The position numbers were made by a program, and so were the translations under genes. A DNA stretch of 64,000 bases from assembly GCA_030272155.1 (NCBI GenBank), contig CP126199.1, positions 3,150,501 through 3,214,500 on the forward strand. Reading direction: 5' to 3'. The notes under the pieces are model-generated. The model worked only from the letters and a program-made list of their open reading frames with translations, searched no databases and was not told where the DNA came from. Numbering within the stretch: position 1 is the first letter of the stretch; the number at the start of each line of letters is the position of its first letter. The DNA is from Tetradesmus obliquus. Its lineage: Eukaryota; Chlorophyta; Chlorophyceae; Sphaeropleales; Scenedesmaceae. This document shows positions 1-64,000 of the stretch, in pieces.

Positions 1-54
1 TCCCACAGTTCAAAAGCATGAGGCAAATAAGGCGGTAAACTGGCAGACTGGTGC

Positions 55-1814
55 TCAAAGTCGTGGTGTACCAGCACCTGCTTCCAGCATGTGGCAGCGT
101 ACACAGCATGGCAACAAGCGGCGGTTGAGGCATGGCAGAGGCAGGCCAAAGGCCTCGTGCCAGTGATGCAAGCGCACACAATCCTTGTTATGCAGCAACG
201 CCAGCCGAAAGGCAAGACAATTCTGCAGCACCATGCAAATCCCATCAAAACCAGTTGGTCCAGCTGCTAATGCTGCTGCTGCTGCCGTACTGCCTCGACC
301 CACCTTGCCGTCTGGGCTGATGTCAGCGTTGGGCAGGGCGGGGTCGACCTCCTTGAGGATGGCCAGGCTGGCATCAAGCAGCCGCCTGCAGCAGCAGCAG
401 CAGCAGCAGCAGAAGCGGCAGCAGCAGCAGCGTGAGTGCAAGCAGCACGCAATATGGTGCTGATGCTACTACTCTACAGGCTCTGTGCGAAACTCTTGCC
501 AACGCCCACAGCTGGCATGTGCTGCAGCTGTTCACAAAGCCATGCACTACCAGCACTGCCGCGCCACACGCCGCTCACCTGCAGGCCCAGGGGTCGCGCG
601 CCAGGGGCGGGTTGGGTGTGGGGATGATGCCCGCCTGGAAGTAGTTGACCAGACCCAGCTGCGGCGAGCCGATGTAGGAGCCGGAGCGGCCTGCGTAAAC
701 AAGGATTGCGGAGTCAACAAGAAGGTGAATAGACAGTGAGACACAGCAGGCACATGCGCATATCAATCACCGTGTGTAGTTTCATAGACATGTGCCAGTT
801 CTTGAAGTATATTAGCTTACCCTCCGGACGTGTGGTTAATTAAGTGATTGAGTTGTGCGAGCCAAACCGCGCATGCACGCACGCGCGCGTGCGTGCCGGC
901 AGTCTACAGCACAGAATTCCACACTTTTGCTCACCCTTGAGGGTGGGCTCTGTGAATGCAAACATGAGCGGGATGGCTCCCATGCAGGCGTCAGTGCCCC
1001 AGAAGCTGTTGGCAAACCTTGGCTCTATGCTGGCAAACATACACACCCCATTAGCACTTGTCAGGCGGCGCGCTGGCAACCATACACACCACACTGGCGC
1101 GTATCTACCCTCAAGGGTTTGATACTTGTCCGTGGCTCTGTACATGCACAAAAACCATGCACAAAAAGCCAGTTTCTAAATGCACTCACCCTTGAGGCTG
1201 GGCTCCGTAGATGCAAACATGAGTGGGATGGCTCCCATGCAGGCCTCAGTGCCCCAGAAGCTGTTGGCGAACGCCTCCACGCCCGCGCTGCTCTTCTTGG
1301 CGTCAGTGTCGGCCTTGCCAAAGTGGTCGGTGCGAGTGAGGCCGGGGTGCGCGATGAACACCTGTGTTGCGGCAAAGACAGCGGCAGCAAACATCAAACA
1401 CGCTGCGAACAAGAGGGAAAGCAGATCTAGCCAACGTGTTCAGAGCGGAGCAGGCCTGGGTGCGTGGAGGACACCTGGCAGCACAGCGGCAGTGAAGGGG
1501 CCCGTCTAGCACGATCGAGGTGTACACCTATGGTTTTGCAGATGCACTGAGGTCAAGCCATGCCTGTCAGCAGCAGCTGATGCGGCAAGCGTGCAGCCCC
1601 CTCCTACACGTAACAAGACAAGTAGTGAGTGTCGCATATGATTACTGTGTACCTCAGCCGCCATGCAGCCCGCTGCTGCCCTGTGCGCCTCTCACCTCCA
1701 CGCCGCTGCCAGCCAGGCGTCGCGCCATCTCCTTGCCTGTCATGAGGTTCATGAGCTTGGTGCGGCTGTACTGCCACCAGTCGGAGTCGGGGTACTGAGA
1801 GCCCCTGCAGTCAG

Positions 1815-1869
<55 letters not shown>

Positions 1870-4800
1870 GGCAGATGCAGCAGTCACTTTGTGTCAGCTG
1901 CCGGTTGCTCCACTCCGGTCCTCATCGTGAAGCAACACCACACCCGTGCCTGTTGCAGTCTTACTTGGGAGCTCGCGGCTGCCAGCAGCTGCTAGGCATA
2001 ACTACGCGGGCCGAGCTTTGGTGGGCTTGGCGCGTAACTTTTTGGGCCGAGGCGGCAGCACCCGCTTGAGATTGCTCCAGCTGCAGCCAAGCCCCGGCAA
2101 CCAGAACAATGGATACCCGGCACCGTCGGCTGGGCCACCCAAATAGGCCAGCCCCACAGTATAAACCTCCAAATAGGCTAGCCCCACAGTATAGACCTCC
2201 GCCACTCAGATCGACGCTCACTCAAGTGCCTCAAGCTTGAGGTTGTTCTAGTTGAGTCCTGGCCACAGAAACCAATCAATTCTGTTCAAGTGAATTGAGT
2301 ATGTGAATGAAGGTCGCCCCACAAGATGAGTCGCCCTGCACTCACAACCTCATTCACTTGAAGCATTTTCAGTTGCGCCCTGGCCACAGGAACTGGGCCC
2401 ACAAGGTAGGGTGACTCTGAACCCAAGACCCCACTTATTACTCACTTGAGGTCATTCTAGTTGGGCCCCAGCCACAGGAACCAGTCAGCACCCCAGCACC
2501 AGCTGTTGCCACCCTGGTAGGCCGGCCCCACACTCCACATCCCACACCATAAACCCTACCCCTACTCAGGAACCAGTAGACTGGGCACTGGCTGTTGCCC
2601 CCAAGGCAGGCCAGGCCGACTTTACACCCTACACCCCAAACCGCTAGACCCCTAAACCCCACACCCTAAACCCTACCCCACTCACTTGAGGTCATTCCAG
2701 TTGAGCACAGGCCACAGGAACCAGTCGATGCTGAGCACTGGGTGTTGTCCCCCAGGTACGCTGACCCCACACCCTAAACCCCAAAAAGCTAAATCCCTAA
2801 ACCCCTAACCCCCTAAATCCCACACGCTAAACCCTACTTACTTGAGGTCGTTCCAGTTGAGCCCCGGCCACATGAACCAGTCGATACCCGGGCACCAGCT
2901 GTTGCCCCCCAGGTATGGCGGGTTTACCAGCTGGCTGCCCACGCTGGTCACCCACACAATGCGGCTGGGGGCTGTGGCCTTCAGCACGTCCAGCAGCTGG
3001 TAGGTCAGGTACAGCGGACCAAAGAAGTTGCTGGACATGGTCACCTACAGAGAAAAGCAGGTTGATCACGTAGTGTAATGTTGTACAATGTAATGTTATG
3101 TTAGGTTGCATTGCGTTGTGTAACAATGTGTCATTTTGGCGAGTGTGGAGCAGTGCGCTGGCCTTGAGCACGTCCAGCAGCTGGTAGGTGAGGTACAGCG
3201 GCCCGAACAAGTTGCTGGACATGATCACCTGCGGTGGTAAGCGGGGTTGTGATGCTACGTTACGCTGCATTACGTAACAGTACTTCAGTTCTGCAGGTTT
3301 GGGGAGGAGTAATGTTGCTTTAAGCAAGTCCAGCAACTTGTAGGTGAGGTACAGGGGGCCAAAGAAGTTGCTGGAGATGGTGACCTGCAGATGTGCACAT
3401 CACCATGTCCAGCAACTTCTTTGGCCCTTTGTATCCGGATATAAGCAGGTTTGTAACAGTACATGTTCATATGATACGTCACGTAACAATGCATCAATTT
3501 GGCGGAATGGTGCTCTTGAGCACGTCCAGCAGTTGGTAGGTGAGATACAGCGGACCAAAGTAGGTGCTGGACATTGTCACCTGCGGGGATATGCATGCCG
3601 TGCAACAACGCGTCACTTCTGTGCAACAACGCGTCACTTCTGTGCAACAACGTGTCACTTCTGTGCAACAACGCGTCACTTCTGTGCAACAACGCGTCAC
3701 TTCTGTGCAACAACGCATCACTTCTGTGCAACAACGCATCAGACTTGACAAATGCTGCAGGCGTGAAGAGGGCAAAGTTGCTTGCAGCGCGTCCAGCAGC
3801 TGGTGGGTGAGGTACAGCGGGTCGAAGAAGTTGCTGAATGTGGTCACCTGCCAGCGAGTTTGCAGGAGCGGGCTTCCTCGTGCCATATGACCTCAGGACA
3901 CAGCTGTCTACAAGTGACCAGTAGATTACAAGCTCGGCTGGCCAGCCAGGCCATGCAGCATGCCATTATGAGTTACATGATGGGCAGCAAGCAGCAGCCT
4001 CACCTCAAAGCCTCCAGGCGTCTTCTGCCCCCTGTGGCCGGCTGGCGCCTGGATGCCCGCGTTGTTGAGCAGCACGTGCAGCGGCCAGCCGCGGGCCTTG
4101 AAGTCATCAGCCATGGCCTTGATGGAGCTGCGGCAGCATGAGCAGCAGCAGTTTGCAGCAGCAGGAGGAGGTTGCAGCGGCATTGCCTGGCACCATCCTG
4201 TTCTGCTGACGAGATGCAGTCTCCCACATTCAGCAGCTGCACGTGCACTTCAATGCGTCACAGGTAAGGTGTAGCTGCAGCATCTGCAAGCTACTAAGGT
4301 AATGTGGCCACTGCGCTGCTCTGAGCATTGCTCTGGCCTGAGCACTGCTTTGAACACTGGCCGTACTGCCGTACTGCTTTACTGCCGTACTGCTGTACCG
4401 CCGTACTGCCGTACTGCAGCTCCTGCTCAACTCACTCGAAGTCTGTCAGGTCGCAGATCATGACCTCAAGCTGGGCCTTGGGGGAGGCGGTGCGGCGCAG
4501 GTCCTCAACAACCCTGAGGGGCAGCAGCACCAGCACCAGCACCAGCAGCAGCAGCAACAGCAGCACCAGCAGCAACAGCAGCACCAGCAGCAGCTGAGAT
4601 GGTAGGCATTCGTGCACTGCTGCGCCACCCACTGCCTGCTGTGCTGGATGCGTCAAGCAGCTGTGCTGCACGCTGCTGACATGCGTAGCCGCACACTTGC
4701 TAACTGTAGTACATTGATACCAGTGCAGAACATACAGCAGCATGCAGCAGTGTAGATGCCAACTCCCTCACAATCATACTGCAATGTTATGTGTTGCAAC

Positions 4801-5440
4801 AAACTCGGCAAGTGCATCAGCCGCAAGTGCATCAGCCGCATTGTAGTTGCTGCTGACTAGCTTTGGCAGCGCTGCAATGTAATGCGCACCTGCGGGCCTT
4901 GTCCTCATTGCGGCCGTGGATGATGACGCGCGCGCCGTGCTCCGCGAATGCACGCGCCGCTTCAAAGCCCACACCATCAGTGGCACCAGTCACCATGATG
5001 GTCTTGCCCTGCAGCAGGCAGGCGACAGCAGACAACACGCAGCGCCAAGGCACCCGTCAAAACATGTGCAGAGGTCAAATGCAGTTGGAGCAGCTGCACC
5101 ATGCACTATGATGGTCTTGCCCTGCAGAAGGCCAAAGCACAGCCAGCGCCAACTTGGCAAGACACCTTGTTGGCACATGTGCAAAATACAGCAGGCCTGA
5201 GATGCATTTGGATCAGCTGCAGATGCTGCGCTGCGCTGCTTTATTGAGCTCTGCATGGTACCCAGCGCTGAGATCCCGTTCACACACAAGCAAGCCACAA
5301 TAACACAACAAGCACAGCAAACAAAAAGATGGTCACAAGGCTCTCGGGCCCACCTCCAGGTCAGGGATGTCCCGCTCGGTCCATGTTGCGGCTGTGTACC
5401 ATTGCTTGGCAATGTCGTAGATGTCACGTGCGAGGTTCAT
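55..5440 (-). CDS. Short-chain dehydrogenase/reductase (retinol dehydrogenase/WWOX-like), 9 exons, 444 aa
   Basis: Exons in coding order: 5440-5354, 5008-4890, 4513-4436, 4127-4004, 3044-2842, 1804-1696, 1361-1190, 690-579, 385-55; all junctions GT-AG and all phases agree. Classical SDR marks are visible: cofactor loop TGATDGVG with upstream GKTIMV, LLNNAG, a catalytic Ser in WVTSVGS, the YxxxK pair in QYSRTKLMN, and HPGLTRTDHF after it. These indicate an NAD(P)H-dependent oxidoreductase; the substrate is unknown. The family resembles retinol dehydrogenase/WWOX-type SDRs. The start gives MNLARDIYDIAKQ; an in-frame stop lies 9 nt upstream of it. The C-terminal ~70 residues after the family core are Ala-rich and then basic and Cys-containing, and I do not recognise them; the last exon could be shorter if an intron was missed. 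The introns are crowded with copies of exon edges (listed separately). Confidence 0.85.
386..433 (-). repeat. CTG tract at SDR exon 9 acceptor
   Basis: On the coding strand a CTG run ends directly in CTGCAG at the acceptor (385). Confidence 0.85.
936..1018 (-). repeat. Copy of the SDR exon 7 3' end and donor
   Basis: This segment encodes FANSFWGTDACMGAIPLMF and TEPTLKG, nearly identical to the end of exon 7 (1190-1275), and keeps a GTGAGC donor. It lies in intron 7, about 250 bp downstream of the true donor. Confidence 0.85.
1818..1868 (-). repeat. CTG tract upstream of SDR exon 6 acceptor
   Basis: About 16 CTG units on the coding strand, ending 13 nt before the acceptor at 1804. Confidence 0.9.
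2141..2200. repeat. 30-bp tandem repeat, two copies
   Basis: Two adjacent 30-bp units begin AAATAGGC and end ACCTCC, differing at two positions. They lie inside an SDR intron. Confidence 0.9.
2226..2757 (-). repeat. Degenerate tandem copies of the SDR exon 5 3' end and donor
   Basis: Segments near 2690-2757, 2441-2515, 2353-2400 and 2226-2275 repeat the end of exon 5 (WFMWPGLNWNDLK) and its donor in the same orientation. The two nearest copies keep a CTCAA|GTGAGT donor; the two farthest have decayed. A shorter piece lies at 2565-2600. Confidence 0.75.
2525..2840. repeat. Interstitial degenerate telomere-like repeats (CCCTAAA)
   Basis: Blocks at about 2535-2560, 2620-2685 and 2765-2838 contain many ACCCTAAAC, CCCTAAAC and CCCTAAAT units. 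The plant-type telomere unit is CCCTAAA. They alternate with the decayed donor-side copies of SDR exon 5. Confidence 0.65.
2842..3044 (-). other. SDR exon 5, the authentic copy flanked by junction duplications
   Basis: This exon encodes VTMSSNFFGPLYLTYQLLDV through the catalytic-Ser segment IVWVTSVGS to GLNWNDLK. It is the only complete version. Its acceptor-side half recurs four times upstream and its donor-side half about four times downstream, in the same orientation. Confidence 0.85.
3350..3433. repeat. Inverted repeat made from an inverted SDR exon fragment
   Basis: 3350-3382 (part of an acceptor-side copy of exon 5) pairs with 3401-3433 at about 30 of 33 positions, with an 18-nt loop. 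The right arm is an exon-5 fragment in the opposite orientation, so the pre-mRNA could fold into a hairpin here. Confidence 0.8.
3601..3747. repeat. 21-bp minisatellite, 7 copies
   Basis: Seven head-to-tail copies of a 21-bp unit beginning TGCAACAACGCGTCACTTCT. The first six differ only at a CG/TG/CA dinucleotide, the kind of change expected from methyl-C deamination; the seventh is more diverged at its end. The array lies between two acceptor-side exon copies in SDR intron 4. Confidence 0.95.
5092..5120 (-). repeat. Copy of the SDR exon 2 acceptor and first codons
   Basis: CTGCAG followed by codons for GKTIIVHGA copies the start of exon 2 (GKTIMVTGA at 5008). It lies about 110 bp upstream of the true acceptor, inside intron 1. 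Confidence 0.7.
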
Positions 5441-6538
5441 CGTGAACTGTTATTGCCTGCAGAGTTCCGCCTATAAGGAAGATAAATGCAACATACGATT
5501 GGCAGGGAGCAGACAAGCAGGCACAGTGTGGCAGGCAGTTCAGTGTGTTGTGAGTGGGAGTGTGGAGGTGGATGCAGCTACAGTTGAGATGCAGAGTTTG
5601 CCCTCTGCATGCTTTTGTGCAACAGATGGCTGCAAGCAACAGCAGCGCCACACAAGTGCGCGGCTGCTGTTGCCGGGTGAAACAAGGAATGTGTGGGCAC
5701 GAATGAATGGCATGCCAAACAAGCCCACCCAACACTTCAGTACCTATCTTAGCTATGACCAAAGTGAGACTGTTGCACGTTGTTATGTTGCGTGGCCCAG
5801 TGTGCCCATAGTCCCAGGTGCTGTGCATTGCTGCATGCAGTTCTGCCGTAATGCTCTGCAGCAGGAGCTTCCCATGTGCAGCAGCTGCTGCCACTGCTAC
5901 AGCCGTTGTTGCAGCTGGTGTTGTCGATGGTTTCAACTTCTTCGTCCAACTGCTGCCATAGGCAGACACGAATGAAACCACGCTCACCTAGCAAACTGTA
6001 CCACGCACTTGCTGTGCACAACTTGAGCTTCTGCGTTGATTTCGCGAACGATTTTGTTCAAGGGCACGATATCGTTTCAGTTCAGCTTCGCTACACAGGC
6101 AATATGCGTTGGGCCTCACCGTTAGAATCACTTCCATCCACATGCGGCAATGATCTGTTCATGACTCGTCCAAAGTTGCGCATTGCGTACGAACAGTAAC
6201 GGTCGCACTCATCATGACGCCGAACAGCTCCAATCTGCCACACATATAAGCGTAAATAGTTTTTGTATACAATATTTACAGTGAACTGCTCTGCCCGCTC
6301 ACCCTGCACAGTTCGAACATTGGAACCCCGCCTGCTACAGCTGCCCTGCAGCTGCAGCATCGGCATAGACTCAAAGGCCAACACACACCGCAAAGTACAA
6401 GGCATGCCACATGCCACCAAAACCAGCTGCTGCATTCCCACTAGCTGCTGCCACTGCCTTGACCAGTGCTTCAGCAACAGTGCACAGCATGCAGCTTCCT
6501 GTCATTCTAACTTGAAGGGCCGCACCCGGTGCCCTGCG

Positions 6539-7511
6539 CTACTGCTGCTTGGCTGCCGCAGCTGCCAGCCCAAGCACTGCATCTGCCAGCGCTTGGTAGT
6601 CAATGATGCTGTTGTATATCTGCGCTGAGATGCGCACAAACAGCCGCCCGCCGACGCATGCCACAGGCACCTCAATGCAATGCACCTCCCGCAGATGCTT
6701 GTTGATTGCAGCAGCCGCTGCAGCGCTGGGGTACTCCCATGCTCCCACACCGCCTGCATCTGCTGCTACGCCATTCACCGCCACAACCACTGCTGCTGCT
6801 GCTGCTGCTTCAGCAGCAGCTGGCGCATTGTCTAGCCCGCCACAGCTGCCATCTACTGCTGCCTTTCCTGCACTGCAAACTCCACTGCTGCTGCTGCTGT
6901 AGGGTATGCTCAGCGGCCAAGGCATCTCTACTGCTGCCATGCCTGCAGTCGTGCCATCTCTACTGATACCCAGCACCATGTGAGTGCCCCATGCCTGCTG
7001 CAGCTGCTGCACTGCCTGCTTTACAAGGCTGTGGTTGTGGTCTATCACTCGCTGCTGCTGCAGCGCCTGCAGCACTGCCAGGCAGGCGGGGACTGCCAGC
7101 CAGGGTGTGATGTCGGCGGTGCCCTGGCAGCAGCAGCAGCAGCAGCAGCGGAGCAGCAATGTGGCGTCAACAAGCCAGTTTTCATGATGAGTATCTTGCT
7201 GCTGCGATGTCGAAGCCACTCACCCTAGACAGCATCGACCCCCACATCACAGCCGCTACACACCTAGCTGCAGCGCCGCAGCACCCCAGCCTCCCCATCA
7301 GGCTGCACAAGCATCACCAGACAGAACCAAACAACATCGTGTGCAACAAAAGCAATTCACATGTCTAATCACTATTTGCCTCCAAGCCAATGCAGCCGCC
7401 GCACCTGCCACAGGAACTCGCCCCTGAACCCCAGGCCATAGCCGTGGCTGACCACCAGCGGCTTCACAGCATCCTGCCTACTGGGGTGCACCCACAGCAG
7501 CGCAGCGCCCT

Positions 7512-7547
<36 letters not shown>

Positions 7548-10500
7548 CCACGCAACATGATGGGAGGCAGCTGTTGAGCGTGCAGTCAGCGCTGTGTGCC
7601 CTTGCACAGTACACCGAGTACCCAGCTGACTGCTGCGCAACCACTTGTCGTTTGTGCAGCCCTACACAGCCAACGATAGGGAAGACTCTGCGCTGCTCCT
7701 GCTGCATGTTGCTGCACACATCCCCACAATTGCGGCATGCCCACCTTGGGCGTGCACATCCAGGTTTAAGGTGCAAGGTGCAACCCGCTGCGACCAGTCT
7801 GCACAACTCAACAAACTAAACACCCACTCCTGCTGCAAGTGCTCTCGCAACGTTGCATGCACATTCGACCATCATGTTACCAATTAAGCCATAGCAATGT
7901 CGCCATCGGCCCCGCTTGGCCCCGCACCCCACAGGAGCGGCTGAATGTTGCATGCACGTTGTGCCGTACCTTGGGCGTGCACATCCACTTGTGCAGGTTT
8001 GAGGTGTAGTAGGTGCAGCCCAGGCTGGGCAGGGCCAGGTCAGGCAGGCTGCCCACGGCATGCGCGCCGTCAACAAGCACAGGCACGCCAGCGTCCCTGC
8101 ATGGTGACGCGGTTGCCAGCAGCGCAGCACAACACAGCGCAGCGGATGGTTTGTCATGGTGAGGGCAGGGAGGCATCATTACGCCAGGCAGGCTGCCCAC
8201 TGCATGCGCACCGTCAACCAGCACAGGCACGCCAGCGTCCCTGCAACAACCAGCGGCAGTGCAACACAGAATCATCCACAAGGTACATGTCTAGGTTAGG
8301 CAGGCTGCCCTGATCTCACACCACTGCGCGCCGTCCACCAGCACAGGCACGCCGGCGTCCCTGCGTAGCGACAGCAGCAGCACAGCAGCATGATGCAGCT
8401 GGTTTGCATATGCAGGGCAGGGAATTCGTGTGTATGCCAGGTAGGCTGCCCACAGTATGTTTGCCCCGTCAAGCAGACACAGGCACCCCGGCATCCCTGC
8501 GGCACAAAAGGGCACAACAGCAGTACAAGACAGCAGGCTGATGCAGCAGCATTGCGACAGTGACAGTGGTTCAGCCGTTGCTGCTGCTGGTGCTGCTTCC
8601 TGCAGAACGAGGGAGCGCTTCAAACCCGCTTGTACATGTTGCTGCTGGTCTGCATACAGGCAGACTCTTTCTGCAAATACTGTCTGCAAAAATGACATCA
8701 GCAAATACAAATAAACAGACCTGCACATGCTGCAGATCTGCGCCACGGGCAGCACCACAGGCGGGAATGACACCACGTGGTCCAGCACAGCCAGCTTCAG
8801 CCGCCGCCCGCCAGCAGCCAGCGCGGCACGGAAGCAGGCCAACACCCGCTCCTCATCCTGGCAGCAGCAGCAGCAGCAGCAGCGGCAGCGGTGCACATGG
8901 AGCTTGTTTGCACTGAATCAACAGGTTGTGCTGTGTGGCTGAGGTTCCGGGCAAGATAGCTTGGCTGGGGCTGTGCAGAGCCAGTAGCACTCATGCACCA
9001 TCCTTTGCTGTCATGACCATTCAACAGATACAACAGATATAACTGTCATAACAGCCCCACCATGAGATCTTCCAGCTCAAAGGAGAGCTCCAGCAGGCCA
9101 GCGCCGGCAGCAGCAGCAGCACGCGCCAGCGTGCTACGCACCTGCAGACACCATACACAGCAGCCAGCCAGCAGCAGCACCAGCAACGCAACCCACTGTG
9201 TCACACCCCACTCTGGTGCAAGCATAACAAGGTTAATGTTACCACAGTTTCTTCTCCGCATTATGTCTTACCCGTCTGTCATGTTCACCACATGCAGGTT
9301 GTGCTACTGCTGCTGCTGCTGCTGTTGCGTGCACCACCGGTGCGTCGCGTTGCTCATGAGCAGCAGGTCTTCCTCTGCGATGTTCACAGCAATGCAAGTG
9401 GCAATGCTGCTGCTGCTCCTGCTGCTGCTGCTGCTGGCGCTGGCGCTGCTGTGTGCCGCCCACTCACCGCCGGGTACGTCGCGTTGCTCATGAGCAGCAG
9501 GTCTCCCCTGCGCAGCTGCAGCGAGGCCACCACTGCGTTGACCGCAGCCGTGGCGTTGACCACGGGCACCACATCCTGCCAGCTGGCGCCCACAAAGCCA
9601 GCCACATCAGCCACAGCCCTCACCAGGCCTGGTGGGGTGCAGCGGTGAGGCAGTGCAGCAGTGCAGTACAGTGCAGCACGTTTGCAGGTCAGAACAGCGC
9701 ATCACAGTGCAAGACAGTGCGGGAAGCAGGCCAGGCGGCAACAGCAGCGGCAGAAGCAAGACGCGCACTGCGATGCTAGCGAGGGGGCACTTGTCTGATG
9801 TAGCCTTGCCTCCAGCAGTTGGATCAACATACTTGGTATTAATCTCAAGAGCTGCAGCTGCTGCAACAGCAGCAGCAATATGTGTTGCGCTGCATTTGCA
9901 GCTGCCTGTGCGCGAGCTGCGCTCACCTGCCATAGCCACTGTCTCCATGAACCTGCAGCCAAGACACAGGACGGCGAGGGTGTCTTGGTGCACGGTCTGT
10001 GCCAACAACAACATGTTTAGTCAACGCTCCATTGTCCACCAAACAGATGCAATGTTGAGTTGGTGGCCCTGTTATTTACCCATAATGACAGACAGACGAG
10101 CAGATTTGTGCCGTTCTGCAGGCGGCATTGACACCGCAATTGACGCTGCACATGGCTGTGTAGCAGCTACACATCGACACAGTGCGCACCATCTGCAAGC
10201 GCTCCGCATTCAACATCACAGCTATCTGCATGTACAACACACAGCGTGTGTGAGCATGCCCGAAGGCTGTTCTGCTCACAGCACTGGCTCCTGCTGCATC
10301 AGCGAGCGGCCTGCAGAGTATGGACAGCTATGTGCATGCACAAAACACAGCGCTCCTGCGCAAGCCTGAAGGCCATCTTTTGTGGGGGAAAGGAAAGGTT
10401 ATGCTTACCGCACTGGCTCCTGCTTCATCTACAAGCAACCTGCAAAGCACACTCGGCTATGTGCATGTACAACACACAGCGTGTGTGAGCATGTCTGAAG

Positions 10501-11114
10501 GCTATCTTGCTCACAGCACTGGCTCCTGCTGCATCTGCAAACGGCCTGCACAGTATGGACAGCTATGTGCAGGCACAAAACACAGCGCGCCTGTGCAAGC
10601 CTGAAGGCCATCTGTTGTGGGGAAAGGAAAGGTTATGCTGGCATGGGATGCTTGCATGCTGGAATGGAATACTTGTACTCACCGCACTGGCTCCTGCTCC
10701 ATGAGCTGCCGGTACCAGCTCTGCACCTCCAGCGCCAGCCTGCACATAGCAAACAAAAATAAAACAGGATTTTAAACAAAAGATAATGCTGCGACCTAGC
10801 AGCACATGGCCGCCGGCAGTGCCAAGAATGCTGCTGCACAGCAAACTAGCACTACGCCGTACTGCTGCTGCTGCTGCAGTTGCATGCCAGGGCAGCAGCG
10901 AATGCTGCTGCACAGCAAACTAGCACTGCGCCCCAGTGCTGCTGCTGCTGCTGCTGCTGCTGCTTGCATGCCAGGGCAGCAGCGCTGCACCTGAAGGTGG
11001 CCCCATAAGAGCCGTGGTTGAGGTAGTGCGGGAACGCCTTGTCCAGCGCAAACAGCTGCTGCCGGCACTCGCTGCTGCCGAGCTCCAGCGTGAACATGGC
11101 CGCGGCTTGCTCCT

Positions 11115-11149
<35 letters not shown>

Positions 11150-11413
11150 GGCAGCAGCTGATCAGATGCTACAGCAGCTAGCTCCAAGGTGCCGTGCCTA
11201 CCTTGCTGCTGTTCAAGCCAGGTGCCGGGCACCCGAACAAGCCAAGTCAGCCACAAAGGTTGAACATGCATTGCAGCCGTAAAGGATTGTTGATCTTCAA
11301 AAGCTTGCAAGTTGTGCTGCACCTTGAATGCGGTCAGTGCTGGGCACTCCAGCAGCAGCTCCTGTGGGATGTCATCAGGCTTCCAGGAAGCTGCCTCCAC
11401 CAACCACCTGGAG

Positions 11414-11471
<58 letters not shown>

Positions 11472-12102
11472 GTTCAATCTCCAATCTGTGCCCATCAGGG
11501 CGCCTCTTCTGCCATCCAGAGGCCTGGACACAGCAGCAGCAGCAGCAGCAGCAGCTTGCTGCCATCAACGCAACTGCACACGCATACCCTGCTTCTGCAG
11601 GCAGCCCTTACTTGGGGTTGTTGGGCTTGTAGTCGCGATCAGGGCGATGGATGAAGCGCACCACAGGCTGCTTGCTGCTGCTGCTGGTAGCCCTTGGGCG
11701 CTGCTTGGGTGTGCGGCCAGGCAGCTGGTTGTGGCGCACTGCAGCAAGGCATTAGAAGGATCGGCACTGTCGAAGGATCAGCGCTGCATGTTGGCTTGAG
11801 GGAATATGTCTGGTGAGAGCTGCAGTTGTGATGAATCATGCTTGTGCAGCCAGGTCACACAAACAGTCACATGTCTTGGGCGTTACAGTGCTTGAATGTT
11901 TGTGACCTGGTGGAATTTGTTCTGCTGTCATGCCATGCTGCAAGTAGGGTACCGTACCCCAAGTCAGCGCAGTGCAAGTCGGCTTAGGCATACCTGACAG
12001 TCGCTGTGCTGCTGCTCTGAGGCCCCAGGCAGCCACCACCATTGCCAGGCGTATCGTGTAGTGCACAGCAACTTTCTGCAACTGTGTCATGACCTCCGGC
12101 AC
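6539..12102 (-). CDS. Class V PLP-dependent aminotransferase (isopenicillin-N epimerase/cysteine desulfurase-like), 12 exons, 573 aa
   Basis: Exons: 12102-11994, 11738-11612, 11407-11323, 11112-10991, 10739-10683, 9952-9927, 9628-9468, 9141-9061, 8857-8721, 8096-7970, 7509-7405, 7123-6539; phases agree throughout. Family marks in order are LNHGSYG, WYRQLMEQEPVRF, VVNATAAVNAV, the PLP-ring Asp in VLVDGAHAVGSLP, the Schiff-base Lys in SNLHKW, and GTADITPWLAVP. The reaction is probably on a cysteine-like or other amino acid; the substrate is not readable. The first about 105 residues precede the family core. They include a hydrophobic stretch (IRLAMVVAAWGL, residues 17-28) and a basic region, perhaps a targeting or anchor segment. 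The C-terminal domain carries poly-Ala and Ser insertions. Exon 6 is only 26 nt. Alternative: a cysteine desulfhydrase-type member of the same fold. Confidence 0.85.
8186..8496 (-). repeat. Three tandem copies of the aminotransferase exon 10 acceptor and 5' edge
   Basis: Copies begin at 8241, 8361 and 8496; the true exon begins at 8096. Each has a CAG acceptor, then codons for RDAGVPVLVDGA or a decayed version, 55-60 bp long, with 120-145 bp spacing. They lie upstream of exon 10, which carries the PLP-binding Asp and the catalytic Lys. The nearest copy is almost intact (DAGVPVLVDGAHAVGSLP); the farthest is the most decayed. Confidence 0.9.
9338..9376 (-). repeat. Copy of the aminotransferase exon 7 3' end
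   Basis: The stretch encoding DLLLMSNAT, the end of exon 7 (9468-9510), recurs here about 130 bp downstream in intron 7. The donor region has diverged to GGTGGTGC. Confidence 0.75.
10225..10700. repeat. Higher-order tandem repeat (about 235 bp, two half-units) ending in the exon 5 donor edge
   Basis: A roughly 235-bp unit made of two related half-units is repeated. Each half-unit holds CACTGGCTCCTGCT (starts 10282, 10411, 10517), which on the minus strand is the QEPV end of exon 5 plus its donor (true site at 10683). The three intronic versions are therefore donor-side copies carried on a longer repeat. Confidence 0.85.
10800..10985. repeat. Tandem duplication of about 75 bp with CTG runs
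   Basis: The block AATGCTGCTGCACAGCAAAC plus the following CTG run and GCATGCCAGGGCAGCAGCG occurs twice, next to the exon 4 donor at 10991. It lies in aminotransferase intron 4. Confidence 0.75.
11418..11470 (-). repeat. CTG tract at aminotransferase exon 3 acceptor
   Basis: About 17 CTG units on the coding strand, followed by GCGCTCCAG and the exon at 11407. Confidence 0.9.
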
Positions 12103-14334
12103 TGCTGCTGCCGCAGCAGGGCAGTTGCTGGTCCAGAGAAAAGTGCACTAAGCTCTGGTACTCAGGACCACGAACAACGACAAAAAATTGATCCGTGGTG
12201 ATTAGGCAAGCTTCAAACGCCGATGCACTTGTGCAGTGTGTGTTACCAGCAGGGGCTGTACACCAATCAACAAGCCTTGTGTCTGATAGTGAAGCACCCA
12301 AAACTCTAAAATACACTTATAATAGCAACGCCAAACAGCTCGTTGCAGAGTAGCCCAGCCCTATGTGACGCAATCATGCACATGTAGGGTTTTCTTATTA
12401 TTTCTTTACGCGACAGGCCTCGGACATTCTGCTCAGGAGAGCCGCACGCATCTGCAAAAGTACTATCGTTGTTTGTATAAAGTACCTGTAGGCTGCCACT
12501 GCCTGATGTACAACCTGCATGACACCGGCTGCCTGATCAACCGACCCATGCCTTGGCAAATTTGAAAGCCACTGCAGACAGCTGGCTGCAGTGCAGCCGC
12601 TGCCAGCTGCTTGCCTTTGTACATCTGCAGCTCACCATGTGGCTCCTGTTCTGCATCCTCGTTTGATAACACGCAGAAAATGAGCAGGTTCCATTGTCAC
12701 TGCCTCAGCCGCCAGCGGCCGCAGCGGCTGCCTTTTTACCCTGACCGTCCTGCCGCTCAGGTCCAGGGGCTCGGCAACCCTGAGGCTCAGGAAGCCCTGG
12801 CAAGCCTTTAGCATGGGAAAGCATTTGTCAATTGCGCACTCAACAGCTTCTCATATCTGCCCCAACACATGGCACTGTTAGCAAAAACATCAGTCAGCGG
12901 TGGTTGTGTCTATTTGGACTCCAGCCTGACTCCCAACAAAGCACGATGTACCCCGAAAAAGCGCAAGGTCGCTGCATTACATGATGCTCCAACATGTGTA
13001 CGTGCTGCTGCAGCCAAGAGCAGCACTCAGGTGCACTGGCAGCTGATCATATGAATGTCATGGGCGTATGATGCGCACACAAATTCTAGCCATGCAGCCA
13101 GACACCACTGCAGGTCATTGTTATGTTGTCACTTGTCTGCCACAATGAGCAGATTGGTGTGGCATTTAAATGCTCATGCATCACACATGGTGCATAACTG
13201 CTTCATGATGCATGTAACATGTTTGGTAATGTATGCAGCAGGCACTCCAGTTCAGGCAAACAACATGTCAGCAAAGGGTGCCTATTCTAGCTGCGCAGAG
13301 GCAGTGTGCACAACAAGCTCTGAATTATGGTAAAAGGAGTCCTGCAACTGGAGATGCTGTACAACGTTGTTGATGTCTGCACACTTGGAGGCCAACCCAC
13401 TGGTCCCCAGGTGGAAGCAACCTGGCAGGTGGACAACAGCGCACCCCGGTGCTGCTGAGAACGTGTCCTTGAAAGTCCTGCACCGACTCAATACCGATTA
13501 AAAACCCAAAAACTCCAACAAACTAGCTTGCCAGTGCTACAGCCCGTGAGCCAAAACTTGCTGACTCGAAGCCAAACACACGCTGTGTCCTAAGCACAGA
13601 CGTGCAAACAGGAAATCCACACAACACCAGTATTTGCTACAGGGTTGCGTACGCAGAATGGCCCTCTTGGCTGCAAAACAGCAATGGTAACATACTGCTT
13701 TGTACGCAACCGTACAGTCAAGTATGAGTCTGTGCGTGGCAGCCTAGGCATATCTGTACATGACATGTTAATTTCATTTGATACTGGTGATGGTGGCAGC
13801 CCTGCTGATGTGCTGACAGGGTGCAGCAGCTGCATGCATGCACACATGCATGTCTCTCCTGCAGCAGCCTGATTACGCGCAGAACAGCATCCCAGCAGCA
13901 GCAGCCGGGCAGGCCGTTGCTGAATGCTATGATGCACAGGTAGCATAGCCAACGAGTTATCAGCCCTGCCTTGTTGCTTTCACATGCCAAAGCAAAGTAC
14001 AGCATAGGCACAGCATACACGTGACAGCATGTCACAAGAAACAAAGCTCCAGGTCCAAAGCTTCGGCGCAAACTGATCAGAAGTAATACCATTTTGGTAT
14101 CATGGTGCCCAAACTGACAGGAAGGCTGCACAGTACAACAACTATCTATGTGTAGCACATGCATCATTTGCAAACTCAAAACACCTCAGCAAACCAACAT
14201 GCCGTGCTGTCCTTGCACACACAAGCCTACTAACGCTCCTACCCCAGCAATGCACAAGTGCCAACTTTAAGAACATACAACACGCAGGGCCTGCTGACAT
14301 ATCAGCCACAGACAGGCACAGCTCCCAACCCCAG
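12103..14334. other. Intergenic stretch, no supported gene
   Basis: This lies upstream of the aminotransferase start and downstream of the protease stop. Open frames are short and show no family resemblance or splice-consistent extension. A frame at 12632-12814 (minus) looks slightly protein-like but has no partner exons. Confidence 0.5.
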
Positions 14335-14384
14335 AACACACACACACACACACACGCACACGCACACGCACGCGCGCGCGCGCA

Positions 14385-14431
<47 letters not shown>
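14335..14431. repeat. Alternating purine-pyrimidine tract (CA/CG), about 97 bp
   Basis: An unbroken alternation of CA and CG dinucleotides with a (CG)n core flanked by (CA)n. Such sequence is the classical Z-DNA former. It sits about 250 bp beyond the stop codon of the protease gene. Confidence 0.95.
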
Positions 14432-14434
<3 letters not shown>

Positions 14435-14683
14435 TGCTTTGTAACAGCTTGCTCAGCTGTTGGCAGTGCCAGTGCTTTCGTGTGGCCCCGGCACTACAAC
14501 ACAGCTGCCACAGCAGCAGGCCTAGCTCGTGTCTCTCCATGTTTCAGCTTCAAACAACCTGCTGCAAGCTCGTGTACTGGCATGCTCAAGGCTGCTCATG
14601 TCGCACACCCTCAGCAACCAAGACACCGTGCGTTGATGCGAGGGTGTGGCATAACATAACACGCTTTCAAGCAGCAGATGCCG

Positions 14684-15970
14684 TCACAGCACCCCAGGCA
14701 GTAAGCTCTTATCGCAAGCCTCCCCTACATACTCCATATCACAGATGCAGCGCCCATCAGTGCATGTGCCGTGCCCGCAGGGCCGCTTGCAGGACAGCTC
14801 GGGGCACACCACCTTTGCCAGCGGGCAGCGCAGCTTGCCTGACACAAAGCCTTTGCCTGGCAGCTGCTTTGCCAGGTCTATGTGGCCCCCTGCAGTGTGG
14901 GCATACAAACACAAGAGTGGTTTTAAGCACAAACGTTTGGCGGGTGGGAGTGTGGTGAGCAAGTTTGCAGCAGCTGCCAAGGTGACATGGGTGGCAGCAA
15001 GTGCTGCGGTTGTAGCTTGCGCAAAAGCAGGTTGATATTTGCGGACGGAGGCCCCCTGATGCATCTGGCCAGGGCACGCTGCATCTTCATTGCACTGCTG
15101 CCTCTGCCTCTGCTGCTGCAGCTGCTGCTGCTGCTGTGCAGACAACGGAGCATGCCTGCTAGCTGTTGCTGCTCATCTTGCTGGTAAGCAGCACCAGCAC
15201 ACTGCTTCCAAGCCCACTGACTCAACCTGAGGGCAGGCCACCACCACAGGCTGCATCACTAGCTGATGGTGCTGCTGCTGCGTGCTGCTGCCCAAGACGG
15301 CTGTGTTTAAGCTCACTCAATCTGAGGACGTCCACCACCATAGGCTGCACCACTAGCTGCTGGTGCTGATGCTGTTGCTGTTGCTGACCCAAACCACTGT
15401 GTTCAAACCACAATCACCCTAAGGGCAGGCCACCACCACAGGCTGCACCATCAGCTACGCCAGCTGCTGCTGCTGCTACACAGTGCACATCTCTTTCACA
15501 AGATTACCAACTCACCCTGAGGGCAGGCCACCACCAGCGGCTCCTCTCCCGGCAGCCGGAACACCGCCTCCACTGCACCCTTGCTGCTGCAGCGCGTCTC
15601 CAGGCACATGGCTCCCCGCATAAGGCATGTTGGCTCGCTGCTGCCGGGTGTCTGCATGCATGCTGGCGCCGCATCAGCTGTGCTGTAGCAGCGGGCTGTG
15701 GGGCTTCCCACTGAGCCTCCGAAGGCCCTGTGGTGGAAGAAGAAGGCCTGGTGGCGCATCGTGGACCAGCCTGCAGCGCAAAGGCAGCCAGGAAGTATAA
15801 GCTTATATATGCTTTGACACATTATGTTATGTAACTAATGTGTCAAAGCAAACATGACAGTTGACGACAGCACCAGTCGAAGGAAAGCCGCGAAACTACA
15901 AGCCCAGGTGCAGGTGGATTTCAAAGTAGGAGACACTTGCTCCAGGCGGCAGGTACAGTACTCTATCACG

Positions 15971-16001
<31 letters not shown>

Positions 16002-19000
16002 TGCTTCTATAGTGGCTGTCGCTGGTGTCACTAGCCCTGCTGCTGCTGCTGCTGCGTGAGCCACTTACTGCTTGCACTGAGGCAGGTCAGCGTGTTGCCG
16101 CGCAGCGCTGACGCGCCTGCCAGCAGGCAGCCGTCATCCACGCCCTCCACACATACACCAATGCCCTTGTAGTCGTACGTGCACTGGTCCGCTGCGGCGG
16201 CAGAAAAGCATACACAAAAAGCACAGCACACATCAGTGAAGGGTTTGATGATAGACATAAACAACGGGTAACTGAATCAGACGTGCCCAGCTGCAGCACA
16301 ACAGCACACAGCTCAATCAATTTGGCGCATCACAGGTGGCTCAGCTGTTGCTGCCGGCCATACACTGCATGTTGGGCACAAGCCTGCCTTGCACTCATGT
16401 TGATGGCATGCTAGCGCTGACAGTGCGGGCCTCACTGTTTTCGTTCTTGGCCGGGCAGTAGTAGTTCTGCCAGGGGTTCTTGGCCATGAAGTTGGTGCAG
16501 GTGTCCATGGCCAGGTCACACCCAGCACCCTTGCCAAACACGGGCGCCTGTGCCAAGTCCATGCGCGTCTTGTACCTGCGGGGAGGGCAGGGCAAGACGG
16601 ACGGAGATGGAGAGAGGGGTGTTACATCCGTGTCACATCCGTGTTACATCTGTCCATGCACGTCTTGTACCTGCGAGGACAGCAGGGCAGGTGGGCAAGG
16701 CAGGAGGGGTAAAGGGATGATAGAGGGGGTACATCACTGTGTGCATGTGGCATCACTGCGACACACACCTGGTCAAAAAGGAAGCTGGTGTGAGGAGGGC
16801 AGGGCAGGAGCGCAAGGCCGGAGGGCGAGCGATGAGGGTAGGTGAGCAGAGGGGTGCTGACGAGTGAGGTGAGGTGGACACGCAGGGAGGGCAAGTGAGG
16901 CGTGCATGGTGCTGAGATGCTGTGCATTTGGTGGTTGTGCAGTGTGTCAACTGCTGGCGTTGGCGGAGTTGAATTGTCAAAGCTGAAGAAGCTGCTTATG
17001 GTGCTGTATTTTGCAGTTGCAAAGAATTGCCAAAAGCCAGCCATGGCTTGCAGCTCACCAGCCTGTGGCCTCCAGGAGCGTTAGTGTGAACGGTGTGATC
17101 TGCTTTGGTGCGCCATCCTCACTTGTGGCAGGCATCATGAGCTCATGCTGCAAGCGCGAGCAGCAGACAGCAGGGAGCAGGCATGCTTACTTTCGTGCAA
17201 AGCAAGTCAGGCACGCATCAGGCAATCCAACTGCTGCATGCTTGTCAGGGATGTCTAAGCGATAGTGACAGATACTGCTCAGAGCAGGAGTGCCATAATA
17301 GTGCACGGCTGGATAGTCCAGACTATGCACATGCGCGGCAACCCGGTCTGCAGCAAGTCAGTCGGCGCTGCAGCGGCCATAACTTTGCAGCTACTTGTAG
17401 ATCTGTGCATGTTCTACCTGTAGCTACAGCTGCTGCCACAACTGCGCTGTAGCTACAGCTGCTGCCGCAACCGCGCTGTAGCTACAGCTGCTGCCACAAC
17501 CGCACTCACCCCAAACAGCCGCTGCTTGAAGTGGCTGGCTAAGCTGCCAACATCAGCAGGGGCCCCAGGCAGGCTGCTGCAGCCAAAGTGCTTCTGCGCG
17601 AGTGTCCTCATTGCAGGAAAGGCGATAAACATGGCCTCTGCTGCTGTCTTGTTGCGCGCTGAGAACTCCACTTTGACCTGCTGTGCTTTCTGGTAGGGGT
17701 TCCAGGTGCCAGAGTCATAGTAGAGCGGGAACAACTGACCGGAGAAGCCCTGCATGACACATGATATGGAGTGTGCAAAGCATTTAGACAGTGCCATGTT
17801 GCGCCGCTGTACAGGCCAAGAGGATGTATGATGGGGTGGCAGATGATGCTCGAGCATTGTGCGGCGTCCTGAAATATGCTGCTGCTGCACTGCCATACAA
17901 GAATCACGTGAGACGCAGCAGTGCAGCCAGCCACTCAACTGCCCTTTGCTGTTATACAGCACGGCTGCCTCGCAACCAGCAGGCCAGCCAGCCAGCCAAC
18001 CAGCCAGCCAGCTAGCCAGCCAACCAGCAGGCCAGCCAGGCAGCTAGCCAGCCAAACAACCAGCCAGACAACCAGCCAGCCAGTCAGATACAGCCAGACA
18101 ATCAGCCAGTCAGCCCAGCCAGCCAGCGCACTCACCAAGCCATGCACAGTCTCGTGCACCAGCGTGTTCAGCAGCCGCCGCGGCGAGCTCTTCTGCGATA
18201 GCGGGCAGATGTTCATTGCTGCTGCAATGGGGCGCCCTGTCACCATATCAGTAATGCACGGCAGCGTGTAAGCCAGTGCTCCTGCCCTGCAGTCCTTTGT
18301 TTGGTTGGCAGTTACATAAAGCACCATGTCATATCCTTGGACGCCGCCGTTTGACCAGAGGTCTGATGCGTAGGCATCATTACAGAAGTAGTCTGCATCC
18401 GTTACAGGCTTGGGCATGCGGATAGCATACTTGCGCGGCATGCGCACCTGCGCAGGACAGCAGGCAGCACACGTCACATATGCACACTGCATGCTGTACT
18501 CTGGTCGATCGGGTGGTCGATACTTGCAGCGGCTGCAGCTGCAAAGTTCTCTGAGTTTTACTATAGAGCTACAGCCTGCAGCAAGCACACCTGGCACACG
18601 CCTTGCTGACCTGCATATTCAACAAAAAGGTAGTCGCTTGCATTTCGCCAAAGGCTCTCTGCCAGCACCCTGCCCAGCTGCTTGCCCATTCCACGTGCAA
18701 GCACCGCCACAATATTCACATCACGACCATAGCTCACGCTGCAGCGGCACACTGCAATTCCACTGCATTTCAAGCCCAAGGCACTATTATTTTTCTGGTG
18801 AGAAGTGCTACTTGGTGGTAACATCGCCAGGGTCCCCCACACACCTGCACAAACTTCTGAATGATCCGCACAGCGCCCGGGGCCAGCTGCTCCGCCAGCC
18901 TCTTGGCCTGCTCAGGCTTAAGGTAGGTGCCCTGCAGCTGCGTGATGAGCTTGATGCGGATCGGGGCTGGCTGTGCCTCCGCCATGATCTGCCGCACACG

Positions 19001-19733
19001 CTCGCCCTGCGGCCATACAACAGCATGCATGTGGTGGTTGGTTGCGCAGGTGGTGGGTAGGTGGGTGTTGCCGGCGTAAGGGGGCATACTTGTGTGGTGT
19101 TGAAACAGCTGGGTGCTGATGCAGATTGTGTGCCATGAGTGATGCATTGGTGACAGTGCTGATTGGCACAAGTGGGCTTGTTTCAAGCAAGGCTGCATGC
19201 GCCAGATGACACTTGCAGGAATAGTAGGACCGCCCAGCCTGAATCCCAGGCTGCTGCCCTTACTTTAGCATTCTTTGAATGCTGCTGATAGGCTTGCAAT
19301 GAGAGCTGTATAAGACGTGCGTGTGCGTCTTCCTGCCTTTGTGAATGCTGACCGTTGCTGCTGCAGAAATTGCCAAAGGCGGCACTGCTGGTGCATGTGT
19401 TGCTGCTGTGCAGCAGCAGTGGTGCCTACTTGGGCCATGTCCATCCTCTCCTTTGCAGCGTGTGCTGCCCTCATCATCAACTGCTTTTCCGCAAACTGCG
19501 AGTATTTCTCCTGGATTGCGGGGACGTCCATGCTGCATGCGCCTGCAGCAAGCCAGCCAGGAGTCAGTCCCAGTGCAGTCCGTACATGCTGATGCCTGCT
19601 GCAGACTGACGCCCACCATGTTCAAACCAAAACAAATATAGCCGTAACTTCACGTGATCGCACCTTCTGCGCGCCTCGCCAGGACGGTGGCAACCAGCAG
19701 GAAGTGCAGCGCGAGAATGCACATGCACCCCAT
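14684..19733 (-). CDS. Leishmanolysin-like (GP63, family M8) secreted metalloprotease, 10 exons, 569 aa
   Basis: Exons: 19733-19664, 19542-19430, 19006-18845, 18447-18136, 17749-17510, 17147-17059, 16575-16436, 16191-16069, 15770-15516, 14889-14684; phases agree. Exon 1 encodes a signal peptide (MGCMCILALHFLLVATVLA). The zinc site is created across the intron after exon 4: HETVHGL joined to GFS gives HExxHxxGF. The third ligand is probably His in ASHFKQRLFG, followed by HELMMP and LLEATGWY, all typical of M8. GKGAGCD and a Cys-rich region follow. The last exon carries an EGF-like module (CGHGTCTDGRCIC). The expected role is an extracellular or surface endopeptidase, possibly acting on the wall or matrix; the substrate is unknown. 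No C-terminal membrane anchor is evident. Confidence 0.9.
15222..15452 (-). repeat. Three tandem copies of the M8 protease exon 9 3' end and donor
   Basis: The end of exon 9 (VVACPQG plus donor GTGAGT at 15511) recurs near 15412, 15317 and 15222 at about 95-100 bp spacing. The donors have decayed to GTGATT, TTGAGT and TTGAGT, so only the original looks usable. Confidence 0.85.
16651..16670 (-). repeat. Copy of the M8 protease exon 7 acceptor and first codons
   Basis: CGCAG followed by codons for YKTCMD copies the exon 7 start (YKTRMD at 16575), 95 bp upstream of the true acceptor. Confidence 0.8.
17418..17504. repeat. 29-bp tandem repeat, three copies, each with a 12-bp palindrome
   Basis: Each unit starts with the perfect palindrome CTGTAGCTACAG. 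The array abuts the donor of protease exon 5 (17509-17504), which is the end of the third unit. Confidence 0.9.
17973..18125. repeat. (CCAGCCAG/CCAACCAG)n tetranucleotide-rich repeat
   Basis: Imperfect CCAG and CCAA units run for about 150 bp in protease intron 4, ending just before the exon carrying the zinc motif. Confidence 0.85.
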
Positions 19734-20849
19734 TCTGTTACGAGACGCAGTCAGTTTCTAACTGTTTCTGACTCTATCGCCTGCCACTAAACGCTCCGAA
19801 ACGGTGCACTACATCATGATGCCACCGGCCCCGCAGCGCAGGGCGAGACCGCTTGTTCAACCAGTATCAATTAGGTTTTGGCAAGTAAAGTTTTAGTTGT
19901 GTGAACGCGTCTTGGTTGCGTTGCGTTTACCAGGCGATGATGAACTCTTTCATGTGCTTTCAGCTGTGCTCCGTCTGCTGCCGATCCGTGTTCCTGCTGC
20001 CGAAAAGCAACGTCGTCACCAGCTACCACAGTAACAAGCGTATGCGGTTGTGCGTGCAGGCTTCTGATGGTAAAGTTGTCATGTCACTCCGGCAGCTGGG
20101 GTTTTCACCGGGCACTTCCTGTTCCGGCCAAGTTTAAGGGTCAGCCTGCAAAGCTTTAGGCGCTCTGAGCGGGGTGTTGACGTAGGTATGCTTCACCTGT
20201 GACAGACCAGCTACATGAGCGGCAACACAACTCACGCCTGCACACCATGATGAGCATGTTGCAGCCGATGCAAGCGCCATGCTGCACCACCACCACCACC
20301 ACTCTTTCGGCCTGACACCGCAGCTGGTTGCCAGTGGTGTCGCTACAGCGGGCAAGCTGCAGCTGCCTCTGTTATTAGATTTGCCAGGCTTGCGTTGTCG
20401 ATGACGCCTCTGCTGCGGGGTACCATTTGAAACTGCTCACACGAACCTTGGCTCCTCTGGCTGTGGCAGGTGTCCTGCAAGCAGCAAGCAGAAAACAGAA
20501 AGCAGCGCGTAACAGCTTGCGAACACATTGCGTTCAACATGCTGCAGCACCTGCAACATTGCAAGCACAGCAGGCAGCTGCGCAGCCCTCAGCTCCTTGC
20601 TGCGTGACAATGGCAGAGGTAAGTATACGCCACCAATTGAACCGTAGAGCCGCCTTGCTAAAACAGCGTGCCAACATGACGGCTGAAACACACAAGATTG
20701 ACATAGCTGAAACACCCAGGATTAATTGGCGCTGCAAGCTGCATTGTAATCCCTCCAAGGACGCGGCCTGCAGGACTCAAGTGACCCCAACGCCTGCATA
20801 ATCAATTATGTTATCATCGTTTGATTGTTAATTGTTGAATAGTTATAAC
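19734..20849. other. Intergenic: M8 protease promoter side and CRP-A 3' side
   Basis: I see no supported gene. A plus-strand frame at 19901-20137 opens with ATG and includes several Cys, but shows no signal peptide, family motif or partner exon. Confidence 0.45.
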
Positions 20850-22848
20850 TCAGCGCACCTTGATCTTGGCCAGCTCCTTGGAGAATGCATCAGCAGCGCG
20901 CGCTGCCGTGTCCCTGTGCAAGCACACTTGCCGGGCCCCGACCACGTCCTGCTCCCACACGCAGTACGGCTTGCGCGTGCAGGCCGTGGCATTGCCTGCC
21001 AGCTTGAGGCAGCTGCTGGCCTGCAGGACAGTGTTGAATTGATTCAGCGCGGGCACCGCCTGGCAGGCATTTGGCAAGGACAGCTTGCAGGAGGGGCATT
21101 TCAAATGAAGTAAACATTGTTGATTGTTCGCCAGGCTGCAGCTGGCAGCATCAGCAGCTCAACATCCCATCAGCGATGAGGCTTCTTGCTGCCTGTTGCT
21201 GTTTCAAACCATGCAACACGTACGAGTACGTGTAGCATCCAGACACCAGCCGCACTGTGCCATGAGCACAGCCTCGCAGCTCACCTGCCGCACATAGCAC
21301 GCTCCTGCACAGCTGCCCCACACTTGAGGGCTGAACTCATCGTAGCCCTTCCTGGTGGTGTTTAGCTTCAAGTAGTTCTGGGCACTCCAAGCTTTTGGCA
21401 CACAGCTCTGCAGCCGCTTTTCAAACTGGCAGCCCGGCAGCTGGTTGCAGATGCCGGCGGGCCCTGCAAGGTTCAAGACAGCAGCAAAGCCAGATAATGC
21501 ATATGATGCCGCATGCAAGGTCTGCTATTCTGCTGCGGCAGACAGCGCACCTGCCTGCTGCTGCTGTGCGTTAAATGCCACAACCACAGTTACGCCGGCC
21601 AGCTCTGTGCAGTGCGTGGAAGTTTCGACACCAGTGCCGGACTGCTGGCCTGCATGTCAGGCCACTAGGAACAACACTGCACTCGGGCAGATGCTTTCTA
21701 GTGCACTCCAGCATCTGACCCAGCTGGTGTTACGCCGCGCAGCGTCACCGCCCACCTGCTTCTGTTGCTGTTGCGCACTCTTTCAGGGTGGCTGCGTCAG
21801 TGCCCTTGCAGGTGAATGGCAGCGCTGTGGCCTCTCCATCAAGGATGTCGCCACCAACCCAGTTCACAAGCTGCGGGCACACCGCAAGTAGAAAGGCACA
21901 CACAGCAGTTGTCACGGCTGTCTTGTGCATGCATGTTGAAGGCACTGTTGCTTGCTGGGCTGTTGCGACTTGAACGGTTTGCGTAGAGGTTGTGTGCAGC
22001 TAGCAGTGCCAGTCCAGCTGCCTGGCTTGCTGCTGTGACAATCAGCAGCAGCAACACTGCAGTCAGCACTGAAACTGTTGAAGGCTTGCTCTCCGGGGTG
22101 TGCTGCACCGCTGGCCTGAGAGCCACAGCTCTGCTGCCCCTGCAACTTGCAAACCTTGAAGGTTGCTGTGCACACGACTGCATAACTCGACTGCCCAGCG
22201 CAACATTGTCACCCTGTTGTTGTACCACTGCTGACAGACAACACAGTGTTTGCAAGCGTGCTGCTGACCTCACCTCAAATGCATCCATGCCTACGCAGCT
22301 CTTGTTCCAGTACATGCAGCGGTTCTGCCTGTCCTTGTTGCATCGGCCTGCATCTGGGTGGCCGTTGCACACCAGGTTGCGGTCATACGCCATGACAGCC
22401 GTCCTGCAAGTGGACCCAGCCAGCATGACGCGCAGCTCAAAAGAGAACATGACAGGTGAAGCCGCTCTCAAGATGCAGCTGCTGTATGCGCTATACCCAT
22501 GTTCTGTTGCATGGCTGTGCATCAAGCGCAGCTGCTGCAGTGCGCTCCAGTCGAGTAGTGCTGTGGCGTTCACAGGAGAATGTCAGCATGCGCCAATGGA
22601 TTTGAGACAAGCACAAGGAAGGTCTGTGCTGTGCCGCACATTCTGCCTACCTGTGGAACACGGTGACTGGCAGGCTGCTCACTGACAGGTAGGACAGCTG
22701 GCTGGAGGTGCACACCTCGCGGACCTCGTTCCATATACATTGTGGCACATCTATGGGCGTGTTAGTCGCTGCTGGCTGCTGCCGCTGCTGCTGCTGCTGC
22801 TGCTGCTTCTGCTTCTGCTGCTGCAGCCTGCTCAATCGCTGCAGATGC

Positions 22849-22906
<58 letters not shown>

Positions 22907-23248
22907 CGCTGCTGCTGCTTTCACTAAGCAATGAGAGGAGCTGTTCTGGCTGCACTGTGCCCGTGTTTCTGGTTGCTTGCTGGACAGATGCTGCAGTGCT
23001 ACCTGCGTATTGTTGTGTAGATGGAGTTGCAGTTTTGCATGGTGTCACAGGTTGGGGGTGATGACACTTCTGCAGACATCTGTTCAAGATCAAGGCACCC
23101 ATCACACCAGCTGCTTGCACAGGGTGCCAGTGCCTGGTGCACGGCTTGCAGACTGCACAGAAGAGCTCCCAGAACATTCAACATGTTTACCTGTGGTACA
23201 GTAACTAGTCAGCACCAGCACCAGCGCCAGCACCACTGCCAAGTTCAT
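20850..23248 (-). CDS. Secreted Cys-rich protein of unknown function (CRP-A), 6 exons, 365 aa
   Basis: Exons: 23248-23191, 23152-22651, 22403-22274, 21870-21756, 21463-21285, 21020-20850; all phases agree. Exon 1 is a signal peptide (MNLAVVLALVLVLTSYC). Exon 2 holds a Cys-rich start (VCKPCTRHW), a long Ser run and a Gln run, then PQCIWNEVREVC. Exon 3 carries YDRNLVCNGHPDAGRC; exon 5 carries GICNQLPGCQF and GSCAGACYVRQ; exon 6 carries CTRKPYCVWEQ and ends KIKVR. I do not recognise a known domain. CRP-B at 38725-42210 shares four of these blocks and two intron positions, so the two are paralogues. Reading through the exon 5 donor gives another Cys-rich run (CGWCLDA) before a stop, a possible alternative end. 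Confidence 0.8.
22780..22935. repeat. CAG/CTG-type trinucleotide tract coding poly-Ser and poly-Gln in CRP-A
   Basis: Dense CTG units on the plus strand; on the coding (minus) strand these are AGC (Ser) and CAG (Gln) codons within exon 2. Confidence 0.9.
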
Positions 23249-23649
23249 TGCTCCCTGCTTACGAATTATCACTGCACAGTCACATGCCTCTGTCGGTGCT
23301 GCATGGCCGATCCCAGCTACAGAACGCGGAGTTCAAAAAAAATTAAAACGTTGAGACAGACGATACGTGCGTAACGTGGTACTGCAGCTGCAGGCTGTGA
23401 AGCGGTGACATAAAGAGAGAAAGTCTTCGCCACCGAGACAGCTGCCTCGAACACGCGTGCCGCTTAAAATCACCTATACTGTTAAACATCGCCAACAGGG
23501 TGGTGATACCTGCCAGCATAATGGGCGCAGGTTAGGGTGCATAGAACCCTTGCCAGTGCTGCTTCAATATGACCCCGGCACTCCGGCAGCCCTGCACCTT
23601 CCAGCTCACTCTCGCACCCTCCTTCGCACATTCAGCACCCACAGCTAAA
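23249..23649. promoter_or_regulatory. Divergent promoter region between CRP-A and ACP
   Basis: About 400 bp separates the two start codons, which face away from each other. I see no clear TATA box or repeated element; assignment as promoter is from position only. Confidence 0.5.
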
Positions 23650-25195
23650 ATGGCCTTCGCAATGCAGACCAAGTCCACCGCTGTGGCCAGCCGCACCGCC
23701 CGTGTGCAGGTGTGGAGACTTTTGCTGCAAGCCAGGGGCCAATATTAGCTCAGCAGCTCCCAGATAAATCCGTTGTTAACTTTGCTATAAATGGGTGCAT
23801 TGATCGGGGCCTAATTGGGCTTGCTGCCATGGCGTGCCAGGACAATCGCAACTCGTAACGCTCTTGCTGCTTGCTGCCTCGCTGCATGCATACAGGCACC
23901 CCGCCTCGTCCCTGTGGCCGCCCCTCTGCGTGCACGCAGCCTGGTGACCTTCGCTTCAGTGGTAAGGCCAGATCTGCCGGGGCAGGTTCTGACATCGACG
24001 CTGACAGCCAAGCTCACGCGTCTCTTTCGCTGCGCAGGACAAGGCGCAGGTGCTGGCTGATGTGCGTGCCATCATCTCCGAGCAGCTGGGCACTGAGGTC
24101 GAGAAGGTAACGCTTGGGCGCTGCAGCAGCCCCTGCTGACTGTTGACCTGTTGGGAACCCTGAGCTGACTGTATCCTCTCTCGTCCATTGCCTGCAGGTT
24201 GCCCCCGAGGCCAAGTTCGTTGACCTGGGCGCTGACTCCCTGGACACTGTGAGTAATCTGAGCTGCAATGGCGGCAGCACTGCAGTACTGGTGCACGAGC
24301 TCAGCCGACTGTCTAGCGCGGCTGCAGCACCAAACCAGCGATAACGTGAACATGGGGGCTCAATTTGCCTGCTGCAGCAACAATATGCATAAACGCGGTT
24401 GTTGGACCACGTACGGTCATTGCATGGATATGTTTTAGTGCGTCTCAGCGGGACTGCGCTGCCAGCCAGTGCTGCGCTACTTGCAGGAAGCGCCAGCATC
24501 CCCCCCCACACTGCACATACTGCAGAGCCATCAACTGATGTGTATCCTGGTTGCTGCTGGCTGCTGCTGTGCAGGTGGAGATCATGATGGCTCTGGAGGA
24601 GAAGTTCGAGATCACCCTGGACGAGGAGGGTGAGTGATGCTGCATATTTTTTGTGCTGCAGCCCCAGCAGTGAGCTACAGCGCCCCACAACTGATTGCAG
24701 CCGTCTGCAGCGCTGCTCTGCAGCTGCAATCACCAGTGTTGTGTGTGACTATCATGTACACTGGCCGACAGGCGTGCCTCATAGTATGGTGGTTTCTTTC
24801 TGTGTTTGCTTGCTTCTGCGCAAGCTTACTGCACTGGCCTGAAAGCATGATAGGTCTGCCTCAAGTCGGCAGATTACTTGGCTGTAGCATTGTCAGTGGC
24901 CAGCTCTAGTGAGTGCGTTTCTAAGAAGCGCATCTCTTAGGAGCTAGTTCTGGATAATCTGCTCAAGCTTGTGCGTCCCTTCATCGGGTTTGGCAGCAGT
25001 CTGGCTGTTCCTGCCAGGCGGATGGCGTGCTGATCCTGCTTCATTACTGCGACCCAAACGTTCTGACTGCATGTGTCTCTGCTGCTGCGCCTGCCGTCCC
25101 TGCTTCACTGTTTCCTTCTCTGTGCAGGTGCCGAGAAGATCAGCACTGTGCAGGAGGCCGCTGACCTCATTGCCCAGCAGGTGGCAACCAAGTAA
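23650..25195 (+). CDS. ACP: Plastid acyl carrier protein precursor, 6 exons, 123 aa
   Basis: Exons: 23650-23709, 23896-23961, 24038-24106, 24198-24248, 24575-24629, 25128-25195; all phases agree. The carrier domain is complete: DKAQVLADVRAIISEQLG, then FVDLGADSLDTVEIMMALEE with the DSL serine that receives 4'-phosphopantetheine, and a C-terminal helix EAADLIAQQVATK. The first about 42 residues are rich in Ala, Arg, Ser and Thr and lack acidic residues, as expected of a chloroplast transit peptide. The protein carries acyl chains in type II fatty acid synthesis in the plastid stroma. Its introns show no junction copies, in contrast to the neighbouring genes. A TGTAA at about 25804 could be the algal polyadenylation signal. 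Confidence 0.95.
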
Positions 25196-26709
25196 GCAGC
25201 TTGCTTGCGCCGTTGCTGAAGCCCCTTGGAGGCTGAGCGCACAGCTGCTGCCGCTGCGTGGCCTAGCCCTACCCGCAGGTCGTGCGCAGCTGTGCTGCCA
25301 GCGCACAAAGCCAAGGATTAGCCGGGTCCCAACTTGACAGAGGTGCCAGCCTCTGGCCGGAGTTGAGACTTGTGAAGGGTGCAGCAGTGACCTGCACGTG
25401 CTGTGGCACATGCCAGTGCATTTGTGGTGCTGCTGAGCTGTGCTGGGACTGCTGTGTATGCGTGCATGCGCTGCTGTGTCTTGCAGGCTGTGCGGTGCTC
25501 CACAGGGCGCGCACAGCTGCAGCGCTTGCGCATGCCGCATCGCAGCAGACAGTTTTGGCCATGCAACAGCTGTGTGCGACTGGGACTGTTGGGTCGTATT
25601 GACGGCTGCGTGCAGCTGTTATGACTGGGAATTGATCATTCTGTGGGGATGTGCACATAGCGCATGTGTTGCCCCTCCGTTGGCGGTCGCACACGCTGCG
25701 GGTCACAGTGTCAGTTGAATTGACAAGCATGTACAGCAGAGCTGCTCTGTGAAGAGGGAAACGGGAGTGCCATGCACAGAGAGGGATGTGTACCTAGCTA
25801 CTGTGTAACTCATCAATATAGTAACCATTGGTATGCACTCTCAAGTCGTATGGTGTAGGTGGTAGTGAGCAGTTGCACAGCGTCCATGGCCCGTACTGGG
25901 TGCAGGCAGTACTGCAGGCGTATGAGCAAGTTGTCGAGCGAAGGGTGAATGCAGGTATCTTGATGCATACAGCAGAAAAGACTGATTACATTGTGCAGCC
26001 TGTAGTGGTGAATTGCTCGTCTGCAGAGCCTGCGCATTCAGGCTGCAATCAAGCCATGATCAGTCAGCCTGGCACCCCATCAACTTGCTGAGCTGCTGCA
26101 GCCATCGTCTACAACATGCAGCAGGGCAACAAACGAAGTACTAGAAAAACCTTCATTTGTACGAGGCAGAAGCCTTGGCAGACATGAAGTTGTACGGCTG
26201 CACTGCTGCATAAGTTGGGCTGTACACCACCGTGGACGCCCAGCATGCTGCCGTGGCGTGTAACATCTCGGTTGAAGCGATCTGCATCTTTACAAAAACC
26301 TGATGATCGACAGGAAGCACCATAAAGCAAGTACAGTCTTTGCGTGGATGTCATTTTGCACCTTCTCGCAACTCCTCAGTCCCATGTAGTCCTTTTGAAT
26401 GCGGTGTCCAAAGTGGTGCATCCTCGCAAACTTGACTGTCTTGGTTGTTTTACTGAAAGCGACGTTTTGGTGATTTGTGGGTCCTCGCTGCAAACCTTTG
26501 GCGCTCCACGAGTTGTCTTCGCATCAGCCAGCCAAAGCCTTCTGCGGCAATCTCCAGCCACCCTCTTTGGGGTGGCTGATTGCTTGTCAGCATGGACCCG
26601 GGACTGATGTTGACGCTGGCGCCAGAGCTGAGACCCTTTAGGCCTCAAGTGGAGGTGTGAGGGGCTGGGCTTCGTCTATATGTTTATTTTGTTGTCTAAT
26701 GTGCCTGAT
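25196..26709. other. ACP 3' UTR and upstream region of the CBP60-like gene
   Basis: About 1.5 kb without a supported gene. Frames here are short and lack family resemblance. Confidence 0.5.
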
Positions 26710-29700
26710 ATGACGGATGTGCAGCCGTTGGATGCCGTAAGCAGTCGACAAGCCATAACCCACATCGCAGCAGGTGTGAGCTGCTGCTTCCCTGTGCCTC
26801 ACCCCTGTGCTGCCTTCCTGCCTGCAGGCCTATGCTAATGCAAAGATCCAACGGTTTGCATATATGTTCGCAAATAGGCTCAACCTCAACATCACCAAGG
26901 AGCAGATTGACTATGTGACAGCTGAGACCATGCACAACATGGCAGCCATGCAGGAGCCCATCCAAATGATGCCCCAGCAGAACCTGCGCTTGGTTCTGAG
27001 GCACGATTGCCTGTGAGTGCTGACGAAGTGCAATAGCGCTGCAGCAGAAAATGCATCGCACTGCGCAACCTGTACTGTAATGGTGGTGGTTGCTGCAACC
27101 AACAGTGCTTGCAGTGTTGCGCCGTCGTCTGCTGGCACCATCATTTACTTGCGCCTGCGTTGCATCTTGCATCACATTTCATACCTTGACAGCAACAAGT
27201 CTAGCAGCTCGTCTTTGGCGATATCCAGCAAAACATCAAACAGCAAGCTTGCAGGAACCACAGCAGGTGCACGCTGTGGACACCTACCGCATGTCTAAAT
27301 GCACTCTGTTGCTGCTGTCCTGCAGGAGCTCTGGCTGCGGCGACAACGGGTGCAGCCTCTGCCAGTACAACCCCAGCCGCATTTGCAAGCGCAACCTGAA
27401 GCAGAAGTACCTCATTGATGACCACCTGCGCGCTAAGTGCGGCGCAGGGCTGCGCGTGGAGGTGGTGGATGAGAATGGGCAGTGCGTGTCAGAGCCTGTG
27501 CCCGACATGGAGCTGGAGGTGCGGCATTGCTGCGCATTGTTATTGTAGGGCAGGATGATGTGTGTTGTGCATGTAGTCTGGCAACTGCATTGTTGTGCAT
27601 TGTTGTGCATGATACACAGCTTGGTATGCTTCCATTTGACCTTCAGGACAGGGGCGGTTTCAGCATTGGTGGCGCCTGCACCAACTTGGTCGTTGATATG
27701 TTCACCTTCCACAAGCAGAGACAATGCTCAGCGAGTGTCACGCAGCGTAGGCAGCCAGCAGGGCATACCAGCCAGTTGTAACGCAGATTTGGCATGGGTG
27801 GTCTTCAGTGAACCAGTGCAGTGCTCTGCCTTCAGTGCTCATTGTCACCCTCCGCATGCTTCGTGCTGCTGCCATGCCGCTGCTGCTGCCAGGTGCACAT
27901 GCTCAACGGTGAGAAGTACAAGGAGGTGTGCCCAGACAACACGCTGCTGAACAACGCCCAGCTGCGCGGCTGCATCATCCAGCCCAACCACAAGAAGCCG
28001 CTGCTGAAGCGAGAGAGCGCCATGGGCGTGGCAGAGGATACGCGCATCTTCCTGACTGTGGAGGTGCGTGTGCAGTGCAGCTGTATTCAGCCACTGCTGG
28101 CAGTCCGTGGTGGTTTGCTTGCAGCAGCTGCTATGCGTTGTGTGCTGAGCATGGGCAGGTTGCTGTCATGCAACCTACACCCAATTTCAGTGTGGCAACT
28201 GTTGATAGCGCGCACACATCGCCAAGCTGCAACCACAAACTTGCACTGATAGTGATGATCCTTCCTGTGCTGATACTTCTCTTTGCCGCCTCCGCCCTGC
28301 ACTGTTATGACCCGCAGCACGGCCAGGCGCCGCTGTCTGACCTGCAGTGCACCACCAGCAGCGAGGCGCTGCTGTGCGGCAAGGCGCCCACCTTCCGGCT
28401 GCTGGTGTGGGCCATCGACCGCGCCAGCGGCACGCCCGTGCCCAACGTCACCTACGTGGTCAGCGAGAGCTTTGTGGTGGCCACGAAGCGCGTGAAGCAC
28501 GCAATTAAGAGCGACATCCCCAGCATCGGCGACCACATCAGCAAGCTGGTGCACATCGGCAAGGCCACGGTGGACAAGCTGCAGGACATCCGGCAGGCGG
28601 CGGTGGAGGAGAACCTGGACCTGGAGCTGCCTGAGGAGCTCAACCGCGTGGACAAGGTGCGTATGGGAGTGTGGGAGTCTGGGGTGGGGTGCGCAGTGTG
28701 TTGCGGGGCTGGCAGCTAGCAGCTGGCGGCTTGGGAGGGAGTTTGCCTGCAGATGTGGTTGAGGGCTTGCAGAAGCTGAAAATGATGCGTTATTGTTTCT
28801 GTGCAATTGGGCAGAGATGTTCATGGTTGTAGTGGCTTAGGTGTGAAGCGCAGTGCAGCATGTTTTTGAGTCAAGCTTCATTGCGCCTGCCGCAGTACCT
28901 CTATCATCTGCCTGTCTGACACCATGCCTCTGCTGCCTCCCCTTTTGTTTCTTTCTTTCACCCAGGTGGGCCAGTTCCGGCAGCTGGTGGAGATGACGGA
29001 GAAGTCCAGCGACCTCAAGCACAAGCTGCGCCACCTGCTCAAGCTGTCTCCGGAGAAGTGGGAAGAGGTCTCGCAGCACGCGCTGTCAGCAGTGGTGCCA
29101 GACTTCCGGCCGCGCGTGTGGTGGTACCCCGGCATCAACGGCGCGCTGCTGTTTGCGTGCAAGAACGGCGCGGTGCTGCCGGAGCACCCCGTGGCGTATG
29201 TTACCAAGGACGGCGGCAGCGGCGTGGAGGGCGTGACGCCCATCCAGCAGGTAGACGCGTTCCTGTTCAACCTGCTGCCGAAGCTGAAGCAGCAGGCCAT
29301 GCAGGACTGGTTTGCGCCGGGCCACACGGGCTGGGCAGTGTACTGGCGCGACCCGAATGACCCGCTGGCGCAGCAGATGCAGCCGGGGCCCAACGGGCCT
29401 GGCTACATGCAGCAGCTGCCGCTGGGCATCAGCGCGGCAGCAGCGCTGGGCAGTGCGGGCGCAGAGCAGATGGCAGCAGCGGTGGGCGGCATGGCGCCGT
29501 CTGCTGCACAGATGGGATGTGGCGGGGCTGGCATGATGCCGCAAGGGATGCAAGGCAGCATGATGCAGCAGCAGGCGCAGCAGATGCAGGGCATGGTGGC
29601 TAATGGCGGCAATCAGCAGCTGGCAGCGCAGATGCAGCAGCAGCAGCCACTGCAGTACCAGCAGCAGCCGCAGCAGCAGCAGTATGCACAAGTGCCGCCG

Positions 29701-30825
29701 CAAGCGATGCAGCAGCAGCAACAGCTGCAGTCGCAGCAGCAGGCGCAGATGCAGGCCCAACAGCAGCAGGCTCAGATGCAGCAGCAGCAACAAGCACAGT
29801 TGCAGGCCCAGCAGCAGGCACAGGCGATGCAGCAGCAGCAGATGCACCAGCAGGGCCAGAGCATGCTGTCAGCCCCCAAGCACCCAGCATCTGCGCCTGC
29901 AACAGCCACAGCGGCTGTTGCCGCTGCTGCAGCTGCCAGCAATGCATTTGCGCCTCCTGTGCCTCCTGTGTCTGTGCCACTGCCTGGCCAGCAGCGCCAC
30001 AGCGTGCCAGGCTATGGCACGGCACGCAGCCCCTTTGCAACGCAGAACCTGCAGCATACGCTGTCTGCAGCCTTCCCCACCTGGCAGGGTGGCCTGAGCC
30101 CAGGCAGTACACCAGGAGTCAGCGGTGGAGGCGCTCCACCTGGTGTGAGCGGCGGGGGCGCGCCGCCAGGTGCTGTGCAGCAGCAGCCACAGCAGCAGCA
30201 GGTTCAGCAGCAGCAGGCGCAAGCCCCAGCCAGCAATGGCAACACCCCTGCGCAGCAGCAGCAGATACAGCAGCAGCAACAGATGCAGCAGCAGCAGGCC
30301 CAGCAGCAGCAGCAGTATGCAATGCAGCCGCAACAACAGCAGCAGCAGCAGTATGCAATGCAGCCGCCGCAACAGCAGCAGCAGCAGCAGTACGCAATGC
30401 AGCCGCCGCAACAGCAGCAGCAGCAGGCGGGTGGCCAGGGTGCAGCTGCAGCTGGTGCTGTTGCTGGCTCAGGGCCTGAGCAGTCCAAGCTTGCGCAGGC
30501 GCTGCCGAGCCTGGAGATGCTCAACACAGACGACCTGCCGCCCATCGACCGCAACAACAGCCTGTGGCCGCTGGACAGCTTCCAGCAGCAGATGCAGATG
30601 CTTGCTGAGCTGCCGAGCGTGGGTGTGGGCTCGATGCTTGCAGAGGCAGGCGTGGGCGGCGGTGCGCAAGGCCGCATGGGTGGCCCTGGCCAGCCTGGCC
30701 AGCAGATGGGTGGTGCCAATGGCTTGGATGACCAGCCTGACAGGGCGCTCAGCCTGAAGTTCAGCATGAGTTTGGATCTGGAGGAGGTCCCCAAGGAGCT
30801 GCGCAGCGGCGGCAGCGGGAACTGA
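26710..30825 (+). CDS. CBP60-like (calmodulin-binding protein 60 family) protein with long Gln-rich tail, 6 exons, 937 aa
   Basis: Exons: 26710-26775, 26828-27012, 27326-27518, 27893-28063, 28318-28656, 28966-30825; all phases agree. The N-terminal about 480 residues follow the layout of plant CBP60/SARD1 proteins: KRNLKQKYLIDDHL near RVEVVDENGQCVSEP, ELEVHMLNGE, KKPLLKRE, EDTRIFLTVE, FRLLVWAID, SESFVVATKRVKH, IGDHISKLVHIGK, and a later WEEVSQHA with an aromatic-rich follow-up. In land plants these are immunity-linked DNA-binding transcription factors. The tail of about 450 residues is poly-Gln with Met and Ala, ending in a small conserved-looking segment (DDLPPIDRNNSLWPLDSFQ), suggesting an activation domain. 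Whether it binds calmodulin cannot be seen. Introns are ordinary. Confidence 0.6.
29570..30430 (+). repeat. CAG-rich coding tract (poly-Gln)
   Basis: Sense-strand CAG/CAA codons dominate the tail of the CBP60-like gene. A block of about 45-54 bp encoding QQQQQYAMQP recurs three times near 30310-30420. Confidence 0.9.
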
Positions 30826-32710
30826 TGTGCAGGAGCATGGCGGTGAGGAGGGGGCTCTTGTTGGGTGTGGGGTTTCTGCGCCGGGCGCAGTCCTGTTGCA
30901 GCGAAATGTGCTGCGGCAAGTTTGTGTGCTGGGCGGCATCTGGCAGCGTGGGCGGCTGAAGTGAAGGGGGTGTTGGAGCAGCGTGAGCTGCAAATAAGGT
31001 GCTGGGCTCGGGGCGGCAACTCAATCCTTGTGTTATAGCTTTGGTGGGGTGTGTTTGGGCAGTGTCATGCGTGGGTGTCTGGGGGAGTCAAGGGGAGTTT
31101 ACATGGTCACAAGACAGCTGGGTTGTTTTGCAACGCCAAGCTGTGTGGCGCATGTGCTATTGTGCCCGCTATCAATCAGGGTGGTTGGCATGTGCGGCTA
31201 GCATCATACTGATCATACCTACGGCATTGCATGTGAACTCTATCTATTGTGAGCACATTTTGTAGTCACCTTGACTGCAGTTGACTTTTACTTGCGCCGA
31301 GCTGCGGTGCTGCAAGGCACCTTACGTGGCCAAATGCATGCGGGTGGCTTGTGCAGCTGGGCGTGTGGACCCTGAGCATACAGAGCAGCTGCCAACTCGT
31401 GGCACGCAGCCCATGCTACAGGGTACCAATGACTAACACCGTGCCAGCATCTGAGGGGATGTTGTCAGGCTTGACTTGTGCTTGTGCATGCAGCGCAGCT
31501 GCCCCATGGCGGCTGCAGCAGGCCAGTGATTGCAGTGCTACTACTTGACAGCGTGTTCAAGCAGCAATGGCTGCGAAAGCGCTGCAACAGGAACAATAGG
31601 TTCCAGTATCAGTTTTTGAGCAAGCAGCTGTGATGCTGTTGATTAGGTGTTGGTATCAGCTGGTAACGTATGTGTTGGTGGCAGCAGTGACATATTTGGA
31701 GGCTACCTTGTTGAAGGGTACCTTGCCACATGTCTTTCTGTTGTGAGAAACCAGCCTGACCATGATGTTGCTGCAGTTGTCGCACTGCAACGGTTGCTGC
31801 CTGTTTCGTCAATGCTATTGGAGTGTAATTTGCATTCAATGCAATTGCAGCCTAGGGTGTGGCTGTACTTGGTCTTGATCAACAAAGTCATCAGGAAGAC
31901 ACAGGGCTGTTTGAAGTGCCAGTGGCTCAGGCAGCACAGGCTGGGTTGTGTGTCAGCAGGCGGAGCTCAGACCAAGCTTGCTGGCACCTACGTTGTTCTG
32001 TTGCTAACGATAAATAACAGAACCAATGCAATTTACTCATGCCATGTACAGATCCGTCTATCCGTTCTTCAGGCAGCGGCACGCCCAGAGAAGTATGTGC
32101 TGAAACTGGCTGTGCTGGGTTACGGCTGCTGAGACTACTTATGCCCGATTGGCATGGAAAAAACGCTTCTTGTTATTCTAAACGTTTTACCATTGAGTAG
32201 CCGACCAGCTGTCCTGCGCACGGTACTTCTTCCGGCAAGTTCCGCGAGCAAGACTTCTGCAGCATTTCTTGCCTTTACCGCAGTATTAGATATTCAAAAT
32301 GTATCAATGAAACATTTCCAGGAGGCATCGGGGCTTTGTTCGTGCAGCTGCACTTGCACGGAACCACCTGGGAAGAGCCTGGGAAGTGGAAGTGTTAGGT
32401 GCGTATTCTTTCATTTGCGGCATATAAGGGACATCTGCTCCCTGTCAGCGAAACAAGTATACATTTGCAGTCTTTCAATCATACCGGACTATTTCAACAC
32501 TCGTTCATCAACGTGCAAGCGATCCACCACAGCGCGCCACAGTTCAATCAGCGCACTTCGACACGAAAGGAAAGCGTTTCAAGCGCATAGGTGTTTTGCT
32601 TACATAAAAAAGCGTTGAGGAGGGTTCAACCTGGTTCAGTAGACTGGCAACTATCAGCAGCACCAGCAGCAGGACAGCAGCAACCAAACATCACCCAGGC
32701 AACATTCTGC
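30826..32710. other. Intergenic, CBP60-like 3' side to TZF 5' side
   Basis: About 1.9 kb; I see no gene with motif or splice support. Confidence 0.5.
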
Positions 32711-34434
32711 ATGATGGGCCAAAGAGGGAGATCGGATGAGGAGATTGTGCTTTTCTTCAAAGTGTTTCCATGCAACAAGGTGAGCGACGCGCAAGTTGTG
32801 GTCAGTGGGATGTATTGCCTGGCACTGTTTGTGTGGCATTGGTCACCTTGGTCACTTACGTCGGTCGCTCACTCACGCATTCTGCATGATATGGTTGCAG
32901 GAGTACAATCACGACTTTGCAGCATGTTTTAACACGCACCCCGGCGACAAGGCGAGGAGGAGGTGCCTGCTGCAGCACAGCTACAGCGCAAAGATGTGCC
33001 CTGAGATGAAGAACGTGAGTTGATACTATCACAGTAGTTGAAGCAGCAAGCAACCTTCCTATGTCGCAGCACGGTGTTGGTTGACGGACCGTATTCCGGA
33101 GCCCGCGATGAACACAGTGCCTACTTTGCCAGATGAATGAGGTGCTGGTTTACGCTTCTACGCTTTCTTAGCCCGTTTAGTCCTCTGCGACCGACTTTGA
33201 CTGACTCCTGGTTGCTTCTGCTTCCCTGCCTGTCGTCCTCTGCTGCTCTGCTTCCCTCTGCAGAGTGGCAACTGCCCCAGAGGCGATGCCTGCCACATGA
33301 CGCACAGCCTGTACGAGTACTGGCTGCACCCTCAGCGCTACCGCACCAAGATGTGCAAAGATGCCAGGGGCTGCAACAGGCCGTTCTGGTGAGCACTCAG
33401 CTGAGCAAGGCAGAAACAAGAACGTGGTGGACATTTGGCAGTGCAGCGTTGCTCCTGCAGTGCAAGTTTCCGGAACACACCATATCTTCCAGTCGCTGTG
33501 CTTCCTGCAGTGCAGTGCAGGCAGAACATAGGCAAGGCTGTGTCTGCGGCAGACCTATAGGTGTTAGCTAACACAGCACATGTTACGACACAACACAACT
33601 GCATGCCAGCTTGGCCAGCTCACAACACTATTCCAAAAACAACACCCTTGGCTGAATTCCCTCGCCCTGTGCCACTGCACTGCTCTGCGGCACCCTTCTA
33701 CCTCTGCACAGCTTCTTCGCCCACCACGAGTCTGAGATCCGCCCGCCATCAGCAGCACCCCAGCCCCTGCCATCCTTCTCAGCCATCCTTGCCAAGACAG
33801 GCGGCGAAGCCAGCAGCACCATGGCAGCAGCCGTGGCAGCAGCAGCGGACGCAGCTGGGTGCAGCCAAGGACTGCTGTGCCAGCCGCACCTGCCGCAAAT
33901 GAATGTGCCGGCGCCGCCCACACCCATGAAGCATGCAGACCCAGCAGCACAGCAGGTGCTGCTGAGGCAGCTCTCCCCGCCGCAGCAGCAGCTGCAGCAG
34001 CAGGTGCTTGGCCTGAGCTTCGACAATGGCAGCAGCAGCAGCAGCCTGTTCCGCGGCTGTAGCGATGTGATCGACGCAGCAGCGCTGCTCATGCCTATGC
34101 AGCTGAGAGATGCCAGCAACCGCTGCAGCTTTGAGTACAGCATCAGCGAGCCAGGAGACAGCAACAGCAACAGCAACAGCAGCAATGTGCTGCCAGTGCT
34201 TGAGCTGCCTCCTAGCTTGGCCTGCCCTTACCCAGCAAACAACAGCATGGCTTGCGGCAGCAACAACAGCCCAGGGTCTTTTACAGTGGCATACATGGCT
34301 GACTCAGTCTCCCCGGTGCCTCCTCTGTTCATGCAGGGCGGCATCGGCGGCTGCATGCCTGCACAGCAGCAGCAGCAGCAGCAGCAACAGCAGTTCCTGC
34401 CCGCAGCTGGTGCCAGCAGCGGCGTGTATCAGCC

Positions 34435-34472
<38 letters not shown>

Positions 34473-34906
34473 TGGCAAACATGGACCCTATTGCGCTGTC
34501 AGCCATGCTGCAGCGCATGAGTGTCACATCGCCAGACATGCAGCTGCAGCAGCTGCAGGTGCCTGTCAGCCAACCAACTCAGCCTGCACTCAGCTCTCCA
34601 GCACAATTGCTGCAGCAGCAGCAGGTCTTGATGATGCCTCAGCAGCAGCAGCAGCAGCTTCTGCAGCTGGTGTCTGCGCCGCCCGCAGCACTGGCAGCAC
34701 CTTCTGTCCTGATGCCAGCCGCAGCCAGTGGTGTGCGGCCCCAGCTGCTACTGCCTGGTGCTGCTGGTGTTGGTGGTGGTTTGATGCATGTGGCCAGCCC
34801 ATCTGGCCTGCAGCAGCAGCAGCCGCTGCAGCTGCCAGCGACTGGAGGCTTTGATGTGTCCGCCTTTTGTGAACAGCACTACACTCTGCAGCAGCTGCAG
34901 TGGTGA
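32711..34906 (+). CDS. Plant-type RR-TZF CCCH tandem zinc-finger protein, 4 exons, 500 aa
   Basis: Exons: 32711-32779, 32901-33014, 33264-33388, 33712-34906; phases agree. The N-terminal RR region (VFPCNK, FNTHPGDKARRR) precedes two CCCH fingers: C-x8-C-x5-C-x3-H (CPEMKNSGNCPRGDACHMTH) and C-x5-C-x4-C-x3-H (CKDARGCNRPFCFFAH), with YWLHPQRYRT between them as in plant TZF proteins. The third Cys of finger 2 is a codon split by intron 3 (TG|C), so it is absent if the intron is ignored. Family members bind RNA and control mRNA decay and stress responses. The last about 400 residues are low complexity with repeated poly-Gln. ATG at 32711 is the first plausible start; 32714 is a second ATG in frame. 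Confidence 0.9.
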
Positions 34907-37900
34907 GCAACACTATCGGATTTGTAGCGGTCACATACAGCAGACATCGGCTGGTCTTGTGTCTATACAGGCTCTGTGCTGTGTACAGTGCGTCACGGAC
35001 GCTACACATTTCGTGTGAAAAAAGGCATGACAGCTGCATCATGCAGCTGGACAGCAGTCGTTGGCTGCATTTGGGTTATGTCTGGTCCTTCACAGAAGGT
35101 GTTTGTTGTGCAGCAGCTAGGAGAGTCCCCATGGTCTGCAATGCCTTTCAGGGACTGCAAAAGAGCTGTGATGCATGCAGGCTGTTTCAGTAACGGGATG
35201 CCTCCCGGTGGTTTGGACAGGGTTGGTGTTGCTGTGGAAAGCGGCCAGAACAGTGTTGGCGTGATGGTGCGGTGCCTGATGTTTCTGGTGTGGTGTTGAA
35301 GTGTCCGCGCAGCCGATTCACAAAGAAAGCACACAGGTGCTGCATGCGACAGGGTGTGGATGCGCCTGACAAGGCGCCATTCAAGAAGTGTTTGCAGCAG
35401 CATGTTTCAGGTCTGGCATGGCTATAACATAGTTATCACACAGTTATGGTGCAGCGGTGAGGAAAGCGCGCTATCTGGTTGCTGCATGTGTGTGCTTCTG
35501 GGGTCAGCCAAACACAATGATGCCTGCAATTGCAGAGGAACGGTGCTAGCGCGTGGAGGTGCTGTGCCTTCATACGGCAGGTGCGGATTCTCTGGTTTGG
35601 TCTGTCTCTCCTTCTGTTGTGAGCTTCGGCTGGGGGTTCGGTATGGGTGTCACAATCGCTTGAATACGTGGTTGCAAGTTTAGTTTCTATGCTATGCTGT
35701 CATCTTCGTGTCCAGGTCTGCACCAGCTAATCCATGCTACTTCAGTGCCTTGGTGTGTGTACCTGCGGGCAGCGGAGACGAGCTTACTCCAGGGTGTGGC
35801 CATGGTGTGTTATTGGCTTGGCGTTGCTTGCATATGGAGTGCCTCCCATCTGTGGGCAAGCAGTGATAAGCAGTGTTGCCCTAGCTTGCAGAGTTGGGGT
35901 AAAGCTTAGCCATCCAACTCAATTGTGTGATGAGTGGGATGTTCATCCTTATTTTACAGACCTAAAGAGGTTATAGTTGGCGTGTGTCTTGCTGTTCCAA
36001 ACGCAATTACAGGCCTTGTACGCTGAGGTTGTTCTCTAGTAGAGGATTCCAGCCTTCTTATTGCCACTGATAGCTTGCCTGGTGGTGTCTGGTTAAATCT
36101 TGTGGAGTTCTGTTGAATCTATGACAGCGGTTGTGCAAGCCTTGCGCTGACTGCTGTCATGCCTAGGTGCTGTCCTGCCGCGTCAGCTGTGCGATTGAGG
36201 TTGGCGAGTCCTCAGCTGTTTTAACAGCCTCCGGTGCTAGTTTGGTGCATGCTCTGCGTCCCGTTGAGAGGTTGGCCGGGTTGTGCGGAGGGTTCACGTT
36301 GCGCCTGCACTCAATCAATCTCGTTGACAATGCTTGGCAGATGAACCGCCTGCTTGGAGACACAGTAGGATTGACCTTTTGCTGCCAGCACAGTGTGCTG
36401 TTCAGTGGGCTACACATGCTTGTAAGAATTGCTGGTATATGATTGGATAATGGACTTGGCTGTGTTTTGTGCGCTGTCTTTGCGCAGACAGTTGCACATC
36501 CAGCATTGCATGTACTGTTATGCTGTTCACAGCAGGAAGTGACAGCAGACACACGCACTTATATGCAAGTCAGAATGCACCCTCAGGCTGCGACTGCCTG
36601 CCCAATAGTACCTTGCGAAGCGCTTGAGAGCTGCTTGCTAAGACAAGTGCGCCAGCACCAGCCATGTGTTGGTGCTGCGCTTGCTCTGCATGGCGGTAGA
36701 CAAACTTATGTGCATGCATTCTGCGTAGTGTTGCCCACATCAGCATCGAGTTTGGCTAGTCACATGAAGCACTGCTGCCATGGCTCCACTGGGCCGTGAC
36801 AACTTGCGTTGCAGATTGCTGTCTATTTCAGCTGCCAGGCAGGACGGAACGAGTCCAACTGCTGTTGCAAAGTCAGCCGACGGGACTTCCAAACAGTCTG
36901 CCAGCAGCTTGCAGTGCACTTGATGAGGAGTTCTGGATGCAGCGCAGTGCTTTTTGAGCATGGCGCCTGGACCACGCGTGCTGCTGCTGGTTGAGATGGT
37001 GTCTGTTGCTGTTGCAGCCACAGCATGCACATCGATGATATCAGGCTTTCGGTTCTGTTGCTCTTGACAGGCTGTGACTGCCTGTTGGCCTCTGCTACCA
37101 GACCATTGCGTCGCGAGGCTTGATTTTGCCTGCTGAGCATTTGTGTTGGTGATGCGGAGGCATGGCAGCGCGGTTTCTGCCACGGGATGTAGCACCATGC
37201 ACGGCTACATGTTGTGCCTAGCCTTTGCAACTGATCAGATCTCTGTGTTGATTTGCCATCAGTGTTGTTTGGCAGCCTTCTGCTGCGGTAACACCTTGCG
37301 CACAGGCCTTTGTGAAGACACATGACCTCCTTGAATCCTTGAATGCAGCAATCCACAAAGGGCCGACTCAGTGCTGAGCGGCACAGCAGCCAGCCCAGAG
37401 GGTAGTTACAGACAAACTGGACTTCATTGGTGAGTGCCTTTAGGCTCAGCGCAGTTACAACACGATACAGGGAGCCACACAGCCTGCAGGCATCTTGACA
37501 GCTTCAGATGTTGCAAGTCGAGGCAGGCCATGATGCTCACTGCACCACACGGCCGGGCATAGCCGTCAGCCTGTTAGACAGCTTAAGATCCACCACGTGG
37601 TGCACCCTTCAACAGCAACAACATGCAGTGCCAGGCATTCCACACGCTGCAGGCTCTGACCTGTCCTTTTGATCACACTTTCTGCATCACACATGTGTAA
37701 ATTCGTTCTTATACATGTGTACAGTCCCTTACATGATCTGGGTGCAATGCCTGCGACTGTGTCACGCTGCGTCTCAACAAATGCTCAGATCAGGCTGACA
37801 CACAAGGCCTGCGATGCCCAAAAATCACGCAGCTGTACACCACGCTGCTGTAGGTGACATGCTCACAAAGCTGCTTATTGCACTGGAGCAAGTGCTGCCA

Positions 37901-38724
37901 GGCAGCTGTATGTACACCGATACAACCTAAATAACTGTCATTCAACCAAAGTAACAACAGACGCACTCAACTGGAGTGCGGCCACCAGTCAGTGCCAGCA
38001 GGCCACACGCGAGCATATGTACCGGCATAAAAGCCTAAAGGTAAACCTGCCTTTGCATCATGTCAAAAGAACTGCAATGCCTCCTGCCAATGCTGCCATA
38101 GCGCTGAAAGCCGCTGGCGTAACTACTGTGTGCATTATGCAGTGCGGCGATTGATCATTTGCAATGACATGTGTTCGACATGCCTGCAAAGCGCCATTAA
38201 TTCAGACCATCCTGCACACTACCTACGTATGCGCATCATGCGTGCGATGCTACCTGATCCTACACCTTGAAATGCGCAAGCAACAATGATGCGTAACGTC
38301 GGCACAGTGTGCCACTGCAATTTACAGAGCCCTGTGGCAAAGAATAGCAGGGGCCTGCAGCCTCGAGCAGCTTTGCACACAGCCGCATTCATGCTGCACT
38401 GACACATGCCGCGACTCGACAATGTGTAAAAACGTGCATCTCACTTTGAAAGCCCCACAACAACACCCCCCAGCTCACCAGACACGCACCAAGACCTGTG
38501 ATCGTACATACAAAGGAAGCGTCTTCTGATACATACATGCGTGGATGCAAACAAATCTGGCGCGCCAACAACAACAGTACGCGCAGCTACAACTCAACCG
38601 TGCCTGTCTCAAACCGGCACACAACACACACAGCGCCTGTCCTGCCTTGTACCGTACAACAGCACCATCTGCATGCTTCAAACTAGCTCCAAACCCACCA
38701 GCACGATCGCTAGCTGCAACTGCA
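34907..38724. other. Large gene-poor stretch between convergent genes
   Basis: 3.8 kb between the TZF stop (plus) and the CRP-B stop (minus). I found no exon-like segments, RNA genes or repeats of note; it must hold the 3' UTRs of both genes. Confidence 0.5.
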
Positions 38725-40037
38725 TCACCCTCCAACCCTGCTGCTGTCGCCCTGTGGCTGATCATCAGAAAAGTAAATCTGCTTCAACATCACCGGCCCC
38801 CGGCCAGACACCAGCCGCGCCGCATTTGCAGCAGCCGCCGCCGCCGCTGCCGCTGCCTGCATCCCTGCAGTTTGCTCCTCGCGCTGCCCCACCTCGAGCA
38901 CAACCTTACTGGCCTCTTTTGCGCTCGCTGCTGCTGCTGCTGTTGCTGCCTCAGAGCCCAGCAGGCTGCCTATGCTAGGCACGCTGCAGCGAAATTTGGG
39001 GCTGCGGGGCATGGCCCAGCTGCCGTATGCTCCCTTGTTGGTGAGGCGCAGCCGCAGACCCTCACAGTCTTTTCGGTTGTCCACGTCCACGCACTCGCCC
39101 TGCAGCAGCAGCAGCAGCAGCAGCAGTGGCGGCGGTGCATGCGGGGAATGGTTGAGCATGATGGAGCTTGGTGGTGCAGCAGCACAGTGCATCGCCCTAT
39201 GGTGCAACAGCACAGTGCATCGCCCTATGGTGCAACAGCACAGTGCATCGCCCTGTGCAGCATCAACGCTCTCAACCTTCAAGCCCAGCAAACTGGCTCA
39301 TGCACTTCACCCCTGCGACGGTCTTGCAACCCCCCACAGCAGCAGTTGCCCATCCGTTAACATAACAAACTGTAGCAGTGCGAGCATCATCTCATCAAAC
39401 CACATCGCCGCGCCCGCACCATGTACTCCTGCACGCTGGAGTAGATGTCCATCTATCAGTACATCCAATCAAGATATGAAATAGATACATGAATGCAACA
39501 GATATATATATGAAGCGCCGGCGCACCATGTACTCCTGCACGCTGGAGCCGAAGTTGTCCTGCGCGTACAGCCGGGGGGTGCACAGCCCGCTAGAAGAGC
39601 GGCGGCAGAAGGACAGCGCGCCACACGCCTCAGGGCCCGTGGTGCGGTTGCACAGCATGGCCTGCGCCAGGCAGCAGCAGCAGCAGCAGCAGCGTTGACA
39701 CGGGTCCCTAGCAAGCACAGTTTTCTTCTGCCACATGCAGCCATGCTTGCACCGCGCGCACCAGCAAACTGATCTCATGCACACTCTTCCCACCCATCAA
39801 CCATCGTACGACAAGCGCCAGCACCCCAAGCTCTTTGGCAAGCACGCTTTTGCAAGCACATTGTATTCATTTTCAGTTTCAATATATCCACGCACCTGCC
39901 GCATCCAGCATGCGCCGTCACAGGACCCCACAGCAGAGGGCTCCGCCAGTGCTACCTCAAATGTGAACTTCTTCATGGCGGCCCTGTCCAGCCCCTGCAC
40001 GTGCCGCGACAGACACATGCCGGGAAGCCGCCCGTCA

Positions 40038-40074
<37 letters not shown>

Positions 40075-42210
40075 CGGCACTGGCTGGGATGACAACACAG
40101 TCCTTTGAAGCGGCGCAGGCGGCTGCAGGCAAGGCAGCACGGCAAGCACGCAACGGCAGCCAGGCAGGCAACGGCAGGCAAAGGCGGGAGGTGTATAAGA
40201 GGGTTGCATTATGCACTAGGCATGCCATGGAGAGCTGGTGCACACAGGGGGTGCTCAGCCTGCTGCTTTTTGCTTTTTGGTTGGATGGCCATCATGGTCG
40301 CTGAGCAGTGCACTGCGCTGCAAAGGGGCACAAAGCTAACATCAGCTTTACCACCAAGCCCGCCATACTGTTGTTTCATTGCTGGCACCTTCAAAGCGTT
40401 GCAACAATCTGTCAACTGCTGCCACGCTTCAAGCTCAAGCTGCACCGCAGCTCTGATTCAAGCAGCATCACTGCTGCAACTGCAGCCATACCGCTGCAAA
40501 TGCAGTCACCGCTGGAACTGCCAACTTGCCGCTGGAACTGCTGACATACTGCTGCAAATGCCAACACACTGCTGTACCGCCACTCGCCACGGGTGGGCAT
40601 GCGCATGCAGGACAGCAGTACCTGCTCAGCAGGCAAGTGATCCGAACTGTGTTGCGAGCAGTGATGGCCAGTCAGTTCAAAAATCAAAACCCAAGGCACT
40701 CACCAAGGCTGGGCATGCGCATGCAGGACAGCAGCGCGTGCGCCTTGCTGCCGGGGCAGTGCAGCGCCAGCGGCGCCTGCAGCGGGTTGCTGTATGCGCT
40801 GCGAGTAAAGATGTAATTCTCCAGCAGATCAGTGCTCGTGCACATCACTCGAGGCCTGCGCGGCGCCGCCGCTGCTGCTGCTGCTGCTGGCTTGGCTGCT
40901 GGCTTGGCTCCGCTGCTGCTGGCCTGGGGTGCAGGCTTGTTGGCACTGCTGCTGCTGCTGCCGCTGCTGGGACTAGCTGCAGCTGACATGAAAGCGTCCT
41001 GTGACAGCCGCCGAGGTGATTGGCTGTCAAAGGTCAGCTGTTCGCGCAGCTGCTGCTGCAGCTGCTTGCGTTGCCGGCTGATCTGGCTGCTGAATGCATC
41101 TACCTCGCTGCCTGCCTGCAGCTGGGATGCAGCCCAGGCTTCAAGCAGTGGCAGTGCCTGCTGCTGCTGCTGCTGCTGCTGATCTGGTATGCTGCTGTCT
41201 GCTCCTCCTGCGGCCATGTTACACTTGCTGCTGCTTTTGCTGCTGCTACTGCTGCTGCTGCTGCCTGTCTTGCCCCCAATGATGCTCAGGATGTCATCAA
41301 AGTACACACATCTGTGGGCTGAGTCAGCGCGGCACGAGCCGGCTGCGGTGTGCTGCCCACACACCGTCTCCCGGTCATATGTCATCAGCAAAAACCTGTT
41401 GCAGAAACACAAGCGCAGCAGGGTCAGCAGAAGCAGCACGCACCATGCATACCTCCTGCGTGGATCGTCCAGCAAAGGCTGAAGACAGCTGCCCAGTCAT
41501 GGTTAATTGCAGAGCATCTTGACCAACAGCTCTGCGTGCGATTAGGCGCTCCACATATTGCCTTCAGCAGCTGTGTGGGCTGCACCTGTCAGATAGATGC
41601 GGGCTGCACCCAGGCATCGCTATGAAACCCTACCCGCTCAGTGCTGCTGCAGTCACCAGCAGCATTTGTGGCAGCTGCAGAGCTGCTGCTGCGCCCCGGG
41701 AAAGCCTCCCGGGCCACTCACCACAAGTAAGCCGAGCCCGGCCTAGCGTTGATAGCGTACATGATGTTGACAGCGTCCTCTGCATCGCAGACCTTCTCCT
41801 CTGGGTTCCAGTAGCACTGCGGGACCACCTGCACGCGCTTGCTGGCTGCATCTCTCGCTGAACCCGCAGATTCTGCGGCGTTTAGCGCACCCAGCAGAGA
41901 TCGAAGCTGCGCTGCCCCAGCAGCAGGATTGTCAGGCCCTCCCACGCGATTCCCTGCATCACACCAAACAGGCAGCGGCCAGCAAGCTTTTAAGCGGTCA
42001 CATGAGATCATGTCTAACGATACCACGTATCTTCCCGCAGCGACACGGCTGAAGCAGCAGGGAAAGGCAGACGACGTGCCCAAGCTTACCTGCTGAGTGC
42101 GCAGCCACTGGAAGCACATGCGATACCGACGCGATTATCAAGATAGCTAAGGTGTGGAGGATGCTGCACTGGCAGCGTCTAGGCTGCCGCACACAAGCTG
42201 TGGGCATCAC
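38725..42210 (-). CDS. Cys-rich protein with N-terminal signal/anchor (CRP-B), paralogue of CRP-A, 6 exons, 593 aa
   Basis: Exons: 42210-42090, 41953-41722, 41395-40704, 40122-39896, 39661-39527, 39099-38725; all phases agree. Residues 16-35 form a hydrophobic signal or anchor (ILHTLAILIIASVSHVLPVA). Blocks shared with CRP-A are PQCYWNPEEKVC (PQCIWNEVREVC), YDRETVCGQHTAAGSC (YDRNLVCNGHPDAGRC), GSCDGACWMRQ (GSCAGACYVRQ) and a final CNRTTGPEAC-type region. The phase-2 intron before the YDR block and the phase-0 intron after the RQ block are at the same places in both genes. CRP-B adds low-complexity Ser, Gln and Ala stretches in exon 3 and a final exon (GECVDVDNRKDCEG and on) lacking in CRP-A. 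Function unknown; probably secreted or membrane-bound. Confidence 0.75.
39172..39260. repeat. 28-bp tandem repeat, about 3 copies
   Basis: Units AGCACAGTGCATCGCCCTAT plus 8 further bases, nearly identical, in CRP-B intron 5 just upstream of exon 6. Confidence 0.9.
39416..39450 (-). repeat. Copy of the CRP-B exon 5 3' end and donor
   Basis: ACCATGTACTCCTGCACGCT and the following GGAG match the exon 5 end (39526-39550). The donor GTGCG is retained. The copy lies about 110 bp downstream in intron 5. Confidence 0.85.
40582..40618 (-). repeat. Copy of the CRP-B exon 3 3' end and donor
   Basis: Encodes LLSCMRMPTR, matching the end of exon 3 (LLSCMRMPSL at 40704-40733), about 115 bp downstream in intron 3, with a GTGGCGAG donor-like site. 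Confidence 0.8.
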
Positions 42211-42979
42211 AGCAGCACCCCCGGCCCTAGCAAGCCTCCATGCCGCAATGTCCGGTTTGAATCAGGCAAAAATGTATGTTTTCGACCCTGTCGTGTAAGC
42301 TAAGTGAGCTGCGGCGCCAGCAGTGGTGATCCCGGGACGCGGCCTTGTTATGAGGGGTGAAGGCGTGATGTACGTTGAGCTTGTACCTGCGCTCAGACAC
42401 GCATGCCGGGGAGTTGAACTCAACGGCTTTCATTATTTTTGCATGTCCGATGCCATGCCAAGTAAGTGTCACCGGAAGCTTGTCAGTGCGGCTTCGCTGC
42501 AGCTGTGTCTGCTGTGCACAGGCGGGTTACTCTACTATGTGAGCACGCACGTGGACTTGTGACGCAGCAGTTACCAAGCAGATCGTGCATCCCCAGTGAA
42601 CATACGTCTCGATTGGAAGCACCAGGCCCACTTGCACAAGCACACCACGCTCAACTGCCAAACCACCAAACCACCCAGTCCAAGGATGTTCAAAAAGCAA
42701 ACGTGGGATGCAACGAGCTGAACGATACGCGTGTAGAGAAGCAACCACCAGCCAATCGCAAGGTCCTATTAGCAGGTTGCACAAATTGCAGCAGCCTCGT
42801 CAGCAATTCAGCAGCAGCAGCACTAGCCACGACTACTCTCCTACGACAAAACCCCAGCAACTTGCAAGGTTGCCCATACTTCGACTGCCTGGCTGCCGTT
42901 GATGGTACATATCTTTATGCTACAAGTATTTTTCCGTGTACCTTCCCGCCAACAGGCTGTGGCCCACTGCTGCTGTGGC
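42211..42979. other. Intergenic: CRP-B promoter side and TAF1C-like 3' side
   Basis: About 770 bp. No coding or RNA signal seen; plus-strand open frames here are continuations of the antisense of the low-complexity gene. Confidence 0.5.
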
Positions 42980-43232
42980 CTACTTCTTGCGGCGTGCAGA
43001 TGGCACCAGCAAGGAGGCGCTGCCAGCTGATCCCGGCCGCTGCTGCTGCGATTGCTGCTGCTGTTGCGACTGCTGCTGTGACAGCTGCGCAAGCAGCGAT
43101 GAGCGTCGCGCTGGTTGCTGCTGTGACTGCTGTTGTGACAGCTGCGCAAGCAGCGATGGGCGCTGCTGCTGCTGCTGCTGCTGCTGTGAAGGTTGAGATG
43201 GCTGCTGTGATATGTGCGACAGCAGAGGAGAC

Positions 43233-43269
<37 letters not shown>

Positions 43270-43333
43270 GCCGCCAGAGAGGCTGGCTTGCAGGCCGCTG
43301 AGACAGCTGTGCCAGCAGCGATGAGCCAGGTAG

Positions 43334-43385
<52 letters not shown>

Positions 43386-44051
43386 CTGCCACGCCATTGT
43401 CTCTGCGACAGCTGCGACAGCAGCAGGGACCCTCCCACCAACTGCTGCTGTTGCTGCCCTTGGATCTGCTGCTGGCTGTCAGTATGCCGCTGCTTCTGCT
43501 TCTTGTGCTGCTTGTCCCTGTATGACTTTGCACCACCACCCTGCTGCTGCTGCTGCTGCTGGCTGCCAGCAAGTGCTCCACCTGCAGCTGCCTGCACACC
43601 TGGCATACCACCAGTCATCCCGAACTCAGCAGCACCTGCTGCAGCTGCACCATCACCTGCTGCTGGCCATTCATCTGCCAGTGCCAGCCACCGCTGCTGT
43701 GCCTCAGCTGACATAGACAGCGCTAACAGTCCAGGAGGCACACGCATCATGGCTGCTGCTGCTGCTGCTTTGCTGCCCACAGCACCAGCAGTAACACCAG
43801 TAGCAGCAGCAGGTGTGGTGGCGTATGCAGATCCGCCTGCTGGGGTTTGCGGTTTAGGCACCAACCTTGGCTGCACATCCAGCAACTCCCTGCCTGGCTG
43901 CTCTAGTACTAGTGCATGCAGAGCACAGTAGCTTGGCAGAACCCTGCATGGCGGCGGCCCACGCCCTGAACCCTGCTGCTGCTGCTGCTGCTGCTGTGGC
44001 GTGGTTCCAGGCAGCTGCTCTGTCTGCTGCTGCGTTCCTGGAGTTGGCACA

Positions 44052-44095
<44 letters not shown>

Positions 44096-44687
44096 AGGGC
44101 TGCTATCACCTGCAGGAAGCACGCTGCGCTGCCCTTCAGCGCCACCTGCAGCTGGAGCCAGGCCTTGCAGCCCCTGGGGGTCCCATGCACCGGGGCCTGC
44201 AGGCTGCACAGCGTACCGCAGCACCCCTGCTGTACTGTTTGCTGCTGCACCGTTTGTGACTGCTGTACCGCCTGCGGTACCACCCAATGCTGCACCTGCA
44301 GCAGCGTGTTCAACCCTACCACCTTGGGAAGGCTGACCTGCATCTGCAGCAGGTGCAATGGATGGTGGCATTTCTTGCCAGGCGTCCAGGCACAGCAGCT
44401 TCAGCGGGCGCAGCTGAAGGGGCAGCAGCTGCTGCTGCTGCCGCTGACCCCGCATAGCTGTGCCATGGGCACTGCCAGCAGCAGCAGCTGCTGCTGCAGA
44501 ACTGGCCTGCTGCTGCTGCTGCTGTTGTAGCGCCTGCACTGCGGCCAATAGGGGTTGCAGGCCAGCGGCAGAGATCATACCGGCAGCACTGACAGCAGTG
44601 CTATTGCCTCCTGAGCCCTGCTGCTGCTGCTGCTGCTGCCCAGACTGTTCTGCCATGCTGTGCCCGTCAAGCTGCATGCCATCTGCC

Positions 44688-44723
<36 letters not shown>

Positions 44724-45466
44724 GTCGCGTGCTGCTGCCGGCCAGCCGCCAGCAGCTGTGCAGCCAGACGCAGGTGGCCCTCCCCAAGCTGCTGCTGCAG
44801 CAGCTGCTGCAGCTCAGCAGCACTCACACCAGCATCAACAGCAGGAGCAGCAGCAGCAGCAGCAGCAGGTGGCTCTCCTGCAGCACCTGCAGCTTGTTCC
44901 TGCTGCTGCTGCTGCTGCTGCTGCTGTGCTCGCAGCTGGCGCAGGCGTGTCAGCCGGCTCTCAGCTGCAGTGCCGCTGCCGCCACGCCTGCCGCGCCTGC
45001 CTGCCCTGCCTGCCCTGCCTCGGCCCGCCCCACGCCCTGCTGCTGCTGCTGCACTGGATCTCGAGTGTTGCACTGCTTGTTCTTCCTGATCTTCACCTGG
45101 CTGCTGCTGCTGCTTTTCATCATCTTCTGAGGCAACTGCAGCATCTCCCTGCAGCTGCCGCTTCTGCCCCCTGCCAGCAGCAGCAGCAGCAGCAGCACTG
45201 GCAGCTCTCTGCCTGGTGTTGCGTGTCGGCTGCTGCCGGCACCTCAGCAGCAGCAGCTGGTGCTGCAGCTCTAGCAGGGTGAGGGGAGTGCCGCTGCTGC
45301 GCTGCAGTAGCTGCTGAACATGTGACTGCAGGCCAGCTGCAGCTTGCTGCAATGCATCAGCTGCTGTGCCTTCTGAGCTAGTCCCTGCTGCTGCTGCTGC
45401 TGTTGCTGTGTGGTCAGGCAGCACAGCGCTCCACAGGCTCGACTGAGGCAGCAAACTACCGCCAGA

Positions 45467-45498
<32 letters not shown>

Positions 45499-46985
45499 GG
45501 TGCTGAGCTGCTGCTGCCTTGGCTGCTGGCAGAGGCCAATGGCATCTGCTTGCCACATCAGACTGCACACCTTCCTGCTGTTGCTGCTGCTGCTGCTGTT
45601 GCTGCTGCGGCGGGCTGCATGAGGTACCCAGCAGCTGCAGCACTGCTGCTGTGTGTGCCTGCAGCTGCACAAGCTGCCTGTCCAGCTGCTGCTTCTCCCT
45701 GGCAGCTGCTGCGCCTGCGTGGCTGCCCCTGGCTGCTGCTGCTGCTGCCGCTGCTGTCTGGGGCGGCTCAAGCGCTTCATCTAGCCAGGCCTTCAAGGCA
45801 GCAAAACCTCGGTCAGCAGGAGCTAAACCCTCCTCCACGACTGGCTGCGCACCAGCACCCGATGCTGCTGCTGCTGCTGCTGTATTGTGGCTGTCGGGAA
45901 TAACCCCCTGCTGCTGCTGCTGCTGCTGTTGTAGGTGTGACTCGTGGTAGCCTGCGAGGCCCCTGGAAGGTGCTGCTGGTATCAGCTGTAGCACAGGCTT
46001 GAGCTGCTGATGCATGCTTGCATTTGAAGCTGCAGCGGCCCCCGCCTGTGCACTGCTGCTGCTAGCAGCAGCAGCGGCGGCAGCGCCAGCTTGGGCAGCT
46101 ACTGCTGCCTTGCCTTGCGTTGCGAGCTTGACCTGCTGCGAGGTGCACAACTGCAGCAACAGATCTCCATCCATGTTGCAGCGCAGCAGCAGGGCCCGGG
46201 CTAGGCCGCCAGACCAGCACCAGGGTATAGCACACAGTGCTAAACCCTGGGTGTCTGGCGCTGCCGCCATCAGGTTTAGGGCTTGGCTGGCTGCTGCTGC
46301 TTTGGCGGCATCAAGAGCAGCGCCGCTTTGCAGTGCCAGCTCTGCCGCAGATCTGTAGCAGGGCAGACGAACGGTGTCATGCACGGTGAAGTAACAAGAA
46401 ATATGTTATGACATATGCGACGGGATCAGCAAGATGTTATTTGAATATCCCTGGGCTGAGCAGAGGCTATCCACCTGCCAATGCACACTGAGTGTTGTGA
46501 GGTAGGTGAGCCGTCACATCCCAGAAACTCAAGTTAAGTAACATCCCCTTTGCTGTTGCTGCAACGAGGAGCGTCTGCCTCTGCTGCTTCAGTGGCCCGC
46601 TGAGCAGCAATCAATCAACCAATCAATCAATCAATCAGACACGCGTTTTCTTTGAGCAAGAGGTGAACCCAGAGGAGGGAGCCACTCCCAAACCACCTTA
46701 GGTGATTCCTAACCAGTGAGCAAGCAGCGGGCTGCCAGGCATCCTGAAGCTCCATTCGCTCACCTGCTGTCTCCTCGCACAGCTACTGCTGCTGCCCGCG
46801 CCTGCTGCAGCTGCCGCAACTGCTCAGCAGCAGCAGCAGCCCTCAGCGGCGCAGCCAGCAGCCTGCCTGTGCCTGCTGTGGTGACCTGCAGAACAGCAGG
46901 CACCTGCCAGCCACCGAGCGGCAAATGAGCACTGGCAGCAACAGGCCGCAACACTGCAAAGGGCTGCTGCTGCTGGGAGTGGAGG

Positions 46986-47019
<34 letters not shown>

Positions 47020-47392
47020 AGACGCTAAGGGCTAGCTTCTGCATGCCATCTGTTACAAACCCCAAAGCAGCTGAGCCTGGCACCTGACCGGCAGCAGCAC
47101 TACTGCTGCCGCTGGCACTAGCCCCACCACCAGCAGCATCACCAGCAGCAGCAGCACTTCTACTGGTTAACCTGCGCTGCAGCCGGCTGGTCTGTGCTGT
47201 GAGTGCTGCTGCTGCTGCCCTGGCATCCACAGCCACAGGGTTTGGCTGCAGCGCATCTGGTGTGCGCAGCCTGAAGCTCACACTGTGAACTTCGCCAGTG
47301 TTCACAGCGCCGTACACGATTGTACCGCACACATCACAGTGCTCAGCCTGGTCGTCTTCCTCCAGCTCATGCGCTGCTGCTGCTGCTGCTGC

Positions 47393-47425
<33 letters not shown>

Positions 47426-48231
47426 AGCAGCTGTACTAGCACCAGCAGTGTGCAGCTGCGGCATACCTTCTACCTGCTGCTTTTGCTGCTGCTGCAGCAG
47501 CAGCTCATTCTGCTGCTGTACATCTCTTTGCCGCTGCTGCTGATCCATGGCATCTAGCAGCCCCATCACCCCTGGGTCTGCCACCTGGCTGGCCTCGGTT
47601 CCTGCAAGCAAGCTCATTCCTGCAAGGCCCCACAGAGAGCCGTTAAACCCTGCCTGACTGGCAAACCCTAGCTGGCTGTCTGGAGCTAACATCTGGCTGG
47701 GGTATAGGCTGGCATCTGCAAACCTTAGGCTGCCTCTTGGGCGGCCGCTGCCCCCTGCTGCTGCCTCTGCTGTTGCTGTGTCAGGTGTCAAACTGGCAGC
47801 TGAGTGGCCTGAAGCACCCCTGCGGGTCTTGGTACCATGAGGGTCAGCAGAAGGGAGAGTTACACCTCCAGCTGGCAGTCCTGAACCTGGACTGGCAACA
47901 GCAGCACCAGCAGCAGCTGCTGCTGTAGGAGCAGCAGCAGGCACCCGCCTGCTGCAGAAGCAGCCGATGCTGCAGCTGCCTGCTGACCTGGCGGCCTGCT
48001 GCGGCGTCGGCAGCATCAGCAGTAATCCTGGCGGCTCATCACGCATGCTGTGCTGCCAGATCAGCAGCGGCTCCTCAGCAGGCCTGCGCAGGTCTAGCAG
48101 CAGCAGCCGCTTGTTGGTTGCTACAGCACACAAGTGCCGAACATGCACACAGCCGAGACCAGGAAATGACCTTGGTGCTGGCTGCAGCTGACGAGAGGCA
48201 GCAGCTGCAGCTGGCTGGCTGTATGGGTCAA

Positions 48232-48266
<35 letters not shown>

Positions 48267-49693
48267 AGGCTGTCCCGCCAAGTAGTCATGCTGCTGATTG
48301 CTTCGCCAGGCGGCAGCTGCAGCAGCAGCTTGCCTGACCAGGCTGCTGCTGCTGCTGCTGCTGTGGCACCTGCCTGATGCTGCGGGGGTGCACTGTCACC
48401 TACTCTACCAGCTCCACTGCTGCTGCTCCAGCTGCTGACTGGCTGTATGGTGTGGCTGACCATGGTACCTCCACAGGCTGCCAGCAGCTGCCGCGGGTGC
48501 ACACCCACCTGCAGCAGCACCTTGGCCCCAGCTGCTGCTGCTGCCACAGCCTCATCACTCGCTGCTGCTGCTGCTGCTGTGCCTGGCCAGCACCGCAGCT
48601 TCCCTAGCTGCCTAGCTGTCAGGTGTAGCAGCTGGCAATCAGGGTGGACTGCAGCATCCTCCTCGCTATCTGCATTACCTGCAGCGACATCATCCGCCCC
48701 TGTTGCTGCTGGAAGGCCTACTGCTGGAAGGCCTGCTGCTGCTGCTGCCCGCAGCAGTGCAGGGTGATTGAGTGCATCTGTCACATCCAGCAGCCAAGCG
48801 CAGCCGTCATCTGTCCCCAGCAGCACCTGCTGCAGCTGCGGGTGCCACACAGCTGTCAGCAGCGGCACAGCAAAGCTTGCGTAGCCCAGCAGCAGCAGGT
48901 GCAAGCTGCTGCAGTGTCCATGGTTAGCATTGTCTGGTGTAGCTTCTTCTGCTGCTGCAGAGCGTGCTGCTGGTGTGACTGCAGCTGCAGCTGCAGCTGG
49001 CTCTGGAGCATGGATAACAGCTGCAATGTACACCTTGTACATGCAGCGCACAAGCACAAGAGCTAGAGGCCGAAATGGCAGCTGTGGCAGCTGAGGCAGA
49101 AGCAGCTGCCATTGCTGTTGCCGCTGCTGCTGCATCTGCTGCATCTGCTGCTTCTGCTGCTTCAGCAGCTGCAGTGCCTGCTGCAGCTGCTGCTTGTCCT
49201 GCGACTGCTGTGCCTGTTGCAGCATCTGCTGCCACTTCTGCCGCTGGACCTCTGCAGCTGCTGCTGCCCTGTGCAGCAGAGCAGCACTGAGCCTGTCACT
49301 GTTGCTGCCGCCGCTGCCACCGCTGCTGCTGCTGCTGCTGCTGCTCCAAGGCTTCACAGCCACCTCATGTATAGCTGAGCCTATGTCCAGTGCACCCACC
49401 CGCTCAGCAGCAAGCTGAAGTTCCACTGCTGCTGCTGCAGCGCTGCTCTCTGGAGCACTGCTGCCGCTGCCAGCACAGCTGGGTCTACTACTGTTACTGC
49501 TGATATGTGCTGGTATGGGTCCTGGCTGCACAGCAGTCAGGCACAGCAGCTGCCCAATGCTGCCGGCTGTGCTCAACACCAACAGAGCTTGCCGTGCATG
49601 AGGGGAAGCACTGCTGCTGCCGCTGCCGCTGCTGCCAACAGCAGTCCCGTTGTCAACCACTGGGTCATAGCCACCACCACCAGCATTACCCGT

Positions 49694-49740
<47 letters not shown>

Positions 49741-49969
49741 GCCCAGGGTGCTGGCTGCTGCTGCCTCCAGCCCTGCTTGCAGGAGGCGTCGGCAGCGTCA
49801 CCATCAGTGCAGCGAGGCTGTTGCCGCGTGCTGCTGCTGCCGCTGCCGCGCTGCTGCTGCCCACCCCCTCCAGCAGCAGCTGCTGCAGCAGCTCTGCGGG
49901 CACTGAGCCCTCCTGCGCCAGCTGCTGCGCAAAGAAACACATGCCCTGCTTGACCAGTGGGCCGGGCCT

Positions 49970-50015
<46 letters not shown>

Positions 50016-50511
50016 CAGCAACAGAGAGCCAGGCCATGCATGATCCCGGTGTCGCTGGGAGATATCATCTGTTGGGTGCATATGGCCAATGCACAGCTGC
50101 TGGCTGCACAGCAAGAATGGCTGCAGGTGAAGCAGCTCAACAGCGTTGCAAGGCATGCTGCTCATAAAAGGCACTGGACTGAGGGTTTGTCTTTGTCCTG
50201 CAAGCTCAGCATGCTGCAGCTGAGCAGCAGCATCGGCTGCACGAGCAGGCCCTGCTGCTGCCTGTGTTGTGTGTGCCTGCACTGCTGCTGGCACACAGCC
50301 TGGCAGGTTGCTGCACTGCTTGCCGGGCATGTCCTGCAAGGCGTGCAGCTCTGCAGGCAATGTATAATTTCTGTTTCTGCTCACTTGTATGGCGTGGTGA
50401 GCTCATGCTGTGACAGCAAGCTGTAGTCGCGCTCGTGCTGTGACGGCAGCAGCAGGCCAGGGTTGGCAGCAGCCAGCAGCTGGCCTGCTGAGGAGCGGTC
50501 AACGACTGTTG
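42980..50511 (-). CDS. Giant poly-Gln/poly-Ala protein, candidate TAF1C/Rrn6-like Pol I factor; 5' end not resolved
   Basis: Three exons are resolved: 50511-50385 (RSSAGQLLAAANPGLLLPSQ, SQHELTTPYK), 49967-46764 and 46352-42980; phases match at both junctions and give more than 2,230 residues. The start codon is upstream or near 50520-50745 and I could not fix it. Between long Ala, Gln and Ser runs lie beta-propeller-like segments: SAIHEVAVKPW, LTAVWHPQLQQVLLGTDDG, VGVHPRQLLAACGGTMV, AVATNKRLLLLDLRRPAEEP, LLIWQHSMRDEPPGLLLML. This order (HPR..L, then the TNKRLLLLDLR.P..PLL.W.H pattern) recalls TAF1C/Rrn6, the propeller subunit of the RNA polymerase I core factor. The C terminus repeats SLLAQLSQ five times and ends SARRKK, reminiscent of the Ser/Gln-rich basic tails of that family. 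Function is tentative; that it is a real gene is well supported. Confidence 0.55.
43018..43480 (-). repeat. Degenerate coding repeat: SLLAQLSQ units separated by poly-Gln
   Basis: Five to six units (SLLLSQLSQ, SSLLAQLSQ, SPLLSHISQ, PSLLAQLSQ, SSLLAQLSQ) with poly-Gln linkers, at the C terminus of the TAF1C-like protein. Confidence 0.85.
46607..46637. repeat. (TCAA)n tetranucleotide run
   Basis: Short run of TCAA units inside the intron of the TAF1C-like gene. Confidence 0.85.
49971..50015 (-). repeat. CTG tract at TAF1C-like exon acceptor
   Basis: About 14 CTG units on the coding strand run straight into the CAG acceptor at 49968. Confidence 0.9.
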
Positions 50512-51210
50512 CTGCATGACCCCTGCCCAAACACCAAGAACAAAATGAAGGTTCTCAGAACGCCGTGGCGAGGTCCTCCCAGTGCAAGGCCTGTATATGC
50601 GCATGCAATCAACATGCGGAAGATGTGCAGGCATGCTGTGCTGTGCTGTCAGGCAGCAGTCAAGCTGCATGCTTGATACTGCTGATACCCTAATAAGCCG
50701 GTATACTGTGTGAGAAGTGAAATAGGTTTGGCAGTTGCTCATTTCAGGCGATCAGGCGGCGTACCCTTCACAGATAGGCCAGGTGACTCCTCCTGATGTC
50801 CCAGCTTTCACCGGCAGCACACTCGACATCAGTGAGGGTCACGGTGACAGAAATACATATTTCAGTCATTTCAGCGTTCAGACCGCATTTGATCCATTGG
50901 CACCGTTCACACTGTCAGGCTGTGCAGTAGTGCGCTGCAGGATGTCAGCAGTTCCCAGCAGCCACCCATCTCGTCACAAATATTTTTCAAATCAAGCAGT
51001 TTTTTGAAATCACAGGTAGCGGTGCTGGCCTGCTATCCAAGAAGCACCAATGACTGTCACGGACTATAACATGGTTGATTGTTGAGTGCGAGTCACGTAC
51101 AGGCTTTCTGCCATCGTTGGATCAAAATATCTCACCAATCAGCCACTTTGGGCAGCCTCAACGTTCCTTCCTGCTGTTCTTCGTCTACAACAGTTCGAAG
51201 TTTCGTCGCA
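50512..51210. promoter_or_regulatory. Divergent region between the TAF1C-like gene and calredoxin
   Basis: The two genes point away from each other. This 0.7 kb must hold both promoters and possibly the first exon of the TAF1C-like gene. No clear core elements seen. Confidence 0.45.
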
Positions 51211-54200
51211 ATGCTCGCACAGGACAAGATGCTGGCTCGCTGCAGCAGCAGGCGCGTCCAGACTTTCATGCCTGCTCAGAGACCACACAACTCAAGCAGC
51301 AAGAGGTGTCAGACTCTAAAATTGGCCCCAGTCCGAGCACTACCCACACCCACCCGCGATGTCATCAATGAAGCCGACAGCGCTGTCCTCATGGACCTTG
51401 AGCAGCGTTTTAAGATGGCAGACATAGACGGGTGAGTGCTACGAACCTGCTGCGTTGCTGGGTGCTGCTGCAAGTGGTGGGGTGGCAAACCCTCCATCAT
51501 CTCTGTTGGGGACCCAGCACCAGCAACTGATGCTCGTACGTCAAGCATACAGTAACCAAGTTGAATCTCACCGGATCATGCAGACAGGGCCTCGGCTGAG
51601 CATCAACATTATGCACCGGCATGCACCAGGCTTGCGCCCAGGCATCTGCTGACAATGGAACTGCTGTTTGACTCGTCATCTGCTTGCAGGAGTGGCCGCA
51701 TTGACCGCAAGGAGCTTAAGGTGCTGCTGGAGTCTGTGGAGGGGGGCCTGGCCTACCCACTGATGGTGGCAGAGGTGCGCTGCTCACTAGCTGTCAGTGG
51801 TTTCGTGACGTAGCACAGTTCCAGCTGCTTGTTTTGTTGTGTCACTTTACAACTTGCGGGCAACCAGTGGACGTGCTGTCTGTAGCTGGGCAGCTGCCTT
51901 GCACACGTGCTGCGCAGCAGACAGAGTTGCAGAACCCAATGGTGGTGCAGCGACAGATCTGCCTGGTGTGGCAGTATCCTTGCACCAGTCAAGATCAGGC
52001 AGTGGGCTGTGCGCAATGTAACTGTGAATCAAGCGACCGCAATTCGCAAATAATGCCGCACAAGAGCACCAGCAACAGACCTGCAGTCCTGCAAGGCAGC
52101 GCAGGCGCAGCAAAACACCGACCGGCACCTACCTCGCACGCAGACGACACTGTTGCACACATGCACTGGTGTGCTGACTATGCGCTGCTGCGCTGCCGTG
52201 TGCGCGCTGCTGTTCCTGCAGGGCTGGCTGCCTGAGGATGCGCTGGACAGGGCCATGGAGAAGTACGATGTGGACAAGAGCGGTGCGTGATGACCACAGC
52301 AGCAGCGTGCCCGCTACCACCCATGTACTACAGCTGCCAGCATGTCTGCTCTGTTTGCTGCAGCTGCTGCCTACTGCTGATACGGCCTAAAGCGCGACGG
52401 GCAATGAACATATCCTGTGATATTGCTGCTGCTGCTGCTGCTGGCTCAGGCGACATCGATTTTGAGGAGTTCAAGCAGCTGGTGTATGACGGCATGCTGC
52501 TGGAGGGAGCCATCCAGGAGTACGAGGACGCCTTCAACGCCGTGGACGACTCAGGCAACGGCTCAATAGGTGAGGCTGCTTGGGCTGCATAGTGTAGGCT
52601 CAGCAAAGCAGCACAGCTGATAACGACTAGCAGCAGTTGCTACAGTGCCAAGACGCCTTCAACGCAGTGGACGACTCAGGCAACGGCTCCATAGGTGCGC
52701 GTTGCAGCCAGCTGTTCCTGCAAGGCCAGCGGCGTGCAGCGGGCGCCAATGGCCCAACCACGCACACGCATGCTTTCAAGCTGGCGCATACGTCACATTG
52801 CCTGCCGCGGGTGTGCACAACACCATACAAGACGTCTGCCGGTAGGATTTCGGGTATTTCTCTTACCAGCTGCCTCTAAACTTTGACTACATGTGACTTG
52901 TTGACCTTGCTGCTGCGCCAGGCGCCACTGAGCTGGCGACGCTGTTCAAGAACCTGGGCAGCCCGCTGTCCATGGAGAAGGTGGCGGAGGTCTTCATGCG
53001 CTACGACAAGGACGAGTCGGGGCAGATAGAGTTTGGTGAGCGGCCCGCAGCGCAGCTGTCTGCACAATACAGTATAAACTGTTCCGGCGATAGATCATGC
53101 CGTGCAGCTGCAGCAGGCTGCTGTTCATTGTCAACGGTGGTGGCAAGTGTGCCTGCATTGCTGCATCGGCTGGGCTCTGCTCCGTCCTGCGGGCTAATAG
53201 GCAGCAGCCACAGCCAGCAGCCATGTCCCGTATGACGCCTGTTGCATCTGCATCCTGTGTGCCTGTCGTGTGCGACAGAGCTGCACTGTACCTGTCACAT
53301 GACAGCTGTACATACTGTGTGCGTACCTGCTCCTGCCCTGCCTGCCCCTCCCCTCCCCCCTGCCTACCCTCTCAGGCGAGTTCCTGGCCATGTTCCAGGA
53401 CCAGCTGCTGGACCTGAAGAAGGTGCAGGCCTGGCTGGCATCACGCGGCGATGACGTGTGGGAGTGGGGCGGCGCGGCGTCAAGCCTGCTGCAGGTGCGG
53501 CGATTGTGGGTGGGGTGGGGTGGGGGTGATCTGGGAGCAGCAGCAGCAGCAGCAGGTGTACAGCGGGGCAATTGGATGCGCGACAAAGTAGCAGTTGCGG
53601 GGGGTTGAGGCGTTGTAGCATGCACGCAGGCAGGCAGAGATAGCGGCGAGTCAGCAGCGTGGTGTGCGTGCGGAAGCCTTGGCTGGCTTGCTGCTGCAGA
53701 GTGTGGTCGACCCACCTGTCTGCTGCGCACACGCCTCAGGCGTTGTTGCTCAGTAGGACATGTCTTCCTCTGCTGTTTTTGGCGGCTTCTGTCCCCTGCG
53801 CTGTGCCAGTGTCGATCAGTACCTGCCCCAGTTGTATGACGCACCCGCCTGCTGCTGCTGCTGCCGCAGACCGTGGAGGGCAACGTGTCTGTCATCTTCA
53901 GCGAGCAGGAGCTGGAGGAGGCACTGGCTAAGAACCCTGACAAGCTGGTGGTGCTGTTCTGCGGGCTCACCTGGTGCAGGTGCGGCAGACAGCGGCGAAG
54001 CAGCCGACTTTTGCAGCTTGGAATGCAGAAGATATATGCAATGTAGCTGGCGTTGTGCAAGGATACGGCTGCGATGTATGACGATGTGCACGGAGATGCT
54101 GTTTGTTGCCTGCCGTGCTCATTATCTCTGTGGAGCTCTGCCAGTCGCAACAGCAGCTGCCGACCTGTGCTGCTGCCAACTTTCAGCTCTGTTTTCACCC

Positions 54201-54962
54201 TGTTGTGACGCGTAGATGGTACTGGGAGCCACATCTAGCTACCTGTCACTCAGTAACGCTGCTGCTGCTCCTGCTGCTGCTGCTGCTGCGCCAGGCCCTG
54301 CAAAGGTGTGGGCAAGCCCTATGAGAAGCTGGCTGCGCAGTACGCCAAGAGCGCGGTGTTCCTCAAGCTCTTTGGCAACGCCAACGCGGGCTGCAAGCGC
54401 ATGTTCAAGTCGTTCAAGATCCGCAGCACGCCCAGCTTCCTGTACTTCAGGGCAGGTGAGCAGGCGGCACCTGTTGCTATGTGTGCTTGCACAGCATGCC
54501 CAGCGTTCTAGGGTTTAGGGTACGTCAGAGCAGGTGTGGTGCTGTTGAGGTGATGACCAGATGGCATACGTGCCCTTGCTGATGCGTGTGTGCTTCTGCA
54601 GGGTTCGGCAGTGCGTTGCTGCGCTAGCTCATGCAGCAGTATGGTGCTGTTGGTGGACCACTTTTCACGCCGGCCTGCGCCTGCGTCACCATGGTTGTTG
54701 GCTATCGTCAGCAGCATACCTACATCACAAGTGAGGGCCAAACTCCTGCCCCCACAACATGCCTCTGCCTGACCGTCTGCCTGCGCTTGCCTGCTGTGCT
54801 GTGTGTGCTGCTGCAGGCGAGCTGTTGGGCAGCAGCACAGGCGCCAATAAGGTGCGGCTGGAGACCAACCTGCGCAGCCACCTGCCGCAGGAGGGGCTGC
54901 CAGAGCCACTGTACGAGCTGGAGCCAGCTGCAGAGCCTGCAGCAGCAACAGCCACAGTTTGA
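51211..54962 (+). CDS. CRX: Calredoxin: four EF-hands fused to a thioredoxin domain, plastid-targeted, 9 exons, 378 aa
   Basis: Exons: 51211-51431, 51690-51774, 52222-52282, 52450-52569, 52922-53035, 53376-53494, 53870-53979, 54295-54455, 54817-54962; all phases agree. Residues 1 to about 55 are basic and hydroxylated, lacking a hydrophobic core, as in chloroplast transit peptides. Four EF-hand loops follow: DIDGSGRIDRKE, DVDKSGDIDFEE, DDSGNGSIGATE and DKDESGQIEFGE. The thioredoxin domain has the active site WCRPC, split by intron 7, and the cis-Pro loop RSTPSFLYF. In Chlamydomonas, calredoxin couples Ca2+ binding to redox activity and reduces a 2-Cys peroxiredoxin; the same role in the stroma is inferred here. 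The active site carries Arg at the position that is Gly in classic WCGPC thioredoxins. Confidence 0.93.
52646..52694 (+). repeat. Copy of the calredoxin exon 4 3' end (third EF-hand loop) and donor
   Basis: Encodes DAFNAVDDSGNGSIG, identical in protein to the end of exon 4 (52521-52569), followed by a GTGCGC donor, 125 bp downstream in intron 4. Three silent differences separate the copies. Used as a cassette exon it would shift the frame. Confidence 0.9.
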
Positions 54963-55440
54963 ATAGGCCAGGCTGCGGTAGCAGCAACAGCCGCAGTATC
55001 GGTGGTGACGCTGCAGGGCCTGAGGCAGCAGCAGCTGCTGCAGTGTAGGCGGGCAGCCTGCTGTCGGAGCCGCTGTACGAGCTGGAGCCAGCTGCAGAGC
55101 CTGCAGCAGCAACAGCCACAGTTTGAATAGGCCAGGCTGCGGTAGCAGCCACGGCCAATGTATAGGTGGTGTGACGCTGCAGGGCCTGAGGCAGCAGCAG
55201 CTGCTGCAGTGTAGGCTGGCGGCTTGCTGCTGGAGCCGCTGTAAGAGCTGGAGCCAGCTGCCTGCAGCAGCAACAGCCACAGTATGAATAGGCCAGGCTG
55301 TGGTAGCAGCACAGCCACAGTATAGGTGGTGACGCTGCAGGGCCTGAGGCAGCAGCAGCTGCTGCAGTGTAGGCTGGCGGCCTGCTGCTGGAGCCGCTGT
55401 ACGAGTTGGAGCTGCCTGCAGGGCCTGCAGCAGCGATCGC
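54905..55440 (+). repeat. About 160-bp tandem repeat carrying copies of the calredoxin C terminus and stop
   Basis: Four units start near 54905, 55069, 55235 and 55393 (periods 164, 166, 158). Each begins with codons like PLYELEPAAEPAAATATV and the second repeats the stop codon context exactly. Only the first unit is used by the gene; the rest lie in the 3' UTR. Confidence 0.9.
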
Positions 55441-57622
55441 CAGTATGAAGCGACCAGCCTAAGGTGGCAGCAATGCGCTGAGATGGTGACTGTGGATGAC
55501 TGGGCGCCAGCGCAGCCATGGTATAGGGCTTGCTGTAGGCAGAGCTGCTGCAGCAACGCGCTGTGCAACCTGTGCAGTAACCGGGTCTACCTGGACAATT
55601 GGGCTGGCAACAGATGCTGGCAATGCAGGAGGTCTCGGCAGCTGCAACAGCAGTGGTTAAAGGCGGGCGCTGCGGCCGCGGCCTGCGCCCTGCGCAAGCG
55701 TCAAATGATCGCCAGCCGGCAGTTGCGTTCTGCTGACTGACATGTGAGGTGCTGGGGTTTGTTGTGGTTGGAATGTCAAAGCGCATGGTGCTGGCTTGCT
55801 AGAGCATATCTGGCTGCTCACTCGTTCAGTGGACTCTTGGCAGCGTGTTCCGTGCACAGCCACGGCAGTCACTTGTGATGTTACTGTTACTGCTGCGAGG
55901 AACAAGAGAGGGGAGTGTCTGGTGTGCGGGCGCTGAACAGGATGCAAGTTGCACTCTCAAAACTTTTGTGTGCGGAGAGAGCAGCGCAGTGCATGGGGTT
56001 GTCGTACCTCTGATTGATATTGTTTAACACGTTAATGTTCAAAGTGTACTGATACATGTTGGTTTGTGCAGCGCTGCTGCTGGTGTTGTACTGCTGCTGG
56101 TGTGCCCGCTGCGGCATGCTCTGTGCAAGATCTGGGCTAGGTGCTGTCTTGCATGCTAGCTCCGCTGCTTGATATCCCACAAAAGATGTGTGACAAGGGT
56201 TGAAACAACACGTTTTGACTGATGTGTGTTGGCAAGGTTCACAGTGTATCTCATACCACGAGCGACTTTGGTTCCGTGCTGTGTGCGCGTCGCTGTTTTA
56301 CTGCAAGTCCCGTTTGTGTTGGGGCGCCAATGGCAATGTTGCATTGCGCAATGCTGAGTGGCAGCATTGGGTTGAGGCACAATACACAACATGCAGCATA
56401 TCTGGGCCCATGAGCTGGCCAAGTTCTCCTGGCCGGGCCCCAGCTGTATGCATGCATCGTGTTGTCACACCGTTGAGAGGCGCCTGCTGTGCTGGTGTGC
56501 ATGAATGATAGAAGAGTGGTGGCAGCTGCTGCTAGCGGGGTGGCAGGCACCGCCCATGATGCTGAGGTCATGCATACACTACCTTCACTTACTGGCAGCT
56601 GCAGGGCAAATTTTCAACACGCAAGTGTTGTCACTGTACATGTGTGCTGCACAGCAAGCACGTCACGCGTTGGGCGTTGTGCACACTCGGCCATCACCTG
56701 CACACACAGCAGTGCATCAAAGGAGCAAATTCCCTGTGGTCCGGTGTGCTTGAAGCTTCTTCATGCGTTCCTTGCTCAATGAGTGCAATGATCGGCTCCA
56801 TACTGGGAGCAGCTGGCACAGATCTGTGTCCATCTAGATGGACTACTGCAGGAGTGAGCATGAGCGGTGGTGCTTGCTGCATGCCAGCTGCAGTGGCTGC
56901 GTGCGTGTTGCATGTTAGAACGAGCTGCCCGCCGACTACTTACACTTTGCTGAGCGGCTTCTATTGCTCGATGAGCCGTAGTGTTGTGGGTTGCTTCGGC
57001 GCACTGCACGGTTGCACCCACATGCATGGTGAGGATCGCTGCAAGTCAGCACCCATGAGATGCAAGGCATGGCTGTTGCAACATACTCGTAAGTGCGGTA
57101 CAGCCACGCTTGTAACGTGCTTTTTTTCGTCGTTGGTAGTTTCTGCTTTCAGTGGTCCAATTGCCAGGTTGAGTGGCCACTGGCACCGGCAACAGATGAA
57201 CACAAATAACACTGGACAGTGGTGGCCAGGGCTGTTCCGGCACCCTGTACACCTGGACAACACCTACGGCCTGGCGCTGTTGCACAGCAGTAACGCATCA
57301 GCAGCATCAGCCAGGCAGTGCTGTTCCTTGCAGGCAGCTGTGTCACTTGTCGCAAGCCAGGCGTGTGAATAACCCAACACATGCGGGGAACCCTAGCATG
57401 CCGATCACATTGTTCAGGCCGGAACAGCCCATCAATCGCGTCTTACCACCTCAGTGTGTCTTTTTCAGATACTTGAATTGAAGTTGCAGGAGACTCTGAC
57501 GCAGGAAACTTGATCACACAGCGCTGTGGTCCTGTCAACCCCAAATCCTGGCAACCCCAAATCCTGTAAGCTCGCATTCGGCTGCTACAGCGTTAAACAA
57601 AACATCAACAACCTTAGCTGAC
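55441..57622. other. Intergenic, no supported gene
   Basis: About 2.2 kb between the repeat array and the F-box gene. I see no exon-like segments or RNA genes. Confidence 0.5.
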
Positions 57623-58619
57623 ATGGAAAAAGATGCAGCAGACAGAGTAGTTGCAACCGCAACGGCAGAGCAGCAGCAGCAGCAGCAACAGGAGCAGCAG
57701 CAGGAGCTGCAGGTGACTTCTGCCCTGCGTGCTATGCAACCCTTGATGCAGTGCTGTTACTGGATGCACTAGCTTGTTAAATGCTACTTTGTTATGTTTT
57801 GCGCGTGTGGTATGCTTCAACTCCACGCACACATGGGGATAGGTGGAGTCATCACTCTACCCCATTGCTTCACATGCACTGTTGCCACCACTGCTGCTAT
57901 TGCTCCTGCTGCTGCAGGCTCCACCTCCAGAGTCAGCACTGCTGCTGGTCTTCAGGCTGCTACCTTCCCAGGAGCTGCTGTATGTCATGCCGCTAGTGTG
58001 CAAGGCGTCCCACGCTGCTGCAGCAGCAGCATACGCCAGCAGGCCCTTTTCAGTCATCTCCTTCCAAGTGGACAGCAGCAGCAAGACACAGTCCCTAGCG
58101 CAGTGGATGCAGCGCCACTGTGCAGTGCTGCTGCATGTGCAGCTCTGCGGCTTCAAAAGTGGCGTGACAGCGGCCTGGTGGGACAGCATCTGCTCGGCAC
58201 CCTACAGCTCATTGCAGGTGAGGTGGCGCAGTTTGCAGCTGCGGAGCTCTCAGCCTACATGCTTACCTCTGTGCATCTACTGCCCCACGCTCTGCACCAC
58301 CAGCAACACATGCAGACACTTGAGCTCTTGTTCCCAGCCCTGATCATCCACCTCAACTCCTGCTGCCGCAGCACCTATGCCTGCGTGCCTGCGGCTCCCC
58401 AGACCTGCCGCTGCAGCTGCTGGCCAGGTCAGCGCCACGCCTGCGCAGCTTGCGGCTAGATCACACTCCAGCAGCACCAGCAGCAGCAGCACTGTCAGCT
58501 TTAAGCCAGCTCAGCAGCCTCACGCTGCGCTGCTGCAAGCTGGGGCTGCAGCATCTGGCAGCGATTGGGATGTTGAGTGGGCTGGTGCAGCTGGAGCTTC
58601 CTGGCAACGAATTTGTGAT

Positions 58620-58656
<37 letters not shown>

Positions 58657-59517
58657 TTTGTTTCAGCAGTGCCTGCTGCGCAATCAGCTGGGGCAGCAGC
58701 GGCTGGGGCAGCAGCAGCAGCAGCAGCAGCAGGGGGTGGGGAGCTTGAAGGCGCGCTAGTAGCTGCTTCTCGCAGGAGCAGCAGCAACAGCAAGGATGAC
58801 CACGCACCGAACAGCAGCAGCAGGGTCAGTAGTTGCCATGCCATGCATCAAGCCCAGCAGCTTGCACAGGAGCATGGAGACGCACAGCAGGAGTGCTGTC
58901 TGCAGCAGCAGATTGAAGCACAAACTGGACAGCAGGGTGAGGAGCAAGCTGGGCAACAGCAGCTGCCAGGAAGCAACGGAACCTGGCAGGTAAGCAGCTG
59001 GCTGAGAGGGCTGCAGCAGCTGCAAGCGCTTGACCTATCACAGTGTAGGCTGCAGCAGGGGCTACTGGACTCACTGCCAGAGCTCACTGCCCTGACTCGG
59101 CTGCAGCTGTGCAGGGCACGCCTGGACGTGCCTAATCCTGAGGCAGCAGCTGCAGCTGGTGCTGCTACGCAGCTGCGACGGCTGGCGGTTGGAGATGGGG
59201 ATGAGGCGCAGCAGCCGGGCAGATACAGTCAGCATGTGCTGGCGTTAGGTGCTGATGCAGCTGCAAGCTGTGCCGTGGTGGGGCGGATGCAGCAGCTGAT
59301 TGAGTTGGATGTGAGCCATATTGCAAATGCATGTGAGCAGCTGTGTGTTGGCGCACGTGCTGGTTCAGGGCTGCAGCAACTGCGCAGCATCAATATCTCG
59401 AACACTGCGTGCACGGAGCAGCAGCTGCAGCAGCTGCTGGCGTGCTGCCCTAGCCTGCAGACGCTGAACTCAGGCGGCAACGAAGATTTGAACAGTGTGG
59501 GTGGTTGTTATATCTGA
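57623..59517 (+). CDS. F-box/leucine-rich-repeat protein, 3 exons, 496 aa
   Basis: Exons: 57623-57712, 57918-58217, 58417-59517; phases agree. After a Gln-rich start, exon 2 opens with an F-box-like helix set (ALLLVFRLLPSQELLYVMPL then VCKASHAAA). Exon 3 carries leucine-rich repeats such as LRSLRLDHTP, LSSLTLRCCKLG, LVQLELPGNEF, LQALDLSQCRLQ, LTRLQLCRARLD, LIELDVSHIA and LRSINISNTACT. Low-complexity Gln and Ala insertions separate the two LRR blocks. Family role: substrate receptor of an SCF ubiquitin ligase. A GTAAGC inside exon 3 (58991) is a possible donor, but the frame reads through sensibly, so I kept it unspliced. Confidence 0.7.
58218..58416 (+). other. Intron 2 of the F-box/LRR gene
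   Basis: The intron is open in some frames, but only joining 58217 to 58417 gives a continuous LRR in phase 0 (SSLQ then LLARSAPRLRSLRLDH). Confidence 0.7.
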
Positions 59518-60001
59518 GATGGCGCGCAATGACAGTCATACCGATGGGAGTGGGTTCTGCTACAGTGACATGGTCAACACAATGTGTGGTCAGGCCGGCG
59601 CTGCAAGTGTCACGCAGCACGCCCTACGGCCAGCAGGGTCAACAACCTTGGCAGCACCTCGAACTCTGACAAACTCCTAGTGTGTTTTAGTGTGAATTTG
59701 CACAGCATGATACTTCTCGGGTCAGCGACCACACGTTGTATTTCTCACAATACCGTTCTGTGTCACGTAATATTTTACGACTTAGTTTGTATCGGATGCA
59801 AACACGACACGTACGCTGCTGCGCATCGGCGGCCGGTTGCAAACCTCGTCGCCCACTGACCAGTGACTTCAGCATCAATCAGGCACAGAACGGCTGTACC
59901 ACAGACTGTTTTGGTCTTATTACCCATTGAAGTTAAAAACACTGGACTTTCCGTTCAGCTGTTCGCGTCCATCTGCTCTCACCTCGGTTGACAGTGTCAG
60001 C
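59518..60001. other. Short intergenic region
   Basis: 3' UTR of the F-box gene and promoter side of the small secreted protein; no further features seen. Confidence 0.45.
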
Positions 60002-60691
60002 ATGCAGCACAGGCCGGTCTTGCTCGCCTTTGTGATGATGAGCATTGAAGCTGCCCAGGCTGCTCGAATGTAAGTGAGTTCAAAATTTAACTGCGAGATT
60101 GACTTTTACAAGCGGTTGGGGTTCATGTGTGGCACTTTGGCAGCAGCCCTGCTGCTTGCTGCACCTGCCTAACTTGCCTCAGTCAAATTAGTTGCGACAG
60201 CAGGGGCTGCAGTTGTCATAGCCTGAGCAAATGCATGTCAGTTTGACTGTACCCCTTGTATGGGCCGTTTATCATGCAGTGTTTGACTAGCAGGCGTGCT
60301 AGCGCAGGTGTCTGATGTATCAGCTGCTGGCGCCGCTGCCTTGTCAGTGCTGACAAGCTGGCAGCACATCCGATTCCCACTGCTGCTCGCTGCTCCTCCC
60401 TGCTGCAGGGTGCCTGAGCAAGCCTCCAGCACCAGCCACGCCTCCACTGGCCTTCATATCAGATACTTACCCACCACCCAGCATGCTGCACGGCCTGCGG
60501 TACCGCAGCAGCTGCTAACTCAAGACTCTGGCGCTCGCGTGCCAGGAGGCCGCTTGCTGCAGCAGCAGCTGGATGGCTTGGGTGTTGCTGCAAGGTCTGG
60601 GAGGCCAGGGCTGGGCGTCAACCCCCCTGCCTGCCGCAAAAAGCCACCGTCAGAAGGCTGCTCTGGCTTTGATGGTGGGCGCAAGGCTTGA
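60002..60691 (+). CDS. Candidate small secreted protein, 2 exons, 116 aa
   Basis: Exon 1 (60002-60069) encodes a signal peptide MQHRPVLLAFVMMSIEAAQA with a likely cleavage after AQA, and ends in a good GTAAGT donor. Exon 2 (60409-60691) starts after CTGCAG in the matching phase and continues to a TGA. The mature part is rich in Arg, Gln, Pro and Gly, with two Cys near its basic end (PPACRKKPPSEGCSGFDGG). No family is recognised. It could be a secreted peptide precursor. Evidence is limited to signal peptide, splice sites and phase; another frame in exon 2 is also open. Confidence 0.4.
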
Positions 60692-62075
60692 ATGCATGGT
60701 TGGAAACAACCTTGGACTGCTGCAGCCAGCTGGGACTCTTCAAGAAAGTGAGATGTAGGGCACTGCAGGGCTTGCTGTCGCTGCGCACAGTCGCCTTGGA
60801 CATGTGTGCACTGCCATGTGTGTACCTTGATTTGTGATACACACGCAGGTGTGCATCCTGACCGCGTGTACAGAATAATCATGGTGTGTAGCTCTGTACA
60901 TGCAGCACGCGCACAATGTGCTACATTGTACTACATTTGTAATGGCCTGAGCCAGGCCTCAGGGTGCAGGCAACTTGTTGGCTTGATGCTGTACAGCATG
61001 TTCACATGTGTTGCTGCCTTTGGCTACAGTGCAAAGCCTGATTTTACTAGGTGTCCAGCCGGTGAATACGCCTTGCCTGGAATAACAGAACTTGTGTAAT
61101 TCTTCATCAAGAATGCAACCAGCTCCAGCCATGCCGTTGGCGCCATTGCCTTGGGGTGTTGTGTTGCATGTGCAGGCCTTTGATTTGCTACCTTGAGGCT
61201 ACTTTGTTACTTTCTTGGCAATTGGGTTCTGCAACGCCGCCGCGTGTTGGGCCAACCCCAGCAGTTGCTGTGGCACGTTGGCTGGCCGTCAGTGCTGATG
61301 GATTTGGCCATAGGGATTGGCATTGGTAGCTGGTACTCATTTGGCAACTCCTGCTAATCGCGGAACATTGGCGATGCTCTCACATGTTGCGGCACACTTC
61401 TACCGTGACTAGCACATCATGTTTCTGGGGCTCTGGTGATTACTGCGATGAATGAACTCAGAAGTGACAACGTTCACTGAACGATACAACTGAGTTTTAT
61501 CAGTGTGTCACCAGGGTGATGTTTTATTGTTTCAACCAGTATAATTGTAAGCTTGGCTCTGACCAGATCCTGAACCTTGCAACCGAGTTTTGAGCATGCT
61601 CAAAACTGCTGTGCGCACAGCAGTAGCCTGGCAGCCTTGTCTGATGAACATACAGTTACAACCTGGCACATGGCTTCACAAGGGTTCGGGTGGTTCCAAT
61701 CACCAGGGCGCGGTCGTCCAACAGCTTGCCACGGTTTAAAAGAAAGAACAGCCGCAAACGGCACCCTGCATTGCAGCCAAGGCTGCCCTGCATCCACCTA
61801 ATCTTCAAAAGTGAGCGACACTTGCTGTACAGCGACTCGCCACAGCACCCCTTGCAGAGGCACACTGCGCCCTAGCATATGCAAGCTGTACAATGTGGCT
61901 GTTACCAGCATTGCGTAGCAATGCATGCCAGTCAGCTGACTGGCTGCAGCCCGTGGGATGGCACTGGCTGCAGCAAGTGGGATGTGACAGCCTGCAGCAG
62001 ACTGCCAGCCGCACTTATTATCACATCCACATAGACCCAGTGCATGTCCAGCAACCGCCGCCAGCACACTAGTGT
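60692..62075. other. Intergenic, no supported gene
   Basis: Nothing recognisable over about 1.4 kb. Confidence 0.5.
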
Positions 62076-62192
62076 CGTCTTGGTACACAATATATTGTGT
62101 ACACCTGGAGCCAATGGCGTTTGTGAAGAAGAAGTACTTCTTCGCAAACGCCATTGGCTCCAGGTGTACACAATATATTGTGTACCAAGACG
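62076..62192. repeat. Near-perfect 117-bp foldback with nested palindromes
   Basis: Two arms of about 57 bp are reverse complements, with one mismatch and one 3-nt bulge, meeting at AAGAAGTACTTCTT with no loop. Each arm contains the perfect 20-bp palindrome GTACACAATATATTGTGTAC (62083-62102 and 62166-62185). It encodes nothing obvious. It could be a MITE-like element, a small-RNA hairpin precursor or a cruciform. Confidence 0.9.
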
Positions 62193-62949
62193 GACCCTGT
62201 GCTCGTGGTGGACCAACAGACATGCTCGGTAGTTGTAGCCCGTGCAGGGGCATACGCAGCTGCCAACAACTGCAAAACACAACATAGCTTGGTCTTCCAG
62301 CTGGCACACGCTTCTCAGCATGTGACATCCAACTCTGTGTGACATCAGACGCGCGACAGTGCACAAGATTGCAGGCACACAGTTTTTGAGCACACCAGGT
62401 GCCGCAACCAGGCAGGCCAGCTGCAGCAGACACCTGCTGCTGGCACAGCAGCATTGCCTGACTTACGTGCTTACCCAGCAGCTGCAGCACAAGGCCAGTG
62501 CAATAACTGCAAGCTCCTGGAAACCAATACGAGCCTAATCTGCAGCTGCTGTTGAAAGATTCACCAATGAGGCAGTACGCTGAGCATGTATTGCTTGTTG
62601 GTTAGCAGATGCAAAGGGCACATGTAGGCGAGGCCTTGCCGTGCACTGAAGCCTTCCAGCCAGTGCCGCAGCTGGTACCTCTTTGTCGTCGTGCTGGCGC
62701 ATACAAACGTGCTGTGCGCTCTGCAGCTATCGGACATGGATTCGGTTGTACATATAATGCACATGCGTGCCAGGGGACAAACTGTCAGCTTCCTTTCTTC
62801 CAAGCAGCATGAACACCAAATATTCCGTGCTTCCCGCTGAGCCGCGGCTGAGATCCCACTGCTGTTCCGGCAGCGAATACTTGGAGTACATGTCCGCCTG
62901 TGCAGGGCCAGTTCTCAGGGCTGTATCTGCGATGGGCACAGGCGTCTGC
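62193..62949. other. SWEET 3' side, no supported gene
   Basis: Presumably holds the 3' UTR of the SWEET gene. The frame continuing past the SWEET stop to 62727 is not used by the phase-consistent model. Confidence 0.45.
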
Positions 62950-64000
62950 TCAATCGCTGGGCCTGCCATTGTCATACAGCATGCTTCCCATCTCTGCATC
63001 GTCGGGAGGCGCCGTTTTCCTGCAAGCATGCGCAGCTGCTCAGGGAGGAAGAAGAGACCAGTGCAAGAGCTGCGCTGACAGGCTGACACGCAGCATATGC
63101 TATTGCACTGCGGCTCTTTCAGCGCTGATGGCTGATATTGGAGAGTACCTTGACAGTTGATACAGCTCGTGCAAAGGTCAAGATAGGAGCAGCTGCCAGA
63201 TGCGGAACTACTCAAACAGGTAGAATTGTCACACACCGGCAAGCCAGCAAGCGCGGCCATCATTGCAGCAGCTTTACATTACCACCTTGCCTTGTGCCTC
63301 ACCTTTCAATGGGTTTGCTTGGGTACACCATGCACAGCACGACTTGCAGCGAGCCAAACACAGCGCCCACCTGTTGCAGGCAGCAGCAACCCAGCATGCC
63401 AGCAGTAGAGGTTATTGACAGGCGCCTTCAATGAACCCAGCAAACTGCTTTCAACAGCGTGCTGAGTGATGCACAGAGACACTTGCTGAAAGCACTTTCA
63501 TACTGCAGACCATGCACTCATTGCATGCACCACACAGCAACTGGAGGTGCAAGGCTCTGCAGGACACAACCCAAGGGGTACTTTACCCGGGCGTGTAAAT
63601 GTTTGATCCGAGTAGGATACAGCCTTTCAGCGCCAGAGCCAGCTTCAGCCCTGCTTACATGGGTAAAAGGTAAACTCTCCCTTTACAACCCTCCTGTGCA
63701 CAACGAAGGGCAACAACATAACCACCCAAGACATTATCAACAGCCTTGCCCTTGGGCCGCACCATGTTAGGGCCATATATAAATGAGTCCCCTAGTGCCA
63801 GGCCGTATGTCGTCCACAGCAGCCCGTTGACAACGTTCATCGCTGCAAAGGGCAGGTACAGGCTGGCGGAGCAGCGGCTGCGAAGCACCTCAGCCAATGC
63901 ACTCAGCGGAGCCGAGTAGAAGACCAGCAGGATGAATACAGTCGTGCAGCCCCTGCAGTAGCACAGCAATGCTCAGACTCAGGTTGTCTGGCATGCTTCG
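62950..64000 (-). CDS. SWEET (MtN3/saliva) sugar transporter, 3' part; 5' end outside the window
   Basis: Three exons are visible: 63952-63763, 63370-63303 and 63019-62950; phases agree. They encode the second MtN3 repeat: a helix FILLVFYSAPLSALAEVLRS, then LYLPFAAMNVVNGLLWTTYG, ALGDSFIYGPNM, and the last helix VGAVFGSLQVVLCMVYPSKP, followed by a short hydrophilic tail ending DNGRPSD. The PN pair in IYGPNM and the W/T-rich helix match SWEET pores. The protein moves sugars down their gradient across a membrane. The first MtN3 repeat must lie beyond position 64000. Confidence 0.88.

Follow-up and report, generated by a model that had tools for sequence, protein, structure and literature searches.

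Copies of exon edges beside their own splice junctions in the introns of Tetradesmus obliquus

A dehydrogenase gene and its repeated exon edges

The window analysed here is a 64,000-nt stretch on contig 9 of the T. obliquus genome (104.66 Mb, 17 contigs). The gene under study extends from 5440 to below 304 on the minus strand. Its product is a short-chain dehydrogenase (PF00106 in Pfam), for which the annotated T. obliquus protein OEZ86_001767 (P0001, 433 aa) is a full-length match. Nine exons were placed via their splice sites and by comparison of their translation with P0001, and the spliced translation corresponds, compared by eye, to the first 362 residues of that protein.

5354-5440, minus strand: exon 1
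4890-5008, minus strand: exon 2
4436-4513, minus strand: exon 3
4004-4127, minus strand: exon 4
2842-3044, minus strand: exon 5, working copy, 203 nt
1696-1804, minus strand: exon 6
1190-1361, minus strand: exon 7
579-690, minus strand: exon 8
304-385, minus strand: exon 9

Exon 5 is present once, with no insert, in the five orthologues that span the region (60-92% identity); a sixth aligned protein is a fragment. A sequence-only reading of the window had claimed that this exon is surrounded by copies of its own edges, which was confirmed by aligning the gene with itself and by an exon scan, in which each exon is compared with its own flanks. The elements found in the gene are as follows, with the method given in brackets.

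3159-3245, minus strand: upstream copy 1, acceptor and first 70 nt of exon 5, 86% (self-alignment, exon scan)
3313-3391, minus strand: upstream copy 2, acceptor and first 72 nt of exon 5, 85% (self-alignment, exon scan)
3510-3595, minus strand: upstream copy 3, acceptor and first 71 nt of exon 5, 84% (self-alignment, exon scan)
3777-3849, minus strand: upstream copy 4, acceptor and first 71 nt of exon 5, 84% (self-alignment, exon scan)
2675-2758, minus strand: downstream copy 1, last 74 nt of exon 5 and donor GTGAGT, 84% (self-alignment, exon scan)
2567-2615, minus strand: downstream fragment of the exon 5 end, without donor, 75% (self-alignment)
2439-2525, minus strand: downstream copy 2, last 80 nt of exon 5 and donor GTGAGT, 83% (self-alignment, exon scan)
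2339-2393, minus strand: downstream copy 3, last 36 nt of exon 5 and donor GTGAAT, 73% (self-alignment, exon scan)
2236-2280, minus strand: downstream copy 4, last 44 nt of exon 5, donor GT lost, 82% (exon scan)
5091-5132, minus strand: upstream copy of the exon 2 acceptor and first 31 nt, 86% (self-alignment, exon scan)
930-1017, minus strand: downstream copy of the exon 7 end and donor, 92% (self-alignment, exon scan)
3394-3433, plus strand: reverse copy of the exon 5 start, in the spacer upstream of copy 2 (self-alignment)
3600-3741, no strand: 21-bp minisatellite, 6.8 units, 97%, in the spacer between upstream copies 3 and 4 (repeat scan)

The upstream and downstream copies of exon 5 are all direct repeats, with E values from 2e-31 to 2.4e-4 in the self-comparison within the gene. 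The sequence-only reading had described four upstream copies, each with the acceptor and the 5' half of the exon. Their number and their acceptors stand, AG being kept in all four and the frame of exon 5 at the start of every one, but the copied part amounts to about one third of the exon (70-72 of 203 nt). Its four downstream copies are likewise present, the donor GT being retained in three and lost from the last. The single orientation that it reported holds for the copies it listed but overlooks the reverse copy, and the single copies at exons 7 and 2 had also escaped notice. The reverse copy is 91% identical to working exon 5 over 32 nt and forms with 3350-3389 a near-palindrome or hairpin with 40-nt arms (88%) and a 4-nt loop.

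Self-alignment bears out the earlier statement that whole-exon duplication is not involved. No copy contains the entire exon 5, and about 50 of its bases (2923-2972) are covered by no copy in either the self-alignment or the exon scan. Junction-to-junction spacing of the upstream copies is 184, 156, 196 and 267, which places their acceptors 184, 340, 536 and 803 from the working acceptor. None of these distances is divisible by 3, so that use of any of these acceptors would shift the frame of exon 5.

Degenerate telomere-type repeats (CCCTAAA) are found at 2626-2676 and 2760-2827, inside the downstream array, and the same unit occurs at the start of contig 14; those in the array are possibly a trace of break repair. 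Elsewhere in the window, the neighbouring minus-strand gene has an exon start, RDAGVPVLVDGA, that occurs three times (7970-8533), and a 164-bp tandem repeat of 3.3 units with 89% matches (54896-55434) partially overlaps a predicted exon. CAG/CTG trinucleotide runs are very numerous across the whole window.

Exon-edge copies across ten chromosomes

The survey sample, 274 kb altogether, joins the window to 10 kb next to it and to ten stretches of 20 kb, each from a different chromosome, and holds 120 pairs of local direct repeats against none in a Markov control. Exons were predicted with a home-made constrained gene finder, a freely self-trained one having drifted to tiny exons. Because its training used these 274 kb themselves, the edges of exons in genes without a homology check are predictions. 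All nine dehydrogenase exons, each of them part of the training set, were recovered exactly, and two of the copies were called as exons. One stretch (L037, C6:1510001-1520000; C6 hereafter) carries direct repeats about 790-840 bp apart and 99-100% identical, from approximately 7400 to 10000 and reaching the end of the piece, and was excluded from most counts.

For the exon scan, 362 predicted exons of at least 40 nt were each compared with their own flanks at a cut-off score of 24. This gave 177 matches scoring at least 24, against none in shuffled flanks; all were used in the geometry count, which some targets enter through several query exons. Predicted introns hold 107 of the matches. Among these, exon starts lie upstream in 51 cases and downstream in 5, exon ends lie downstream in 32 and upstream in 3, and the remainder are internal (8) or whole-exon (8). 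The other 70 fall on other predicted exons (starts, 5 upstream and 5 downstream; ends, 18 downstream and 7 upstream; 7 internal; 28 whole), and some of their targets are copies mistaken for exons by the gene finder. The direction rule is weaker in this group because either partner can be the query. The typical copy is a direct repeat that spans one splice junction, adjoins its parent junction and lies in the direction expected of tandem duplication. Repeated local duplication across exon-intron borders, as proposed by the sequence-only reading, is therefore supported, and is widespread rather than particular to exon 5.

Removal of C6 and of 17 predicted exons that are partial copies left 309 exons for counts per exon. 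Upstream start copies accompany 28 of them (54 copies) and downstream end copies 27 (45 copies); eight exons have both, compared with 2.4 expected under independence. Thirty-four matches of other geometry remain after this removal of copy-like exons. The distribution is patchy, with copies at 12 of 22 exons in the chromosome-9 sample and at none of the 24 and 12 exons in the chromosome-1 and chromosome-8 samples, respectively. Introns with copies (49 of 343) have a median length of 483 bp versus 280 bp (P=7e-9), which is an association only, as a longer intron gives more room for copies.

Placement of the arrays was compared with 300 rotations of the annotation, leaving out C6 and repeat pairs of more than 700 nt. 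A junction is touched by 45 of the 53 arrays, against 29 expected (sd 3.2; highest rotation 38), and on this null the junction excess is real. Arrays confined to introns number 2 against 12.6 expected, a shortage that may reflect their quicker fading. Purging of repeats within exons was not seen, as 5 arrays lie wholly within exons and 4.7 are expected by rotation.

An assembly error, a possibility that the sequence-only reading had itself raised, is unlikely as the source of the exon 5 arrays, because the copies show differences of 8-27% and, with C6 excluded, eight of the ten stretches counted display the pattern, three of them at just one exon. Three stretches were searched against the genome, namely the exon 5 region, its upstream intron and one array in the gene for the splicing factor CWC22. 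Within the limits of the search tool, they match nothing beyond their own locus apart from the telomere-like repeats on contig 14, and dispersed mobile introns are thus unsupported.

CWC22, in the chromosome-9 sample and on the same chromosome as the dehydrogenase, is the second gene checked by homology (MIF4G and MA3 domains by Pfam; the name is the source label). Once copy-like queries and an acidic low-complexity stretch are set aside, its exons have copies of the same kinds in the predicted direction, and exon 5374-5571 has them on both sides. Exon 10573-10788 is preceded by an array whose exon parts agree at 94-98%, whereas none of its spacers resembles another; the inner ends of its copies lie at 45, 45, 53 and 77 nt. 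A 98% identical CWC22 protein, P0122, includes none of the copies, and its sequence was probably derived from RNA, as its source contigs are at most 3.2 kb long. One copy, at 8381-8464 of the chromosome-9 sample, is an annotated exon in the T. obliquus protein P0121, where it adds 28 residues that are absent from six other aligned proteins, the near-identical P0122 included. Both P0121 (28 residues) and P0123 of Scenedesmus sp. NREL 46B-D3 (10 residues) have inserts at exon edges that are copied in T. obliquus; either mis-annotation or real use of a copied site is possible. The sample also contains a chromosome 5 gene that we tentatively take to be APC1; Pfam found no domain in the piece of it that was examined.

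Coding status and splice sites of the copies

Indels and stops were counted in 83 copies of 43 exons (upstream starts and downstream ends in introns, C6 left out). Of 19 indels in the exon part, 18 have lengths not divisible by three, and the 1266 codons include 10 stops. Changes private to one copy were counted in 22 arrays with at least two copies, leaving out C6, C2, C3 and three doubtful exons (C5 11994, C9w 64817 and C4 17976), together with seven further exons that resemble copies or errors. The 83 missense, 5 nonsense and 48 synonymous changes give a nonsynonymous share of 0.65 (bootstrap 0.56-0.72), compared with 0.72 expected from the observed spectrum. For 104 exon-copy pairs (starts copied upstream and ends copied downstream, without C6), pooled dN/dS is 0.27, lower than the roughly 0.5 that we had expected if a neutral copy is set against an exon under constraint; the polarised counts, indels and stops were weighted more.

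The sequence-only reading had treated the conserved frame and protein sequence of the exon 5 copies as meaningful. Private changes in these copies are nonsynonymous in 28 of 39 cases (26 missense, 2 nonsense, 11 synonymous), which is a neutral mix, so the protein likeness appears to be residual likeness from recent shared ancestry. Distances from upstream copies to the working acceptor leave remainders of 0, 1 and 2 on division by three in 17, 17 and 13 of 47 cases, and four of the 47 copies could yield an in-frame, stop-free exon. The frame-breaking indels, the near-neutral private changes and these distances rule out a coding role for the copies.

The acceptor, flank, spacer, partner-site and frame analyses left out the same six entries (C6, C2, C3, C5 11994, C9w 64817 and C4 17976), which gave a sample of 47 upstream and 26 downstream copies. 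Among all copies in introns, AG is retained in 48 of 51 upstream and GT in 23 of 32 downstream. C is found at -3 in 46 of the 47 upstream copies, and AG occurs at 0.004 per nt in -22..-3 versus 0.025-0.037 further up, as in working acceptors. Where the flanks can no longer be aligned, the pyrimidine share is still 0.69, compared with 0.50 in the intron background, and the 30 flanks of this kind hold two AGs. The acceptor features persist in copies with identity below 0.85, nine of which have unalignable flanks.

Partner sites are poor. After copied exon starts, even the best donor-like site is weaker than the intron background (P=0.001, 47 copies), and before copied exon ends the same is true of the best acceptor-like site (P=0.017, 26 copies). 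This supports selection against exon-like pairs and is not proof of it, since pyrimidine-rich spacers could contribute to the weakness. With the upstream acceptors of exon 5 all frame-shifting and the donors weak, the copies look, from their sequence, mostly like unpaired splice sites rather than alternative exons. They could possibly act as decoy splice sites. Cassette or poison exons in general are rejected on the weak partner sites, the CWC22 copy annotated in P0121 being the exception. Recursive splicing, which would need a GT directly after the acceptor AG, is compatible with exon 5; among the 28 exons copied upstream, however, GT begins only 8.

Origin of the arrays and relation to known systems

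The exon parts of the copies are about 89% alike, and next to them the intron can often not be aligned. Across the first 20 bases of the exon, gap-free identity runs at 0.84-0.94; it is 0.90 (starts) or 0.76 (ends) in the five splice-consensus bases, then falls to 0.53 (starts) or 0.43 (ends) in the next five and to about 0.3-0.45 beyond. Of 83 pairs, 82 could be scored for their flanks (-6 to -60), and 32 of these are alike at P<0.05. In 17 of 40 arrays the likeness between spacers exceeds the 99% null; in the other 23 it does not. The flank score lies below the 95% null in 30 of 47 upstream copies, from 17 exons. Flanks were also simulated with 0.03-0.10 changes per branch, 5% of the changes as indels and 1500 pairs each; the fraction falling below the 95% null was 0.000, which indicates that flanks duplicated along with the exon parts would remain alignable. 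Plain duplication therefore does not explain alike exon parts beside unalignable flanks with a full acceptor. Conversion alone, acting on exon edges with old neutral flanks, is disfavoured because such flanks should have lost the AG-free zone that is retained.

The best explanation, to which we give a probability of about 0.5, is recurrent tandem duplication spanning single splice junctions, followed by exchange between copies and rotation of acceptors. Short duplications, with a unit mostly of about 95-270 bp, would recur over single junctions in this alga. One over an acceptor would leave a spare acceptor and exon start upstream, and one over a donor a spare exon end and donor downstream. 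As long as the exon-proximal site is used the old mRNA would still be made and the duplication tolerated; a complete additional exon would change the message. Duplications hidden by splicing in this way would give the direction rule and the few whole-exon copies in introns. The leftover copies, non-coding and without a strong partner site, would mostly not serve as cassette exons and would lengthen the intron. Exchange and rotation are proposed since plain duplication falls short. With the shared exon edge as anchor, unequal exchange or conversion would add and remove units and keep exon edges alike while spacers diverge. It would also rotate acceptors into the working slot, so that every leftover acceptor would be a recently working one.

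The duplication step is well supported, and the geometry in the dehydrogenase and CWC22 genes agrees with that of the survey, copy-like queries and the acidic low-complexity stretch aside. The sequence itself shows this geometry and its recurrence, the freedom from coding constraint, the weak partner sites and the link with longer introns; tolerance through use of the exon-proximal site, exchange and acceptor rotation are what we infer from it. Several observations fit less well: the arrays without spacer likeness above the 99% null, the pooled dN/dS of 0.27, the shortage of intron-only arrays, the lack of any shortage of repeats within exons, the weaker direction rule among matches to other exons, the 34 matches of other geometry, the patchy distribution, and the poorer keeping of donors than of acceptors, which rotation alone does not predict.

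Neutral tandem duplication of random segments, with selection against coding damage and no exchange, would attribute the drop in likeness at the junction to fast intron decay. The direction rule and the neutral changes in the copies are as it predicts, as are the tandem-like spacers in 17 arrays and the intron flanks that are still alike in 32 pairs. It has difficulty with the 30 upstream flanks below the null, whose exon parts are only about 11% different, whose acceptor features are intact and which have no counterpart in the simulation. Nor does it account for intron-only arrays being rarer than expected when repeats within exons are not depleted; random duplication would not yield that deficit unless intron-only arrays fade faster. 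We regard this account as unlikely.

Selection on the acceptors themselves has also to be considered. An exon might possess an interchangeable set of acceptors, kept as standby or decoy sites and refreshed via the shared edge; if this rather doubtful idea were true, splice-site use and intron length would evolve through turnover of cassettes and not through point mutation. Taken as working acceptors under selection, the upstream copies would tune splicing or send RNA to decay. The retention of AG, the pyrimidine share even beside unalignable flanks and the scarcity of AG in -22..-3 point in this direction, as does the one CWC22 copy that P0121, unlike the six other proteins in the alignment, includes as an exon. 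The copies are, however, free of coding or frame constraint, the donors that follow them are weaker than background and GT is less well kept in the downstream copies. Copies within an array also share ancestry, the 30 with unalignable flanks representing 17 exons. Selection for working acceptors seems to us distinctly unlikely.

Copies might instead have been born without their intron, by insertion anchored at the junction, for example through a template switch at TGCAG/GTGAG or as an RNA-derived patch. The CWC22 array upstream of 10573-10788, with its closely alike exon parts, inner ends at 45 to 77 nt and unlike spacers, speaks for such a process. A random insertion point would not bring a pyrimidine tract and an AG-free zone with it, and the 51:5 and 32:3 direction rule, the tandem-like spacers of other arrays and the lack of matches elsewhere in the genome for the searched stretches make this origin quite improbable. 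A few whole-exon copies do occur in the sample (the eight whole-exon matches in introns), but remnants of whole-exon duplications, or an assembly fault, are scarcely credible as an account given the uncovered bases 2923-2972 and copies that differ by 8-27% at many loci.

If recurrent duplication over junctions with later exchange is the correct reading, introns would grow and fill with unused splice sites by exon-edge copying. Introns are conspicuously long in green algae around Chlamydomonas, and a comparative study (PMC8226300) considers whatever drives their length likely ancient and the benefit of the added length unknown. The mean intron of T. obliquus, 462 bp, is the longest among five green-algal genomes in a published table (PMC5966456), the others being 230-302 bp. 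Repeated duplication over splice junctions would be a concrete route to such longer introns. The arrays are also natural series of strong acceptors, mostly skipped in annotated proteins, and offer a test of acceptor choice among near-identical sites. Gene annotation can also be led astray by such copies, to judge from the 28 residues added in P0121.

Tandem exon duplications and mutually exclusive exons consist of whole exons with both splice sites. They resemble the arrays in placing repeated exon sequence in adjoining introns; the T. obliquus copies differ in mostly comprising one edge and one splice site, and do not combine a whole exon, both sites and an open frame. A model of intron gain by AGGT tandem duplication, reportedly linked with Gao and Lynch (2009) and Hellsten (2011), shares with them a local tandem duplication hidden by splicing. 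An exonic AGGT is duplicated in that model and an intron created between the copies, whereas in T. obliquus existing introns appear to lengthen. Introners (see PMC9860276) are likewise intron-related and numerous in a genome, but they are dispersed and create introns. The T. obliquus copies are local to their own exon, and for the three stretches searched no similar copies occur at many unrelated loci.

No report of such exon-edge arrays was found among the matches listed in the open-licence literature. The nearest precedent comes from the potato RdRp gene, in which Ma, Lan and Niu (2016, PMC4974935) describe a single intron gain via a tandem duplication crossing the intron-exon boundary. The 3' side of an intron and the 5' side of the next exon were duplicated there, so that the copy inherited tract and acceptor as in T. 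obliquus. It was one event in one gene, in which a cryptic donor within the copied exon part made a new intron. T. obliquus has up to five copies per exon edge, at both exon ends and in many genes, with weaker-than-average donors after the copies. We therefore regard its arrays as tandem genomic duplication across the intron-exon border in a new form.
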